From the NCBI GenBank assembly GCA_947502595.1, contig CANNAM010000002.1, positions 62,001 to 126,000 on the forward strand: DNA of 64,000 bases, given 5' to 3'. Within the stretch, counting starts at the first letter, position 1; every line of letters begins with the position of its first letter. Below, in pieces: positions 1 through 64,000 of this stretch. The notes beneath the pieces are model-generated. The model was not told the origin of the DNA. It saw nothing but the letters and a program-made list of their open reading frames with translations, and ran no database searches. The translations under genes and the position numbers were made by a program. The DNA comes from an uncultured Marinicella sp. (GTDB lineage Bacteria; Pseudomonadota; Gammaproteobacteria; Xanthomonadales; Marinicellaceae).

Positions 1-2
1 AC

Positions 3-1061
3 CAATCATTGGCACCATTGAGCCAAATATCTGCGGCCACACGACAATTTTCTTACGGTAATTATGCTGCCAAGTTCCCTGAAAAAGTGAGTGGCGATTT
101 GAGTGACCTCAGCGGCTCAATCACCCAGCTCATGCAAAACCTCAGAGGCAAAGATGCTTTGGCAGCACATATGGTGGAATTGAGTAAAAAATCACATCAT
201 GTGGTTGATAAATTACACAACCCAGAGAAGGTCATCATTGAGCCGGGTAAGATCATCAATAAGCGTTTTGAAATCATTAAGAATATTGGTGTCGGTGGAA
301 TGGGTGCTGTGTTTCAGGCCTATGACCAAGACCTTGAAGAAATTGTGGCTTTAAAAGTACTGAAAACCCAACAAGCTGATGCTGCGGAAATTGCTCAACT
401 TAAAGATGAAATCAAAGTAGCACGGCGCATTTCTCACCCCAATGTGGTGCGCATCCATGATTTTGGCCAGCTGGCCAGCAATGTATTTATTTCAATGGAA
501 TTTGTGCAGGGTTATACCCTTGAACAGCTGTTGAAGTATGCCAAAAAGTTACGTCCACTGGCGGCCAAGCATGCAGCCATTCACATTTGTGAAGGCCTCA
601 AAGCTGCCCATGATGCAGGTGTGGTCCACAAGGATTTGAAACCGGCCAACATCATCGTTGAACTGGATTCTTCCATTAAACTGATGGATTTTGGAATAGC
701 CGATATTGACAGCGTCATCAGCGCCAAACGATCCGATGCTTTGGTTGGTGGTACAGCTGCCTACATTGCACCAGAACAAGCTTTAGGCAAAGGGGCTGAT
801 GAGCGGACCGATATTTATACACTGGGCATCCTGCTGATGGAAATGTTCATAGGCCAACGCCCATTCTATGCCACCAGTGATGAAGACTTGATGATGAAAC
901 AAGTCAACGAAGAACCGCTGCCAATTTCTTACCAATGGGCCGATGCGCCTGAGGCACTGGAGAAACTGATTCAAAGTTGTTTGGCCAAATCACCTAAAGA
1001 CCGACCACAATCAGTACAACTGGTGCTCAGCCAACTCAAACAAATTAAATTCGACAGTTAA
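3..1061 (+). CDS. Membrane-type Ser/Thr protein kinase, 5' end cut by window edge
   Basis: The reading frame is open to the window edge, so the N-terminus is missing. Residues are numbered from the TTG at 9. Residues about 8-50 look like a HAMP linker, which implies a missing transmembrane or sensor part. An eukaryotic-like (Hanks-type) kinase domain follows. It has a glycine loop GVGGMG at 94-99, an AxK lysine shortly after, HKDLKPAN from 207, DFG at 227-229 and an APE-type motif (YIAPEQ). The activation-loop class residue is Lys instead of Arg (HKD, not HRD), so it is a non-RD kinase. It should phosphorylate Ser/Thr on cytoplasmic targets, but the substrate cannot be told. It ends with TAA followed by a 155-base gap. 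The kinase assignment is secure; the HAMP part is moderate. Confidence 0.9.
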   Translation, partial: QSLAPLSQISAATRQFSYGNYAAKFPEKVSGDLSDLSGSITQLMQNLRGKDALAAHMVELSKKSHHVVDKLHNPEKVIIEPGKIINKRFEIIKNIGVGGMGAVFQAYDQDLEEIVALKVLKTQQADAAEIAQLKDEIKVARRISHPNVVRIHDFGQLASNVFISMEFVQGYTLEQLLKYAKKLRPLAAKHAAIHICEGLKAAHDAGVVHKDLKPANIIVELDSSIKLMDFGIADIDSVISAKRSDALVGGTAAYIAPEQALGKGADERTDIYTLGILLMEMFIGQRPFYATSDEDLMMKQVNEEPLPISYQWADAPEALEKLIQSCLAKSPKDRPQSVQLVLSQLKQIKFDS

Positions 1062-1187
1062 TTAAGGTGGCTCTGAGCAATACAATATACCCCTGGCTTA
1101 CAGCAATTTTCAAGGTCAAGACGGATGATGGAAGAGCCAGTCATTCCCCCTCAACAACATCCACCGCAGAGATTGGAAATTGCTATA

Positions 1188-1206
1188 AGCCCCGCAGGGC
1201 TATTTA
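1188..1206. terminator. Short hairpin between convergent genes
   Basis: Arms AGCCC (1188-1192) and GGGCT (1197-1201) enclose a 4-base loop, followed on the plus strand by ATTTATT. It lies between the kinase and the convergent haemoglobin gene and could terminate either. The T-run is weak. Confidence 0.4.
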
Positions 1207-1216
1207 TTAAAGTGCT

Positions 1217-1639
1217 TTATTCGTAGGTGATGTCTTCACGCATGGGTGCAAAAATAGCCAGCACTTTATTTTGTAACCTAAAGGGCACTTCAGCAGCTTC
1301 CATCGCCAAGATAAACTCCTCGACAAAAATATCAAACTCTGAATACTTGATGTCCATACCACTGTGAGTCTCTACCATGTCTAAGCCTTCATACTTACAC
1401 GGACCACCTGTTTCCATGCAAATTTGGTTAACAATTTTAGGGTGTAAATCTTCACGTACGGTATCGACGAATAGAAAATCAATTTTTGGGTTGGTCAGAA
1501 CCCTGTCCAATAAGTTTTTGGTGATGGACTCTATAGTCTGCTGACCACCCAATTGTTCATACAAGGTTTCTTCAGCAATCGCTGTAGTAAAACTGAGCAG
1601 TAAAACGGCTGAACACAATATTGTTTTGATGGCTTTCAT
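1217..1639 (-). CDS. Exported group I truncated haemoglobin-like protein
   Basis: The product is 140 residues. It starts with a clear signal peptide (Lys near the N-terminus, then a hydrophobic stretch ending near AIAEE, residues 1-22) and continues with the truncated globin fold. The start of the domain reads LYEQLGG, helix E carries the QIC..TGGPCKYEG region typical of group I proteins, and the conserved haem-ligand His is in ETHSGM. The family binds haem and handles O2 or NO. A signal peptide would place this one in the periplasm, which is unusual compared with the common cytoplasmic TrHbN. It sits 2 bases downstream of the DUF3034 gene, so the two are almost certainly co-transcribed. Globin identity is well supported; the function is not known. 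Confidence 0.85.
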   Translation of the reverse strand: MKAIKTILCSAVLLLSFTTAIAEETLYEQLGGQQTIESITKNLLDRVLTNPKIDFLFVDTVREDLHPKIVNQICMETGGPCKYEGLDMVETHSGMDIKYSEFDIFVEEFILAMEAAEVPFRLQNKVLAIFAPMREDITYE

Positions 1640-1641
1640 GA

Positions 1642-2493
1642 TTAAAAACTCCCGTTGATGGATAAGTACAGACCTTGCTGGTCTTGTAGGGTACCAACTG
1701 TACCAAGATCGACATAAGCTGCAACCACCGACACATGTCGATTAGGCACCCAAGCCACAAACACGTCTCGCCAATGGTCTTCACTGGCAAAACTCAAATT
1801 AGACCGTTTTTGACGAAAATCAAAACCGATGGCCCAGCTTTTATTTAAAAACAAACCCAATGAAGCCTCTGCGTTGATGTGTCGGTTACCAAGGTCACCG
1901 CCGAACCCCAACAATCCCAATTCATTGCCCGCGGTCGAGCGAAGCGTAAGTGTGCTGAATCCATTGAACCCCCAAGGGTTACCCAAAAATAATTTAGTGG
2001 CACTTAAATAATAATCAATGCTGCTGTCATCGGTGGCGCCTGCTACCGAAGGAATCAAGAAGGATTTGTTTTTTTTGTACTGAACACCAAAGGCGATTTG
2101 AGGCATTTTAGTGTAGACCAGATTCCCAGCTAAGCGCACTTTTGCGCCAATCACATCCTGTTTCAAAGCAGCCCCAGGTAAACCCAAAGCCGGACCTAAA
2201 GTTACCAGGTCCAACTCTTGTCGAGCAAATGAGAGTTCTACTCGGTTGTGCCAACCAACCGATGCTCCCACCATGCTGAATCGATAGTCATCGGTGTCTA
2301 AATAGGTGTAAGCTCCATTAAAATCTGTTTCATCCGACTCACCATAACCCGCTATGGTGGCCCAACTCACAATACCACTGCCTGATGAGCCTTCAACTTG
2401 CATCACCGCCCCGGTTCCTAACTGCCGGCTGCCAGCCCAAGCATTCACTGTTGCTAAGCCACACACCAATAAAATTACCACTGTTTTTTTCAT
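1642..2493 (-). CDS. DUF3034-family outer-membrane beta-barrel protein
   Basis: The 283-residue protein has a signal peptide ending near WAG (residue 21). Alternating hydrophobic strands follow, and the C-terminus ends in Phe (LSINGSF), a usual outer-membrane insertion signal. The N-terminal text (GAVMQVEGSSGSGIVSWA, then YRFSMVGASVGWHNRVELSFARQ and DVIGAKVRLAG) matches what I remember of DUF3034. The family has no established function. It is the first gene of a two-gene unit with the exported globin, so both may act at the envelope. No upstream partner is present; the 226-base gap to comM contains the divergent promoters. Confidence 0.75.
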   Translation of the reverse strand: MKKTVVILLVCGLATVNAWAGSRQLGTGAVMQVEGSSGSGIVSWATIAGYGESDETDFNGAYTYLDTDDYRFSMVGASVGWHNRVELSFARQELDLVTLGPALGLPGAALKQDVIGAKVRLAGNLVYTKMPQIAFGVQYKKNKSFLIPSVAGATDDSSIDYYLSATKLFLGNPWGFNGFSTLTLRSTAGNELGLLGFGGDLGNRHINAEASLGLFLNKSWAIGFDFRQKRSNLSFASEDHWRDVFVAWVPNRHVSVVAAYVDLGTVGTLQDQQGLYLSINGSF

Positions 2494-2719
2494 TTATCAC
2501 ACACATTTATTAACAGGCATTTAACTTAACATATAAATTATTTTGACAACAGATATTCTCACCAAGGAACCCCAAAATACCTTGACTTACTGGGTACCCT
2601 TTCCAGCCTATGGCAATTCATTACGGCCATCAATTTTTTCTTACCTGGTAATCAGAAAATGCCCACAACAAAATAACTGCAGTTTATTTACACTGGGACT
2701 TTAACCAGGTTTATTCAAC

Positions 2720-4228
2720 ATGACCAAACTGGCAGTGGTATTATCAAGGGCTGAATTTGGGGTGCAGGCACCGCAGGTTCGGGTGGAGGTGCATATTTCA
2801 AGAGGTTTGCCCCAACTCAATATTGTGGGGATGCCGGAAACTGCGGTGAAAGAATCCAAAGACCGTGTCCGGGCTGCCATCATGAACTCAGGCTATGAGT
2901 TTCCCCAACACCGCATCACCATCAATCTATCTCCAGCAGACATCCCCAAACAAGGTGGACGCTATGATTTACCCATTGCCATTGGGGTGCTGGCCGCCTC
3001 TGACCAAATCAAACGTGACCGCTTGTACGATGTTGAGTTGGTAGGTGAACTGGCCTTGGGTGGTGACCTCAGACCCATCCGCGGGGTGTTACCAGTGGTC
3101 AGCGCGGTGGCAACCACGGGTCGCAGTTTGATTTGTCCTGTGGACAATGGCATTGAAGCGGCTTTGGTGCAATCCTGTGATTGTATGCTGGCTGGTAACT
3201 TACTGGAAGTGGCGGCATGGATGGACACTGTTGATGAGTTGCCCAGAGCCGAATTAAAAGGCTTACTGTTCAACAACCACTGCCCGGATTTGGCCGATGT
3301 CAAAGGCCAAGAACAAGCCAAACGGGCCTTGATCATTGCTGCCGCTGGCAAACATAATTTATTGTTCTACGGACCACCAGGCACCGGTAAAACGATGTTG
3401 GCCAGTCGTTTGCCTGGTATTTTACCTGATTTAACCGAAGAAGAAGCCCTGGAAACCGCTTCAGTGGCCTCTATCAGTGCCCATGGATTTGACCCGGCCT
3501 GTTGGAGCCAGCCACCTTTTCGGGCGCCCCATCACACTGCCTCGGCCCCAGCTTTGGTTGGTGGCGGTTCAAATCCGATGCCTGGCGAGATCAGTTTAGC
3601 CCAAAATGGCATTTTATTTTTGGATGAGTTGCCTGAATTTTCTCGACACGTTTTAGAGGTATTGCGCGAACCTTTGGAGTCTGGAAAAATCATTATTGCA
3701 AGGGCCGCTAGAACCGCTGAATTTCCAGCCAAGTTTCAGTTGGTGGCCAGTCTGAATCCTTGTCCTTGTGGGTATTTTGGTGATCCCGATCGCACCTGTG
3801 AATGTTCAGTGGGACAAATTCATAGCTACCGCAACCGCATTTCGGGCCCCTTACTGGATCGCATAGATTTACAAGTAGAAGTTCCACGTATCCCACACAA
3901 AACCCTGCGCCAACCAAGCAACAACATCACCAACAGCCACACCATCAAACAACAAGTGATCCAAAGCCGCAACCTTCAACTGCAACGCAATCACGGTAAA
4001 AGTAATGCCCAATTACAAGGCAAAGAAATTGAGCAGTACATTCCTTTGAGTGAACCATTACTGGACTTTCTAGAACAAGTGGTGGATCGATTGCGATTGT
4101 CAGCGCGTGCTTATCACCGCATTATTAAAGTCAGCAGAACCATTGCAGACTTGGAAGGCTCAGAACAGGTCCAACAAAATCACTTGGCTGAAGCAATCAG
4201 TTTCCGGGGCTTTGATCGGGCTAAATAA
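2720..4228 (+). CDS. comM: YifB/ComM-family Mg-chelatase-like AAA ATPase
   Basis: The 502-residue length is normal for ComM/YifB. It has an N-terminal ChlI-like domain (about 1-170) and an AAA+ domain with Walker A GPPGTGKT at 218-225 and Walker B GILFLDELPEF. A C-terminal Mg-chelatase helical domain follows, with CPCGYFGD and the RLSARAYHRI segment. In naturally competent bacteria ComM is a hexameric helicase that promotes branch migration during integration of transformed DNA. It is also present in many non-competent species. It is monocistronic here, with ATG preceded by an A/T-rich leader. Identity is firm; whether this organism is competent cannot be told from the window. Confidence 0.93.
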   Translation: MTKLAVVLSRAEFGVQAPQVRVEVHISRGLPQLNIVGMPETAVKESKDRVRAAIMNSGYEFPQHRITINLSPADIPKQGGRYDLPIAIGVLAASDQIKRDRLYDVELVGELALGGDLRPIRGVLPVVSAVATTGRSLICPVDNGIEAALVQSCDCMLAGNLLEVAAWMDTVDELPRAELKGLLFNNHCPDLADVKGQEQAKRALIIAAAGKHNLLFYGPPGTGKTMLASRLPGILPDLTEEEALETASVASISAHGFDPACWSQPPFRAPHHTASAPALVGGGSNPMPGEISLAQNGILFLDELPEFSRHVLEVLREPLESGKIIIARAARTAEFPAKFQLVASLNPCPCGYFGDPDRTCECSVGQIHSYRNRISGPLLDRIDLQVEVPRIPHKTLRQPSNNITNSHTIKQQVIQSRNLQLQRNHGKSNAQLQGKEIEQYIPLSEPLLDFLEQVVDRLRLSARAYHRIIKVSRTIADLEGSEQVQQNHLAEAISFRGFDRAK

Positions 4229-4334
4229 ATGGTCCTCATTTTAAAGGGTTATCTACCGCACAATAACCCCTTTGAACCTGAAGCCAACATCAATTCGCTG
4301 CGGGTATATTTACAGAAATATCCCGTGAAAACCA

Positions 4335-4362
4335 TGTACATATCTGCTTAGACCGTTATAAT
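4335..4362 (+). promoter_or_regulatory. Sigma70-type promoter of ppa
   Basis: A perfect TATAAT lies at 4357-4362, with TGTACA at 4335-4340 as the -35 element and a 16-base spacer. It is 32 bases upstream of the ppa ATG. Confidence 0.6.
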
Positions 4363-4394
4363 ACGCGGTTTTTGAACACCGCTCAGGATAAACC

Positions 4395-4943
4395 ATGTCT
4401 TTAAAAAATATTCCAGTAGGCAGTGATGTGCCTCATGACATCAATGTATTGATTGAAATCCCTCGCAATGGCGAAGCCGTAAAATACGAAGTCGACAAAG
4501 ACTCAGGCATGATCATGGTAGATCGTGTGTTGAACACGGCCTTTCGCTATCCATGTAATTATGGTTTTGTGCCTCACACCCTATGCGGTGACGGTGACCC
4601 AGTTGATGTCTGTGTGATTATGCCGACTCCTTTGCTACCAGGTTCAATCATCAAATGTCGCCCCGTCGGTGTGTTGAAAATGACTGATGAAAGTGGTGAA
4701 GATGCTAAAATCATTGCTGTTCCTGTTTCAAAAGTCAGTGGCTTATACCGCCACGTTGCTGATGTTCGTGACATCAATGCTGAAACTTTAGACAAAATAG
4801 CCCACTTTTTCGAGCACTATAAAGACTTAGAAAAAGGCAAATGGGTCAAACTTGAAGGCTGGGGCGGTGTTGAAGAAGCTAAGCAAGAAATTCTTGATTC
4901 AGTCAAAAACTACGAGGCATCTGAAGACAAACCTAATTTCTGA
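4395..4943 (+). CDS. ppa: Family I inorganic pyrophosphatase
   Basis: The protein of 182 residues has the normal length for bacterial family I enzymes. It hydrolyses pyrophosphate to phosphate in the cytoplasm and so drives biosynthetic reactions. The metal-binding signature D66-GD-PVD71 (DGDPVDV) is intact. Conserved elements around it are EIPRNG...KYEVDKDSG and the FRYPCNYGFVP segment. The promoter with perfect -10 just upstream and a strong terminator just downstream make it a single-gene unit. Confidence 0.97.
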   Translation: MSLKNIPVGSDVPHDINVLIEIPRNGEAVKYEVDKDSGMIMVDRVLNTAFRYPCNYGFVPHTLCGDGDPVDVCVIMPTPLLPGSIIKCRPVGVLKMTDESGEDAKIIAVPVSKVSGLYRHVADVRDINAETLDKIAHFFEHYKDLEKGKWVKLEGWGGVEEAKQEILDSVKNYEASEDKPNF

Positions 4944-4966
4944 TTGAGTCAATTATATTGAACTGA

Positions 4967-4994
4967 AAACCCAGCCAAGTGCTGGGTTTTTTTG
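4967..4994 (+). terminator. Rho-independent terminator of ppa
   Basis: Arms ACCCAGC (4969-4975) and GCTGGGT (4981-4987) enclose a 5-base loop and are followed by a T-run. Position and structure are classical. Confidence 0.9.
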
Positions 4995-5308
4995 TGGCTT
5001 TTTACTGAACTGTGGGCCGTCTAAGCCCAACCAGCAAAATCAACAGCCGATTTTTCAGTCACAGCATCAGTTGATTTCACCCAAAGGCTGTACACAAAAG
5101 ACCTCAACCAAATACCGGCCAGTTGAAGCAATAATAAGTCTGCTTGCATTCGACTTAATTATTTCGTTTATAGACCCAGAAAACCGCGTTTTGATCATCA
5201 TTAATTTTGCTTGTGACGATTCTAAGTTCTTATGAAGATCAATACCGATGGCTGCATTAAATCATTCTGCAGTTTTAAGCTACTTCGGCTATGCTCAGCA
5301 TGACAGAT
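4995..5308. other. Intergenic stretch between ppa and mpl
   Basis: About 310 bases lie between the ppa terminator and the mpl stop codon. Both strands are broken by stops, and I see no convincing small gene, RNA or repeat. The segment close to 5290 probably holds the 3' end of the mpl transcript, but no clear terminator is visible. Confidence 0.5.
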
Positions 5309-6667
5309 TCAGCTTTGTTTCAGCCGTTTTAACAACCGCCGTGGTGCATCATCAAAACTGCCATTACTCATAAACACCACCTGATCCTCGCTTTGTAAAT
5401 CTGTCTTCAAACGCCCCAGTAAGGCGTCTACTGACTCCAAAATTACACATTGGTCTGCCAGTTTCACTTTGATCTCATCATCCCAATCCAACTCTGGATA
5501 GATCATCACATAAGCATGATCACATCCAGATAAAGCAGCCGGCAATGCTTGGGCATGGACACCAGCACGCATTGAATTACTGCGCGGTTCAAGAACAGCA
5601 ATGGTGCGACCTTGACTGACAGCTTTGAGTCCAGCCAAGGTGGTTTCTATGGCAGTTGGGTGGTGGGCAAAATCATCATAGATATGGATGCCACGGGCTT
5701 CGCCTATTAACTCCATGCGACGCTTCACATTTTGGAATCGACCCAATGAATCAGCGGCTGCTTGCATTGAAATGCCTGCGCGCTTTGCTGCTAACATGGC
5801 CGCCAGTGCGTTGAGTTGGTTGTGTTGGCCAGTTATTTGCCAACTGACCTGTGCCAACAGGCCTGATTGGTGATAAACACTGAAATGTCTGGCGTCATCT
5901 CCATCAGCTTTTACCCAATAATCAGATTGCTGATTAGAACCAAAAGTCACCACCGGCGTCCAACACCCCATTTTCAGTAAGGCTTTTAGGTTGGCATCAT
6001 CTCCATTGACCACCAGTTTGCCATTTTGTGGAATGGTTCTGATCAAATGATGAAACTGGGTTTTGATGGCATCCAAATCCTGGAAAATATCGGCATGATC
6101 AAATTCCAAATTATTTAAAATAACCACATCGCTGTGGTAATGCACAAATTTAGAACGTTTATCAAAAAAGGCTGAATCATATTCATCGGCTTCCAGTACA
6201 AAGGCCTTGCTGTCAGTCAATCGTGCCGATTGAGGAAAGTGATGACACACCCCACCAATCAAAAACCCTGGTTCAACACCATTGTCTTCTAAAATCCAAG
6301 CCAACATTGATGCCGTAGTGGTTTTCCCGTGGGTGCCAGCCACCGAATAAACCTGTTTGTGCCGCAACACCTGTTCACCTAACCAACCTGGTCCTGAAAC
6401 ATAGGACAAGGAAGACTGTAACAAGTACTCAGTAGCTGGCATCCCGCGGGTCATGACATTGCCGACTATCACTTGATCTAAACCGGCTGTTTGCAGGGGC
6501 TTGGCATCATAGCCCTGGTGAATGTCAATGCCCAACAGCGCCAACTGATCACTCATTGGCGGATACACATGTTGATCCGAACCTGATACGTGATGTCCCA
6601 GCTGTTTGGCAATGGCGGCAATGCCACCCATGAAAGTACCACAAATGCCTAAGATATGAATGTTCAT
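5309..6667 (-). CDS. mpl: UDP-MurNAc:L-Ala-gamma-D-Glu-mDAP ligase (murein recycling)
   Basis: Mpl joins the recycled tripeptide to UDP-MurNAc in the cytoplasm. I start it at the ATG at 6667 (452 residues), 1 base after the stop of the upstream peptidase gene. This gives the family start MNIHILGICGTFMGG; a longer open frame exists upstream but would overlap the peptidase. The Mur ligase ATP loop GTHGKTTTASML is intact, followed by the central domain with EADEYDSAFFDKRSK and the C-terminal domain beginning near IYDDFAHHPTAIETT. These wordings are characteristic of Mpl rather than MurC. It is co-transcribed with the M24B peptidase. Confidence 0.94.
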   Translation of the reverse strand: MNIHILGICGTFMGGIAAIAKQLGHHVSGSDQHVYPPMSDQLALLGIDIHQGYDAKPLQTAGLDQVIVGNVMTRGMPATEYLLQSSLSYVSGPGWLGEQVLRHKQVYSVAGTHGKTTTASMLAWILEDNGVEPGFLIGGVCHHFPQSARLTDSKAFVLEADEYDSAFFDKRSKFVHYHSDVVILNNLEFDHADIFQDLDAIKTQFHHLIRTIPQNGKLVVNGDDANLKALLKMGCWTPVVTFGSNQQSDYWVKADGDDARHFSVYHQSGLLAQVSWQITGQHNQLNALAAMLAAKRAGISMQAAADSLGRFQNVKRRMELIGEARGIHIYDDFAHHPTAIETTLAGLKAVSQGRTIAVLEPRSNSMRAGVHAQALPAALSGCDHAYVMIYPELDWDDEIKVKLADQCVILESVDALLGRLKTDLQSEDQVVFMSNGSFDDAPRRLLKRLKQS

Positions 6668-6668
6668 G

Positions 6669-7880
6669 TTAGTAGCCCAATGCAAAAGGATCATCAATTG
6701 AATGGGAAGGTTCAGTGAACCATTTGGGCCCATTGGCAGTCATGTAAAAATGATCTTCCAAACGCACCCCAAATTCACCAGGTACACACAACATCGGCTC
6801 ATTGCTGAAACACATGCCCACATCCAATTGGGTTTTGTCACCTCTGACCAAATACGGACCTTCATGGATGTCCATGCCAACGCCGTGCCCAGTTCGGTGT
6901 GGTAAGCCCGGGGTTTGGTAATCAGGACCAAAGCCTTGTGTGGCTAGATATGAACGCGCAGCCTGATCTACAACCTCACAAGCTTGACCCAATTGAGCCG
7001 CCTCAAATGCCGCAGCCTGAGCCATTTTCTCTGCTTGCCAAATCACCCTGTGTCTGTCGGTGATTTCGCCAAACACATAACTGCGGGTGATGTCCGACTT
7101 GTATTTTTCAACCTCACAGCCGGTATCAATCAACACCATGTCATCATCAGCCAACGATTTAGGGCTTTTAACCCCATGCGGAAACGCCGTGTCTTCACCA
7201 AACAACACGATGCAAAAGTACGAACCTTGCGGCGCACCCACAGCTTTGTGGGCCTGGTGGATAAAAGCCGTTACTTCTGCAGTACTGATGCCTACACGCA
7301 AAATTCTGGCAGCGGCCTTGTGCACTTCCAGCGTCATGTGTTTGGCGATTTGTAACAACTCAATCTCAGCTGCTGATTTGCGACTGCGGCAGAACTGACT
7401 CACCACTTGGCCATTGACAAGCGTCAATTCAGAATCAGCCTGTTGTAGAGCAGCCACCATAAAATACGGCATTGACTCATCAAGACCCAATGTTTTCACT
7501 CCCTGCTGCTGACAACACTGGCTTAACAACCAGTAAGGACTTTCGTGTTCTTGCCAACCTTGAACCTCACCAGCAACTTGCATATACCCTTCTAAGGTAC
7601 CTATTTCAAAATACGGTGCAATGTATTGCAAAATACCATCAACCGTTAATAAAGCACCCACCAGTCGTTCGCTGGGATACCAATTGGTACCGGTAAAGTA
7701 ATTCAAATTAGTGCCTGCATGGATGTACATGGCATCCCAGCCCAACAGCTGCATTTGATTACAGGCAAGCGCTATACGCTGTTGGTATTCTGCCAGTTTT
7801 ATGGGCTTAACTTGTTGGGTCATGTTGGTGAGTTGAGCTAACTCAGTTTGGGCATCGCTGCCACCAATACCTGGGGTCAT
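6669..7880 (-). CDS. M24B metallopeptidase (Xaa-Pro dipeptidase-like)
   Basis: The 403-residue protein has an N-terminal creatinase-like domain (about 30-150) and a C-terminal pita-bread catalytic domain. Metal ligands are visible as the Asp pair in LIDTGCEVEKYKSDITR, the His in HRTGHGVGMDIHEGP and Glu residues in CFSNEPM and GVRLEDHFY. The family cleaves Xaa-Pro bonds, but the exact substrate cannot be read. It is the first gene of an operon with mpl. A ribosome site AAGGA lies about 7 bases before the ATG. A second M24B gene starts divergently about 80 bases away. Confidence 0.88.
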   Translation of the reverse strand: MTPGIGGSDAQTELAQLTNMTQQVKPIKLAEYQQRIALACNQMQLLGWDAMYIHAGTNLNYFTGTNWYPSERLVGALLTVDGILQYIAPYFEIGTLEGYMQVAGEVQGWQEHESPYWLLSQCCQQQGVKTLGLDESMPYFMVAALQQADSELTLVNGQVVSQFCRSRKSAAEIELLQIAKHMTLEVHKAAARILRVGISTAEVTAFIHQAHKAVGAPQGSYFCIVLFGEDTAFPHGVKSPKSLADDDMVLIDTGCEVEKYKSDITRSYVFGEITDRHRVIWQAEKMAQAAAFEAAQLGQACEVVDQAARSYLATQGFGPDYQTPGLPHRTGHGVGMDIHEGPYLVRGDKTQLDVGMCFSNEPMLCVPGEFGVRLEDHFYMTANGPKWFTEPSHSIDDPFALGY

Positions 7881-7908
7881 GATCAGTCCTTAAATTGAGT
7901 AAAAAATC

Positions 7909-7938
7909 ATTATAGATAGGTCAAATTTACTTGTACAA
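7909..7938 (-). promoter_or_regulatory. Promoter of the M24B peptidase-mpl operon
   Basis: On the minus strand TTGTAC (7933-7938) and a perfect TATAAT (7909-7914) are separated by 18 bases. The element is about 30 bases upstream of the peptidase start. Confidence 0.65.
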
Positions 7939-7963
7939 TTAATTTTCTATATAGTCAGCTATT

Positions 7964-9049
7964 ATGAGCCTTAAAATGAACCGATTGAATCAAGTCACCC
8001 AGCGATTGCAAGCAGAGAACATCGATGCTTTGGTGCTGTTTGATGCCAACAACATCACCTACCTCAGCGGCTTCACTGGGCACGCTGCAACGGCATTGAT
8101 ACTGCAGAGCCAAGCCTATTTATTGGTTGATTACCGCTACCACGAACAAGCCAAAGCACAATGCACAGAGTTCAAAGTGATTTGCAGAGATCGGGTCAAA
8201 CAATCCTTGGCAGCGCTGATAGCTGAATTAATTGCACGTCATGGGGTTAAATCAATGGCTTTTGAAACTGACCACATCAGTTATGGTGCTTGGACAAACA
8301 TGCAACAACACTGGCTCAATACCACCCAGATTCCAGTATCGCGCTGGGTGGAGGATTTGCGTTATTACAAAGACGCTGGTGAAATTGAAAGTATTCGACA
8401 AGCCGCTCACATAGCTGACCAAGCTTTGGAACAATTATTACAGTTCATCATGCCTGGTGTTACGGAGCGGGAATTAGCCACCGAGTTAGCGCATAAAATG
8501 GCCTCCTTGGGTTCCGAACGTCCCTCATTTGATACCATCATGTTAGCCGCTGAACGCAGCGCCTTACCACACGGAGTACCTGGTGACAAACAATTACAAT
8601 CAGGCGATTTACTGCTGATTGATTTTGGTGCGGTGGTTAATGGTTACCATTCAGATATGACCAGAACATTTGTGGTTGGTACAGCTGACGCAAAACAACG
8701 GGAAATCTACCACACAGTCTACCAAGCCCAACAAGCGGCACTGGATGCTTTAACCACAGAAATCGAAGCCGATGTGCTCTACCAGCATGCTAAACAGGTA
8801 TTAAACCAATCACCTTATGCTGAATTTCAAGGTGAAGGCTTGGGTCATGGCTTGGGTATGGATTTACATGAACTGCCTTTTATTGGCATGGGCAAAAATT
8901 TAGCTATCAAGAAAAACTGTGTCATTACCATTGAACCTGGCATATATATTCCAGGTTGGGGTGGGGTTCGAATTGAAGATGACGTGGTGTTAACCGATGA
9001 TGGATTAACTTACTTAACCCAATTTCCCAGAGAGTTACAGGAACTGTAG
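7964..9049 (+). CDS. M24B aminopeptidase (Xaa-Pro type)
   Basis: The 361-residue protein has the two-domain M24B layout: a creatinase-N domain with YLSGFTGH and LVDYRYHEQA, then the catalytic domain. Ligands appear in LIDFGAVVNGYHSDMTRTF, GHGLGMDLHELP, TIEPGIYIPGWGG and RIEDDVVLT. It resembles the short aminopeptidase P/PepQ-like proteins that remove N-terminal residues before proline. The start could be the ATG at 7964 or the in-frame ATG at 7976; neither has a clear ribosome site. It is divergent from the other M24B gene, with a shared 83-base promoter region. The two are distinct paralogues, not a recent duplication. Confidence 0.9.
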   Translation: MSLKMNRLNQVTQRLQAENIDALVLFDANNITYLSGFTGHAATALILQSQAYLLVDYRYHEQAKAQCTEFKVICRDRVKQSLAALIAELIARHGVKSMAFETDHISYGAWTNMQQHWLNTTQIPVSRWVEDLRYYKDAGEIESIRQAAHIADQALEQLLQFIMPGVTERELATELAHKMASLGSERPSFDTIMLAAERSALPHGVPGDKQLQSGDLLLIDFGAVVNGYHSDMTRTFVVGTADAKQREIYHTVYQAQQAALDALTTEIEADVLYQHAKQVLNQSPYAEFQGEGLGHGLGMDLHELPFIGMGKNLAIKKNCVITIEPGIYIPGWGGVRIEDDVVLTDDGLTYLTQFPRELQEL

Positions 9050-9075
9050 TTGCCAACCAATAAGAGATTAAAATT

Positions 9076-9921
9076 ATGTTCAAAATAACCGCACCACTCA
9101 TGCTTTTAACTGGTCTGCTGCTTTGGCAACCGGTATCTGCTGAAAACTTGAATCCCACAGAAAATTATACCAGCCAAGTATTCAGTATAGGCGAAAGCCT
9201 GACTTGGCATGCCGAAACATTGGATCAATCCAGAACCATCAATGTTTACCTGCCGCAAAGCTATCACAGCAACCAAACCAAGACTTATCCAGTCATTTAT
9301 TTACTGGATGGCAGTGCAGATGAAGACTTTATTCACATCGCAGGCTTGGTCCAATTTGGTTCCTTTTCATGGATTAAGATGATGCAGGAGTCGATAGTGG
9401 TGGGGCTGGCCAATGTCGATCGAAAGCAAGACTTCACTTACCCCACCAAAAACGAAGCGGACAAATTGGCGTTTCCCACCACTGGAGGTTCAGCTGCTTT
9501 TATCAAGTTCATTGAGCAGGAGCTGCAGCCACTGGTTAAGCGCAAATACCGCACCCAAGCAAGCACCACATTGGTAGGTCAATCACTGGGTGGACTGCTG
9601 GCCACAGAAATCTTGTTCAAACACCCTGACATGTTCAACAATTACCTTATTGTCAGCCCCAGTTTGTGGTGGGATGATGGCTCTTTGCTAGCTCAAACAA
9701 GCGATTTAACCTTTAAAAATAAATCCATTTTTATTGCAGTGGGCAAAGAAGGCCCCATCATGGAATCAGCAGCTAAAAACTTGTATACACACCTGAAACC
9801 AATGCAAAACAGGCACAATCGCATTGGTTTTGAGTTCTTTGCAGAACTGGACCATGGGGACACTTTGCACCAAGCTGCCTATGCTGGTTTTAAATACTTA
9901 TTCGAAACAAAGTCCGAATGA
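9076..9921 (+). CDS. Exported esterase of the Fes/esterase D type (PF00756-like)
   Basis: The 281-residue protein has a signal peptide (1-22, ending VSA) and an alpha/beta hydrolase fold. The early motif YPVIYLLDGSADEDF and the nucleophile elbow GQSLGG (Ser170) match the putative esterase family that includes enterochelin esterases and S-formylglutathione hydrolase. The late His is probably in ELDHGD. It should act in the periplasm or outside the cell on an ester substrate that cannot be specified. It follows the M24B gene by 26 bases and may share its transcript. Confidence 0.85.
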   Translation: MFKITAPLMLLTGLLLWQPVSAENLNPTENYTSQVFSIGESLTWHAETLDQSRTINVYLPQSYHSNQTKTYPVIYLLDGSADEDFIHIAGLVQFGSFSWIKMMQESIVVGLANVDRKQDFTYPTKNEADKLAFPTTGGSAAFIKFIEQELQPLVKRKYRTQASTTLVGQSLGGLLATEILFKHPDMFNNYLIVSPSLWWDDGSLLAQTSDLTFKNKSIFIAVGKEGPIMESAAKNLYTHLKPMQNRHNRIGFEFFAELDHGDTLHQAAYAGFKYLFETKSE

Positions 9922-9967
9922 ACCACCTAGCCAATTGGTAGAGAATGCAATAAACAGCGATTTCTCG

Positions 9968-9973
9968 TATAAT
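9968..9973 (+). promoter_or_regulatory. Candidate -10 element before the plsC-like gene
   Basis: A perfect TATAAT lies 32 bases before the TTG start at 10005. No good -35 is visible at 16-18 bases, so the promoter call is tentative. Confidence 0.4.
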
Positions 9974-10004
9974 ATGCGGCTTAATAATTGCCCTAACTAT
10001 ACTT

Positions 10005-10790
10005 TTGAATACTGTCGTCCACTTCACCCGTTTTTTACTGCGCATCACCGCCTTTCTATTGGCCTTGGTGTTTGTACTGCCATTTGTGATATTCGGAATT
10101 TTGTTGGCCAAGTTGTTCGGCAACCGTGACACCAATGAATTCATCTTGGTTTACTGGTCACGCCTGTTGTGTTTCATCTGCGGTCTGAAAGTTTATGTCC
10201 ATGGCCAAAAGCCCGAATCACCGGTATTACTGGTTGCTAACCACGTTTCTTGGCTGGACATTCCAATCATACATTCTCTGATGTTGGCAGGTTTTGTGGC
10301 TAAAAATGAAATCAAATACTGGCCAATTTTAGGCTGGATTACCATGGTTGGTGATACCTTGTTTTTGAAACGCGGCAGTGCTGAATCGCGTAAAGGCGTG
10401 ATCAATCAAATCAAAAAAAGGCTCAATGACAACCGCTCAGTGGCAGTTTTTCCCGAGGGCACAGTGACCGATGGCAGTTACTTGCGAACCTTTCATCGGC
10501 AACTGATTCATGCCGCAATTGAAACCCAAACACCAATTCAACCAGTGGCCATTAAGTTTTTAAATGCCGACGGTACTCGCAATGACCAAGTGGGTTTTCT
10601 GAATAATGAATTTTTCCTCACCCATGTTTGGCGCGTTCTGAGCTTACCAAATTCCACTGTAGAAATTCACTGTGGCGCACTGGTCAATGATTTTGACTTA
10701 GGTGCCCGCACCGTTACCTTGCAGGCCAGGGCTTATATTGAACAGGAGTTGCTGAGAAATGATTATATGCCAGCCCCCAATCAAGCCTAA
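10005..10790 (+). CDS. 1-acyl-sn-glycerol-3-phosphate acyltransferase-like (PlsC family)
   Basis: The 261-residue protein has a hydrophobic N-terminus (about 8-38) that anchors it in the inner membrane, and an acyltransferase domain. The HX4D motif is NHVSWLD (His80, Asp85) and the second block is FPEGTVTDG (PEG at 150-152). The family transfers an acyl chain to lysophosphatidate in phospholipid synthesis; related lipid acyltransferases look alike. The start is a TTG, since no ATG or GTG gives the membrane segment. It is the first gene of a compact five-gene unit and overlaps the next gene by 32 bases. Confidence 0.85.
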   Translation: MNTVVHFTRFLLRITAFLLALVFVLPFVIFGILLAKLFGNRDTNEFILVYWSRLLCFICGLKVYVHGQKPESPVLLVANHVSWLDIPIIHSLMLAGFVAKNEIKYWPILGWITMVGDTLFLKRGSAESRKGVINQIKKRLNDNRSVAVFPEGTVTDGSYLRTFHRQLIHAAIETQTPIQPVAIKFLNADGTRNDQVGFLNNEFFLTHVWRVLSLPNSTVEIHCGALVNDFDLGARTVTLQARAYIEQELLRNDYMPAPNQA

Positions 10791-11757
10791 AAACAAACAC
10801 CTGCAATCGGTTCTGGCCAGCGCCAAGATTCGGCTGCTGCGTTTGCGCAAGAATAATCCAGTGGTAGATAATGAGGTGCCTCAGAAGCTAGAAAATCCAC
10901 TGGCCACCTTACTGGGCTTTTACACCAAAAACCACACTGATTCAGACACTCTGGCCATCTTATTACATGGCTGGGAAGGCAGCTCACAATCTACCTACAT
11001 TCAACTGTTGGCTGATTCATTGTACCAACAGGGTTTAGACATTTATCGATTGAATTTACGTGACCATGGTGATTCCCATCACATGAATGAAGATTTATTT
11101 CATTCCTGCCGAATCGAAGAAGTGGTACACGCGGTACAAGACATTCAACAGCAATTCCCTGGCAAAAAGTTCATCATGTGTGGCTTTTCTTTGGGTGGCA
11201 ATTTTGCTTTACGGGTGGCAGCCAAAGCCGACGAAGCAGGATTAAGTTTTCACCATGTGTTTGCTGTTTCTCCCCCGATCATACCCAAACACAGCATGCA
11301 AGCCATCCATGCTTCAAAACTGTACAATAAGTATTTTTTACGTAAATGGAAACGCTCATTACACATTAAAAATCGATTGTTTCCACACCTATTCACTGAC
11401 CACAGTTGGCAACAAGAAGAAAATTTAGAACGTTTAACCCAAAAACTGATCGTGGCACACACTGAATACACCAGTACCGATGACTATTTCAATGGTTATT
11501 CAATCACTCCCGACACCATCCGTGCCATCAACTGCCCAACGCATGTAATTACCGCTTGGGATGACCCTGTGATACCATTCAAGGATTTCAGTACCATTGA
11601 CCGTTTGCCACAGATTAAACTCATCACCACTGCACACGGTGGACATTGTGGGTTTATTCAAGGCTGGGGTATGCGCTCATGGATTGAAGACCACATCATC
11701 AAAACTGTAGTAACCGACCAGTCAGAAGACAACGAGAGATACAATGAGTCAAATTGA
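10759..11757 (+). CDS. YheT-like alpha/beta hydrolase
   Basis: The 332-residue protein carries the oxyanion region LLHGWEGSSQSTY and the nucleophile elbow GFSLGGN (Ser144). The probable acid is in AWDDPVIP and the His in AHGGHCGF. This layout matches the COG0429/YheT hydrolase family, whose physiological substrate is unknown. It overlaps plsC by 32 bases and the next gene by 14, which suggests translational coupling. A link to lipid or ester metabolism is inferred only from its neighbours. Confidence 0.85.
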   Translation: MIICQPPIKPKNKHLQSVLASAKIRLLRLRKNNPVVDNEVPQKLENPLATLLGFYTKNHTDSDTLAILLHGWEGSSQSTYIQLLADSLYQQGLDIYRLNLRDHGDSHHMNEDLFHSCRIEEVVHAVQDIQQQFPGKKFIMCGFSLGGNFALRVAAKADEAGLSFHHVFAVSPPIIPKHSMQAIHASKLYNKYFLRKWKRSLHIKNRLFPHLFTDHSWQQEENLERLTQKLIVAHTEYTSTDDYFNGYSITPDTIRAINCPTHVITAWDDPVIPFKDFSTIDRLPQIKLITTAHGGHCGFIQGWGMRSWIEDHIIKTVVTDQSEDNERYNESN

Positions 11758-13741
11758 AAAAGCCAAAGAGCTACATAACGAAGGCCAATATGAACAGGCC
11801 ATCAAATGCTACCAAGAAATTTTAACCAAACAACCTAATAGTGATGAAGCACATTTTGGTTTGGCACTCGCAAGCAGTCAAATGAATGATTTAGAGTCGG
11901 CCTTAAAACATGTCAAAGAAGCTGTTAAGTTAATCCCCAACTCAGACCGATACCAACAGTTCAAAGGTCAAATGCTTTTAGCCAACCAGCAGTTTGATGA
12001 TGCCCTCAAAGCATTCAAGAAGTCTCTCCAAGATAATCCTAATTTGTATTTTTCTTATTTAGCAGTGGGAGACATTTACGCAATCAAAAACGAACCACAA
12101 AAGGCCAAAGAAAACTATCATTTGGCACTTAAGGTTCATCAAGACGGGATACCTGCAATCATCAAATTATCTCGACTGTTAATTATTGAGGGTGATTATG
12201 ACGGCGCAGAAGAGTTGTTGCTTAAAACTGAATTACAATTTCCAGCAGATTCCAGTGTGAAATTACAATTGGGCATCTTACGCTTAGAACAAGGTGAAGA
12301 TGGTTTTGCCGAAATGTATTTCAGAAACCTGTTAAAAGATGAACCAACAAACCATGTTGCCAAAGCCTACTTAGCTATAAGTTTATTGCACAGCGACCCA
12401 GAACAAGCCAAACAAGGCATCACTGAATTATTGAATAAAAAAATTCAAATTCCTGAAATGATGGCTGCTATTGGTATGTTGTATACCAGAGCTGGCAATT
12501 ACCATGATGCCATCAGTTATTTAGCCCCTGTTTGCCAAACCGGTTTATCTAACCCAAGCTGGCTGATGACATTGGCTCAAGCCTATGCTGGAAACCAACA
12601 ATCTGAGGCTTCACAATCTGTGTTAAATGAAGTGTTAAAGCGCAGTAATAACAGCAAGGCCAGGTTGATGCTGGGCCAAATTCACCAAGTCAACAAAAAT
12701 TACTCAACAGCCATTAACACCTACCGCAAAGTCAGCAAGGACAGCAAAGAATATACCCAATCTTTGCTAATGCAAGCAGAATGTCATTACACCAATGACA
12801 ATTATGTTGAGGTACTTAACCAACTTGAACCATTGCTCAAAGAAACTCCTGACCACAACACTGCCATAAAATTAAAACTAAACGCCCTTTCACAGTTAGG
12901 GCATTTCGACACGGCCTTGTCTGTTATTGGCTCAATCGACCCTAAAAAACAATCCAAAGAATTTAACCATTTAATGCACTTATATGCAGGTTTGATACTT
13001 GATGAACAACAACAGTACAAACAAGCATGGCAGCATTTCGAAGCCATTAAACCGCCCAAACCTTTCGAGATACCTCTACTGGATGCCAATGAAGAAAAGA
13101 CCGTTCAAGGGTTTGCAAGTGAACCTGCAGAAGCTGAATTCAAATTTGTTTTCACTGACCCTGCTACCGGTCACCACGACTTTTTGAGCTGGTTGTTGGA
13201 AAATAAATTCATGCCGTTGATTGATCGTTTCACTACCAAAGCGAGAGGTGATGTTATTTCTGAACGCTGGACAGTTAATATGCTGGATGAATTAGACCAT
13301 GCTCAAATCTATTTTTTGCGTAAAAAATACATCAAGCAGTTGAAACAAATAAGCAACTCTGACAGCCAGTCTGTGGTTGATTTCATTCCATTATCACCGA
13401 TTAACCTGGCAGTCATAAAACGAATTTTCCCACAAGCTCATGTACTGGTATTGAGTCGAAACTTTGCCGATATACGACTTCATAATCGTGTCTTCGGAAG
13501 TTACCAAGTTCATTATTTACAGTTTTCAAAAGTCACCAATCAAATGGTTGCTATGAACCCCAATGTGGCTCTGGTTGATATTGATGCTTGGCAAAATAGG
13601 GATGCAGTGGCGCTGCAAAATATACAGAAAGTTTTTGGCCCCAACCTCACACCCTTCAAAATGGCAGAAGTTAAACCATTAGATCGGTTGATGTTTCCAT
13701 ACATGCACTGGAAAAATTACCAGCACCAGTTGAATCAATAA
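11744..13741 (+). CDS. TPR-repeat protein with degenerate sulfotransferase-like C-terminus
   Basis: The 665-residue protein starts with about ten tetratricopeptide repeats (residues 1-400, e.g. AKELHNEGQYEQAIKCYQEILTKQPN). The C-terminal part (about 465-660) resembles the sulfotransferase domain of bacterial TPR-sulfotransferases, including the late segment VLVLSRNFADIRLHNRVFG. The PAPS loop, normally PxSGTT, reads DPATGHHD, so catalytic activity is doubtful. No signal peptide or membrane segment is seen. It overlaps the YheT-like gene by 14 bases and uppP by 1. The TPR part is certain; the sulfotransferase relation is moderate. Confidence 0.75.
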   Translation: MSQIEKAKELHNEGQYEQAIKCYQEILTKQPNSDEAHFGLALASSQMNDLESALKHVKEAVKLIPNSDRYQQFKGQMLLANQQFDDALKAFKKSLQDNPNLYFSYLAVGDIYAIKNEPQKAKENYHLALKVHQDGIPAIIKLSRLLIIEGDYDGAEELLLKTELQFPADSSVKLQLGILRLEQGEDGFAEMYFRNLLKDEPTNHVAKAYLAISLLHSDPEQAKQGITELLNKKIQIPEMMAAIGMLYTRAGNYHDAISYLAPVCQTGLSNPSWLMTLAQAYAGNQQSEASQSVLNEVLKRSNNSKARLMLGQIHQVNKNYSTAINTYRKVSKDSKEYTQSLLMQAECHYTNDNYVEVLNQLEPLLKETPDHNTAIKLKLNALSQLGHFDTALSVIGSIDPKKQSKEFNHLMHLYAGLILDEQQQYKQAWQHFEAIKPPKPFEIPLLDANEEKTVQGFASEPAEAEFKFVFTDPATGHHDFLSWLLENKFMPLIDRFTTKARGDVISERWTVNMLDELDHAQIYFLRKKYIKQLKQISNSDSQSVVDFIPLSPINLAVIKRIFPQAHVLVLSRNFADIRLHNRVFGSYQVHYLQFSKVTNQMVAMNPNVALVDIDAWQNRDAVALQNIQKVFGPNLTPFKMAEVKPLDRLMFPYMHWKNYQHQLNQ

Positions 13742-14496
13742 TGGTGGAATTCCTGCAATGGGTGGTTTTGGCTTTGGTTCAAGGTTTGACCGAGTTTCTG
13801 CCCATTTCATCATCTGCTCATTTAATCCTGGCCTCTGAGTTTGCCGGCTGGCAAGACCAAGGATTGGTAATGGACATTGCAGCACACTTTGGTTCGTTAT
13901 TGGCCGTCATTTTGTATTACCGACAGGACATCATTAAGTTGCTAACAGGTCAGGATTGGCCACTGTTTAGTCAAATTTTCTTGGCCAGTATACCCATCGC
14001 TGTAGCAGGTCTAATACTGGCAACTTTCATTGAGAATAATTTGCGTGAAGTGTGGGTAATTGCTGCAGCCTCTGCAGTATTTGGGGTGTTGCTGTGGTAC
14101 AGTCAAAAATTCAGTCGGCAACAGGCATTGAATTTCAAATCAGCCCTGATTATTGGGCTGGCTCAATGCTTGGCTTTGATACCTGGTGCATCACGCTCAG
14201 GGGTTACCATAACTGCGGGCATGGCCTTAGGTCTGAGTAAAGACAAAGCAGCTAAATTTTCCTTTTTATTGGCCATACCAGCCATATTAATGACCACTGC
14301 TTACGGTGGACTAAAAATATACAATTCACCAACTACTTTTAATTTTACCGCGGTGTTTACCATTGTCACCTTGAGCTTTTTATCGGCTTGGTTGTGTATC
14401 CACTGGTTCATGAAATACATTCAAAAAATTGATTTTATGTGGTTCATGCATTACCGTATTTTATTGGCCATTTTAATTTTGCTTTCACTGTTATGA
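13741..14496 (+). CDS. uppP: Undecaprenyl-diphosphatase
   Basis: The 251-residue, multi-spanning inner-membrane protein removes a phosphate from undecaprenyl diphosphate and so recycles the lipid carrier for peptidoglycan and other envelope polymers. The two BacA/UppP signatures are intact: VVLALVQGLTEFLPISSSAHL near the N-terminus and ALIPGASRSGVTITAG in the middle. It is translationally coupled on both sides: the ATG overlaps the preceding stop by one base, and its stop overlaps the next ATG (ATGA). BacA-type overproduction gives bacitracin resistance in known cases. Confidence 0.95.
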   Translation: MVEFLQWVVLALVQGLTEFLPISSSAHLILASEFAGWQDQGLVMDIAAHFGSLLAVILYYRQDIIKLLTGQDWPLFSQIFLASIPIAVAGLILATFIENNLREVWVIAAASAVFGVLLWYSQKFSRQQALNFKSALIIGLAQCLALIPGASRSGVTITAGMALGLSKDKAAKFSFLLAIPAILMTTAYGGLKIYNSPTTFNFTAVFTIVTLSFLSAWLCIHWFMKYIQKIDFMWFMHYRILLAILILLSLL

Positions 14497-15350
14497 ATCA
14501 ACCCAAAAACCTCACCTTCGAAACTCGGTTTGGCAACATCGCTGCCTTACAATGGGGTGCTGGCAATTCAAATAAAGTGCTGGCTCTACATGGCTGGCTG
14601 GACAATGCCGCCAGCTTTTGGCATTTAGCGCCATTGCTGGCACAACATGACATAGAAATTACCGCCATTGATTTTCCCGGTCATGGACATTCTGACCACC
14701 GTGCAGCTGGGCACACCTATGGGTTTATTGACTATGTGACAGATGTACAGGCGGTGATTAAACAATCAGATCAACCAGTATCACTGCTTTGTCATTCAAT
14801 GGGTGCGGCCATTGCTGTGATGTATGCAGCAGCCTTCCCAGAACAAATTAACAAGATGGTACTGATAGAAAATTTAGGCCCGATTCCACCTTATCAACCG
14901 GGTAAAGCTGTGAGCTCTTTGCGCAAAGCGTTGAAACTTTGGGACAAACACAGTTTGGTGCACAAACGATTTTATGCCACTATAGAACAGGCCATTGAAG
15001 CCCGTCAAGTAGCCACTCCAATGGACGCTGACATCATCCGCCCTATGGTTGAACGGGGTTTGTGTGAAACACCCCAAGGTTATCACTGGCGCACCGATAA
15101 ACGACTTAAACTGGACAGTCTAATCCGCCTGTCCGAAGAAAATATTCAAGAGTATCTGGCCGCCAATCAAGTACCCACCCAACTGATTATTGGTGAACCC
15201 AAAACATATGCATTGGACTTCCCTATGTTTTCTCATCGTTTGGACGCTTTAAATCCTGAACAATTCAAACAGATATCAGGGGACCACCACTTACATATGA
15301 CACAAGCTGAGCCGGTGGCCAGTTTAATTATCAATTTCTACCAGGAATAA
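14493..15350 (+). CDS. Alpha/beta-fold hydrolase
   Basis: I start the gene at the ATG at 14493 (285 residues), which overlaps the uppP stop by four bases. An upstream in-frame start at 14439 would sit deep inside uppP. Motifs: ALHGWLDNAASFWHL, DFPGHGHSD, the nucleophile elbow CHSMGAA, and a late His in SGDHHLHM. It belongs to the large epoxide hydrolase/esterase-type group, and the substrate cannot be inferred. It is the last gene of the plsC-uppP unit. Confidence 0.83.
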   Translation: MNQPKNLTFETRFGNIAALQWGAGNSNKVLALHGWLDNAASFWHLAPLLAQHDIEITAIDFPGHGHSDHRAAGHTYGFIDYVTDVQAVIKQSDQPVSLLCHSMGAAIAVMYAAAFPEQINKMVLIENLGPIPPYQPGKAVSSLRKALKLWDKHSLVHKRFYATIEQAIEARQVATPMDADIIRPMVERGLCETPQGYHWRTDKRLKLDSLIRLSEENIQEYLAANQVPTQLIIGEPKTYALDFPMFSHRLDALNPEQFKQISGDHHLHMTQAEPVASLIINFYQE

Positions 15351-15401
15351 GCTACTTTCACTTCAGCACTGTTGTGCATTTACTTGGTTGTATCATGCTA
15401 A

Positions 15402-15650
15402 TTAGGAGTATTGGGTTTTAACTTTGTGCATAATTTGATTGAATTTGGCTTGCAACGACTCATCAACTTCAGCTGGATTGATTTTTAAAATAATTTTAGT
15501 CAGTTCACGAATCTCCTTGTGACAGATGGCATTCTTTTCACTGGCAAATCGCTTGATTTTATTAATCTCAGTCGCTCTCAGCTTGTTTTTGTAGTTGATG
15601 CCTACAACAGAATGACTTGTGCTGTCTACGTGTTCATTCGACTCTTTCAT
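15402..15650 (-). CDS. Small hypothetical protein (82 aa)
   Basis: I do not recognise this family. The protein is hydrophilic, rich in Lys, Glu and Ile, predicted helical from about residue 25 onwards, and has a single Cys near the middle (NAICHKEI). It has no signal peptide. Support for it being real comes from a good ribosome site (GAGGG, about 8 bases before the ATG) and a promoter-like region with an inverted repeat upstream. It stands alone on the minus strand. Confidence 0.55.
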   Translation of the reverse strand: MKESNEHVDSTSHSVVGINYKNKLRATEINKIKRFASEKNAICHKEIRELTKIILKINPAEVDESLQAKFNQIMHKVKTQYS

Positions 15651-15673
15651 GCTTGTGCCCTCTTTTAATTATT

Positions 15674-15699
15674 GTTGTTATGTTGTGTATATTAACAAC
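15674..15699 (-). promoter_or_regulatory. Inverted repeat in the promoter region of the 82-aa gene
   Basis: Perfect 7-base arms GTTGTTA (15674-15680) and TAACAAC (15693-15699) are 12 bases apart, centred about 35 bases upstream of the ATG at 15650. A TTGTTA -35-like element is part of the upstream arm. It could be an operator. Confidence 0.4.
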
Positions 15700-15824
15700 A
15701 CTGGTAATAATTTTTGCGGGGCTTCATCACATTAAAGCAATTATTTCAGACTTGAATCAACACCAGTGATTATTCTCGACCAGTCATTTACATTGGCTAA
15801 GATTGAGCTTTAAAGGGAGATTTA

Positions 15825-16244
15825 TTAATCGAAATTTTTAACTGCTTTTCTTAACCCTTTGGTTTGTCCTCTGCGGCTTTTTTCGTCCATTCGCCTTTGT
15901 TTTGACGCTTTGGTTGGACGTGTTGCTTTACGCTTTTTACTTTGTACAACTGCTGAATTTATTAACTTTCGCAATCGACTCAGGGCATCTTCTTTATTTT
16001 TTTCTTGGGTTCTGAACTGTTGGGCTTTGATGATGATGACGCCCTCTTTACTGATCCGCTGGTCAGCTAGTTTCAATAGCCGCTCTTTGTAAAATACAGG
16101 TAAGCTGGAATGGTTAATATCAAACCTCAAATGGATTGCGCTGGAGACTTTATTTACATTTTGCCCACCAGGACCTTGGGCTCGAATGGCCGTTAATTCG
16201 ATTTCTGAATCAACCAATTGGACCTTGTTAGACAGTATAAACAT
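15825..16244 (-). CDS. arfB: Peptidyl-tRNA hydrolase ArfB (ribosome rescue)
   Basis: The 139-residue protein has the release-factor GGQ motif at 26-28 within RAQGPGGQNVNKVSSAIHLRF. The basic C-terminal tail (from about residue 105: KKRKATRPTKASKQRR...) inserts into the empty mRNA channel of stalled ribosomes. ArfB (YaeJ) hydrolyses peptidyl-tRNA on ribosomes without a stop codon. The length matches the family and no codon-recognition domain is present, which separates it from RF1/RF2. It is monocistronic. Confidence 0.94.
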   Translation of the reverse strand: MFILSNKVQLVDSEIELTAIRAQGPGGQNVNKVSSAIHLRFDINHSSLPVFYKERLLKLADQRISKEGVIIIKAQQFRTQEKNKEDALSRLRKLINSAVVQSKKRKATRPTKASKQRRMDEKSRRGQTKGLRKAVKNFD

Positions 16245-16441
16245 GGCTTTATATTATAGTGTGAAGCTTCAGTCTTTATCCAGTGTCTGTCCGTATTGCT
16301 GATTTTATAACTAACACTGCATGTAAGATGGCAGTTCAATAAGCTTATTATTTATGCAACTGAGACACAGTTTCAATGAGTAAATTAAATTGCCTCTTCA
16401 AAGTAACACCATTAGAATAAATCCCTTTGGCAGATTACATC

Positions 16442-17674
16442 ATGGACATCGATTGGGTCAGGGCACAATTTCCAGTTTTTCAAAAGCAAACTGAACAGCA
16501 ACTTGCACCGATGGTCTTTATGGACAATGCCGGCGGCTCACAAACTGTGCGCCATGCTATGGAGGCGATAGTTAAATACTTGACCGAATATGATGTGCAA
16601 CTTGGCGCCAGTTACGCCACTTCTGTAGCAGCTGCTAAGCAACTGGAACAAGCCACCCAAGCAATCCAAACTTTTGTTAATGCAGAGCACAAAGAAGAAG
16701 TGATTGTTGGCGCCAGCAGCACGGCTTTGGTACGAATTATGAGCTTATGTCTAGCCCAAGGATGGCAGCACGGTGATGAAGTAATCATTACTGATGTTGA
16801 TCATGAAGCCAACCGAGCAGCTTGGTTGGATCTACAAAAACAAGGTATCGTAATTAAAACCTGGCAAATCAGAACCGACACAGCCGAACTGCATACAGAT
16901 GACTTGCTGCCGCTGTTATCAACTAAAACCAAACTTGTTTGTTTCACCCATGTTTCCAACATATTAGGTACCATCAATCCGATTACCGAATGGACAAAAT
17001 TGATTCACAATCAAGGTGCTATGGTGTTCGTAGACGGCGTTGCTTATGCACCGCATCGGCTGATTGATGTACAAGCTTGGGATGTAGACTTTTACTTTTT
17101 TAGCACCTACAAAACCTTTGGTCCACACCAAGCAGTGTTGTACGGCAAACATTCAATACTCAAGGCCATACCTGGTTTTAATCACGCGTTTATCCAAAGT
17201 ACGCCGTATAAATTCCAACCAGGTAATGTCAATTATGAGTTGTGTTACGCCATGGCAGCAGTGGTGAAGTACTTATGTGAATTAGCTGCTGGTGAATCAG
17301 CATCAATCAGTCGCAAGCATTTACAACAAGCCTACACATTAATTTCCAATCATGAGGCCTGTTTATTAGAAACATTGTTTAATTTTTTATCAACTGTATC
17401 AAATATTCGCATCATTGGTGTGGCTGGCAGCGATGCCAAATTACGCGTAGCAACTTTTTCATTTATTCACAACACCTTATCCTCAGAACAGATAGTTAAA
17501 AATGTTGATGGTTATAACATTGGTATTCGATATGGTGACTTTTATGCCGTTGAATTGATAGATAATTTGGGCCTAAGGGGGCAACAAGGTGTCGTCAGAG
17601 TCTCACTGGCACATTACAATACACTGACAGAAGTTGAATCGCTGATTACGGCTTTGAGGATTGCGCTTAAGTGA
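16442..17674 (+). CDS. Class V aminotransferase, cysteine desulfurase-like without the catalytic Cys
   Basis: I choose the ATG at 16442 (410 residues); an in-frame TTG at 16427 is also possible. It is a PLP enzyme of the NifS/SufS fold. The PLP lysine is Lys224 in STYKTFGPH, with the upstream VDHEANRAAW and VFVDGVAYAPH segments. The family match I recall is the TIGR01976 type. At the C-terminal loop, where desulfurases carry Cys (GxRxGxHCA), the sequence is GIRYGDFYAVEL, so the persulfide-forming Cys is missing. A true desulfurase role is therefore unlikely. The actual reaction is unknown. Confidence 0.82.
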   Translation: MDIDWVRAQFPVFQKQTEQQLAPMVFMDNAGGSQTVRHAMEAIVKYLTEYDVQLGASYATSVAAAKQLEQATQAIQTFVNAEHKEEVIVGASSTALVRIMSLCLAQGWQHGDEVIITDVDHEANRAAWLDLQKQGIVIKTWQIRTDTAELHTDDLLPLLSTKTKLVCFTHVSNILGTINPITEWTKLIHNQGAMVFVDGVAYAPHRLIDVQAWDVDFYFFSTYKTFGPHQAVLYGKHSILKAIPGFNHAFIQSTPYKFQPGNVNYELCYAMAAVVKYLCELAAGESASISRKHLQQAYTLISNHEACLLETLFNFLSTVSNIRIIGVAGSDAKLRVATFSFIHNTLSSEQIVKNVDGYNIGIRYGDFYAVELIDNLGLRGQQGVVRVSLAHYNTLTEVESLITALRIALK

Positions 17675-17787
17675 ATATAGCCAGCCATTTAAATCCAATA
17701 TTTTCATGACTGGCTGGTACTCTCATTATATTAGCTGAATCAGGTTTTAGTTAAACAGGACCCAGCTACCAGTAATTAATTAAGTAT
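17675..17787. other. Intergenic stretch after the aminotransferase
   Basis: Part of a 390-base interval up to atpC that otherwise holds a 32-codon gene and the ATP operon terminator. I see nothing else in it. Confidence 0.5.
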
Positions 17788-17886
17788 TTACCTCAGTTTT
17801 TTTGCTTTTTTCTCTAAACGTTTTTCTTTCAAAGTTTTTTCGGCTTTCTTTTTAACCGTTTTTTTGGCATCTTTACTTTTGGACAC
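17788..17886 (-). CDS. Very small Lys-rich protein (32 aa)
   Basis: A 32-residue open frame starts at GTG (17884-17886) with a near-ideal ribosome site AAGGAGT about 6 bases upstream, and ends in TAA. It is about half lysine (start MSKSKDAKKTVKKKA) with a helical second half (TLKEKRLEKKAKKLR). Similar tiny Lys-rich proteins with a LKEKR...KKAKK ending occur in other bacteria as far as I recall, always without function. The strong Shine-Dalgarno and the AT-rich promoter-like DNA upstream support expression. It lies downstream of the ATP operon terminator, on the same strand. Confidence 0.6.
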   Translation of the reverse strand: MSKSKDAKKTVKKKAEKTLKEKRLEKKAKKLR

Positions 17887-18015
17887 AAGTTACTCCTTAT
17901 CTGTCAATGAAGATTTCATTAACCGCCTATATACCTCGGAGTGTATAAATATACAAGCAAAATATCATTACAAGAGATTATTATAGCCACCTTGAAAAGC
18001 AAAAACTCAGCCCAT

Positions 18016-18043
18016 AAAAAAAGCCGACTTAGGGCCGGCTTTT
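18016..18043 (-). terminator. Terminator of the ATP synthase operon
   Basis: Arms AAAGCCG (18020-18026) and CGGCTTT (18036-18042) flank a 9-base loop. On the minus strand the hairpin is followed by a T-run, about 25 bases after the atpC stop. Confidence 0.85.
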
Positions 18044-18064
18044 GAATAACTGATTAAATAAAAC

Positions 18065-18487
18065 TTATCTTTTCAGATTTTTCTTCAACCTGGTAATGGC
18101 TTGTATTTGTGCAATGGCTTTGGCCAAATCTGCTTGTACCATAGCAAGGTCTTGCTTCTTATCATTGTTTTTCAACAAGTTTTCAGCTTCTTCTTTGGCT
18201 TGAATAGCTGCTGCTTCATCAATGTCATCAGCACGCACCGCAGTGTCGGCCAACACAGAAACCAAGTGCGGCTGAACTTCTAAGATACCACCGGAAACAT
18301 AAAAATCTTCCTCAGTGCCATCTTCAAACAAGACCCTTACCTGACCTGGTTTTAATTGTGTGATCAGGGGTGCATGTCTTGGAGCAATACCTAACTCTCC
18401 AGCCACGCCACTGGCGACCACCAATTTGGCTTGGCCTGAATAGATGGCTTCTTCTGCACTGACAATCTCACATTTTATGGTTGACAT
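18065..18487 (-). CDS. atpC: F1 ATP synthase epsilon subunit
   Basis: The 140-residue protein has the N-terminal beta-sandwich (CEIVSAEEAIYSGQAKLVVASGVAGELGIAPRHAPLITQLKPG) and a C-terminal helical hairpin of normal length. It is part of the central rotor stalk and inhibits ATP hydrolysis. It is the last gene of the operon, 11 bases after atpD, with a terminator immediately downstream. Confidence 0.96.
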   Translation of the reverse strand: MSTIKCEIVSAEEAIYSGQAKLVVASGVAGELGIAPRHAPLITQLKPGQVRVLFEDGTEEDFYVSGGILEVQPHLVSVLADTAVRADDIDEAAAIQAKEEAENLLKNNDKKQDLAMVQADLAKAIAQIQAITRLKKNLKR

Positions 18488-18498
18488 GATTATTTACC

Positions 18499-19902
<1,404 letters not shown>

Positions 19903-19908
19903 CTACTC

Positions 19909-20769
19909 CTATACTGCGGCTGCGCCGCCGACAATTTCTGAAATTTCTTGGGTAATGGCTGCTTGTCTTGCTTTGTTGTAAATCAACTGCAAATCTTTAA
20001 TCATGTCTGAAGCATTATCAGAAGCAGATTTCATCGCCACCATTCTGGCCGCATGCTCGGAGGCCAAATTTTCTAATACACCTTGGTAAACCAAAGACTC
20101 AATGTAACGACCTAACAACTGATCTAAAACTTCTTTGGCATCAGGCTCATACAGGTAATCCCAGTTTTCTGAGATCACTGTTTCCTCACTTGGAGGCAAC
20201 GGTAATAACTGATCAATAACTGGTTTTTGGCTCATGGTATTGATGAAATCGTTGTACACCAAATACAAATGACTTAATTCACCATTGGCATAAGCATCTA
20301 ACATCACTTTAACCACACCAATTAACTTGGTTAGTTCTGGTTGATCACCTAAAGATGATATATTGGCTTTCAAATTAACATTGGTTTTTTTGAACGTGCC
20401 TGCGGCTTTGTTACCGATAGTAACCACGTCAATTGCAGAACCTTTGCTTTCCCATTCACGCATGTGAATCACTGCTTGCTTAAATAAACCAGAGTTCAGA
20501 CCTCCACACAAACCTCGGTCTGTTGAAATAATGATGTAACCGACTCGGTCTACATCCTGATCCAACATAAAAGGGTGTTTGTATTCTGGTCTGGCTTTAG
20601 CCAAGTGACCAATGATTTGTCTGATCTTATGCGTGTAAGGTCTAGAGGCATGCATTTGATCTTGTGCCTTTTTAATCTTACTTGCAGAAACCATTTCCAA
20701 AGCAGTGGTCACCTTGCGGGTGGACTTAATGCTTTTGATCTTGGTTACAATTTCGCTACCGACTGCCAT
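19909..20769 (-). CDS. atpG: F1 ATP synthase gamma subunit
   Basis: The 286-residue protein has the conserved N-terminal coiled-coil start ([31 protein letters not shown]), the [14 protein letters not shown] segment and the C-terminal helix [17 protein letters not shown]. It is the rotating shaft inside the alpha3beta3 hexamer. It sits between atpA and atpD as usual. Confidence 0.97.
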
Positions 20770-20816
20770 ATTTTTACCTGTTATTGGTTATTAACATTTA
20801 ATTTGCTAAAAACAGT

Positions 20817-22364
20817 TTACCAGCTGCCTGTTTTTTTGAAGTCTTCAATACCAGCTTTCAGCTTGGCTTCAATTTCATCATTGAAATCACCTGTTTCATT
20901 CAATGACTTCATGAAGGCTTCTTGGGTGTTATTCATGTGATCAATCAATGCACCTTCGAATTTACCGATTGCATCCATCGCCACATCATCCATAAAGCCG
21001 CGGTCAATGGCAAACAAAGACACTGCCATTTCAGCCACACTCATAGGTGAGTATTGTTTTTGTTTCATTAGTTCAGTTACACGTTGACCACGCTCTAACT
21101 GCGCTCTGGTTGCATCATCCAAATCTGAAGCAAACTGAGCAAATGCAGCCAATTCACGGTACTGTGCCAGTGCCAAACGAACACCACCACCTAATTTTTT
21201 AACCGCTTTGGTTTGAGCCGCACCACCCACACGAGACACCGATAAACCAGCATCAATCGCAGGACGAATACCTGAGTTGAATAAGTCAGTTCCTAAGAAA
21301 ATCTGACCATCAGTAATAGAAATTACGTTGGTTGGTACGAAAGCAGATACGTCACCTGCTTGCGTTTCAATGATAGGCAAGGCAGTCAAAGAACCGGTTT
21401 TGCCTTTCACTTCACCATTGGTAAAACGTTCAACGTAATCAGCGTTAACTCGAGCTGCACGTTCCAACAAACGTGAATGTAAATAGAATACGTCACCAGG
21501 ATAAGCTTCACGACCAGGAGGACGTTTCAACAACAATGACACTTGACGGTAAGCCCATGCTTGTTTAGTCAAGTCATCATAAATAATCAGTGCATCTTGA
21601 CCGCGGTCACGGTAGTACTCACCCATGGCACAACCAGAGTAAGGTGCAATGTATTGCATCGCTGCAGAATCAGAGGCCGTGGCAGCAACTATGATGGTGT
21701 GACCCATGGCGTCATGTTCTTCAAGCTTACGAACCAATGCCGCTACAGATGAACGTTTTTGACCGATGGCCACATAGATACAAACCACACCAGTGTTTTT
21801 TTGATTAATGATGGCATCAATCGCAACAGCTGTTTTACCTGTTTGTCTGTCTCCAATAATCAATTCACGTTGACCACGTCCAATTGGCACCATGGCATCA
21901 ATTGATTTCAAACCAGTTTGCACCGGCTCATCAACAGATTTACGGTCAATTACACCAGGGGCAATTTTTTCAATCGGTGAAGTCATTTTGGCTTCAATCG
22001 GGCCGTTGCCGTCGATTGGGTTACCCAAAGAGTCAACCACGCGACCAATCAATTCTGGGCCAACAGGAACTTCAAGAATACGACCAGTACACTTGGCTTT
22101 ATCGCCTTCTGAAATGTGGCCATAATCACCTAAAATTACTGCACCGACAGAATCTCTTTCCAGATTCAATGCCAAAGCATAGGTGTCGCCAGGTAATTCA
22201 ATCATTTCGCCTTGCATCGCATCGGCCAAACCGTGGACACGAACGATACCGTCTGAAATACTGACTACAGTACCTTCAGTACGGGCTTCTGACTGAACTT
22301 TAAAGTCCTTAATTCGATCTTTAATCAGTTCACTGATTTCTGATGGATTCAATGTCGTTTGCAT
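20817..22364 (-). CDS. atpA: F1 ATP synthase alpha subunit
   Basis: The 515-residue non-catalytic nucleotide-binding subunit has Walker [10 protein letters not shown] near residue 170, [13 protein letters not shown], the [23 protein letters not shown] segment and the C-terminal helical domain. A GAGGAA ribosome site precedes the ATG by about 6 bases. The gap to the upstream atpH gene is 159 bases, much longer than the other spacings in this operon (1-46 bases). Confidence 0.98.
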
Positions 22365-22523
22365 TGTATTTCCTCGTATTCTATAAGTCTATCGACTTAA
22401 TTTAGTTATAAATAGTTACTCTTTTTTCACTGCATGTTGTGAAAATAGATTTCACTCTAAACTGATGTTCTTTTTGGTGAGTCAAGCTATAAGCCGACAC
22501 ACCTGTAACAGCCACTCAGGCCA

Positions 22524-23051
22524 CTAAACTCCAAGCTGAGTCTTCAAACGGTTTACTTTACCGCGCAAAGAGCCATCAATCACCAAGTCTCCGCAGTGAA
22601 TTATGGCACCGCCCATCATGGTATCATCGACATGAGTTTGTAAGCTGATTTGTTTACCGGTGCGTTTGCTGAGTGCCGCAATCATGGCTTGTTGTTGAGC
22701 TGCCGTTAAAGCCACCGCAGAATATACATCCACAGTCAAAGACTGCGAATCCAACTCGCTGTAGTATTGATACAACTCAGCCACTTCTGGCAATAAACTC
22801 AAACGGTCATTTTCAACCAGTAAACGAACAAAGTTTTTATAATGCTCACTGGCATCATCACCACCGACCAATTGAACCAGCTCTTCATCAAGCACATCTG
22901 GTCTATTGAAGTGGTTAAGAATCTGCGCGTTTTGAGCTAAACCTGCTGCAACCATCAAATCTTTCGACCATTGGTCTACAACTGATTCACTTTTGGCGAA
23001 ATCAAATGCCGCTTTGGCGTAGGGTCTGGCTAATGTGATTGATTCACTCAT
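22524..23051 (-). CDS. atpH: F1 ATP synthase delta subunit
   Basis: The 175-residue protein has the delta/OSCP start TLARPYAKAAFDFAK and the C-terminal signature DTMMGGAIIHCGDLVIDGSLRGKVNRLKTQL. It connects the peripheral stalk to the top of F1. It starts 1 base after the atpF stop. Confidence 0.96.
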   Translation of the reverse strand: MSESITLARPYAKAAFDFAKSESVVDQWSKDLMVAAGLAQNAQILNHFNRPDVLDEELVQLVGGDDASEHYKNFVRLLVENDRLSLLPEVAELYQYYSELDSQSLTVDVYSAVALTAAQQQAMIAALSKRTGKQISLQTHVDDTMMGGAIIHCGDLVIDGSLRGKVNRLKTQLGV

Positions 23052-23052
23052 T

Positions 23053-23523
23053 TCAAATCTCTTTGATCAAGTCATCCAACAAATCAGCATGCTTGTTGGC
23101 ATCCACTTCTTTACCAAGCAACTGTTCTGTACCAGCAATGGCCAATGCAGAAACTTGTTGCCGCAAAGCTTCTTTGGCACGGTTGGCTTCCTGTTCAATC
23201 TCAGCCTTGGCTGCACTGAACTGACGTTCTTTTTCAGCCAACGCATCATTTTTCGCTTGTTCCTTGATCTTAGTTGCCATTTGCGTCGCCTGGTCTTTTA
23301 TGTGACTGGCTTGCTCTTTGGCTTCTACTATCAAAGTGTCAACTTTGGCTTTGGCTTGATTCAGTTCTTTTTCAGCACGATCACCTGCCGCTAAGCCGTT
23401 AGCAATTTTCTTCTCACGCTCTTCCATGGCACCCAAGATATGCGGCCAAATGTACTTCATAGTTAACCAAACCACGGCAAAGAAAGCCAAGATTTGGATT
23501 AAAATTGTGACATTTAAATTCAT
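23053..23523 (-). CDS. atpF: F0 ATP synthase b subunit
   Basis: The 156-residue protein has one N-terminal membrane segment (about 5-25, ILIQILAFFAVVWLTMKYIWP) and a long, charged Ala/Lys/Glu-rich coiled coil. Two copies form the peripheral stalk. Length and position between atpE and atpH are standard. Confidence 0.96.
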   Translation of the reverse strand: MNLNVTILIQILAFFAVVWLTMKYIWPHILGAMEEREKKIANGLAAGDRAEKELNQAKAKVDTLIVEAKEQASHIKDQATQMATKIKEQAKNDALAEKERQFSAAKAEIEQEANRAKEALRQQVSALAIAGTEQLLGKEVDANKHADLLDDLIKEI

Positions 23524-23559
23524 GTTACTTATCCCGCCTTAAGATTATAAAGAAAGTGA

Positions 23560-23880
<321 letters not shown>

Positions 23881-23893
23881 TTAAAGTTAAAAA

Positions 23894-24757
<864 letters not shown>

Positions 24758-24766
24758 TCAATATTC

Positions 24767-25147
24767 TCATTTAAAAGCCGTTAATAGAGCCACCCAAAAA
24801 GTAAAAAAGGTAGCGACAAATCCGAGTAACAATGGCAACAACGCCAGCTCCAAAACAACAATCGCGATGTAAAACAACACCACCACTGTTATTATTTTGA
24901 AGAGCTCCCCAGTCACCATGCGTGATTTTATCTGCCTTTGTTCTCGTACCGGCGATAAAAACACAATGGATGCAAACACCAGCGACCCCAACGTACTGAT
25001 TGAAGCACCGGCAAAGGCTGCATAAGCTGATGGCATTCCTTGCACAAAGTAGAAAACAACCGCCACCAACACACCTATCATCAACTGATGCAAAGGTATC
25101 TTAAACACTGTTTTCTTGACTTCTTTATAGGATAATTCAGCTGTCAT
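24767..25147 (-). CDS. atpI: ATP synthase subunit I
   Basis: The 126-residue protein with four predicted membrane segments opens the atp operon. AtpI assists assembly of the c-ring or Mg transport in some species and is not part of the final enzyme. Sequence conservation in this family is low, so the call rests on topology, the GxLVFASIVFLSP segment and position directly before atpB. Confidence 0.88.
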   Translation of the reverse strand: MTAELSYKEVKKTVFKIPLHQLMIGVLVAVVFYFVQGMPSAYAAFAGASISTLGSLVFASIVFLSPVREQRQIKSRMVTGELFKIITVVVLFYIAIVVLELALLPLLLGFVATFFTFWVALLTAFK

Positions 25148-25221
25148 TCGAGCCTCTGCAGACCAATCTCAGCGGTCTATTAATTTAAGTTAAACCAACC
25201 GCCTTCAATAAAAGCGGGTGC

Positions 25222-25250
25222 ATTATAATTGCTTAATCCCGCTAAAGCAA
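25222..25250 (-). promoter_or_regulatory. Promoter of the ATP synthase operon
   Basis: On the minus strand TTGCTT (25245-25250) and a perfect TATAAT (25222-25227) are separated by exactly 17 bases. This places the transcript start about 65-70 bases before atpI. Confidence 0.75.
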
Positions 25251-25360
25251 CGGCTTTAACCATAAATAACTGCTGCCCCAATATATCCGATACAGTTACC
25301 ATGAATTAACCGCAGCGCGCTCCAATGTTCCAAGCTTGCCCAGTCCCATTATTTCAACTG

Positions 25361-26269
25361 TTATTCAGGGCGCTTTTTCTTTGCCCGAGGATGTGCTTGG
25401 TCATACACCTGTGCCAGGTGCTGGAAGTTCAAGTGGGTGTAAATCTGGGTGGTGGATAAATCTGCATGACCCAACATTTCTTGGATGGCACGCAAATCCC
25501 CTGAAGATTCTAACATATGTGAAGCAAAAGAATGGCGCAATAAATGTGGATAAACCCGTTCCCACAAACCTTGCTGTTGGGCCCAGTACTTAACTCTGGC
25601 TTGAATACTGCGGTTTTTTAACTGCCCACCCCTTTGGCTGATGAACACATAGGGCACAGCGCTTTGGTTCCATAACAACGCAATCGGCTGCCATGCCAAT
25701 AACGCCTGTTTGGCCATTTTGCCCAATGGCACTACCCGCTCTTTATTGCCTTTACCCAGCACCCGCACCACAGAATCATCTAAATTCAAATCATGCCACA
25801 ACAAACCAGACAGTTCAGACAAACGCAAACCCGAAGAATAAAACAACTCCAGCAAGGCTTTGTCTCGAAGCGCAATCTCTGTGTCAGCCTTGATATCTAA
25901 CAAACGGAATAATGTGTCAACATCAAGCACTTCAGGCAAAGTGCGTTTGATTCTGGGTGTTGCCACCAACTCAACCGGATTGTGCGTCATCAGCTCGGGA
26001 TGTTGTTTTTGGCAAAAGGCAAAAAAGTTTTTCAAGTGTGATCGGTACCGCGCCAATGATTTGGCTGCAGCGCCTGTGGCGGATCTTCCCATCAAGTATT
26101 TTCGCACCACAGCTTCATCTACGGCATCAATGGGCGTGTCACCAGACGCTGGCAAAGTTCGCATAAAATGTTCAATGTCGCGGCGATTGGCGTCCACAGT
26201 TAGTGGTGACAAATGCCGGTGTATGGCTAGATGTTCAAGGTAGACATCAAGACATGACTTGATTTTCAT
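25361..26269 (-). CDS. xerC: Tyrosine recombinase XerC
   Basis: The 302-residue protein has the N-terminal SAM-like core-binding domain (1-95) and the catalytic domain with all active residues visible: Arg149 (SSGLRLSEL), Lys173, His242/Arg245 (HLLRHSFASH), His268 (LGHADLSTT) and Tyr277 nucleophile (QIYTH). With XerD it resolves chromosome dimers at dif. It overlaps DUF484 by 23 bases at the end of the conserved lptM-dapF-DUF484-xerC operon, which identifies it as XerC rather than XerD or an integrase. Confidence 0.96.
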   Translation of the reverse strand: MKIKSCLDVYLEHLAIHRHLSPLTVDANRRDIEHFMRTLPASGDTPIDAVDEAVVRKYLMGRSATGAAAKSLARYRSHLKNFFAFCQKQHPELMTHNPVELVATPRIKRTLPEVLDVDTLFRLLDIKADTEIALRDKALLELFYSSGLRLSELSGLLWHDLNLDDSVVRVLGKGNKERVVPLGKMAKQALLAWQPIALLWNQSAVPYVFISQRGGQLKNRSIQARVKYWAQQQGLWERVYPHLLRHSFASHMLESSGDLRAIQEMLGHADLSTTQIYTHLNFQHLAQVYDQAHPRAKKKRPE

Positions 26270-26936
26270 CTACAGGTTCAAGTTGGGTGAAATAGGCGGC
26301 CAACACTTGGGCTAACTTTTGCAATAAATCACTGGCAGAATTGGGGTGAAACTTTTCTTCATCTTTACTGGCAAAGGCCATCAAACCAAACTGGGCCTGA
26401 TCACCAATGGGCAACACCACTGCCGACTGGATGTCATCAACCGAACCGAAAATACTTTGTATTTGGTCTTTCTTAAGCCGCCCAAACAAGGGTTCCGGCT
26501 TGGCTTTGAACACAGCAAACTGGCTGACTTGACTGCTGTTCAATAGGGCCAAATGTTCGCTTTCAACCAGTTCCACCATGCCTTCTGCTACCAACAACTT
26601 AAAATAGTCTGCTGGAAAATGTTCAGTTACAAATGCCACAAACTCAGGTAAGTAAGCCACCTCATCAACCACTGACAGCCTGGTCAACAAGTCGAACAAA
26701 CGATTCATCACAGATTCACTCTGCTGGGCATTGGCGATCAGCTGTGAAATTTGCGCTTTCAGTTGCTGGTTTTGCTGTTGCAAAGTGCGCAATTGGTGGG
26801 TGGTTAAATTGGTTAATTCACCTTCAGTTTCAACCACTTCAATGGCCGACATCAATTCAGGGTGTTGAGCAAAAAAACGTGGGTTTTTCAGCAAGTAATT
26901 TTTGACTGCTTTTTGGATTTTTAAATCATTGCTCAT
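26247..26936 (-). CDS. DUF484 GAF-like protein
   Basis: The 229-residue protein has the DUF484 start (VKNYLLKNPRFFAQHPELM), a short coiled coil (about 40-75, rich in Gln and Leu) and a GAF-like C-terminal domain. DUF484 proteins lie between dapF and xerC in many gammaproteobacteria, and no function is established. Spacing is 29 bases from dapF, with a 23-base overlap with xerC. Confidence 0.9.
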   Translation of the reverse strand: MSNDLKIQKAVKNYLLKNPRFFAQHPELMSAIEVVETEGELTNLTTHQLRTLQQQNQQLKAQISQLIANAQQSESVMNRLFDLLTRLSVVDEVAYLPEFVAFVTEHFPADYFKLLVAEGMVELVESEHLALLNSSQVSQFAVFKAKPEPLFGRLKKDQIQSIFGSVDDIQSAVVLPIGDQAQFGLMAFASKDEEKFHPNSASDLLQKLAQVLAAYFTQLEPVDENQVMS

Positions 26937-26965
26937 ACACTTCTCTATACTTTGGTGCGGGTTGT

Positions 26966-27757
26966 TTATTTTTTTCTTACAGCCAACTGGCCCTGGTACA
27001 CGGCTCGAGCTGGCCCGGTGAGGGTGATTTTATCACAAACCAAATCATAACTGACTTTGAGGTCCCCACCCAACATTGAAACCGTTAAGGGAGTGGTGGT
27101 TTGTAACAAGGTGGCGCTGGCAATGGCAGCCGCACATGCCCCAGAGCCACACGCTTGCGTTTCACCAACACCTCGCTCAATCACCCGCAGCTGGATGTGG
27201 TGATCATCGATCTTTTTAATCGCTTCAACATTGGCACCTGTTTTGAAATGGTTGTTGACGATGTGACTGAAAGGCTCAAGGTCTTTGGTGGTTAATTGTG
27301 GCTCATGGTAAACCCAATGCGGGTTGCCCATTTCAACATAATACCCATCAATTCCAGCTATGCACTGCTGCTCTACTTGAATGGTTTGCTCAAAAGTCAC
27401 CGAGATGTGATCTTCATCCAGATAATTCAAAATAACATCCCCACCTTGACCACTCAGTTTGAGGTTATGTACTTTTACACCTTGATGGTGTAAATAATGG
27501 GCTATGGCTCGTTGTCCGTTACCACATTGTTCAGCTTCACCGCCATCGGCATTGAAAAAACGGTAGGACAAGCCTGCCTCACTCTGCCCCAGCACAATCA
27601 ATTGGTCAAAACCTACCCCGGTTCGGCGATTGGCCCACTCTGATATTTCTGCAGCAGAAATGTCAATAGCCACCGTCCGACCATCCAACAACATGAAATC
27701 ATTGCCTAAACCATGTAATTTCTCAAAGTTCAACTTGTTTATTTTCACTTGATTCAT
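26966..27757 (-). CDS. dapF: Diaminopimelate epimerase
   Basis: I start it at the ATG at 27757 (263 residues), which gives the normal N-terminus NKLNFEKLHGLGNDFMLLDG. A longer frame upstream would run further into lptM. The two catalytic Cys residues are Cys78 (AEQCGNGQRA) and Cys203 (ETQACGSGACAAA). It converts LL- to meso-diaminopimelate for lysine and peptidoglycan. The start overlaps the lptM 3' end by 35 bases. Confidence 0.96.
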   Translation of the reverse strand: MNQVKINKLNFEKLHGLGNDFMLLDGRTVAIDISAAEISEWANRRTGVGFDQLIVLGQSEAGLSYRFFNADGGEAEQCGNGQRAIAHYLHHQGVKVHNLKLSGQGGDVILNYLDEDHISVTFEQTIQVEQQCIAGIDGYYVEMGNPHWVYHEPQLTTKDLEPFSHIVNNHFKTGANVEAIKKIDDHHIQLRVIERGVGETQACGSGACAAAIASATLLQTTTPLTVSMLGGDLKVSYDLVCDKITLTGPARAVYQGQLAVRKK

Positions 27758-27926
27758 CAGCAGCTTCAGCCCCAATTTTTTCGACTTTATCTTCAACAGG
27801 CAAATACAATTCACCTTTATTTCCACATGCACTTAAGCCCAACAGCAATAATGCTATTGCAGACACCTTGGTCAACGTACGGTCACTTGACCAGTGCATT
27901 TTTTTCACCGTGAATTTGTTTGGCAT
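27723..27926 (-). CDS. lptM: LptM-type small lipoprotein
   Basis: The 67-residue lipoprotein has a hydrophobic signal and lipobox LSAC with Cys34, followed by GNKGELYLP, the YifL/LptM signature. LptM assists maturation of the LPS translocon LptD/E in the outer membrane. It is the first gene of the dapF-xerC operon, as in many gammaproteobacteria. The start is either the ATG at 27926 or an internal ATG at residue 10; a basic N-terminus fits both. Confidence 0.88.
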   Translation of the reverse strand: MPNKFTVKKMHWSSDRTLTKVSAIALLLLGLSACGNKGELYLPVEDKVEKIGAEAADESSENKQVEL

Positions 27927-27932
27927 AAATGT

Positions 27933-27959
27933 TTGAGGTAACTTTAAAGACGTTATAAT
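27933..27959 (+). promoter_or_regulatory. Promoter of the carboxylesterase-birA unit
   Basis: Perfect TATAAT at 27954-27959 with TTGAGG at 27933-27938 (15-base spacer). The -10 box overlaps the -10 box of the divergent lptM promoter. Confidence 0.5.
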
Positions 27960-27983
27960 AGAACGCTTTTAAATAGATAACAA
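27955..27983 (-). promoter_or_regulatory. Promoter of the lptM-dapF-xerC operon
   Basis: On the minus strand TTGTTA (27978-27983) and TATTAT (27955-27960) have a 17-base spacer, about 30 bases before the lptM start. Confidence 0.6.
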
Positions 27984-27995
27984 GTCACAATACAT

Positions 27996-28646
27996 ATGTT
28001 AGATTTTATCAGTCAAAAAACTGGCGACAAACCTGAATTATTGGTCATTTGGCTGCATGGATTGGGCGCTGACGGTCATGATTTTGAACCTGTGGTGCCA
28101 CAATTTGTCAATCCAGACAAAGCCATTCAGTTTATATTTCCACATGCCCCCATACAACCAGTCACCATCAACGGTGGTATGGAAATGCGATCTTGGTATG
28201 ACATCAAAATGATGGACATCGGTAAAATGCCTGACGAAGCCGGAATCCGTCAATCAGAACAACAGGTATTGGCTTTGATTGAAGCACAAATCAAAGCGGG
28301 TTTCAAAGCCGAACAAATTGTATTGGCTGGCTTCTCTCAAGGCGGTGCCATTGCGCTGCATACTGCCACCAGAACCCAACACAAACTAGCTGGGGTGGTG
28401 GCGCTGAGTTGCTATTTGCCCATCGCTGAAAAACTCAGTGAAGAACAATCAGGCAAAAACTTGACCACGCCATTCTTTTTGGCTCATGGCAGCCATGACC
28501 CTGTGGTGCCTTTTGCCTTAGGCCAAAGCTCATTCCAAGCACTCAAAGCAGCTGGTTATTCAGTCAGCTGGCATGAGTACCCACTTCAGCACGGGGTATC
28601 CATGGATGAATTAGAAGACATCAAACGCTTTATCTTGAAGTTGTGA
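27996..28646 (+). CDS. Carboxylesterase/phospholipase (PF02230 type)
   Basis: The 216-residue cytoplasmic alpha/beta hydrolase has the family start WLHGLGADGHDFEPVVP. The catalytic triad is Ser114 (AGFSQGGAIALH), Asp168 (HGSHDPVVP) and His199 (YPLQHGVSMDEL). The family includes esterase II of Pseudomonas and acyl-protein thioesterases; it acts on short acyl esters in vitro. Length is normal. It is divergent from lptM. Confidence 0.92.
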   Translation: MLDFISQKTGDKPELLVIWLHGLGADGHDFEPVVPQFVNPDKAIQFIFPHAPIQPVTINGGMEMRSWYDIKMMDIGKMPDEAGIRQSEQQVLALIEAQIKAGFKAEQIVLAGFSQGGAIALHTATRTQHKLAGVVALSCYLPIAEKLSEEQSGKNLTTPFFLAHGSHDPVVPFALGQSSFQALKAAGYSVSWHEYPLQHGVSMDELEDIKRFILKL

Positions 28647-28659
28647 TTGCCAACGGTTT

Positions 28660-29469
28660 ATGACCCAGCAGAGTACAGATAAACTTATCAATGACACGTT
28701 CCATGCCGATGTGATTGATGTTGATTTCATCCAACAGCACCTGCCCAAAGGCCACAGCTGTCAGTGGCTGGAGTCTGTGCCATCGACCCAAACTGCAGTC
28801 AAAGCCAACAGCTTATTAGTCGCCGAACACCAATCTGCAGGTATGGGGCGTCGCGGTAAATTGTGGCTGACACCCAAAGGCCGTGCCATTTGTTTGTCTT
28901 ATCGATTTGCACTGCCGTTGCCAGTAGCGCAAATGGCTGGCTACCAAATCACCACCGCCTTGGCCATCACAGCTACCATTCACAGTTTTGAACCAAGCGC
29001 TGCTGTACAATTAAAATGGCCCAATGACTTATACCACCAAGGTAAAAAATTTGCTGGTATCTTAATCAACTTGATTCCACAACAACAACACACCGAAGTC
29101 ATTGTCGGTATTGGCATCAACTGGCAGCTGACAACAGCCCAGCTGAACTCGGTCAAGCAAGCCGTCAGCAACATACCTTTGGCACAACTTAAATCGAACC
29201 GAACACCCACCCGCAGCCAATTTATCGTGCAGCTGATAACCCACATTGAAAATCACAACCAAGAATTTGTGGCTCATGGCTTAAGCGGATTTTTACACCA
29301 ATGGCAACAGCATGACTACCTGCTGCACCAACAACTGGCAGTCAGCGGCGAACAACTGCAAGCAACTGGCGTGTACCAAGGCATCAACCAACATGGCGAA
29401 TTGCTGTTACAAACCCAACAGGGAATCAAAGCTTTCTGCAGTGGCGAAGTCAGCGTCAAGGCCGTATAA
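28660..29469 (+). CDS. birA: Biotin-[acetyl-CoA-carboxylase] ligase without repressor domain
   Basis: The 269-residue protein attaches biotin to the carboxylase carrier protein. The biotinyl-5'-AMP loop is GMGRRGKLW (61-69; GRGRxG in the family) and the KWPND motif is at 119-123, followed by KFAGILIN and GIGINW. The winged-helix N-terminus of bifunctional BirA is missing; only about 35 residues precede the catalytic domain. It should therefore be an enzyme only, not a bio-operon repressor. It follows the esterase by 13 bases. Confidence 0.92.
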   Translation: MTQQSTDKLINDTFHADVIDVDFIQQHLPKGHSCQWLESVPSTQTAVKANSLLVAEHQSAGMGRRGKLWLTPKGRAICLSYRFALPLPVAQMAGYQITTALAITATIHSFEPSAAVQLKWPNDLYHQGKKFAGILINLIPQQQHTEVIVGIGINWQLTTAQLNSVKQAVSNIPLAQLKSNRTPTRSQFIVQLITHIENHNQEFVAHGLSGFLHQWQQHDYLLHQQLAVSGEQLQATGVYQGINQHGELLLQTQQGIKAFCSGEVSVKAV

Positions 29470-29507
29470 TTCGAGCATCCATTGAGAGACCTTAACCCTT
29501 AATATTA

Positions 29508-30170
29508 ATGCGTTACTTATTCATCATTTTTTTATTGGCCAACATTGCTTTTTTTGTCTGGGCACAACGCTTGTCACCTCAAGCCAAAAGCACTTTCAAG
29601 GTGGTCGATGATGGGGTCGCTAAAATTCAATTAATCAAAGAATCTGAACCGCACAAAACCGCCGAAGAAACACCTCAGCCCAGCTTGAACCTCAATGGAG
29701 ACGTGCAACAACTGTGTTACTCCGCTGGACCTTTTGATGTTGAATCCAGCGTACATGCTGCCAAAGAAACTTTAGAGCCTTTGGTGCTTAAAACCAATAT
29801 CCGTAAAATCACCACCACCCAAGAAGCAGGTTACTGGGTCTACTTACCGGCTTTGGCCAGCCGCACTGAAGCCTTGAAAAAGGGCCGTGAACTGGCAGCT
29901 GCTTTTGTTAAAGATTATTATGTGGTCACCTCTGGCGACAATGAAAACTCCATTTCATTGGGTTTATACCGTGAACCCTACAATGCCGACAGCCGCATCG
30001 CCGAATTATCGAAAAAAGGTTTTCAGGTGAACAAAGAAATTCGCATCGAACAATGGCCAGAATTTTGGTTGGATTTCAGCATCACCGAAACTCAACTGGC
30101 GACCTTACCCAACCTCAAAGACACTTACCAAGACATCAGTCAAAACGAAGTGATTTGTAAAAACAACTGA
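29508..30170 (+). CDS. SPOR-like membrane-anchored protein
   Basis: The 220-residue protein has an N-terminal membrane anchor (residues 2-19, IIFLLANIAFFVWAQ), a linker and a region (about 65-200) resembling a SPOR-type fold (CYSAGPF..., YWVYLPALASRTEALKKGREL...). SPOR domains bind denuded septal peptidoglycan. In related genomes a SPOR gene follows birA and coaX; here coaX is not between them. The sequence match is loose, so the name is based on both context and partial motifs. Confidence 0.65.
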   Translation: MRYLFIIFLLANIAFFVWAQRLSPQAKSTFKVVDDGVAKIQLIKESEPHKTAEETPQPSLNLNGDVQQLCYSAGPFDVESSVHAAKETLEPLVLKTNIRKITTTQEAGYWVYLPALASRTEALKKGRELAAAFVKDYYVVTSGDNENSISLGLYREPYNADSRIAELSKKGFQVNKEIRIEQWPEFWLDFSITETQLATLPNLKDTYQDISQNEVICKNN

Positions 30171-30193
30171 GTGACCATTTGGGACATGGCACC

Positions 30194-31210
30194 ATGACAC
30201 ACATCTTATTTGCAGACACCAGCCACCCCAAAGCTTATGATTTCACTGATTTAGCTGCCCAAGCCATGGGCGGTACCGAGTCGAGTTTATTGCGCACGGC
30301 CAAAATACTCAGTAACCAAGGCCATCGAATCACGGTGTTTCAACAGCAGCGAACCAAGCCAATCACTCAACACAATATTTCATTCATTGGCCCAGCAGAT
30401 TTGGCCGTGTCAGCGCCACCGGAACACGTGGTTGTGTTGCGTAAATTTCCGCAGCTGCGGGCGTTCCAACAACAGTTCCCAAGCGCCAACTTTCACCTGT
30501 GGATTCACACCTATAAAAACTGGGAGTATGCGCTCAAACGTGCCATCCGTCTACCACGGCCTTGGCAATTAATCACCAACTCTAACACCCACGCCGAACA
30601 CTGCAACCAACTTTTGAACCACAGTCTTTGTGGGAAACTATTTAATTTATTCAATGCCAAAGTCAACATCAAGACCTGTTACAACCCAATCCCTGCTGCG
30701 TTGGCTGCTTACCCAACTCAGCAGCGCGACAGCAACAAACTGTTGTTTTTGTCGGCTCCCAATAAGGGCCTTGACCAAGTACTGAATACCTTTGAACAAA
30801 TCAACCTGCGGTTAAACAGCTTACAACTGTACATAGCCAACCCCGGTTACCGAGAAGATCAACCAGCAGCCATTAAGAACGTGCATTACCTTGGTGCGCT
30901 ACCAGCCGAACAGGTTAAGCAACACTTGGCTACCAGCCTGTGTGTGTTTTACCCACAAAATACATTTGCCGAAACTTTTGGCTTAATCTATGCCGAAGCC
31001 AATGCTTTAGGTACACCGGTATTGGCGCATGACATTGGTGCAGCGCGTGAAATTCTGCACCCTAATAATGAGTTGATTGATGCCGAGGACATAGGCCAAG
31101 TCACCAACACTGTGATTCAATGGCAACAACAATTACCGCAAGTGAGTTACCGTCAAGAGTTCGATGCCGCCGCAATTTACCAACAATGGACGAGCGCATT
31201 GAATTTGTGA
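30194..31210 (+). CDS. GT4-type glycosyltransferase
   Basis: I start it at the ATG at 30194 (338 residues); an in-frame TTG at 30179 also exists. It has a GT-B fold: the N-terminal domain carries AQAMGGTESSLLRTAKIL, and the C-terminal domain the nucleotide-sugar motif with the two Glu residues of the EX7E type in AETFGLIYAEANALGTPVL. Donor and acceptor are unknown. It follows the SPOR gene by 23 bases. No other polysaccharide genes are nearby. Confidence 0.85.
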   Translation: MTHILFADTSHPKAYDFTDLAAQAMGGTESSLLRTAKILSNQGHRITVFQQQRTKPITQHNISFIGPADLAVSAPPEHVVVLRKFPQLRAFQQQFPSANFHLWIHTYKNWEYALKRAIRLPRPWQLITNSNTHAEHCNQLLNHSLCGKLFNLFNAKVNIKTCYNPIPAALAAYPTQQRDSNKLLFLSAPNKGLDQVLNTFEQINLRLNSLQLYIANPGYREDQPAAIKNVHYLGALPAEQVKQHLATSLCVFYPQNTFAETFGLIYAEANALGTPVLAHDIGAAREILHPNNELIDAEDIGQVTNTVIQWQQQLPQVSYRQEFDAAAIYQQWTSALNL

Positions 31211-31566
31211 TCTATCCTGGCTTGTTTTTGTATTTTGCTGTGTGTCAGTGATTTATAAACAGTTCTGACACGCTTTACGTATCCAAAATCAAAGTCAGCC
31301 CAATATACACTTGATCGACCAACACCGGACTGACCCATGTTGAATAGACCATAAAAGAAAGCTTGAACGGCTCTTTGAAACGTCTTAATAAGACTTCAAG
31401 TGGATCCATGGTTTGTTAAACTGTCTGTGCAACACAATCATATTAACACAGCTTGACGCCACCATAGACATTGCGACACTTTCGCCACCCTGAAAAACCA
31501 GCATTTCAAACAACTTTCTGCTCAGCTAAACCAGAACAGTTGGTTTTGAAAGGTTAATCCGCGTAC
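31211..31566. other. Intergenic stretch between convergent genes, with one inverted repeat
   Basis: About 356 bases. It contains an inverted repeat, GTGTCAG (31242-31248) with CTGACAC (31265-31271), not followed by a T-run. A 44-codon minus-strand open frame (31275-31409) has no ribosome site. Nothing else is recognisable. Confidence 0.5.
31275..31409 (-). CDS. Possible 44-aa small open frame
   Basis: It starts at ATG 31407-31409 and ends in TAA just before an inverted repeat. The product has a basic N-terminal part (LLRRFKEPFK) and a hydrophobic second half. No ribosome site is visible and I know no family. It may be chance. Confidence 0.18.
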   Translation of the reverse strand: MDPLEVLLRRFKEPFKLSFMVYSTWVSPVLVDQVYIGLTLILDT

Positions 31567-32283
31567 TCAGAAGTGAAAGTTAACCCCAACAAACAAACCA
31601 CCGGCGTTGTTATCGACTCTCAAACCATTGTTCTTGGTTATATCGAGGTCTAAATTGCGATAGCCTATCACGCCACCCAGACCCATTTTACTTTCATAGT
31701 TCAGGCCCACCTCAACATCCGTCACAGCACTGCTGCCTTGGATGCTGCCGTAAACTGAGAACCCAGTAAAAGGCAAGTCGAACTGCCCTTTGCCATACAG
31801 CAAGGGCTCCCAATCATCTAAAGTAATCCGTTGGCTCACGGTTTGCTCTGCTTGACCCAGGTGGTAAGCAAAGCCATCAAAACGCTTGACGCTAAAGCCC
31901 AAATCCAGATTCAGCCAATTATCTAACAGTTCATAATAAAGGGTGATATCGGTATGGCTTAAGTCTGTTGTGCTCACTGCTCTGATGTTGTGAACCACAC
32001 CGCCAACACCAGTAATTTGAGCATCGCCTCTTTGTTGGCCTTCGATGTTGTTCTGCTGTAACTTAATGTTGGGGATAAAAGGCACTGGGTGCTCCAAGGC
32101 CACGTACAGCACATTGCCTTTTTCATGGTTTTTGCGGTCAGTCAATTCTGAGTCGATGCTGTCAGCCAAATCGTGCTGCCAATAGCTAACCCCAGCATAT
32201 ACCCCCAATATGGTGTCAGCCACAGCCAGAGACAAACCATTGAATGCCAGCAAAAATGCCAATAAAATTTGTGATTTTTTCAT
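31567..32283 (-). CDS. Outer-membrane beta-barrel protein (TIGR04219/YfaZ-like)
   Basis: The 238-residue protein has a signal peptide (1-22, VADTILGVYAGVSYW after the cleavage site). Amphipathic strands follow, with a C-terminal VGVNFHF that ends in Phe, typical of outer-membrane barrels. The ADTILGVYAGVSYW start and the DTxITLYYELLDNWLNLDLG segment fit the TIGR04219 outer-membrane family as I remember it. Function unknown. It is monocistronic. Confidence 0.75.
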   Translation of the reverse strand: MKKSQILLAFLLAFNGLSLAVADTILGVYAGVSYWQHDLADSIDSELTDRKNHEKGNVLYVALEHPVPFIPNIKLQQNNIEGQQRGDAQITGVGGVVHNIRAVSTTDLSHTDITLYYELLDNWLNLDLGFSVKRFDGFAYHLGQAEQTVSQRITLDDWEPLLYGKGQFDLPFTGFSVYGSIQGSSAVTDVEVGLNYESKMGLGGVIGYRNLDLDITKNNGLRVDNNAGGLFVGVNFHF

Positions 32284-32499
32284 GTCAGCCTTGGATAAAA
32301 AAACAACAGTTTATCTGAGACAACACACATTTCAAGTAAAACTGAGTTTTAATCAGGTCAAAACTTGCTCCAATCTTGTATTCTCAACCAATGCCTGCAG
32401 CAATGGGTTGCTGTGGTGTTGGCAAAATAGCACAATAACCACGTGGCTTTTTGACTCCATTAAGTGCTTGGCTGACAAGGAGCACCAACAATTCAAGAG

Positions 32500-33798
32500 C
32501 TACTTAAGCACCCGTACTTCACGTTGTGGGAATGGAATGGTGAAACCATTTTCCCGCATGGCTTCAAATATCATTAATAACAAATCCCCACCAACTCGAT
32601 TTTTACCGTCATCTATGCCAATCATCCAAAACTCAACAAACATATTCACCCCTGAATCACCGAAACTGTCTATTTCACAATCTGGACGCTCCTCAATGGG
32701 CACATCATCACCACTGATGACCTGTTCATGTGAAGCCACTGTGGCTTTGATGATTTCTACCAGTTTGCGGATGTCCGAATCATAAGCCACCGAAAAATCA
32801 ACCCGGTAGCGTTGTTTCTTGTCTTTATGGGTCCAATTAATAAAGCTCCCAGTGACGAATTTCTCATTCGGGACCATCACATCCTTGCCATCAAAGGTTT
32901 CCAAAGTGGTTGAGCGCAATTTCATTTCACGCACAATGCCTGTTCGACCATCTTCAAGCTCGATGTAATCATCGACCGAGATAGATCTATCCAACAAAAT
33001 AATGATGCCTGAAATGAAGTTAGAAGCAATGGCCTGTAAACCAAAACCAATACCGACCCCCAATGCACCACCAAAAACCGCCAGTGCAGTGAGGTTAATC
33101 CCCATAACTTGCAACAACAGCAAGAAAATGATAAAGAATATAGCCACTTCGAATAGCTTGCTGGTGACTTCTTTGGCGCGAAAGTCCAGTTTAGACTGCC
33201 GTTTGATGATTTCTTTGGCTGTGCTGTTTGAAATGCGCCCAAACCAAAACAACAGTGTGCCAAAAAATGCCACGCGTAAGACACCATACAAAGAAACCTT
33301 GATATTGCCCACCGCCAGCTGCATGCCTTCCATCACCCGAATGATGGGTTCAAGTAAATCAACCAGGTGCAGAAACAACAACGGCAGGCCAATCCAGCGA
33401 AACACAAAAGCAATGAATTCATTTTTAACATGATCACGAATGATGGCGTTGAAAACCAACAACAAAGCCACAGTCAATGCCGCTTGCACCAACCAATATT
33501 GGCCCAGCAAATTGGTGCTGATTGCCACTGCAAAACTTAAGCCTAAAATGGCGATTAAAGGAAACAGCAAGTTGCCCATTTTGCTGGTCAGTTTACGCAG
33601 CGGACTCAAAGGCGCGCCCTCGGGCACTTTGGCCATCATCGGAAAATATTTTCGCAAGCGATTTGAAACCACCAGCGCCACAATAAAAATCAACAGCACC
33701 ATGGCCAATTGCGCATAGGTTTCTGTTTGCAACAAAGCGGTGGTCACTTGGTTGCTTACATCTGAAATGGATTGTTTAAAATTTTGAAAGTCCACCAT
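32500..33798 (-). CDS. MscS-family mechanosensitive channel
   Basis: I start it at the ATG at 33798 (432 residues), because a strong ribosome site CAGGAG lies 4-5 bases upstream; the longer frame starting at 33819 has none. It has several N-terminal membrane segments. The pore helix with MscS wording is GGALGVGIGFGLQAIASNFISGIIILLDRSISVDDYIEL, given here only as key segments GVGIGFGLQAIASNF and DRSISVDDYIEL. A beta domain follows with MVPNEKFVTGSFINW. It releases solutes under hypo-osmotic stress. It is longer than E. coli MscS, so it is a medium-size paralogue. Confidence 0.92.
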   Translation of the reverse strand: MVDFQNFKQSISDVSNQVTTALLQTETYAQLAMVLLIFIVALVVSNRLRKYFPMMAKVPEGAPLSPLRKLTSKMGNLLFPLIAILGLSFAVAISTNLLGQYWLVQAALTVALLLVFNAIIRDHVKNEFIAFVFRWIGLPLLFLHLVDLLEPIIRVMEGMQLAVGNIKVSLYGVLRVAFFGTLLFWFGRISNSTAKEIIKRQSKLDFRAKEVTSKLFEVAIFFIIFLLLLQVMGINLTALAVFGGALGVGIGFGLQAIASNFISGIIILLDRSISVDDYIELEDGRTGIVREMKLRSTTLETFDGKDVMVPNEKFVTGSFINWTHKDKKQRYRVDFSVAYDSDIRKLVEIIKATVASHEQVISGDDVPIEERPDCEIDSFGDSGVNMFVEFWMIGIDDGKNRVGGDLLLMIFEAMRENGFTIPFPQREVRVLK

Positions 33799-33823
33799 TG
33801 CGCTCCTGTAGCATGTCAATATT

Positions 33824-33862
33824 GTATCAGCACCAGTTTAGGTGCTGTGATGGTGCTGATAC
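33824..33862. promoter_or_regulatory. Long inverted repeat upstream of mscS
   Basis: Perfect 12-base arms GTATCAGCACCA (33824-33835) and TGGTGCTGATAC (33851-33862) flank 15 bases. The loop holds another GGTGCT that can pair with the first arm, so two alternative hairpins are possible. It sits about 17 bases before the mscS ribosome site. Confidence 0.55.
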
Positions 33863-34037
33863 CAGCTAAAATAAAAATAATTACCTCACACTCAACCAGC
33901 ATTAAGCACGCCAGCAAAACAGCTAAAAAGATTTAAATACCTTTTATGCCGAGCTGTTTTAATATATAAACAAGAGATTATAATAAAAAACCATACAGTC
34001 AACCATTGGTTTGCTGGTATTGGGGAGGTTGGTATAA

Positions 34038-34448
34038 ATGCAAAACATGACACGAAATGTGTTGGCAGTTCTTATTGGTTTGTTGGTTGGCGGACTGGTC
34101 AATATGGGCTTGGTTAATCTAGGCCCACACTTAATTCCTTTGCCAACTGGTACCGATGTTTCATCCGTGGAAGGTTTGAAAGCCAGTATGAAATTGTTTA
34201 CCCCAAAAAACTTTTTGATGCCTTTTCTGGCTCATGCACTGGGCACTTTGCTTGGTGCTTTTGTGGCCGCTAAATTGGCTGCCACGTATCAGATGGTGTG
34301 TGCACTGCTGGTTGGAGTGGTGTTTTTAGTTGGTGGTATATCCATGGTTTACATGGCTGGTGGCCCACTGTGGTTTATCGCAGCTGATTTAGTGATTGCT
34401 TACCTACCAATGGCCTATCTGGGTGGCTTATTTGCTAACAAAAAGTGA
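34038..34448 (+). CDS. Small four-helix membrane protein of unknown function
   Basis: The 136-residue protein has four predicted membrane segments (about 8-28, 58-80, 85-108 and 112-132) and a conserved-looking middle part (LHxFxPK-type KLFTPKNFLMPFLAHALGT). I recall similar uncharacterised proteins in marine bacteria and Bacteroidetes, without function. A GGGGAGG ribosome site is about 9 bases upstream. It is monocistronic and convergent with msrB. Confidence 0.75.
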   Translation: MQNMTRNVLAVLIGLLVGGLVNMGLVNLGPHLIPLPTGTDVSSVEGLKASMKLFTPKNFLMPFLAHALGTLLGAFVAAKLAATYQMVCALLVGVVFLVGGISMVYMAGGPLWFIAADLVIAYLPMAYLGGLFANKK

Positions 34449-34474
34449 GCTATCCAGGATTCAACCTAAGCGTA

Positions 34475-34861
34475 TTAAGCTTCCTCAAAATCCACCGACA
34501 CTGAATTCACACAGTAGCGCAAGCCGGTATCGGAAGGGCCGTCGTTGAACACATGGCCCAAGTGAGCTTCGCAGTTGGCACAAACAACTTCAACCCTTCT
34601 CATGCCATGTGAATCATCGAATACCTCTTTGATTTTTCCCGCCTCAATTTCGCGATCAAAACTGGGCCAACCGCAACCAGCATCAAATTTGGATGAACTG
34701 TCAAAAAGCACTTCACCACAGGCTTTACAAGTGTATTGACCGTCCTTGAAATTGAGGTTGTATTCGCCAGAATGTGGCCGCTCGGTGCCTTTGTTGACAA
34801 TCACTTCATAACTGACTGGATCAAGTTTGTCTTTCAGTTGCTGTTTTAATTCGTCTTTCAT
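34475..34861 (-). CDS. msrB: Peptide-methionine (R)-S-oxide reductase
   Basis: The 128-residue protein reduces methionine-R-sulfoxide in damaged proteins. Zinc ligands Cys45, Cys48, Cys94 and Cys97 are present. The catalytic Cys117 is in RYCVNS and the putative resolving Cys63 in DAGCGWPSF. Length is typical for stand-alone MsrB without signal peptide. It lies 18 bases after the DegQ-type protease gene, so the two may be co-transcribed in a protein-quality unit. Confidence 0.96.
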   Translation of the reverse strand: MKDELKQQLKDKLDPVSYEVIVNKGTERPHSGEYNLNFKDGQYTCKACGEVLFDSSSKFDAGCGWPSFDREIEAGKIKEVFDDSHGMRRVEVVCANCEAHLGHVFNDGPSDTGLRYCVNSVSVDFEEA

Positions 34862-34879
34862 AACACCTACTCTATTACT

Positions 34880-36340
34880 TTATTCTTCCAGCAACAACAA
34901 GTAATTACGTCCATTGCGGTAAATATTCAACAACGGCGTTTTACTTGATCGTTTGATGCTTTCGCTCAGTTGTTTGAGACTGCTGATTTCACCTTTGTTC
35001 ACCGAGGTGATCAAATCACCAGCACGCAAACCCAATTGCCAAGCTTTGCTGTTGCGTTCAATCTCTTCAATCAGCACTCCTTGAAAACGATTGCGGTATT
35101 GTACCGGCAAGTTGCTCAACAAAGTGCCATTGAGCAAGGCATGCAACTCTTGACCTTTGAGTTCATTGCGATCTGCTTCCGAGATCAGGGTAAACACTTG
35201 TTTGGCTTCATCGTTACGCAGGTAGTCGATGGTGACTTGGCGGTCCAGTTCCAGCAGTCCTTCGTAATTTTGGAATTGCTTTTGGTTGTTGATGCGGTCA
35301 CCATTGAGTTGAGTGATGATGTCACCTGGCTGTAATCCGGCCCGGTCAGCTGGCGAATCGGTGTCCACTGAAGTCACCAACACGCCTTGTTTTTGACCCA
35401 CATCAAAAGCCTGCGCCAAGCGCTCAGTGATGTCTTGAACCCCCATACCCAACGAGCCTCGGCGCACGGTACCAAATTCGACCAATTGGCGCATCATGCG
35501 TTCGGCCAAGGAAGATGGAATGGCAAAGCCAATGCCAACGTTACCACCTGAAGGCGAGAATATCGCCGTGTTGATACCCACCAAAGAACCATTGAGGTCA
35601 ATCAAGGCCCCACCAGAGTTACCTGGATTGATTGAAGCATCGGTTTGAATAAAATTTTGAAAACCCAGTCCACTTAAACTGGTGCGGCCCAAAGCACTGA
35701 CGATTCCTGAGGTCACGGTTTGACCCAAACCAAATGGATTACCCACTGCCACCACAAAATCACCCACCCGCAGGGCTTTAGAATCAGCCAAAGGCAAAGC
35801 CGTTAAATTTTCGGCCTCAATTTGAATCACTGCCACATCGGTGCCATCATCAGAACCAATCAAAGTGGCATTGTAAGTACGGCCATCATGCAGCACCACC
35901 GAGATGTCATCGGCATCTTTGACCACATGGTGGTTGGTTAAAATCAAGCCTTTGACTGCATCAACAATCACCCCCGAGCCTAAGGATTGTGTCACGCGTT
36001 CACGCGGGGTGTTGGGTAAGCCATAAAACCAACTGTAAAATTCACTGTTGCGCGAACGCACATACTGCACTGATTTGGTGTTGATGTTCACCACCGCCGG
36101 TGTCACTTGTTCCAAAATCGGCGCCAAAGAAGGCACGGCTTGGCCGTTGATTGCAGCGGGCAAGGCGGCTTGGGCAATTGGCCCTGTCAACAACGCCACC
36201 ACCGCGACCAAGAGCCAGCTCGACCAGCTGCTCACTGACACAGCGCTTCCAAAATCAGTTTGAGTTTGTGTCACTCGCTGGTGGTTAATTGGCTGACTAC
36301 AGATTGTTTCAGATGAGGTAATTAAATTAAGATTTTTCAT
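34880..36340 (-). CDS. Periplasmic Do-family serine protease (DegQ/MucD-like)
   Basis: The 486-residue protein has a long N-terminal region with a hydrophobic signal or anchor at about 41-58. The trypsin-like domain has the full triad: His138 (LTNHHVV), Asp168 (GTDVAVI) and Ser242 (INPGNSGGAL). Two PDZ domains follow (about 300-385 and 400-480, with QPGDIITQLNG and RAGDLITSVN). It degrades or refolds damaged envelope proteins. The N-terminal tail before the signal is unusually long (about 40 residues), so the start is uncertain, but no better start is visible. Confidence 0.93.
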   Translation of the reverse strand: MKNLNLITSSETICSQPINHQRVTQTQTDFGSAVSVSSWSSWLLVAVVALLTGPIAQAALPAAINGQAVPSLAPILEQVTPAVVNINTKSVQYVRSRNSEFYSWFYGLPNTPRERVTQSLGSGVIVDAVKGLILTNHHVVKDADDISVVLHDGRTYNATLIGSDDGTDVAVIQIEAENLTALPLADSKALRVGDFVVAVGNPFGLGQTVTSGIVSALGRTSLSGLGFQNFIQTDASINPGNSGGALIDLNGSLVGINTAIFSPSGGNVGIGFAIPSSLAERMMRQLVEFGTVRRGSLGMGVQDITERLAQAFDVGQKQGVLVTSVDTDSPADRAGLQPGDIITQLNGDRINNQKQFQNYEGLLELDRQVTIDYLRNDEAKQVFTLISEADRNELKGQELHALLNGTLLSNLPVQYRNRFQGVLIEEIERNSKAWQLGLRAGDLITSVNKGEISSLKQLSESIKRSSKTPLLNIYRNGRNYLLLLEE

Positions 36341-36426
36341 GGCTTTTCTGATTGTTGATATGAATTAAAGTTCCTTTAATCGCTGTGTTCTCATAAAATA
36401 GATGCTTTCTGCCAATATTCAAGACC

Positions 36427-37230
36427 ATGTTCATACAACAGTTAGAGCAAGCACAAGACCAAAACCAATCTTTGGTTTGTGTTGGACTGGACCCCCAGCA
36501 AAAGAAAATTGATGCCTTGGGCGTTGATTTGCTGGCTTGGTTACAGAAGATTGTCGATGCCACTGCCGCCCATGTTTGTGCCTTTAAACCCCAAATCGCC
36601 TATTTTGCGGCATTAAAAGCTGAAACTGAGCTGACTGCCATCATTGCCTATATTCACCAACAATACCCTGGCATCCCGGTCATTTTAGATGCCAAAAGAG
36701 GGGACATTGGCAGCACTGCTGACCAATATGCCATCGAAGCCTTCGGGCGCTATGCCGCCGATGCAGTTACAGTCAACCCATACATGGGTGGAGACACCAT
36801 TGCACCCTATACCTGCTATAAAGACAAAGGTGTGGTGGTGCTGTGCAAGACCTCCAATGCGGGCTCGGGTGAATTACAAAACCTTACATTGGACAATGGC
36901 AAAACCTTGTTTCTGACAGTGGCTGATAAAGCCAGCAGTGATTGGAATAACAACCACAATGTCTTACTGGTGGTTGGCGCAACCTACCCAGCAGAGTTGG
37001 CCGAAATCCGTGCCACTGTTGGTGATATGCCATTATTGATTCCTGGCATTGGTGCCCAAGGTGGTGATGTCGAAGCCACTTTAAAAGCCGGTTTAAGAAC
37101 AGACGGCAAAGGGTTAATCATTTCTTCCTCACGCGGCATCATTTATGCTGGTGATACGGTTGAAAATTTTGCCCAAGCGGCTGAACAAGCCTGTATCGAG
37201 TTGAAAAACAGCATCAATAAATTTCGATAA
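36427..37230 (+). CDS. pyrF: Orotidine 5'-phosphate decarboxylase (long subfamily)
   Basis: The 267-residue enzyme makes UMP from OMP. The catalytic lysine is Lys90 in VILDAKRGDIGSTADQYA, with the substrate segment CVGLDPQQKKID at the N-terminus and VNPYMGGDTIAPY later. It belongs to the longer pyrF type (TIGR02127) found in mycobacteria, Myxococcus and some gammaproteobacteria, not the 230-residue E. coli type. It is divergent from the protease gene and monocistronic. Confidence 0.95.
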   Translation: MFIQQLEQAQDQNQSLVCVGLDPQQKKIDALGVDLLAWLQKIVDATAAHVCAFKPQIAYFAALKAETELTAIIAYIHQQYPGIPVILDAKRGDIGSTADQYAIEAFGRYAADAVTVNPYMGGDTIAPYTCYKDKGVVVLCKTSNAGSGELQNLTLDNGKTLFLTVADKASSDWNNNHNVLLVVGATYPAELAEIRATVGDMPLLIPGIGAQGGDVEATLKAGLRTDGKGLIISSSRGIIYAGDTVENFAQAAEQACIELKNSINKFR

Positions 37231-37286
37231 GAACCCATGGGTGTTAGTTACTGAGGGAAGACCCTGGGCCTTGTTTCACCCTCGCT

Positions 37287-37306
37287 GTATATCGTTTAAA
37301 ATATAC
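37287..37306. promoter_or_regulatory. Inverted repeat upstream of the RND pump genes
   Basis: Perfect 6-base arms GTATAT (37287-37292) and ATATAC (37301-37306) are 8 bases apart, about 75 bases before the adaptor ATG. A TetR/MarR-type operator is possible; no such regulator gene is adjacent. Confidence 0.35.
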
Positions 37307-37382
37307 GCAAGGTTTCAGTGCAAAATAATTGCCTTGATGGCTGACGGCTGCAAACACTTAACCAACAGAAGATAAACCAACC

Positions 37383-38567
37383 ATGACAGACAATCAAAAG
37401 CCAACGTTCATCAAACACTTGATTCCAATCTTCATCATCATCGCTGTGGTTTTTGTGTTACTTATGCTCATGTCAAGCATGAAAACTGAACCGGCGAAAG
37501 TGCCTGACCAACCTCAGGGATTTTTAGTCTCCACCGCACAAGTTCAAGCAAGCAGTTTAACTGTTCACATTGAATCGCAGGGTACAATCCAACCAAAACG
37601 TCAAATCAACTTACTTGCAGAAGTCAGTGGCAAAGTCCAAGCAATGAATGAGGCTTTTACCGCTGGCGGCAATTTCAAAGTGGGTGATGTGTTGGTGCAG
37701 TTGGATCCTGCTGACTATCGTGTGGCCGTGGCCCGGGCTGAGGCCAATCTGGCCAGTGCCCAAGCCAGCCTGGATCTGGAACAGGCCAAATCAACACAAG
37801 CCAAAAAAGACTGGCAATCTTTTGGTAAAACAGGCCAACCCAGTGACTTGTTACTCAACATCCCACAGTTAGATGGGGCCATAGCCAGTCTGAAAGCAGC
37901 CCAAGCTGATTTACTGAAAACCCAACGCGACCTGGAAAAAACCGCCATCAAGGCACCATTTGACGGTACTGTCATCAGTAAGGCAGTCGACTTGGGACAG
38001 TTTGTCGGCCAGACTGGACAACTCGGTGTGATTGCTGGCACCTCTGTCGCCGAGGTTCGATTGCCTTTAAGCAACACAAACTTGAGCAAGCTGGAACTGC
38101 ACAAACGTGACTTGATTGAACGCCCCTTGGTTGTGACCTTCTTTGACGAACAAAACCATGAAGTCACCACTGGCAGTATTCAGCGCTTAGAGTCAAGTAA
38201 AGACAGCCGCACACTGATGAATTATGCAGTGGCTGAAATACAAAACCCTTTGGCCCAAGGCCTGTTGTTCAACAGTTTCATGGTAGCCAACATCACAGGT
38301 GCGACTTATGAACCCGTTTACCCAATACCAACGGCTTGGATGATGCCTGATGACCAAGTTGCAGTCTACAAGCAAGACCACACTCTGGAGATCAGAAAAG
38401 TTCATGTAGTGCATCAAACCAATGCATATTTCTACGTGGATCAAGGTGTGGATGACAGCGACCTGATTATCACCACGCCGATTCAATCACCCATACCAGG
38501 CATGATTTTACGACACAACAACACAAGTACTACACCAGCTGTGGCCGATGACGAGATGCCTCAATGA
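37383..38567 (+). CDS. RND efflux periplasmic adaptor subunit
   Basis: The 394-residue protein has an N-terminal membrane anchor (about 12-33), a lipoyl half (IESQGTIQPKRQINLLAEVSGKVQ), a coiled-coil hairpin (about 115-185), the second lipoyl half (LEKTAIKAPFDGTVISKAVDLGQFV) and beta-barrel and membrane-proximal domains. It links the RND permease to an outer-membrane channel. The stop overlaps the permease start by four bases (ATGA). No outer-membrane factor gene is present next to it. Confidence 0.93.
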   Translation: MTDNQKPTFIKHLIPIFIIIAVVFVLLMLMSSMKTEPAKVPDQPQGFLVSTAQVQASSLTVHIESQGTIQPKRQINLLAEVSGKVQAMNEAFTAGGNFKVGDVLVQLDPADYRVAVARAEANLASAQASLDLEQAKSTQAKKDWQSFGKTGQPSDLLLNIPQLDGAIASLKAAQADLLKTQRDLEKTAIKAPFDGTVISKAVDLGQFVGQTGQLGVIAGTSVAEVRLPLSNTNLSKLELHKRDLIERPLVVTFFDEQNHEVTTGSIQRLESSKDSRTLMNYAVAEIQNPLAQGLLFNSFMVANITGATYEPVYPIPTAWMMPDDQVAVYKQDHTLEIRKVHVVHQTNAYFYVDQGVDDSDLIITTPIQSPIPGMILRHNNTSTTPAVADDEMPQ

Positions 38568-41500
38568 ATAAAGCATGGGATCGTGGCATCATCTATTGGT
38601 TTGCCAGCAATCCAGTGGCGGCTAATTTATTGATGGTGTGCCTGCTGTTGGCAGGACTGTACACAGCAGCCACCCTGAAAAAAGAGATGTTTCCAGCCAC
38701 CACCATCAATCAAGTATTGGTTACCATGGCATACCCTGGGGCTGCGCCTGATGAAGTGGAAAAAGGCATTTGCGTTAAAGTTGAAGACGCGGTCACTGGC
38801 TTAGAAGGCATAGACAAGACCACTTGTGTGGCGAATGAAGGTTTTGCCCGCACCAACATTGAAATTGCCAATGGCTACGATGTAAAAAATGTCATGGCCG
38901 AGATCAAAAATCGCATTGATGGCATCAACTCATTCCCAGTACAAACAGAAAAACCCATCATCAGCGAAATCATTGTTCAACAACCAGTGATCAGGGTTTC
39001 GGTGTTTGGACAGGTTGCTGAGAAACAATTGTTATTGGCCGCTCAGGACATCCGTGATGAAATCATAGATCTGCCCAATGTATCAATGGCCGCCTTGTCA
39101 GGTAACCGTGATTATGAAATCGCCATTGAAGTCAAAGAAAATACCCTCCGGCAATATAAACTCAGCTTTGATGAAATAGCCCGCGCTTTGCGAGCAGCTT
39201 CGATTGATTTACCGGGTGGCTCAATCAAAACCGATCGCGGTGATGTGTTATTGCGCGCAGTGGGTCAGTCGTACACTGGCGAAGAATTTGCCCAAACTGT
39301 GATTCGCACCAACCCTGATGGATCGCGTTTATTACTCGAGGACATAGCAGTCATAAAAGATGAGTTTGAAGAAGACACTGAACGAGGACAATTTGATGGT
39401 AAACCAGCCATCAGTATCACCGTCAGTTCAGTGGAAAGTGAATCCATCATTGAAATTTCCGACCGGGTTTTACAGTACGTCAGCGCCAAACAACAACAAA
39501 TGCCGGCCAATATTTCTATTGCCACCTGGTCTGATACTTCACACTATGTGCGTGGTCGCTTGGATATGATGCAACGCAATATGATTCAGGGTGCAGTTTT
39601 GGTGTTGTTGACCCTGACTTTATTTCTACGCCTCAAAGTGGCCTTTTGGGTGATGTTGGGTTTACCAGTGGCCTTCCTTGGCGCCTTTGTCTTTTTACCC
39701 TTGGCCGACATCAGTATCAACATGCTCAGTATGTTTGGTTTTATTGTGGTGCTGGGTATCGTGGTTGATGATGCCATTGTGATTGGTGAAAGTGCCTATG
39801 CAGAAATTCAAGACAAAGGCCACTCGCTGAAGAATGTGGTGGTCGGTGCCCAAAAAGTCGCCACACCAGCAACTTTCGGGGTCTTAACCACCATTGCAGC
39901 CTTTGCCCCAATGTTGTTTGTAGGCACGGTTTTTGGTTCGTTTTTTGAAGCCATTGGTTGGGTGGTTATTTTGTGTTTGTTGTTTTCATTGGTTGAATCA
40001 AAGTTAATACTGCCAGCCCATTTAGCCCACATGAATTCCTCGGACCTTGGCACCAAGACACCCGGGCTGTTGCTGCGAATCCAGCGCAAAGTGAATCAAG
40101 GCCTGGAACATGTCATTAATCACAACTACCAACCGACCATCGCCAAAGCCATCCAACGACCCATGCTGACCATGACCCTCTTTGCAGCCATCTTTGTCTT
40201 GAGTATGGGCTTATTTAAAAACAACCTGGTGCGTTATGTGATGATGCCTGATTTTGTTTCTGATTTTGTTCAAGCAGACTTTGTCATGGCCCAGGGTACG
40301 CCCAAAGCACGCAGCAAAGAAGTGTTACAACAGGTAGAGGATGCCTTGGTTCAACTGGACAAAGACGTCAGCGCAACAGTGGGGAAAACCAATGGTGCGG
40401 TGTTCACCCACCGGTTTGCTGTATTGGACTCACAAATTTCAGGGCGAGTGGTGGTTGAACTGGTTAAAGATGAATACGCAGTGATAGATGGTAAAGAAAT
40501 GCTGAAGCGCTGGACTGAATACATTGGCGAAATTCCTGGCGCCACCCAAGTAGGCACTTTGTCCTTATCCGGTCCTGGACAAGGGGCTGATATCAGCCTG
40601 AAATTGGTTGGTAGCGACACCGAAGAACTGCGACTGGCAGCCGATATCCTGGCCACTGAACTGGCCACTTTTGAAGGTGTTTCCGACATCAGAAACTCGA
40701 TGGAAACCGGCAAAGACGAAATTGAATTATCAATCAAACCAATTGGCCGCAATTTAGGTCTGAGTCAAAACGAGCTAGGTACTCAAATAAGACAAGCTTA
40801 TTATGGCGAAGAAGTGCAACGTCTGCAAAGTGGCAATGATGAAGTCAAAGTGATGCTGCGTTACGATCGCGCCAGCAGAGAATCACTGAAATCTCTGGAC
40901 GATTTGCGCATCCGCACCAGCCAAGGTGATGAGCTGGCTCTGCATACAGTTGCTGATGTCAGTCTGGGCAAAGCACCCAACGCCATTGAACGGGTGAACC
41001 GCAAACGTGCAGCACGCATCTCTGCCATGGTGGACAAAGCCATTGCCGACCCACAAACCATAGTCAACCAATTGATGCCCGAGGGTGATGAGCCCATTGT
41101 CGCAGCGTACCCAGGGGTTGGCTATGACCTCGATGGCAACAGCAAAGAGATGAATAATCTGGCCAACAACCTGGCTGTTGGCATGGCCGCTGCCATATTG
41201 CTGATTTATGTACTTTTGGCCATTCCTTTGAAATCATACTTACAGCCATTTATCATCATGCTGGTCATTCCATTTGGCATCACTGGCGCCATCATTGGGC
41301 ATTTGCTGTTGGACTTAACCTTCAGCATGATGTCAATATTTGGGGTGATTGCACTGACCGGTGTGGTGGTTAATGATTCCTTGGTGATGGTCGATTACAT
41401 CAACAAACAACGCCGCCAAGGCATTGATGTGATTGAGGCTGTTAAACATGCCGGCAGCCGCAGATTTCGCGCCATATTATTGACTTCACTGACCACTTTC

Positions 41501-41683
41501 TTTGGTCTGTTACCCATCATGTTTGAGCAATCACTGCAAGCCAAAGTCATCATCCCAATGGCCGTGTCTTTGGCCTTTGGTATCTTATTCGCCACCGTGA
41601 TTACCCTGGTCATGATTCCCACCCTGTATGCTTTATTGGACCGAATCAAACCTCACAAGAGTATATACAAGAACAGTTTATAA
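38564..41683 (+). CDS. RND multidrug efflux permease (HAE-1-like)
   Basis: The 1039-residue inner-membrane pump has twelve predicted membrane helices and two large periplasmic loops. The proton-relay Asp pair is in helix 4 (VVLGIVVDDAIVIGES, near residues 402-403). N-terminal wording (NLLMVCLLLAGLY..., YPGAAPDEVEKGI) places it among the HAE/AcrB-like pumps. It exports hydrophobic drugs or lipids with the adaptor. Substrate cannot be predicted. It is convergent with the island's exporter gene (35-base gap). Confidence 0.93.
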   Translation: MNKAWDRGIIYWFASNPVAANLLMVCLLLAGLYTAATLKKEMFPATTINQVLVTMAYPGAAPDEVEKGICVKVEDAVTGLEGIDKTTCVANEGFARTNIEIANGYDVKNVMAEIKNRIDGINSFPVQTEKPIISEIIVQQPVIRVSVFGQVAEKQLLLAAQDIRDEIIDLPNVSMAALSGNRDYEIAIEVKENTLRQYKLSFDEIARALRAASIDLPGGSIKTDRGDVLLRAVGQSYTGEEFAQTVIRTNPDGSRLLLEDIAVIKDEFEEDTERGQFDGKPAISITVSSVESESIIEISDRVLQYVSAKQQQMPANISIATWSDTSHYVRGRLDMMQRNMIQGAVLVLLTLTLFLRLKVAFWVMLGLPVAFLGAFVFLPLADISINMLSMFGFIVVLGIVVDDAIVIGESAYAEIQDKGHSLKNVVVGAQKVATPATFGVLTTIAAFAPMLFVGTVFGSFFEAIGWVVILCLLFSLVESKLILPAHLAHMNSSDLGTKTPGLLLRIQRKVNQGLEHVINHNYQPTIAKAIQRPMLTMTLFAAIFVLSMGLFKNNLVRYVMMPDFVSDFVQADFVMAQGTPKARSKEVLQQVEDALVQLDKDVSATVGKTNGAVFTHRFAVLDSQISGRVVVELVKDEYAVIDGKEMLKRWTEYIGEIPGATQVGTLSLSGPGQGADISLKLVGSDTEELRLAADILATELATFEGVSDIRNSMETGKDEIELSIKPIGRNLGLSQNELGTQIRQAYYGEEVQRLQSGNDEVKVMLRYDRASRESLKSLDDLRIRTSQGDELALHTVADVSLGKAPNAIERVNRKRAARISAMVDKAIADPQTIVNQLMPEGDEPIVAAYPGVGYDLDGNSKEMNNLANNLAVGMAAAILLIYVLLAIPLKSYLQPFIIMLVIPFGITGAIIGHLLLDLTFSMMSIFGVIALTGVVVNDSLVMVDYINKQRRQGIDVIEAVKHAGSRRFRAILLTSLTTFFGLLPIMFEQSLQAKVIIPMAVSLAFGILFATVITLVMIPTLYALLDRIKPHKSIYKNSL

Positions 41684-41718
41684 AAAACTGGAGTAGAGAG
41701 AACAGCTGAATGGTGAAA

Positions 41719-43854
41719 CTATATACTGGCAATTTTATTATTTACGCTATTCAGCTCAATCAGTTTGCTGCCTTCAATGGTAACTATTCTATCTGCCATC
41801 GCGATGGTGTCTGGCCGGTGAGCCACCATGACTCGGGTAATATTTAGCTTTTTAATGGTTTCATTAACCTGCTTCTCCAATGCCACATCTAAGCTTGAGG
41901 TGGCCTCATCCAAGAATATGATTTTGGGTTCTTTATACAATGCTCTGGCCAGCAATATTCTTTGAATTTGGCCACCAGACAAACTGTTACCCATGTCCCC
42001 TATTGGTGTATGGTAACCCAGTGGCATGTTATCAATGTCATCATGAATCGCAGCCATTTTGGCATATTCTTTGACCTTGTCAAAATCAACATTTGTATCA
42101 AAAAAAGTGATATTTTCCAAGATACTTCCTGACAGCAGTTGATCACTTTGCATCACTGTAGCAATCATTTTTCGATACGTTTTGAGTCCAATTTTTCGAA
42201 TGTCATACCCTCCTACTTCGATACTTCCTTGGTTAGGTTCTAACAAACCCAGCATGATTTTAATCAAGGTTGTTTTGCCCCAACCCGATGGCCCAACAAT
42301 CACCACCGACTCACCTTGCTTGATATGTAACTCAGTGTTATCAAATAACTTGGCAGAGTGATCAGAATATCTGAAGGAAACCTGTGACAATTTAAGTTCG
42401 CCTACTATGTTACTTACTCCAATTTGACCCTGGGTATTTTTCTCTTTTTCGGTTAGAACTATGTCTCCCAGTCGTTCCATATGCAGGGACAGCATTTTAA
42501 ATTGTATGGCTTTTTCAATCAGTGCTGAAGACCGTTGTACCAGCTGCCGCTTATAAGTCATAAAAGCAAACAACATACCAACAGTAAAAGAACCTGCAAC
42601 CACTGCGGATGCCGCAAGGTACACAATAAGGATATTTTCAATTCCAAACAGTAAGCCATTAAGAAAGTTATAACCCACACTCAGTTTGCCCACTTTGATC
42701 ATTGCGTTGACATTATCAGCATAATGATTTTGCCAAATAACTTGGCGTTGGCTTTCATTACCGAATAATTTAACTGCTTGAATGGCTCTGACTGTTTCTA
42801 TGAAATTGGTGTTTTGACTGGCATGAGTAGTGATGACTTCTTCGGTCATGCGTTTATTGGTTTTATATAATAGCACCCTTGAAATGGTGTAAGTTGAAAT
42901 CGCAAACACCACTATCATGGCCAATTGTGGGCTATAAAAAAATATCATCACCAACAGACCTATCACCATCAAAGCATCCACTACCGCTTCAACCAAACCA
43001 GTGGTTAATATGTCTTTCACCTGCTGCAATGAACCAAAGCGCGAAATCACATCACCTATATGCCTTTTTTCAAAATAAGACATTGGAAGTTTGATTAAGT
43101 GTCTAAATAAATTACTGGCAATTTGGACATTTAACTGTGAACCCATGTACAGGATAACCAGCCCCCTTAGTGCAGTTATTGACACTGAAACTAGCATCAT
43201 TAAACAAAAACCCAATGCCAGTAATTTGAGCAAATCCATGTCTTGAGAAACAACCACCTCATCAATGACAAGCTGTAAATAAAACGGAGAAATTAGGGTG
43301 AAAGTTTGAATCAATAAAGACAACGCAAGAATTTGAATCAATACCCGCTTAACGCCTTTAATACGAGACCAAAAGTCTTTTAACTTGGCTTTATTAGTTT
43401 CTTTTTTTGGTTCAAAATCAGGTGATGGCATCAGTTCCAAAGCCACACCTGAGTAGTGCTGCATGAACTGTTCTTGGCTCATCACTTTAAGTCCAGCTGC
43501 AGGGTCATGAATGATGAATTTATTGCGTTTGATGTTTTTTAAAACAACAAAGTGCTTTTCATCCCAATGTAAGATGGTTGGCTTCGATAATTTGTTAAGA
43601 TTATTTATATCAACCCTCAAGGGCCTTGAGTTCAATGCCAAATCATCAGCAATTTGGATCAAATCAGTCAGTGTAAGACCTCTTCCTGAAGCAGCATGAA
43701 CGGCTCGTAGGCTGTTCAAATCAATTTCATGACCATGGTAATTTGCCACCATTGCCAAACAAGCCAAACCACACTCTGCGACTTCAGTTTGCATGATTAT
43801 TGGCAGCCGTTTACCCCATTTATAATTCAACAGTGCATGTGTGTTTTCAGTCAT
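41719..43854 (-). CDS. C39 peptidase-containing ABC exporter of the RiPP cluster
   Basis: The 711-residue protein has an N-terminal C39 peptidase domain with complete catalytic set: Gln22, Cys28 (QTEVAECGLACLA), His101 and Asp117. Six membrane helices (about 165-440) and an ABC domain follow, with Walker A GPSGWGKTT, signature LSGGQIQR and Walker B IIFLDEATSSLD. Such PCAT exporters cut double-glycine leaders and translocate the mature peptide through the inner membrane. It starts directly after the hlyD-like stop. The nearby precursor has a matching GG leader, so it is the likely substrate. Confidence 0.95.
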   Translation of the reverse strand: MTENTHALLNYKWGKRLPIIMQTEVAECGLACLAMVANYHGHEIDLNSLRAVHAASGRGLTLTDLIQIADDLALNSRPLRVDINNLNKLSKPTILHWDEKHFVVLKNIKRNKFIIHDPAAGLKVMSQEQFMQHYSGVALELMPSPDFEPKKETNKAKLKDFWSRIKGVKRVLIQILALSLLIQTFTLISPFYLQLVIDEVVVSQDMDLLKLLALGFCLMMLVSVSITALRGLVILYMGSQLNVQIASNLFRHLIKLPMSYFEKRHIGDVISRFGSLQQVKDILTTGLVEAVVDALMVIGLLVMIFFYSPQLAMIVVFAISTYTISRVLLYKTNKRMTEEVITTHASQNTNFIETVRAIQAVKLFGNESQRQVIWQNHYADNVNAMIKVGKLSVGYNFLNGLLFGIENILIVYLAASAVVAGSFTVGMLFAFMTYKRQLVQRSSALIEKAIQFKMLSLHMERLGDIVLTEKEKNTQGQIGVSNIVGELKLSQVSFRYSDHSAKLFDNTELHIKQGESVVIVGPSGWGKTTLIKIMLGLLEPNQGSIEVGGYDIRKIGLKTYRKMIATVMQSDQLLSGSILENITFFDTNVDFDKVKEYAKMAAIHDDIDNMPLGYHTPIGDMGNSLSGGQIQRILLARALYKEPKIIFLDEATSSLDVALEKQVNETIKKLNITRVMVAHRPDTIAMADRIVTIEGSKLIELNSVNNKIASI

Positions 43855-45117
43855 TTATATGCGTCCTTTTATCGCGTAAAAAGGTGCCAGCAACCAATCC
43901 AATAACGTCCTTTCTTCCAACATAATATCAGCTGAAACTGCCATGCCAGCTTGTAGGTCCATGCGCTTCCCAAAAGCACTGACATGTTGTGAATCCAGCT
44001 CAACTTTAACTCGATAAACTGGGTCTCGGGTTGGTAATGTTCGTTCCAGATCACTGGGGTTAATGGGCGCTTTTGCTACATCTAAAACCAAACCTGAATA
44101 CTGGCCAAATTGCTGGTATGGAAAAGCATCATAACGAATGCGAACCTGCTGTCCTGGCTGGATAAACCCAATGGCTCTTGAAGGTAAAAATAACTCGGCA
44201 TAAAACAAATTTTCTGCGGGCACAATACTTAACAAATATGTGTTGTTAGAAACTCGCTGTCCAGGGTAAGTTTGTACTGAAGTTACCAGGCCATCAATAT
44301 TTGCTTTAATACTGTATGAATCATTGCCTTCTAACTGGATGATTCGTTCCTCAATAGAGGTGTATCTTTCTGTTAATTCTTGGACTTGATTGAGGTGTAA
44401 AAGTGGTAGTTTTTCAAGTTGATTCCGCATGCCACTGACTGCAGCTTCTACCACCAACTTATTTCTGGCCGTTTGATTTATATTTGATTCTGCTCGCAAT
44501 AATGCATCTTTTTTAACCCTAAGATCAGATTCAGTAACAAATCCATCGAACGACAATTTTTCAAACTTTTGCCATTCTTGCTCAGCCATTACAAGCTGAT
44601 TATTTTGAATTTGAATTTGTTCTGTAAGTTGATTCAATTGTTGTTGTGAGTTTTTTATGGCTGAATCAAGGCGCTGAATTTCACCTTTTAGTACAGAAGA
44701 TTCATTCTTAATTCTGTTACTTATTTCTGTTTTACTGGACTTTAATTTTTGGATGATTTGTTGGTTGACTGAGACATCCGCCAGAGTGTCTTGTTGGGTT
44801 GATATTTCAACCAATACATCACCTTTATTGACTTGTGAACCCTCTATTATCAATGTATTTTCGATCACACCTACCATCGATGTAACAACTTTTTCAATGC
44901 CTTTGCTGGGCACCAGGTAACCACTAACGGTTTCTTTTCGATGGTAAGTACCCATAGATATCAATACCACAAACAAAACAATGAACAAGACCAAAGCCAA
45001 AGTAATTGCACTGAATGACACAGGTTGAATCAACAGCACCTCACCCTGCAGTCCTGATGTATCGGCAGAATTCTTTTGTTTTGTCTCAGATTCTGATTTG
45101 TCTGATAAACTCATCAT
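43855..45117 (-). CDS. HlyD-type membrane fusion protein of the RiPP cluster
   Basis: About 420 residues, with one membrane segment (around 35-57), a lipoyl/barrel-sandwich part (YLVPSKGIEKVVTSMVGVIENTLIIEGSQVNKGD) and a long coiled-coil hairpin (about 120-235) typical of bacteriocin-export adaptors. The frame is open from GTG at 45123, but an AGGTG ribosome site lies just before ATGs at 45117 and 45114, so I start it there. It bridges the PCAT exporter to the outer membrane; no TolC gene is nearby. It is separated from the precursor gene by a hairpin. Confidence 0.9.
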   Translation of the reverse strand: MMSLSDKSESETKQKNSADTSGLQGEVLLIQPVSFSAITLALVLFIVLFVVLISMGTYHRKETVSGYLVPSKGIEKVVTSMVGVIENTLIIEGSQVNKGDVLVEISTQQDTLADVSVNQQIIQKLKSSKTEISNRIKNESSVLKGEIQRLDSAIKNSQQQLNQLTEQIQIQNNQLVMAEQEWQKFEKLSFDGFVTESDLRVKKDALLRAESNINQTARNKLVVEAAVSGMRNQLEKLPLLHLNQVQELTERYTSIEERIIQLEGNDSYSIKANIDGLVTSVQTYPGQRVSNNTYLLSIVPAENLFYAELFLPSRAIGFIQPGQQVRIRYDAFPYQQFGQYSGLVLDVAKAPINPSDLERTLPTRDPVYRVKVELDSQHVSAFGKRMDLQAGMAVSADIMLEERTLLDWLLAPFYAIKGRI

Positions 45118-45159
45118 ATTCACCTGCTTAGTTACCGGTTTTAATTGAATAATAAAATT

Positions 45160-45186
45160 CAGCCAAAAAACTGTGTTTTTTGGCTG
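45160..45186 (-). terminator. Hairpin between precursor and export genes (possible partial terminator)
   Basis: Perfect 11-base arms CAGCCAAAAAA (45160-45170) and TTTTTTGGCTG (45176-45186) with a 5-base loop lie 8 bases after the precursor stop. In the minus direction it is followed by AATTTTATTATT. The A/T-rich stem may also work as an mRNA end stabiliser. Confidence 0.65.
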
Positions 45187-45194
45187 ATTTTAAA

Positions 45195-45485
45195 TTACTT
45201 AATTTCACCTTCATGGGTGTTATCGCAGTGACTGCTGGGGCCAGTATCGCCTGTCGGACCAGGGCCACCAGGACCAGTGAAGCCAGTTGGGCCAGAAGGA
45301 CCAGTTATGCCACCTGGTCCGGTAGGCGCAGTAAATGCAGTAGTTCCGGCAGGAGGACACAAATTAGAACCATCTCCTGTAGTCTGTGTATGTGTACCAC
45401 CTGCAACTTGACCTATTTCATTGGCGGTCAACTCGCGCATTGTATTGGTTTCAATTGATAACTCTTGGTTGTTAAAATTTTTCAT
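45195..45485 (-). CDS. RiPP precursor peptide with GG leader and collagen-like core
   Basis: The 96-residue peptide has a 30-residue leader ending MRELTANEIGQVAGG, a classical double-glycine leader for C39 exporters. The predicted core (31-96) has 14 Thr, 4 Ser, 16 Gly, 10 Pro and two Cys (Cys43, Cys87). Residues 56-84 are ten consecutive Gly-X-Y units (one shortened to Gly-Pro), with Thr/Ser in seven of the Y positions. I choose ATG 45485 because AAGAGA precedes it by about 7 bases; the internal ATG at residue 16 has no ribosome site. It lies between the LanB-type dehydratase and the exporter genes, so Thr/Ser dehydration is the likely modification. I know no described RiPP with this core type. 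Confidence 0.85.
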   Translation of the reverse strand: MKNFNNQELSIETNTMRELTANEIGQVAGGTHTQTTGDGSNLCPPAGTTAFTAPTGPGGITGPSGPTGFTGPGGPGPTGDTGPSSHCDNTHEGEIK

Positions 45486-45547
45486 ATCATTTCTCTTTTA
45501 AAATAATTATTTACAATGTGACCAACCTTGATCACGGCTTATATAAC

Positions 45548-45564
45548 CATTGAACTGTTCAATG
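45548..45564. promoter_or_regulatory. Perfect palindrome upstream of the precursor gene
   Basis: CATTGAAC and GTTCAATG flank one central base. It starts 9 bases after the dehydratase stop and ends about 60 bases before the precursor ATG. It could be an operator for separate precursor transcription or an mRNA processing hairpin; no T-run follows. Confidence 0.5.
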
Positions 45565-45573
45565 ATTGATATT

Positions 45574-48500
45574 TCATAATCCAATCAGATTTTCATGATT
45601 GACAGTGTTGATTTGTCTGCTTAAGCCAGCTGCAACCTGATTTCCTGGTGTGAATTTTCTGGCTATAACTGTACGGGTGTATCGCATTAAATAGTGGTAA
45701 ACAATCCATTCATTGGCCCTACCAAGCAATACAAAACTCCGGTTACAATCCATGTGAATTAAACTTTGAAGGATTGATAACTCATCTTTGTTATTTTTTT
45801 CACAGGCCTGTTTTAACTGGCTGACCGTACGGCTATAAGTTGCATAGGCCTTGGCTATAACTGGACTTTGGAGGGCGGTTAAAAAATCAGGTGATACCGC
45901 CTCTGCCACTTGTTTCATGTTCATTCGGTAATTTTCACTGAGCTTTTTCTTAGTGAATTCATTGTTCCCAAATTCCCGATCATAGGAAGCTGCGGATTGT
46001 TTAAAATAAGCTTCTAATTTATCTAATGAACCGCACATGCCTAATGCCAGTTGCCAAGTCAAATGTAAACTCAATTGCCAGCGCAACTCATCTCGATTTA
46101 TTAAACTTGCTGTTTGCTGAATAAAATCAGTTACGATTAAACTGTTGTGATAAAAAAGCTGTTCACACAAGGGGAGGAGTTCTGGTCCTCCATAACGCTC
46201 AAATTCAGGCATATGTGATGATTCAGACACACTTGTGATTAAGCCTTGTTGGTACAGTGTTTTGATTTCAGGGTAGAGTGAAGCATCAATCTCATCTGTC
46301 TTAAATTGTTGCTTCAACTTAAAACGTATTCTGATATGAAAGTCTGGATCCGTGTACCTGATAAAATGCCAATGCTTAATCTTACCTTCAGCCACCAGCT
46401 TATTGGCAAGCCCAGACAAGTGGTCTGCCAACAACCGATCAGCTGATGCTTCACCTGTATATATTTTCAAGTACTTCCATGCTTCATTTGGTAAAGAGGC
46501 TTTTTGTTTGGCCTCGCTGATAGCAAGGTGTGTACTTGTTTCAGTGTCCTTTTGCTCTGCGTTTTGTCCATGGGATGCAAATAAAGGCAGAACAACCTCA
46601 TGCCTAAAAACAGCAGTACCTCGGCTGATCAACTCAGACGTTTTTTCATTCAAAGATTCAATTAAAATAACGGTACTTTTTTTCTTAACTAATTCACTGA
46701 TAAGCATCAAACAAGAAAACGCAGATTCTAAATTAAAATCTAAAATGTTATCGCCTTCTTTAATTGCCACAAATTTACTTAGCTTTCTAAGCTTTTTAAT
46801 TTTTTTCAGCTGTTCTATTTTTGCTTCAATATCCTTGCAACTTTGTAAAGATCGAATTTCATGTACACTAATCAACCAACGTTGTGGTGAGAGAATGATG
46901 TTGTCTATTCTTATTTCAGGCAGGTATGGCAACAAATCTAATGGTTTACTTTTTATCTGTGAACTAAAATAACCCGCTTCGTATTGCAGTGCATTTAAGA
47001 ATTGGTATACCGGTAAATTTAAACCAGAAGTGTTATGAGCTGATGCTAAACGAGGTGAAATTTCTGTTCCCAGCTTTTTAGAAAAAAGCACCATTCTGCC
47101 CCGCTGTATTTTTAAAAATAAATCCTCACATTTAATTTGATTATCAGCATCAATGTCTGAATCTCCAGGGCTGTAAATTATTTCTTTATTGCGCAATTGA
47201 GGGCGTCCAGAAATATTCCCAATAGTAGATTGTTGGGCATGGATAATTTCAGCCTTAATCACATTGGGCTGAAGGGCTTGCTCTTGATCGGCTAAGTCTT
47301 TGCATGAATCTGCCAGGAACTGATCTCCACAGCAAAAACGACCCAATAATGACAATGCCGAAGGCCCACCTATGCTGTTCATTTTGAATAATGTCCTCCC
47401 TTCATCCTCAGCTTTCATAAAAGTTCCTAACACAGAAACTGTATCTAAAAATGCACCTTTGGGAACCGGAAAGTAAGGCTTCAATGTTTCAAAATCATCC
47501 AACTTTATGGTTAATAAACTGGCATTTTTTCTGATGGCTTCAACCACCCTAACCAGCATAAAAGCATCGAGAGCCTCCCATTTAATTTGGCTATTTCCTT
47601 GCTGTTGACCAAAACCAATACCATTGAGTAAAGGTGAACGTCCATTCCTTTGAGGACCAAATCCTATGCCGTTGTCAACATCCAAAGCTTCTAACAAAGA
47701 CACTTCTGCATCTTCATAGCGCTGCTGGAATTTATGGGTAAAATCTTGTATTAATGAACTGGGTTTCCAGAATAACCCTGCCAATTTTTGTACTGTATCA
47801 ATTACATTGTTGACCTCTTTTTGTCCCAATTTTTGCTGTTGCCCGGATCTGAATGCATCTATATGAATCCACTTCTTAATATCAGCATTTGGCAACATCA
47901 GCCCAATGGCTTGCTCGACTTGGGTCAACTTATTCGGAAGTTCACTTTCATCAAGTTCATTGATGGCAGCTATCTTGTCTTGTATTTGCAGAGCCTGAGA
48001 CAAAAGTTTTGAGTCGACACTAGACTTCTTGGCTCGTTTCAAGAGTGAGTCAAAACTATTTCTGCTCCCAACCACAAAACCTAAATAACCCTCTAAAATT
48101 TGGTTATCTAGCAAATCATAGATAAATTTTGTCAGTTCCGACTCTTTTAAATGTCTGAATTTATGTTTTAATTGAGTAACAACATCTTTCACCATAGTCC
48201 AGTTTTTACAGGCTTGTATGGTGACTTGAATAGCATGATTAATTTGAACTGCATCCATGTTATACGTGTTGTAATTCTCTTTTATTTTTTGGCGTACAAA
48301 ACGGTATTCACCAGCCAACTCATACAAGCTTGAGTTTGCCCTGACTTGTAATTTCATATGTTGATGATTAGCACACCATGTTTGAAACTGTTCAGCAATC
48401 ATATTCACACAGCTGTTATCCAATCGTGCATACAGGCGTATGGGTTCAGGTATGTTTATTTGTGTTTCATCAGCTACGGGTAGTGACATCACATTTGAAA

Positions 48501-48816
48501 ATGCGCCAAAGGGGGTTGGTCTGGTTGACATCCTGACTATATACTTATAAATGGATGATGCTAACTTAAGGTTTTCTACAGACAATTGATCACTAAGTTG
48601 ATCTAATTTTTCGTATAAAGATGCCGAGGCAAGTCTAATTGACTGTGATACCTCATGATCACCAATCAATCGTTTTAACTCGATCAATGAGTTTTGCAAC
48701 TGCCAATCTAAGTTTTTTTCAGCATTATTGTTATGAAGTATATTTGTACTATTCTCAGGCAAAAGAGGGGTGCGCAAGACTGCAAATTTTGCTGGCTTAA
48801 TACTCCAATTATTCAT
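45574..48816 (-). CDS. Class I lanthipeptide-type dehydratase (full-length LanB)
   Basis: The 1080-residue protein has the N-terminal glutamylation domain (PF04738 type, about 1-720) with YIVRMSTRPTPFGAFSNV and later LGRFCCGDQFL and NKEIIYSPGDSD. The C-terminal elimination/SpaB-C domain (about 785-1075) has WKYLKIYTGEASADRLL, WHFIRYTDPDFHIRIRF and the EFERYGGPELL signature. Such enzymes glutamylate Ser/Thr of a precursor using Glu-tRNA and eliminate glutamate to give dehydroamino acids. Both halves are in one chain, unlike split thiopeptide or pinensin systems. No LanC cyclase, oxidase or cyclodehydratase is adjacent. It is the first gene of the minus-strand cluster. Confidence 0.9.
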   Translation of the reverse strand: MNNWSIKPAKFAVLRTPLLPENSTNILHNNNAEKNLDWQLQNSLIELKRLIGDHEVSQSIRLASASLYEKLDQLSDQLSVENLKLASSIYKYIVRMSTRPTPFGAFSNVMSLPVADETQINIPEPIRLYARLDNSCVNMIAEQFQTWCANHQHMKLQVRANSSLYELAGEYRFVRQKIKENYNTYNMDAVQINHAIQVTIQACKNWTMVKDVVTQLKHKFRHLKESELTKFIYDLLDNQILEGYLGFVVGSRNSFDSLLKRAKKSSVDSKLLSQALQIQDKIAAINELDESELPNKLTQVEQAIGLMLPNADIKKWIHIDAFRSGQQQKLGQKEVNNVIDTVQKLAGLFWKPSSLIQDFTHKFQQRYEDAEVSLLEALDVDNGIGFGPQRNGRSPLLNGIGFGQQQGNSQIKWEALDAFMLVRVVEAIRKNASLLTIKLDDFETLKPYFPVPKGAFLDTVSVLGTFMKAEDEGRTLFKMNSIGGPSALSLLGRFCCGDQFLADSCKDLADQEQALQPNVIKAEIIHAQQSTIGNISGRPQLRNKEIIYSPGDSDIDADNQIKCEDLFLKIQRGRMVLFSKKLGTEISPRLASAHNTSGLNLPVYQFLNALQYEAGYFSSQIKSKPLDLLPYLPEIRIDNIILSPQRWLISVHEIRSLQSCKDIEAKIEQLKKIKKLRKLSKFVAIKEGDNILDFNLESAFSCLMLISELVKKKSTVILIESLNEKTSELISRGTAVFRHEVVLPLFASHGQNAEQKDTETSTHLAISEAKQKASLPNEAWKYLKIYTGEASADRLLADHLSGLANKLVAEGKIKHWHFIRYTDPDFHIRIRFKLKQQFKTDEIDASLYPEIKTLYQQGLITSVSESSHMPEFERYGGPELLPLCEQLFYHNSLIVTDFIQQTASLINRDELRWQLSLHLTWQLALGMCGSLDKLEAYFKQSAASYDREFGNNEFTKKKLSENYRMNMKQVAEAVSPDFLTALQSPVIAKAYATYSRTVSQLKQACEKNNKDELSILQSLIHMDCNRSFVLLGRANEWIVYHYLMRYTRTVIARKFTPGNQVAAGLSRQINTVNHENLIGL

Positions 48817-49253
48817 GTTTATCTGTTCTCATAATGTTGTTAACATATTTTCACCGCCTTAATCTCTGGCCTTGGTGCTGATACATATATTAAGCAGGAA
48901 CAGGTAAATTGAGTTATTCGAAAAAAGACAAAATTTTTAAATTATTACTATTAAAATAAGGATATTCGGCCATTTATTTATGTTTTTTAATTCTGTTAAT
49001 TAAAGTTTTATTCTCTTCATTCATTGGCTGCTTTTAAATTTAAATTGCTGGGAAAAAATACAAATTACATGAACAGAATGAGCTATAAATACATGAGAAA
49101 ATGATTTCATGCCCGCTGTAGTCGCTTTAATTTTTGCTCTAAAACGGACATTTTTATCATATAAAGGACATTTATTTTAAAAATCAAATCTCCAGTAGAT
49201 TTTGGGTGTTTTGTCACTTAATATGCTCTTAACTTTCAACTTTTGAGAACATT
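48817..49253. other. Divergent AT-rich control region of the island
   Basis: About 437 bases between the dehydratase and the divergent secreted-protein gene, visibly richer in A and T than the flanks. Both-strand promoters must lie here. It holds the GGACATTT direct repeat listed separately and a short AATGTTGTTAACAT inverted element near 48833. No convincing gene is seen. Confidence 0.55.
49146..49173 (+). promoter_or_regulatory. Direct repeat GGACATTT, 20-bp spacing
   Basis: Two copies of GGACATTT (49146-49153, 49166-49173) begin exactly 20 bases apart, each preceded by an A-rich and followed by a T-rich stretch, 80 bases before the ATG at 49254. Two-turn direct repeats are a usual layout for AraC-type activators, and the adjacent hybrid regulator has such an output domain. 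Confidence 0.5.
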
Positions 49254-49565
49254 ATGAAAAATATATACATCACAACTATACTGTCAATCATGGCACTCGG
49301 CTTGTTGGCCACAGGCATGATTCACCAACCAGCTTCAGCACAAAGACCCAATTACGACCGCCCACCAATGTTTATCACTTGTTACCATGAAGTAAATGGG
49401 GTTAGGGATCCAGTTCCTTATGCAACAGGCCCCTATGAATTGGGCTGTCCAGCTTGGGGCTCAAGTCCAAGTGCTGCTGTGAGAGAAGCCGAGTTAAAAG
49501 CAATAGAAAAGATGATTGGTCTTCCTCCACATTTATGTAAAGAAGTTGGCTTACCTGATTATTGA
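49254..49565 (+). CDS. Small secreted protein of unknown family (103 aa)
   Basis: A signal peptide covers about residues 1-29 (hydrophobic run, PASAQ cleavage site). The mature part of about 74 residues is rich in Pro and Tyr (QRPNYDRPPMF...) with three Cys (TCYHE, GCPAW, LCKEV) and a C-terminal helix (AVREAELKAIEKMIG). I recognise no family. It lies divergent from the LanB cluster and upstream of the hybrid regulator on the same strand. Roles as immunity protein, signal for the regulator or structural partner are all speculation. Confidence 0.7.
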   Translation: MKNIYITTILSIMALGLLATGMIHQPASAQRPNYDRPPMFITCYHEVNGVRDPVPYATGPYELGCPAWGSSPSAAVREAELKAIEKMIGLPPHLCKEVGLPDY

Positions 49566-49600
49566 TTAATCGCTATTTATAAATCAAGCACACATTTCAA

Positions 49601-49647
49601 CAGACAACAGCTTGGCTAATTTCAAAAAATAGTCATGCTGTTGTCTG
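49601..49647 (+). terminator. Strong hairpin between the secreted-protein gene and the regulator
   Basis: Perfect 11-base arms CAGACAACAGC (49601-49611) and GCTGTTGTCTG (49637-49647). The inside pairs further (TGGCTA with TAGTCA) after one mismatch, leaving an 11-base loop. GTATTTT follows. It is 36 bases after the stop of the secreted-protein gene. Confidence 0.6.
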
Positions 49648-49772
49648 GTATTTTAGGCTCAATCTCTATTATTCCCCTCACCGACAGCTCAGCAGCCAAG
49701 TTTCGAAATTGTATATTTCTATAACTCGCAGAAGTGTTAAAATCATGCAACCAAATTACGCTCAACTGATAT

Positions 49773-52700
49773 ATGGTGTCAAATCCATTCTTATTAAATA
49801 AATTTTTCACCTTACTGTTGGTATGTGTTTTGGGGTTTTACAAACCAGATGCCGCTGCCGTGTTCACTGAAATTAACAGCCCTTTTAAAAACCCTATAAT
49901 AAAAATTCAACAAGACCAACTGGGCTTTATATGGATAGCCACAGCGGTTTCAATTCAACGTTTTGACGGTTATCAGTTCGAAGTTTTGGACCTGGAAAAT
50001 ATTGGTGATGATGCCTTAACTAAGGTGACTGATTTTATTATCACGGACAATGATTTGGTCTATATAGCAACTGCAAATAAAGGTTTGCTAGAGTACGCTA
50101 TCAATACCCAAGCCAAACCAATCAAATCACCAAGGATTAATGACACCAAAATCTATAAATTACTGCACGATCAAAAATCACTGTGGGTGGCAACAGACAA
50201 AGCCCTCTATCAATTAGAGAATACCCAAGTCAGGCAATTTCTATACCCTGATAGCAAGATATTGGTAACTAACATGATTAAAAATGCTGACAACGGGCTG
50301 TTACTCAGCGCCATCAACTCACTGTATCATTTCAATTTTATAGATAATTCTTTTCAGCTAATTCATTACAACCAACACAACAGCAGCTATATTTGGAGTC
50401 TAGCCTACTCTAACCAGTCCGGTTTATTACTATCTACAGAAGACGGCTTATACCAAGGTCACTCAGACTTACACAGTTGGAAAACAATCAGGCCCGATTT
50501 AATTCAACATCAGGTCAGAACGTTGGTAACCAATGACAATCAAGTTTGGCTCGGTTCAGTAAAAAATGGGCTGGTATCATTCAACCACCATACTCATCAA
50601 AATATTGCCAATTTACAGCACTTTAACACATCAAATTCCCGCATAAAAAACAACGAGATAAATCATCTGTTTCTAGACAGACAAGGCAACTTATGGGTTG
50701 GTTTTTATAATGGTCAAATTAATTTACTGGGTGAGCAAGCCCTTGCGTTTGGTTACAACAAAGGCATAGAAATGGATCCCAGCTGTACGTCATCGGCAAA
50801 GTACATATATCACATCAATGAGGACCAACAACACAATATTTGGTTGACTACGAAAGACGCCCTAATCAGGCTCAATGCACAAGAAGGCAGGTGTGATGTC
50901 ATCAACCCTTGGTCAATTAATGATTTTGACCAAGCCGCTATTCCAGTCACTACTTTCTTTCCTGCTGATGGCCATGCATGGGCTTATTTTTATCGACTTG
51001 GTTTCATAAAATTCAATAACAACGCATTAAAACCAGAAGTCATCGAAGTACATGAAGTCAATCGGACTGACATGGTTCTGTATGAATTCATCAAACAAAA
51101 AGGCAATAAATTTATTTTTGCAAGCAGTTCTGGGGTAATGGAATATGACACAACAGAGCGGGTATTTTCATCTACGAACGCCACCGAAGAACAGTTGAAT
51201 GATACCATCATCAATGATGTGTTTCCGCAACCCAACAATCAGTATTATCTGGCAACCACCCATGGTGTTGCTGTGTATAATTTCAATCAAGATTTAGTTT
51301 CTTCATTGACTTCAATCAATCAGCATTTAAACCACCAAGATACAAATGCCCTTTATATTGATAATCAGAAAAACCTGTGGGTGGGTACCAATAACTCTGG
51401 CCTGTATAAATTTGATAAGAACCATGAACTGATAAAGCACTATTTTCAAGACCAAAATATAAAGATACACCAAAGCATCAGCAACATCATTGCAGATGAC
51501 AACCAACACCTGTGGATCACAACTGAAAATGGACTGATTAAACTATCAACCAAATCCGATCAAATAAGTGCTTATACCACAGCTAATGGACTCCAAAGTG
51601 ATCATTTCAACTCTGGAGCTGCAATAAAAACTCAATCTGGGCAAATATACTTAGGCGGCGTCAATGGATACAACGCTTTCTTTCCAAGTGAAGTTTTTGA
51701 TCAGCCATTACCTGAAATTGCAATCAGTGAATTAAAACGGTTCAACCAACTTATTCTTCCAAACCAAGACTACCAAGGCTTCAAAATTAGTCAATCGATT
51801 GCTTATCTAAAAAAATTGGCTGTATCACACCAAGACTATATCATCAGTTTCAGCTTTACCGACCTAAACTATTTAAATCCTGAAACAAGTCAATTTGCCT
51901 ATAAATTGTCAGGTTTTGACCCCGATTGGAATTATGTACTTAGCAACAATCGAACCGCAACATATACCAACTTACCTCGCGGTGAGTTCAGATTTTTAGT
52001 TAAAAGCACTGACCTTACTGGTCAGTGGCGCAAAGAAAATAAAAGTATAATGCTTGAAGTCAGTCCACCGCCTTGGCTCAGTTGGTGGGCACTTTGTAGC
52101 TACGTTTTGCTGCTAGTGGCATTGGTGTACCTGTATGTCAAATTGAAAACCAAATCGAACCAAAAAATCGCCGATATGCTTAGGTTTGAAGTCAAAGAAA
52201 AAACCTTGGAGCTGAACTCTCAAAAACAAACTGTTGAGTCATTATTGGCTAAGAAAAACGAATTATTTTCTCATGTATCCCATGAATTTCGCACCCCTTT
52301 GACTTTGATTTTGGGCCCCATCAAAGAATTGTTAAATAGACAAATCAATGAAGATGACATCAACAGTCTTAACACTGTCAATCGCAATGCCAATCGACTG
52401 CTTTCACTGGTTGAACAATTATTACAAATTGCGCGGGTGTCAGATTTCAAAAAAGTCATAACCAAACCTCAAAAGACAAAATCACAAGTCAAGTCTCTGG
52501 TTGATTCATTTCAACATTTGGCGCAGATAAAAAAAATCAAACTTCAACTGAACGTCAATCAACAAACAGTCATTGATGTCTCTGAACAGTTTATCGACGC
52601 TGTATTAGGTAATTTGTTGTCAAACGCAATCAAGTACACCCCAATCGGTGGCGAAGTAACAGTCCGAGCTGTTGAATGCGACGGGTTATTTGTCTTGTCC

Positions 52701-53780
52701 GTCCAAGACAACGGACCCGGACTGAGTGATGAACAAAAATATGATATCTTTAAACGTTTTAAGCGTTTAGATGTTCATCAAGATATTGATGGTATTGGCA
52801 TTGGTCTTGCAGTGGTAAAAGAAGTGGTCAAAGTCAACCGAGGGCTAATAGAAGTGGAAAGTGAATTCGGTGTGGGCAGTGATTTCATCGTCAAGGTCCC
52901 TTTATCAGAAACTACAGAAGCTGAAGAATTATTTACTGTCAGCACACTGGTTAAACAGCTACAAAATGAACCCAATATCAGCAGCAGACCCATTCCGCAA
53001 GCTATCGACACATCAGAAGATGTGACTTTGAATACAGTACTGGTCATTGAAGATAATCGCGACATGCGCGAGCATATACTGAATATAGTTAACCCTCACT
53101 ATAATTGTTTTTCAGCTGAAAATGGCGTCAAGGGATTGGCCACCGCCATTGAACAAATTCCTGACATCATCATCAGTGATGTGATGATGCCTGAAATGGA
53201 TGGCTTTAAAGTGGCACGTATCATTCGTGCCGATGAACGCACATCACATATCCCTTTGATGCTGTTAACTGCTTTGAATGACAAAACCAATAGGATAAAG
53301 GGTTGGCGAGAGAATGTAGATGCTTACATGACAAAGCCGTTTGATCGGGATGAGTTATTGGCACAACTAGAAAACATGCTGACCATTCGCGATATTTTAA
53401 AAAGCAAGGCTGCCCAGTCAATAAAACACGGTGCCTCAAAAAACATTACTTTGGCTAAAATAGATCGACAGTTTATTGAAAAGCTTAATGAGGTCATCGC
53501 ATTAAACTACCAAGACCCTATGTTAAATCGGACAAAAATAGCCAGCAAAATGGCGGTTTCAGAAAGGCAGTTACAACGCAAGGTTAAAGCTTTGATTGAT
53601 CAAAATCCGATAGATATGCTGCGTGAATTTCGTTTAAATCAAGCTAAAATTTTCCTCAAAGATGGATATCAAGTCAGTCAAGTGGCTGATGATTGTGGCT
53701 TTAATTCATTGTCTTATTTTTCCCAATGTTTTAAAGCTCAATTTGGCATGTCACCAAAAAAGTACCAACAAGCCAATTAA
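49773..53780 (+). CDS. Hybrid two-component system regulator (propeller sensor, kinase, receiver, AraC output)
   Basis: The 1335-residue one-protein two-component system has a signal peptide (about 1-27), then a large periplasmic sensor of repeated two-component propeller units (e.g. DQLGFIWIATAVSIQRFDGY, DRQGNLWVGFYNG, DNQKNLWVGTNNSGLY) and a Y_Y_Y domain. A membrane helix lies at about 768-790. The HisKA domain has His837 (HVSHEFRTPL) and the ATPase has NAIKYTP, DNGPGLS and GIGIGLAVV boxes. The receiver has Asp1136 (SDVMMPEMDG), followed by a C-terminal AraC-type helix-turn-helix pair (SERQLQRKVKAL...CGFNSLSYFSQCFKAQFGMSPKKY). Such HTCS are common in Bacteroidetes for glycan sensing and less so in gammaproteobacteria. 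Likely controls the island. Confidence 0.93.
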   Translation: MVSNPFLLNKFFTLLLVCVLGFYKPDAAAVFTEINSPFKNPIIKIQQDQLGFIWIATAVSIQRFDGYQFEVLDLENIGDDALTKVTDFIITDNDLVYIATANKGLLEYAINTQAKPIKSPRINDTKIYKLLHDQKSLWVATDKALYQLENTQVRQFLYPDSKILVTNMIKNADNGLLLSAINSLYHFNFIDNSFQLIHYNQHNSSYIWSLAYSNQSGLLLSTEDGLYQGHSDLHSWKTIRPDLIQHQVRTLVTNDNQVWLGSVKNGLVSFNHHTHQNIANLQHFNTSNSRIKNNEINHLFLDRQGNLWVGFYNGQINLLGEQALAFGYNKGIEMDPSCTSSAKYIYHINEDQQHNIWLTTKDALIRLNAQEGRCDVINPWSINDFDQAAIPVTTFFPADGHAWAYFYRLGFIKFNNNALKPEVIEVHEVNRTDMVLYEFIKQKGNKFIFASSSGVMEYDTTERVFSSTNATEEQLNDTIINDVFPQPNNQYYLATTHGVAVYNFNQDLVSSLTSINQHLNHQDTNALYIDNQKNLWVGTNNSGLYKFDKNHELIKHYFQDQNIKIHQSISNIIADDNQHLWITTENGLIKLSTKSDQISAYTTANGLQSDHFNSGAAIKTQSGQIYLGGVNGYNAFFPSEVFDQPLPEIAISELKRFNQLILPNQDYQGFKISQSIAYLKKLAVSHQDYIISFSFTDLNYLNPETSQFAYKLSGFDPDWNYVLSNNRTATYTNLPRGEFRFLVKSTDLTGQWRKENKSIMLEVSPPPWLSWWALCSYVLLLVALVYLYVKLKTKSNQKIADMLRFEVKEKTLELNSQKQTVESLLAKKNELFSHVSHEFRTPLTLILGPIKELLNRQINEDDINSLNTVNRNANRLLSLVEQLLQIARVSDFKKVITKPQKTKSQVKSLVDSFQHLAQIKKIKLQLNVNQQTVIDVSEQFIDAVLGNLLSNAIKYTPIGGEVTVRAVECDGLFVLSVQDNGPGLSDEQKYDIFKRFKRLDVHQDIDGIGIGLAVVKEVVKVNRGLIEVESEFGVGSDFIVKVPLSETTEAEELFTVSTLVKQLQNEPNISSRPIPQAIDTSEDVTLNTVLVIEDNRDMREHILNIVNPHYNCFSAENGVKGLATAIEQIPDIIISDVMMPEMDGFKVARIIRADERTSHIPLMLLTALNDKTNRIKGWRENVDAYMTKPFDRDELLAQLENMLTIRDILKSKAAQSIKHGASKNITLAKIDRQFIEKLNEVIALNYQDPMLNRTKIASKMAVSERQLQRKVKALIDQNPIDMLREFRLNQAKIFLKDGYQVSQVADDCGFNSLSYFSQCFKAQFGMSPKKYQQAN

Positions 53781-53871
53781 TGTTTTATGCCTTATGGACT
53801 TGATTCATGTGTTGATTTTATTAATAACGAAATTCAATAGGTGATTGTAACTGTTGCTCATACAACGCAAC

Positions 53872-53903
53872 AAAAAGAGCCTGCGATACAATACAGACTC
53901 TTT
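53872..53903. terminator. Bidirectional terminator
   Basis: Arms AAAGAG (53874-53879) and CTCTTT (53898-53903), with further CTG/CAG pairing inside after one mismatch. T-rich stretches follow on both strands. It lies between the regulator and the convergent six-Cys gene. Confidence 0.7.
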
Positions 53904-53931
53904 ATTTAATTTAATTTTACTTAAAATAAAT

Positions 53932-54198
53932 TTACTGAACACACGCAGTTGAACAGTGCTCAAATGGAAGTTCGCATTGCCAGTAAGGGTATTGCGGATT
54001 TTGATTAAGACACCTGCGCCACTCATCGTAACACGCCATTATACATTGACGTGATCCACCAGCCTTGGTAAATATACTTGAAACTGGTTGTGCTTTAAAA
54101 ATATTGATTGTTTTACCAGCCTCATCAGATTTTGGTGTTTGTGCAATTGCAGCTGAGAATGACAAAGCAATAAGCAATAAGAAGATAAATTTTTTCAT
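53932..54198 (-). CDS. Small secreted six-cysteine protein (88 aa)
   Basis: A signal peptide (1-19, FSAAIA cleavage site) precedes a mature part of about 69 residues. Its C-terminal third holds six Cys, including two C-x3-C motifs (CIMAC and CSTAC), with spacing suggestive of a disulfide-stapled helical hairpin. I recognise no family. A good ribosome site (AGGAAA) precedes the ATG. It is convergent with the regulator and shares its terminator. It is of the same small secreted type as the protein at 49254 but not visibly related in sequence. Confidence 0.75.
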   Translation of the reverse strand: MKKFIFLLLIALSFSAAIAQTPKSDEAGKTINIFKAQPVSSIFTKAGGSRQCIMACYDEWRRCLNQNPQYPYWQCELPFEHCSTACVQ

Positions 54199-54427
54199 AA
54201 GATTTTCCTGTAATATTAATTAAAATCATCCTTCAAATATAAATACTAATGTTGTTAACTTTCTGTTGTACTTATCAAGTTATCTACATTTAGATTCAAC
54301 ATTCAAAAGATGTGTATTAATTGTAATAATAAATGCATATTTTAGTTATCAAAATTAAGACAAAAATTTTATGTAATGGGCATATATTTAATATAATGCT
54401 GAAAAACAATAGAACTGATACGATGAT
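54199..54427. other. AT-rich intergenic stretch downstream of the island
   Basis: Holds the promoter region of the six-Cys gene (minus strand). On the plus strand a TATAAT lies at 54392-54397, about 30 bases before the small open frame at 54428. No other structure is evident. Confidence 0.45.
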
Positions 54428-54517
54428 ATGAAATCATGCTCTATTCGTATTATTCTGTTTGCCTTAATGTGCTTTGACGCTGGTGCAGATCAGAGTAAAT
54501 CTTTCCAGTCCTCTTGA
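54428..54517 (+). pseudogene. Possible remnant of a secreted-protein gene (29 codons)
   Basis: The frame begins with a signal-peptide-like sequence (MKSCSIRIILFALMCFDAGADQ) and stops at TGA (54515-54517). The same frame then continues open for about 40 further codons (FLIDVTEVELDQAFLVSNRF...) into the 3' end of rmuC. This looks like an interrupted gene start, but no family is recognised and no ribosome site is seen. It could be chance. Confidence 0.25.
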
Positions 54518-54575
54518 TTTCTTATTGATGTTACAGAAGTTGAATTAGACCAAGCATTCTTGGTATCAAATAGAT

Positions 54576-56003
54576 TTAGTCTGAGCTCAAATGTTTTGAA
54601 TTGCTTGCACCGAGTTGTTTCAAATTATCGGCTTGTCTGATGAGGTTGCCACGGCCTGTTTTGAGTTTATTTTCTGCTGCATACCAAGCACTGTCGGCTT
54701 GGTCTAAGCGCAATTTGATTTGATTCAAATCATCCACAAAACCGACAAATTTATCGTACATTTTACCGGCTTTATCGGCAATCAATTGTGCATTTTTATT
54801 TTGATTTGCGTTTTGCCACAATACCATGACAGTCCTTAAGGTCGCTAACAGGTTACTGGCAGATAAAATCAAAACATTCTTTTTATAAGCCTCTTCAATT
54901 AAGTTTGGCTGTGAATTAACCGCTTCTAAAAATGCCGACTCAACTGGTACAAACATCAACACAAAATCCAAGGAATCAATTTGTTCTATCTTCTGATAGG
55001 CTTTTTCTGACAGGGTTTTTATGTGTTGTTGTATCGATTGTACGTGCAGTTTCAATTGATTTTGTCGCTCGGCATCAGTTTCGGCATTGACATACCGCTC
55101 AAAGGCTGTCAAAGACACTTTGGCATCTACCACCATGGTTTTTTGTTGCGGTAAATGAATCAGCACATCAGGCCGGTAGCGCTTGTTGTCCTCATTGGTG
55201 AATGATACTTCTGTTTCAAATTCGCGGCCTTTTTCTAAACCAGCCACTTCCAACAAACGCTGTAATATCAATTCACCCCAATTACCCTGGGTTTTGCTCT
55301 CTGAAGTCAAAGCTTTGGTCAAATCCGTGGCTTTTTTACTGAGCTCTTGATTAAGTTGGTAAATGCGCTCAATTTCAGCCTTCATGTTCTTTTGCTGCGC
55401 CAGACCTTCGGTGGCATTGCGGTTAATTAACAGCTGAAATTCTTGCAGTTGTTTTTGTAACGGCGAAACCACGGCATTCATTTGCTCTTTATTACGATCA
55501 GTGAACTTAAGGGTTTTTTCCTCCAGAATTTTTTGCCCTAAGGTATTGAAATGATCTGACAGGGTTTGTTGTGAGTTTTTAATGAATTCTGTTTGTTCTT
55601 TGAAACGATCTGCTTGGTGTTCAACTTCTGCTTTTAGATGGGCTAATTGCTTTTCTGCTTGCGACAAGGCCTGTTGTCTTTGCTCTGCTAACTGGGCTTT
55701 TTCCTGGCTGTACTTATACTGTTCAGCTAACCTAACTGCCAATTTATTTAAGCGCATTAACTCATGTTCTTGTTGCTGGATTTCGATTTGAAATTTGTTA
55801 TTTTCATGACTTAACTGAGACAATTTTTGTTGGTGTAATTGATCAGCTGCTGAAAGCTTTTCCTCTGTCAATTCTAGGTACTGGGCGCGGGCTTTTTTCC
55901 ACCACAACCAAGCCCCTAACAGGCTTATCAAAACACCTATGAGTAGACTTATAATCAAGCTTTCTAACAGGTAATTTTGTGCATAACTTAAAAGGTTTTT
56001 CAT
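54576..56003 (-). CDS. rmuC: DNA recombination protein RmuC homologue
   Basis: The 475-residue protein has an N-terminal membrane anchor (about 12-32), a long coiled coil (about 35-160) and the RmuC nuclease-like domain (GNWGELILQRLLEVAGLEKGREFETEVSF, RPDVLIHLPQQKTMVVDAKVSL, DFVLMFVPVESAFLEAV). RmuC limits inversions at short repeats in E. coli. Length and order are standard. It marks the return to housekeeping genes after the island. Confidence 0.92.
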   Translation of the reverse strand: MKNLLSYAQNYLLESLIISLLIGVLISLLGAWLWWKKARAQYLELTEEKLSAADQLHQQKLSQLSHENNKFQIEIQQQEHELMRLNKLAVRLAEQYKYSQEKAQLAEQRQQALSQAEKQLAHLKAEVEHQADRFKEQTEFIKNSQQTLSDHFNTLGQKILEEKTLKFTDRNKEQMNAVVSPLQKQLQEFQLLINRNATEGLAQQKNMKAEIERIYQLNQELSKKATDLTKALTSESKTQGNWGELILQRLLEVAGLEKGREFETEVSFTNEDNKRYRPDVLIHLPQQKTMVVDAKVSLTAFERYVNAETDAERQNQLKLHVQSIQQHIKTLSEKAYQKIEQIDSLDFVLMFVPVESAFLEAVNSQPNLIEEAYKKNVLILSASNLLATLRTVMVLWQNANQNKNAQLIADKAGKMYDKFVGFVDDLNQIKLRLDQADSAWYAAENKLKTGRGNLIRQADNLKQLGASNSKHLSSD

Positions 56004-56049
56004 GGCTTATATGCTATCATTTACACCATACAAAATATAGACATTCAAC

Positions 56050-57063
56050 ATGAGAGTTTTTAAGTATTTATTTTTTGCTTTGCTGTTTTTAGTTATCGCT
56101 TTCTTTGTTTATGGGTTTTTCTTTTTAGAAGACAAAGTACAGGTTTCACGGTCCATCACCATTGACCGTCCTGCCAACAAAGTTTTCCAAGCGATTAACT
56201 CAATGCACCACTTTAATCAGTGGTCACCTTGGGCGCAGTTAGACCCCAATGCCAAATACACTTTTACCGGGCCTGAATATGGGGTAGGCTCAACCATGTC
56301 TTGGCAGGGCAATGAGGAAGTCGGTAGTGGCAAGCAAACCATCATTGAATCTAAACCAAATTCAATGGTCAAAGCTGAGTTGTTTTTTGATGGCCAGGGC
56401 GAAGACCCCTCTTGGACCACATATCAAATTAAAGACTTAGGTGATGCAACAGAAGTCAGTTGGATTTTTGATGCCGACTTCAACGGCAACATCATGGGCC
56501 GCTATTTTGGCATGATGATGGATGGCATGCTTGGCCCACAGTACGAAGCGGGCTTGCTGAAGCTGAAAAACTGGGTTGAAGCGCAACCGGTGTATGATTT
56601 CTCAGGTTTCAGCACCGAACAGGTAAAAGCTCAAAACGTGCTTTATGTCAGCACTTCAGGCAACAGCAATGAAGATTTAGGTTTAGTGATCGGCGAAGCA
56701 TACAGCAAAATCACTGAATTCATGGGTGCCAATGGCATTACTTTTGGTGGTAAACCATTGGCCATTACCCGCAGCTATGAGAACAACGTGTGGCAGTTTG
56801 ATGCTGCAATACCAGTTGATTTAAGCAGTATAGAAGGTGAAACTGGCGACATTCAGTTAGGCCAAACCTATGCAGGTAAAGCGATTAAATACGTACAAAA
56901 AGGTTCTTACAGTCAAGGTGAAGCTTCTTACGCTTTGATGGATGCCTACATCGAAGAGCATGGGTTTCAACGCAATGGTAATCCTTGGGAAGTATATGCC
57001 AATGACCCAGCTACAGTAACGGAAGCTGAAATACTGACCTATATCTATCAGCCAATTAAATAG
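56050..57063 (+). CDS. SRPBCC protein with GyrI-like C-terminal domain
   Basis: The 337-residue protein has an N-terminal membrane segment (about 5-27). A START/SRPBCC lipid-binding-type domain follows (about 30-180; SRSITIDRPANKVFQAINSMHHFNQWSPWAQLDP), then a GyrI-like/effector-binding domain (about 195-335; ends FQRNGNPWEVYANDPATVTEAEILTYIYQPIK). This fusion is seen in several uncharacterised bacterial proteins. Ligand unknown. It starts 46 bases from rmuC, divergently. Confidence 0.8.
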   Translation: MRVFKYLFFALLFLVIAFFVYGFFFLEDKVQVSRSITIDRPANKVFQAINSMHHFNQWSPWAQLDPNAKYTFTGPEYGVGSTMSWQGNEEVGSGKQTIIESKPNSMVKAELFFDGQGEDPSWTTYQIKDLGDATEVSWIFDADFNGNIMGRYFGMMMDGMLGPQYEAGLLKLKNWVEAQPVYDFSGFSTEQVKAQNVLYVSTSGNSNEDLGLVIGEAYSKITEFMGANGITFGGKPLAITRSYENNVWQFDAAIPVDLSSIEGETGDIQLGQTYAGKAIKYVQKGSYSQGEASYALMDAYIEEHGFQRNGNPWEVYANDPATVTEAEILTYIYQPIK

Positions 57064-57093
57064 CCCAAGCAAATTTTACAGCTTCACTCATAA

Positions 57094-57130
57094 AAAAAAG
57101 CCGAGTAATTGATATTGACTCGGCTTTTTT
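57094..57130. terminator. Bidirectional terminator
   Basis: Arms AAAAAAGCCGAGT (57094-57106) and ACTCGGCTTTTTT (57118-57130) pair perfectly with an 11-base loop. It serves both the SRPBCC gene and the convergent gpsA. Confidence 0.92.
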
Positions 57131-57151
57131 ACAGGTATAGATTCTTGACTG

Positions 57152-58153
57152 CTATTGATCTGAAAACTCAGGTCGGATGTCACGATCCATTAAAGCCGAT
57201 AAGGCTTCAATGGTGGTCATTTCTCCATGCACGACTTTCCAAACATGTTCGGTGATGGGCATTTCAACATTATATTTTTGCGCCAAACGCATGACTTCAT
57301 CAGTGGTCCCCAAACCTTCAACCACCTGGCCAATGGTTTGTTGGGCGGATTCAATCGACTCACCACGACCCAAGGCCAAACCCATGCGTCGGTTTCTGGA
57401 TAAATCTCCTGTCGAAGTTAGCACCAAATCGCCAAGGCCAGATAAACCCATCAAGGTTTCAGGGCGGCTGCCCAAGGCCTCACCTAAACGCATCATTTCT
57501 GCCATACCACGGGTAATTAAGGCTGCGCGGGTGTTGTCGCCCAATTGCATACCATCTGCAATGCCGGTGGCCAGGGCCAATACGTTTTTAACTGCACCAC
57601 CAAGTTCTGCACCAACCACGTCTTTTGACAAGTAAGCCCGGAAATTATCACCTTGTAAAGCCTGACTGACTTGTAAGGCAAAATCTTGATTGTCTGAATG
57701 TGAAGCCACAGCCACCAAAGTGGGTTTGTTATTGGCCACATCTTTAGCAAAAGAGGGGCCGGTTACCAATGCCATAGGCACTGAATCACCGAGAATTTCT
57801 TCAGCCACTTGATGTAAAAAACGGCCTGTACCAGGTTCAAAACCTTTGCTGGCCCAAGCCAATGGCCGATCTCCAAGCAAGGGTTTGATTTGTTGCAAAA
57901 TATCACCAAATGCATGTGATGGGCAAACCACCAGTACTGCATCTGATTGCTCAATGGCAGCACTCAGATCAGATTCAATGACCAACTGTTCTGGGAATTT
58001 TATGCCAGGCAAATACTGTTCATTACTTCTAGACTGTTGCATGGCTTCCATGCCACTTTGGTTGCGCCCCCAAAGAACGGTTTCATTGTTGCGCGACAGT
58101 TGCATCGCCAACGCCGTTCCCCAGGAACCTGCACCGAGTACTGCAAATTTCAT
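57152..58153 (-). CDS. gpsA: Glycerol-3-phosphate dehydrogenase [NAD(P)+]
   Basis: The 333-residue cytoplasmic enzyme makes sn-glycerol-3-phosphate for phospholipids. The NAD loop VLGAGSWGTALA is at the N-terminus. The catalytic Lys region is ELGGAVKNVLALATGIADG, with GLSGLGDLVLTSTGDLSRN later. Length is standard. The ATG overlaps the secB stop by one base, as in the conserved secB-gpsA pair. Confidence 0.96.
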   Translation of the reverse strand: MKFAVLGAGSWGTALAMQLSRNNETVLWGRNQSGMEAMQQSRSNEQYLPGIKFPEQLVIESDLSAAIEQSDAVLVVCPSHAFGDILQQIKPLLGDRPLAWASKGFEPGTGRFLHQVAEEILGDSVPMALVTGPSFAKDVANNKPTLVAVASHSDNQDFALQVSQALQGDNFRAYLSKDVVGAELGGAVKNVLALATGIADGMQLGDNTRAALITRGMAEMMRLGEALGSRPETLMGLSGLGDLVLTSTGDLSRNRRMGLALGRGESIESAQQTIGQVVEGLGTTDEVMRLAQKYNVEMPITEHVWKVVHGEMTTIEALSALMDRDIRPEFSDQ

Positions 58154-58638
58154 TATTGCTTGGTACTTGTAGCAGCTTGTTCTTGCGCTTGTTGCATTTG
58201 TTGTGCATACATTTGTTCAAAATTAACAGGTTGCAGCATCAATGGTTGAAAACCACCAGCCATAACCATATCACTGACTTGCTGTCTGACGTATGGGAAC
58301 AATACATTCGGGCAGTAAACGCCCAAAGTTTGGTGCAGTGCCTGGTCTTGGAAGTTTTGCATGCCAAAAATACCCGCCACACAAACTTCAACTAAATAAG
58401 TGGTTTTTTCGCTGACAGTACAGGTAACTGTTGCTGTCAATGCCACTTCATAAGTGTTCTCATCTAATTTGTTGACTTTTTGATTCAAATTTAATTTGAT
58501 TTCAGGCTGTCCTTTTTCGTTGAAAATGTGCGGCGCATTGGGTGCTTCAAATGAAACATCTTTGGTGTAAATTTTTTGTAATGACAAGCTAGGGCTTTGA
58601 TTTTCATTATTTACTGGTGCTTTATTTTCTTCTGTCAT
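58153..58638 (-). CDS. secB: Protein-export chaperone SecB
   Basis: The 161-residue tetrameric chaperone keeps preproteins unfolded for SecA. Conserved segments are LQKIYTKDVSFEAPNAPHIF, FGMQN and LGVYCPNVLFPYVRQQVSDMVMAGGFQPLMLQPVNFEQMY. It precedes gpsA with one-base overlap. The glutaredoxin grxC often found before secB is missing here. Confidence 0.97.
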   Translation of the reverse strand: MTEENKAPVNNENQSPSLSLQKIYTKDVSFEAPNAPHIFNEKGQPEIKLNLNQKVNKLDENTYEVALTATVTCTVSEKTTYLVEVCVAGIFGMQNFQDQALHQTLGVYCPNVLFPYVRQQVSDMVMAGGFQPLMLQPVNFEQMYAQQMQQAQEQAATSTKQ

Positions 58639-58704
58639 GATTACTTCCTATGATTAAATTCGGATCATTTGATCCCTATTATTGAATGTAAGATTGGTAG
58701 GTAT

Positions 58705-59130
58705 TCAGCTTTTACTCAAAGGTAGTTTTTCACTGATCCAAGCGTTGATACCACCTTGTAAATTAAAAACCGACTCCATCCCAGCTGCTGATAGTTTTTG
58801 ACTGGCAGCCATTGAAGTTCTGCCTGACTGACAATAAACCACCACTGGTTTCTTTTTCAACTTATCGGTTTTCGCTTTCCCTGAATTGATGTCATCCAAA
58901 GGCATGTTGATGGCGTTCACAATGTGCCCTTGTTGAAACACATCTGCCGGCCTGACATCGACCACCTGTGCATTCTGCTGATTAACCAAACGGGTCATTT
59001 GATCTATGTTCACATTTTGATAGGCCTTGCTTTGTTCTTTGTATAAAGTAAACAAAAACAAAAACAGAACCGCCAAAAACAGTGTCACCAGAAACGGATG
59101 GTTGCCAATAAACTCGACCAGTTGCGACAT
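58705..59130 (-). CDS. Membrane-anchored rhodanese-like protein (YibN type)
   Basis: The 141-residue protein has an N-terminal membrane helix (about 12-30) and a single rhodanese domain with the active-site loop CQSGRTS (Cys100) and VVDVRPADVF before it. Rhodaneses transfer sulfane sulfur; the E. coli homologue YibN lies in the same place before grxC-secB-gpsA. It is the first gene of this three-gene unit. Confidence 0.9.
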   Translation of the reverse strand: MSQLVEFIGNHPFLVTLFLAVLFLFLFTLYKEQSKAYQNVNIDQMTRLVNQQNAQVVDVRPADVFQQGHIVNAINMPLDDINSGKAKTDKLKKKPVVVYCQSGRTSMAASQKLSAAGMESVFNLQGGINAWISEKLPLSKS

Positions 59131-59174
59131 GGCTAGTTACCTAAAATTCGAAAAGAGACAATATAAGGTATCAG

Positions 59175-59207
59175 CGTGAAAAATCAAGCCTAAACCGTGA
59201 AAAATCA
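59175..59207. promoter_or_regulatory. Direct repeat CGTGAAAAATCA, 21-bp spacing
   Basis: Two identical 12-base copies at 59175-59186 and 59196-59207 start exactly 21 bases apart in the divergent region between the rhodanese and envC-like genes. AAGCCT after the first copy and AGGCTT after the second can also pair. Candidate regulator site. Confidence 0.5.
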
Positions 59208-59230
59208 GGCTTATATCTGTCTCTGCTACA

Positions 59231-59245
59231 TTTTACAATGTAAAA
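59231..59245. promoter_or_regulatory. Perfect palindrome TTTTACA-A-TGTAAAA
   Basis: A 15-base palindrome with one central base lies 71 bases before the envC-like start, 23 bases from the direct repeat. Candidate operator. Confidence 0.45.
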
Positions 59246-59315
59246 CTGTTTGTTCTGATCTGTGAGTTTGTTAATATGAACGACTCTGATTGCCAATGGA
59301 TTTCTCTTTTAAAAC

Positions 59316-60455
59316 ATGTGCTTTAGGTTTTTATTCGTCTGTTTGTTGCTGTTTAGCCCGGTAAGTAATGCCCAAAAAGCTGCAGATGAAAACACCATCA
59401 AAACGCAGCTGCAAGACATTCGTCAACGTTTGACTGCGCTAAAAACTGAATTAAATAAAGCCGAAGGCGATGAAGCAAAACTGCTCAAAGAACTTGAAAT
59501 TCAAGACCAGGCCATTAACCAACAAGGCCTGTTAATTCGAGGAATTAAAAATAAAATCAACACCGCCACCCAGCAAATTGAGGTACTTGGGGGTCAAATC
59601 ACTGCTAAAAGCGACAGCATCAGTGAACAAAAGTCACAAATGGCAGAACTGCTGCGCTTGCATATTTTCATCAACCATGACCGCATACTTAAAATGATGT
59701 TGCTCAGCCCCAGTACCCAAAATGCCGAAATAACCCAACATCAAATCAAGTATTTGCAGTTCAAACTGTATGATTTAATTAAAAACATTGCCAACCAAAT
59801 TAAACAACTGGAGCAGTACCAATCGCAAATTGCCACTCAAAAAGAACACTTAGAGCAAGAAGCTGAAAACTATACTGCAGAACACGATGTTCTACTGGAA
59901 CAGAAACGCCAACGAGCAGTGGTATTAAACGAACTTCGCAACACCATCAAGGCCTACCAAACTGAAAACCAAACTTTGAACCAAGACAGCGAAAGACTTA
60001 ATTCACTGTTGTTACAAATCACACAGTTATTAGATGACCTACCAAAAGACCTCGGAAAAAACATCACTTTTGCACAACTCAAAGGTAAATTAACTAAGCC
60101 TTTAAACGGCAAAATCATCAGGTCATACCGATCATTACGCGCAGGTTATTCACGCTGGGATGGTGTGGTGATTGGCAATGAATCAGGTGAAAATGTGGTG
60201 GCCACAGCCTATGGCAGGGTAGCATTCGCCGATTGGTTACGTGGGTATGGTTTGTTAATCGTAATAGACCATGGCGATGACTACATGACTTTATATGGTC
60301 ACAATGAAAGTCTATTGGCTGAAGTAGGGGATTGGGTACAGGCCAACCAAGTCATTGCTACGGCGGGTAATTCCGGCAACATTGACCCCAGCGGTGTTTA
60401 TTTTGAAATCCGCAAAGCAGCCGAGCCAGACAATCCACTACCTTGGTTTAAATAG
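59316..60455 (+). CDS. envC: EnvC-like murein hydrolase activator
   Basis: The 379-residue protein has a signal peptide (1-19, VSNAQ), a long coiled coil (about 25-240) and a C-terminal LytM (M23) domain (about 265-375). The zinc-site His is replaced in GVVIGNESGEN and YFEIRK, and only one His remains (LYGHNES). A degenerate, non-catalytic LytM domain is what defines EnvC, which recruits and activates the amidases AmiA/B at the septum. The end NPLPWFK matches EnvC closely. Confidence 0.9.
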   Translation: MCFRFLFVCLLLFSPVSNAQKAADENTIKTQLQDIRQRLTALKTELNKAEGDEAKLLKELEIQDQAINQQGLLIRGIKNKINTATQQIEVLGGQITAKSDSISEQKSQMAELLRLHIFINHDRILKMMLLSPSTQNAEITQHQIKYLQFKLYDLIKNIANQIKQLEQYQSQIATQKEHLEQEAENYTAEHDVLLEQKRQRAVVLNELRNTIKAYQTENQTLNQDSERLNSLLLQITQLLDDLPKDLGKNITFAQLKGKLTKPLNGKIIRSYRSLRAGYSRWDGVVIGNESGENVVATAYGRVAFADWLRGYGLLIVIDHGDDYMTLYGHNESLLAEVGDWVQANQVIATAGNSGNIDPSGVYFEIRKAAEPDNPLPWFK

Positions 60456-60630
60456 GTTGCTCACGGGATACTTCTGACTCGTAAGTTCGCGAAAGTAGCA
60501 CAACATAAATCAGTTGATGAAGCCAATTACAGTGTTGACCTTAAATTGAACGGTTTTTAACTTACATTTTCATAACAATTAAATATGTGCTGAGTATAAT
60601 GGTGGCCTATCAACAATTGAAGATAAAATT

Positions 60631-61305
60631 ATGGGTAGCTTTATTTCTGACATGCTGGGCAGGTCTCCAGTAGAACCTCTGCAACAACACATCAAAACAG
60701 CTTACCAAGCAGCCACATTACTGCCGGCTTTATTCAAAGCTGCCAACTTGAATGATTGGGTCAAAGTAGACGAAATATCCGAACACATTAAGCAACTTGA
60801 AAACGAAGCTGATGTCATGAAAAACGACATCCGGTCTAATTTACCTAAAAGTTTGTTTATGCCTGTCCCCAGGCAGGACTTGCTTGAGTTGGTGTTGGTA
60901 CAAGACAAAGTGGCCAACCTAAGCAAACAAATTTCCAGCATGGTTAAAGTACGCAAATTGCAAGTCCCTGCAAATTTATTTGATCAGTTCATTGAATTTG
61001 TTGAACGTTGTGTTGATGCCGCAAAAAAAGCCAAACAAAGTGTTAATGAATTGGATGAACTTTATACCACTGGTTTTCGTGGTGCCGAAGTCAAAGTGGT
61101 AGAAAAACTGATTGCGAAATTAGAAAAAATTGAAACTGAAACTGATGGCATGCAAAACAGTTTACAAGCTGCCGTGTTCTCAATGGAGAACAACTTGCCG
61201 CCAGTTGAGGTGATGTTTTTGTATAAATTAATCGATATGATGGGTGAAGTGGCTGACCAAGCTGAACGCATTGGACGTCGTTTAGAATTGTTATTAGCTA
61301 AATAG
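60631..61305 (+). CDS. DUF47/TIGR00153 PhoU-like phosphate transport regulator
   Basis: The 224-residue all-helical protein has the DUF47 start MGSFISDMLGRSPVEPLQQHIKTAY and typical ExExxxD-type metal-binding segments (ISEHIKQLENEADVMKNDIR; EKIETETDGMQ). These proteins are always next to Pit transporters and are thought to modulate them. It lies 9 bases before pit. A TATAAT at 60595-60600 is a possible -10. Confidence 0.9.
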   Translation: MGSFISDMLGRSPVEPLQQHIKTAYQAATLLPALFKAANLNDWVKVDEISEHIKQLENEADVMKNDIRSNLPKSLFMPVPRQDLLELVLVQDKVANLSKQISSMVKVRKLQVPANLFDQFIEFVERCVDAAKKAKQSVNELDELYTTGFRGAEVKVVEKLIAKLEKIETETDGMQNSLQAAVFSMENNLPPVEVMFLYKLIDMMGEVADQAERIGRRLELLLAK

Positions 61306-61314
61306 GAGTTCACC

Positions 61315-62565
61315 ATGGAATATGAATTAACTTATATCATCTTGGCTGCTGTGTTTGGTGGTTTTATGGCATGGGGAATCGGCGCCAATGATGTGGCCAA
61401 TGCAATGGCTACATCGGTGGGCTCCAAAGCCATTACCATCAAACAAGCCATCATCATCGCTGCCATATTTGAGTTTTCTGGTGCTGTATTGGCAGGTGGT
61501 GCGGTTACTTCTACCATCCGCAAAGGCATCATAGATTCAGATTCAATTGCTGGCAACCCTGAATTATTGATCTTTGGTATGTTGGCCTCTTTATTGGCAG
61601 CCGGTTGTTGGCTGTTGCTGGCCTCCAAAAAAGGTTGGCCGGTATCTACCACCCATTCAATTGTCGGTGCAGTGGTTGGTTTCGCTGCCGTAGGTATTGG
61701 TACGGATGTGATTAAATGGAGTAAAGTTGGCGACATTGTTCTGAGTTGGATCATCACCCCTGTGATTGCTGGTTTTCTGGCTTTCATGATTTTTCAAACA
61801 GTACATCATTTAATTTTAAAGCAAAAAAATCCGCTGGAAAAAGCCAAACGCTATGTGCCTGTTTACATGTTTATTACCGCTTTTGTTTTGACTTTAGTGA
61901 CCATTAAGAAAGGTTTGAAACATGTCGGCTTAGAGCTGACTGATGCACAAGCATATGGCTATGCTGCTATTGCTGGAGTATTGGTGGCCTTGGCAGGCGC
62001 ATTCTTTATTTCTAAAATTAAAGTGGACAAAAAGAAGGAAAAAGAATTTCACTTTTACACGGTTGAGCGGGTGTTTGCGGTGTTGATGGTAATTACAGCT
62101 TCTGGTCTGGCATTTGCCCACGGATCAAATGATGTGGCCAATGCAGTAGGACCTGTGGCGGCAATCATTTCTACTGCTCAATCTGGAATAGTCTCTGCTC
62201 AGTCAGGTATCCAAGCTTGGATTCTGTTACTCGGCGGTGTTGGTATAGTAATTGGATTAGCCACTTATGGTGTGCGAGTAATCAGGACCGTAGGTCAAAA
62301 AATCACACATTTAACCCCTTCACGTGGATTTGCAGCTGAATTGGCGGCCTCCACCACTATCGTAGTGGCTTCTGGAACAGGCATGCCTATTTCTACCACC
62401 CAGACCTTGGTTGGTGCTGTGTTGGGTGTAGGTTTAGCTCGAGGTATCTCAGCAATAGACTTGAAGGTGGTGCGCAATATTTTTGCTTCTTGGGTAATCA
62501 CCATTCCAGCAGGTGCAACCTTATCCATCATGTTTTTCTTTATTCTGAAGGCAATTTTCGGCTGA
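61315..62565 (+). CDS. Low-affinity inorganic phosphate transporter (PiT family)
   Basis: The 416-residue inner-membrane protein has about ten helices and the duplicated PiT signature: GANDVANAMATSVGSKAIT near the N-terminus and GSNDVANAVGPVAAI in the second half, plus VSTTHSIVGAVVG and ISTTQTLVGAVLG. It takes up metal-phosphate with proton or sodium coupling. It is co-transcribed with the DUF47 gene and ends in a strong terminator. Confidence 0.95.
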   Translation: MEYELTYIILAAVFGGFMAWGIGANDVANAMATSVGSKAITIKQAIIIAAIFEFSGAVLAGGAVTSTIRKGIIDSDSIAGNPELLIFGMLASLLAAGCWLLLASKKGWPVSTTHSIVGAVVGFAAVGIGTDVIKWSKVGDIVLSWIITPVIAGFLAFMIFQTVHHLILKQKNPLEKAKRYVPVYMFITAFVLTLVTIKKGLKHVGLELTDAQAYGYAAIAGVLVALAGAFFISKIKVDKKKEKEFHFYTVERVFAVLMVITASGLAFAHGSNDVANAVGPVAAIISTAQSGIVSAQSGIQAWILLLGGVGIVIGLATYGVRVIRTVGQKITHLTPSRGFAAELAASTTIVVASGTGMPISTTQTLVGAVLGVGLARGISAIDLKVVRNIFASWVITIPAGATLSIMFFFILKAIFG

Positions 62566-62590
62566 TCAAGCTAACTTGTTTTTTACTCAG

Positions 62591-62617
62591 AGCCCACCTT
62601 ACAAAGTGGGCTTTTTT
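62591..62617 (+). terminator. Terminator of the DUF47-pit operon
   Basis: AGCCCAC (62591-62597) and GTGGGCT (62606-62612) with an 8-base loop, followed by a T-run. Confidence 0.9.
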
Positions 62618-62998
62618 ATGACTCAATCAATGACATACACAAGCATGCAAAATTCAACAACCAGCCCGTTGGCCATCACAACACTGTATTTTGAACTATC
62701 CAATGCCGGTAATTTATCTGCCATTGAAACCTTAATACACCCACAAGCAACTTACAGCTCCGTGAACCAAGGCTTGTTTTATGGATTGACTGATATCATG
62801 GACATGATGGCGTCTTTCTTTGCCCAACACCAACGCTTAAATTGGCGAATTGATGAGACTCTTAAGGTGACTGATTTCATCACTGAAATCAAGTTCACAT
62901 TTGAAGGTACTGATACAGCCGGGAAGGCAGTAAAAAGATCCGGAGTTGAAAGGGTTGTGGTGGTGGATGGCTTAATCAGACACATTGAGGTGCGTTGA
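62618..62998 (+). CDS. NTF2/SnoaL-like small protein
   Basis: The protein is 126 residues from ATG 62618. The ATG follows the T-run of the pit terminator directly, so translation may begin instead at the in-frame ATGs at 62630 or 62645; none has a clear ribosome site. The fold is SnoaL/NTF2-like: an early helix (LAITTLYFELSNAGNLSAIETLIHP), YSSVNQGLFYGLTDIMDMM and later strands ending in VERVVVVDGLIRHIEVR. The family covers binding proteins and isomerases; the ligand is unknown. Confidence 0.75.
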   Translation: MTQSMTYTSMQNSTTSPLAITTLYFELSNAGNLSAIETLIHPQATYSSVNQGLFYGLTDIMDMMASFFAQHQRLNWRIDETLKVTDFITEIKFTFEGTDTAGKAVKRSGVERVVVVDGLIRHIEVR

Positions 62999-63014
62999 AC
63001 TGACTGTTTATGAT

Positions 63015-63060
63015 GCCGGGTTTAACCCGGCGGTTCAACACCGGGCAAACTGTTTTTTTT
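63015..63060 (+). terminator. Putative terminator with GCCGGG/CCCGGC hairpin
   Basis: GCCGGGTT and AACCCGGC (63015-63031) form a strong hairpin. A second CCGGG can pair alternatively, and a T8 run lies at 63053-63060. The distance between hairpin and T-run makes the exact structure uncertain. Confidence 0.5.
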
Positions 63061-63069
63061 ATGTAAAAT

Positions 63070-63834
63070 TTAATTTGTATCCACACGTTTACCATTGACA
63101 TAAATTGATCCCGATCCATCGTCTATCAACTTAAACTTACCCGCCAATGCTTTCACAATGATGTCACCGGAGCCATCATCCACTTTAAAGTTACCACCGA
63201 TTTCTTTGGCTGAAATACCACCAGAGCCATCTTCAATGTCAACTGAGCCGATAATGTTCTTAATCTCTATACTGCCTGAGCCATCTTCAATAGTTAATTT
63301 GCCATTCACAGATCTGACCATAATGGCTCCCGATCCATCATCAATAGTTACATCATTACCAATGTCCCTCAATGTTATTGATCCAGACCCATCATCAATT
63401 TTAACCTCACCATCGACATTCTCAATGGTTATTGAACCCGAACCATCATCTATTACCAGGTCTAAGCCACGAGGTAATGCCACCTGTAAGTTTATCATGA
63501 TGTTTTTAGAATTACCCCAGCCTTTGTGGTCTTTATCTTTGGCGTATATCATGGCGTATTCGCTTTGGCGTTCAATTGAAAAATGCATTTGTTGTTCAAA
63601 TTCATCAATAAAATCTGCCATATTTTTAAACTCTTCTGATTCAATACTGGCATGAACAATGATTTGGTTCCCTGTGGTCCCAATGATTTCTAGTGAGCCT
63701 GCCCCCACATCAAACTCAACCGCTGTTATACGATCAGCTGAAAATTTTAATGTTCGCTCAAACTTCATATTTTTACCTGAAATAGCTGGCCAGGAAAGCA
63801 AGCCGATCAGGCTCAGTGTTAAAAATATTTTCAT
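63070..63834 (-). CDS. Exported repeat protein with seven DGSGSI beta-helix repeats (DUF4097-like)
   Basis: The 254-residue protein has a signal peptide (1-20), an N-terminal region of beta strands (about 25-125) and seven repeats with DDGSGSI or EDGSGSI cores, six of them at an 18-19-residue period. The pattern (short strand, Asp-Gly-Ser-Gly turn, next strand) fits a right-handed beta-helix, as in DUF4097/adhesin-like domains. It should be periplasmic or surface-exposed. A TGAGGA ribosome site lies 7 bases before the ATG. Function unknown. Confidence 0.8.
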   Translation of the reverse strand: MKIFLTLSLIGLLSWPAISGKNMKFERTLKFSADRITAVEFDVGAGSLEIIGTTGNQIIVHASIESEEFKNMADFIDEFEQQMHFSIERQSEYAMIYAKDKDHKGWGNSKNIMINLQVALPRGLDLVIDDGSGSITIENVDGEVKIDDGSGSITLRDIGNDVTIDDGSGAIMVRSVNGKLTIEDGSGSIEIKNIIGSVDIEDGSGGISAKEIGGNFKVDDGSGDIIVKALAGKFKLIDDGSGSIYVNGKRVDTN

Positions 63835-64000
63835 GTGATTGTCCTCATTTTTGGTATTGTTATTAAAACGCAGTAGGCTCTGAAAAGTTACACCACTGTG
63901 AGCAATTGGGTTAATCGAGCAGTCTATTCAGCTACATTGATAAATGGATTCCTGCTCAACATATTACGGCACTATGTGGTTTTAACTGGGGTTGAACAAT

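What the first reader, a model, noticed from the sequence alone, without database searches (positions are those of the whole stretch)
41719..48816. Compact RiPP cluster: LanB dehydratase, collagen-like precursor, HlyD and C39 exporter
Seen: four minus-strand genes in one direction, a full-length LanB (both glutamylation and elimination halves), a GG-leader peptide, an HlyD protein and a PCAT with intact Cys28/His101/Asp117. Known: these families together make, cut and export a dehydrated peptide. Inference: the product is a modified 66-residue peptide unlike the usual lanthipeptide cores. I cannot match the combination to a described system from memory.
Basis: partly seen in the sequence, partly recalled or inferred. 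Interest (0 to 1): 0.92.

Follow-up and report, generated by a model that had tools for sequence, protein, structure and literature searches.

The report
Cyclase-free dehydratase peptide operon
Four neighbouring bacterial genes look able to make, chemically dehydrate, trim and export a small threonine-rich peptide without the ring-closing enzyme that normally goes with this kind of dehydratase, so the product may be an open, reactive chain rather than the usual ringed antibiotic.

Summary
Four minus-strand genes (41719-48816) encode a complete class I LanB, a 96-residue GG-leader peptide with a 66-residue core, an HlyD adaptor and a C39 exporter. All nine LanB residues published as essential are present, and the predicted fold matches NisB, MadB and MibB along its length. 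(1) No LanC-family gene was found in this genome. (2) The operon is an accessory island: three same-genus genomes have the flanking genes without it. (3) Its LanB belongs to a three-member lineage (100/100 support); none has a LanC nearby, and two of two tested genome-wide have none. All three carry related GG leaders followed by unrelated Thr-rich cores with one or two Cys: G-P-T triplets here, (VT)4 in another. (4) 'Collagen-like' describes this one core only. Best reading: LanB dehydrates Thr/Ser to Dhb/Dha, C39 cuts after GG, C39-HlyD exports, and the product is a linear (at most spontaneously bridged) dehydropeptide. Dehydration, linearity and function are inferred. A new variant of a known kind; by the LanC criterion not a lanthipeptide cluster.

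The parts
45574..48816 (-). Full-length LanB dehydratase (glutamylation + elimination domains), 1080 aa
   Evidence: PF04738 and PF14028; R95 R99 T101 D133 D320 R493 / R831 R874 H1021 present (residue list from PMC12241602); AF2 model pLDDT 85 matches MibB, MadB and NisB over 896-957 residues, Z 29.5-33
45195..45485 (-). Precursor peptide gene, 96 aa
   Evidence: leader type shared with L063 and L159
45396..45485 (-). Leader, 30 residues ending VAGG
   Evidence: RELTANEIGQVAGG aligned with RDLTPSELDLVAGG (L063) and LELTPSEMNGVAGG (L159)
45198..45395 (-). Core, 66 residues, 18 Ser/Thr, 2 Cys
45234..45320 (-). Gly-X-Y tract, Thr or Ser often in the third position; imperfect 27-nt repeat units in the DNA
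   Evidence: 7 Gly in register, 69 of 100,000 shuffles; family D1; third copy only 63%
45159..45187 (-). 13-pair hairpin between precursor stop and HlyD, possible partial terminator
   Evidence: terminator-like sites in the region are not above the shuffle mean (6 found, 5.9 expected), so weak
43855..45123 (-). HlyD-type periplasmic adaptor
   Evidence: TIGR01843 4.6e-41, below its cut-off
41719..43854 (-). C39 peptidase-containing ABC exporter (PCAT), Cys28/His101/Asp117 present
   Evidence: only C39 match in the genome at E <= 0.001
37383..41683 (+). Left flank: adaptor + RND permease, conserved at the empty site (not part of the island)
   Evidence: RND 80-83% identity in G003, G017, G005, G007
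49254..49565 (+). Right flank: small Cys protein with a hydrophobic N-terminus (not part of the island)
49773..53780 (+). Right flank: Reg_prop hybrid histidine kinase with response-regulator and AraC domains; present beside the empty site, so not brought by the island

Best explanation
An accessory four-gene RiPP operon. LanB binds the GG leader, uses glutamyl-tRNA to glutamylate Thr/Ser of the 66-residue core and eliminates glutamate to give Dhb/Dha. The C39 domain then cuts after VAGG. The PCAT, HlyD and an outer-membrane channel encoded elsewhere export the peptide. No LanC-type cyclase was found in the genome, so the product is a linear dehydropeptide, at most with spontaneous thioether links at its two Cys. 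Shown: the genes, the catalytic residues, the leader similarity, the absence of LanC by profile search, and the insertion. Inferred: dehydration itself, linearity, export route, and the biological role (most likely an exported antagonistic or signalling peptide; no immunity gene recognised).
For: Gene content and domains. Nine of nine published essential residues in the window LanB and in both relatives. Full-length fold match, plus a match of residues 155-246 to TigE; that this is the RRE region is recalled. No PF05147 match in the own genome, 99.78% complete, nor in the NORP309 genome, while the same search found it in 4 of 4 LanC-bearing genomes included as controls (G326, L105, L130, L131). 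Three-member LanB clade 100/100 with related leaders and Thr-rich cores of 1-2 Cys, and no LanC in the flanking DNA held. Empty site in G003, G017, G005 and, over a shorter stretch, G007.
Against: No product is known. Thr next to Gly/Pro may be a poor LanB substrate (recalled from nisin work). The cores keep 1-2 Cys, which would be odd if cyclisation never happens. NORP309 has no C39 exporter in the 21 kb read and no close PCAT in the genome, though that MAG is 85% complete. A Cys-poor core does not by itself mean cyclase-free: L108 (P. luteoviolacea IPB1) has LanC beside three Cys-free cores. Three other LanB loci of the same order (G1108, G1066, G881) do have a LanC. The genome is a 64-contig draft. 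Genome-wide LanC was not tested for the third member, G970.
Confidence: 0.58

Rival explanations
1. Thioether rings still form: spontaneously from Dhb/Dha and the 1-2 Cys, or by a cyclase not related to LanC, so the product is a lanthipeptide in chemistry though not by genes.
For: All three cores keep Cys (2, 1 and 1). Spontaneous thia-Michael addition to Dha/Dhb is established chemistry (recalled).
Against: No candidate cyclase in the operon; no LanC in 20 kb of L159. At most one or two rings for 7-18 Ser/Thr.
Confidence: 0.2
2. Ordinary class I lanthipeptide whose LanC is acting in trans but was missed because the genome is a draft.
For: 64 contigs. In 13 of the 18 genomes with a LanC-less LanB locus that were given, a LanC match lies elsewhere in the genome, so trans supply is possible in general.
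Against: 99.78% complete with no PF05147 match; the sister genome also has none; all three lineage members lack it locally.
Confidence: 0.1
3. The LanB has another activity (for example, adding an amino acid to the peptide end like a PEARL) and does not dehydrate.
For: The PEARL branch of LanB-like enzymes exists (PMC11117183 and PMC11212132, starts of abstracts in the search listings). The window and L063 cores share a similar C-terminus, GEIK and GDVK.
Against: Complete elimination domain with R831, R874 and H1021. L159 lacks that C-terminus. That PEARLs lack the elimination domain is recalled.
Confidence: 0.05
4. The peptide is exported unmodified by a microcin-type C39/HlyD pair and LanB acts elsewhere or is idle.
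For: The two exporters nearest to the window's by tree path belong to loci without LanB (G676, G674); the next three, at nearly the same distance, belong to LanB loci.
Against: LanB and precursor are adjacent in all three members and no other modifying enzyme was seen beside them; the catalytic residues are kept in LanBs only 29-44% identical.
Confidence: 0.07

Closest known systems
Class I lanthipeptides with GG leaders and C39 export (Bacteroidetes families in Walker et al. 2020, PMC7268733; Pseudoalteromonas, Arsukibacterium, Alkalimonas and G326 loci found here)
   Same: LanB, GG leader, C39 protease or exporter, and in the gamma loci HlyD
   Different: They have LanC; the gamma LanBs form another clade
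NisB / MadB / MibB dehydratases
   Same: Fold; the essential residues listed for NisB and MadB
   Different: 19-20% identity in the structural alignment to NisB and MadB, 18% to MibB; nisin and MadA systems pair LanB with a LanC (PMC12241602, passages)
Goadsporin and thiopeptide dehydratases (GodF, TbtB)
   Same: Dehydrate without LanC (recalled); glutamylation-domain fold match Z 21-27
   Different: Split enzymes with azole formation (recalled); here one chain and no azole enzyme among the four genes
Wenzhouxiangella AB-CW3 lantibiotic cluster (PMC7691419, passages)
   Same: Gammaproteobacterium, lantibiotic genes next to hlyBD type I secretion genes
   Different: Uses LanM (class II), not LanB; relevant by kinship only if the window is Marinicella, which no call confirms
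Gammaproteobacterial C39/HlyD exporters (the name 'microcin-type' is recalled)
   Same: The window PCAT falls in a 25-row clade of such exporters, 12 of them from LanB loci
   Different: Its nearest row, G676, has small GG peptides and no LanB in the 20 kb read

Membership tests
LanB (class I lantibiotic dehydratase) enzyme family | Lant_dehydr_N and Lant_dehydr_C on one chain over curated cut-offs | tested here: met
   319.4 bits against 28; 180.5 against 24.4
LanB (class I lantibiotic dehydratase) enzyme family | Essential glutamylation and elimination residues | tested here: met
   9 of 9 (list from PMC12241602); invariant in the 41-row alignment
LanB (class I lantibiotic dehydratase) enzyme family | Dehydration of Ser/Thr using Glu-tRNA | not testable with these tools
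   needs enzyme assay or MS
Class I lanthipeptide gene cluster | LanC cyclase present | tested here: not met
   0 matches of PF05147 in own genome; NORP309 0; L159 0 in 20 kb
Class I lanthipeptide gene cluster | Precursor with leader and Ser/Thr/Cys core next to LanB | tested here: met
   curated leader families only sub-threshold
Class I lanthipeptide gene cluster | Lanthionine in the product | not testable with these tools
   no product known
GG-leader C39 (PCAT) export system | C39 catalytic Cys/His/Asp, GG leader, adaptor | tested here: met
GG-leader C39 (PCAT) export system | Outer-membrane TolC-type channel | not tested
   genome not searched for it
PEARL (peptide aminoacyl-tRNA ligase) | No elimination domain (feature recalled) | tested here: not met
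   PF14028 positions 1-254 of 255 matched
[quoted passage not shown]
   one 1080-aa chain
Thiopeptide / goadsporin type | YcaO azole-forming enzyme | not tested
   not among the four genes; genome not searched
Collagen-like protein | Long unbroken Gly-X-Y repeat | tested here: inconclusive
   7 Gly in register then a shift; absent from the two relatives

The most novel reading that the evidence does not exclude
A distinct class of cyclase-free class I dehydropeptides: a LanB lineage that turns Thr-rich repeat cores, such as (G-P-T)n here and (V-T)4 in G970, into linear chains with regularly spaced Dhb residues for export. LanB genomes in which no LanC was found in Holophagaceae and a Myxococcales MAG would be parallel cases.
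Probability: 0.35. Interest if true: 0.75.

Novelty: new variant of a known kind. Interest (0 to 1): 0.55.

Why it matters
The lanthipeptide survey in PMC7268733 used the LANC_like profile as bait and discarded candidate precursors without a core Cys (passages), so LanB systems with no LanC are invisible to it by design. If the product is a linear Dhb-rich peptide, it would show that a full-length LanB can be the only modifying enzyme of a RiPP pathway, and its regular repeat cores would be a clean test of how LanB chooses residues. The test needs only one enzyme and one peptide.

Tried and rejected
Rejected: a close relationship of the LanB to the gamma LanC+ clusters. It falls outside their clade in three trees, although its exporter is of their kind. 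Rejected: the hybrid kinase at 49773 and the small protein at 49254 as dedicated cluster genes. I first took them as conserved with LanB because NORP309 also has such a pair beside LanB, but the kinase family matches in 22 of 33 genomes searched, of which only the window's and G910 gave a LanB hit, and the pair is already at the empty site. Rejected: Cys-poor core as a marker of cyclase-free systems (L108 contradicts it).

Led nowhere: LanB in genome contigs with single-sequence patterns; precursor in plasmids and elsewhere in the own genome (itself only); operon DNA in plasmids; LanB pair in viral contigs; phage hits only 21% identical. The C39-like protein of NORP309 found is a 217-aa protein without ABC domains and I do not take it for the missing exporter. 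Literature: the listings (titles and starts of abstracts) showed no LanB cluster lacking LanC of this type; they did show lone LanB-like enzymes in NRPS clusters that act as PEARLs (PMC11212132). Searches were mostly noise from short words. Papers: PMC7268733, PMC12241602, PMC10352776 and PMC7691419 were seen as passages only; all others as search listings.

Limits: one search finds 20 of 80 loci with no LanC in the stretch held; with at least 7 kb on both sides it is 14 of 62. Of those 20, 18 were tested genome-wide (L102 and L112 were not): 13 have a LanC elsewhere and 5 have none, namely L063, L124 Geothrix limicola, L138, L140 and L141; L063, L138, L140 and L141 are MAGs. Trees: ORFs under 900 aa and duplicate loci (L001, L002) were dropped. 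One search cut ORFs over 1200 aa, and all ORFs taken from my list, to their last 1150 residues. Searches used hand-picked subsets (39 and 23 rows); L161, a very long branch, was left out, and L160, whose LanB is in two pieces, of all trees. In one search, which lacked L159, the placement of the window pair was unresolved. The exporter tree left out duplicate loci and ORFs under 600 aa.
Full report
Observation. The four genes are present as described: a 1080-aa LanB, an 88-bp gap, a 96-aa peptide gene, a 71-bp gap, then HlyD and C39 abutting, all on the minus strand. The domains pass Pfam cut-offs for LanB (both halves), C39, ABC and HlyD. The C39 catalytic Cys28, His101 and Asp117 are there. 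The peptide has no Pfam family and only sub-threshold NCBIfam hits.

LanB is intact. The MadB paper (PMC12241602, passages) lists R89, R93, T95, D128, D308, R483 for glutamylation and R822, R864, H1005 for elimination. Counting along the alignment, these fall on window R95, R99, T101, D133, D320, R493, R831, R874 and H1021, all identical and identical too in both relatives. All nine are invariant in an alignment of 41 LanBs. The AlphaFold2 model (mean pLDDT 85.1) aligns to MibB, MadB and NisB over 896-957 residues with Z 29.5-33, at high rmsd (18-20 A), which I put down to moving domains. Its residues 155-246 match TigE at Z 8.5; that this is the leader-binding RRE is recalled.

No LanC. PF05147 finds nothing in the 99.78%-complete genome. 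The same profile finds LanC in 17 of the 22 genomes, including all 4 LanC-bearing controls. There is one C39 match in the genome.

Relatives. LanB hits only itself in 41 near genomes, own included, 17 of them others of the same genus. There are hits, own included, in 3 of 369 genomes of the class and 7 of 398 of the order; one in each set is weak (E 3e-4 and 9e-4). The nearest is 44% identical, in MAG NORP309 (L063), whose contig is the same record as G910 C85 (64,551 bases), placed in the window's own family. So these are one genome, not two. There the order is precursor, LanB, small Cys protein, hybrid kinase; no LanC in the genome and no close PCAT. The next is G970, a one-contig genome of the same order (L159): C39 and HlyD divergent from LanB, a precursor starting 80 bases after the LanB stop, and no LanC in the 20 kb read. 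Its C39 is 39% and its HlyD 25% identical to the window's. Three other LanB loci of the order (G1108, G1066, G881) do have a LanC. The window, NORP309 and G970 LanBs form one clade: SH-aLRT 99 in the quick tree, 100/100 in the careful one.

Precursors. The three leaders share [LR][ED]LT[AP][NS]E[ILM]..VAGG. The cores do not align convincingly. Window: 66 residues, 18 Ser/Thr, 2 Cys, a Gly-X-Y tract. NORP309: 28 residues, 7 Ser/Thr, 1 Cys, PPPP-SLTITT. G970: 31 residues, 15 Ser/Thr, 1 Cys, SVTVTVTVT. So the common theme is a Thr-rich, Cys-poor, low-complexity core, not collagen. The window's tract has imperfect 27-nt repeat units, G970's a 6-nt array, so both cores may have grown by slippage or duplication (inference).

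An accessory island. In G003, G017 and G005 the genes left of the operon (36427, adaptor, RND permease) and right of it (hybrid kinase, 54576, 56050) are in the same order at 64-83% protein identity (kinase 44%), with no LanB, precursor, HlyD or C39 hit in these stretches; G007 shows adaptor, RND and kinase likewise. A small Cys protein lies in the same slot, although one search finds no blast match for it. The operon therefore sits between the RND stop (41683) and the small gene (49254). Operon G+C is 38.7%, left flank 46.2%, right flank 39.7%, so composition alone does not mark it. No integrase or insertion sequence was seen among its genes, and the repeats at its edges are weak.

Wider picture. 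Of 80 LanB loci from the genome collection, 20 show no LanC in the stretch held, 14 of 62 with at least 7 kb on both sides. Eighteen of the 20 were checked genome-wide: 13 have a LanC elsewhere, 5 do not. The five are NORP309, Geothrix limicola, two Holophagaceae MAGs and a Myxococcales MAG; the last has HlyD-C39-LanB and Ser/Thr-rich peptide candidates. By contrast the Pseudoalteromonas, Arsukibacterium and Alkalimonas loci (10 of 10) and G326 carry LanC, LanB, HlyD and C39 together. One of them, L108, has LanC with Cys-free cores, so core composition does not predict LanC.

Exporter. The window PCAT lies in a 25-row clade of gammaproteobacterial PCATs, 12 from LanB loci and 13 not, with G676 (no LanB) as its nearest row by path, G674 (no LanB) next, and three LanB loci almost as near. 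The G676 neighbourhood has small GG peptides and no LanB. The LanB and the exporter thus have different nearest kin, consistent with an operon assembled from parts (inference).

Mechanism. LanB glutamylates and eliminates Thr/Ser of the core, C39 removes the leader after VAGG, and PCAT-HlyD exports through an outer-membrane channel not looked for here. With no LanC the product should be linear or only spontaneously bridged. Role: probably an exported antagonistic or signalling peptide. No immunity gene was recognised, and nothing here separates these roles.

Verdict. A real and intact RiPP operon. It has the dehydration half of class I lanthipeptide biosynthesis but fails the LanC criterion, so it should not be filed as a lanthipeptide cluster. 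It is a new variant of a known kind, worth a one-enzyme, one-peptide test.

Noticed in passing
window 49254-49565 and 49773-53780; L063, L192-L196, L198-L201, L203: Reg_prop hybrid kinases are expanded in the family (matches in 22 of 33 genomes). In 12 of 14 loci read, a small protein with a hydrophobic N-terminus (signal peptide judged by eye) sits directly upstream; exceptions are L197 (contig edge) and L202. In 13 such sequences two Cys and one Pro are invariant; no Pfam match in the five tested. Possible ligand or partner of the kinase.
   Followed up: partly
L108 1420-2006 (minus strand): Pseudoalteromonas luteoviolacea IPB1 has three near-copies of a GG-leader peptide with Cys-free cores upstream of a complete HlyD-C39-LanC-LanB cluster.
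   Followed up: no
L138 2273-2737 and 4604-12243: Myxococcales MAG with HlyD-C39-LanB, no LanC match in the genome held, and two Ser/Thr-rich peptide candidates, one Cys-free.
   Followed up: partly
L124, L140, L141: Holophagaceae LanB clade with no LanC match genome-wide in 3 of 3; no exporter or obvious GG peptide beside LanB in the two loci read, L124 and L141.
   Followed up: no
L159 12484-12687: Precursor core with four V-T repeats next to a LanB without nearby LanC in a one-contig genome.
   Followed up: yes
L192 12074-12722; L195 7554-7871: Further small Cys proteins (a ...PLCN... then GCH.SGA...YCEI type) next to the same kinase locus in same-genus genomes.
   Followed up: no
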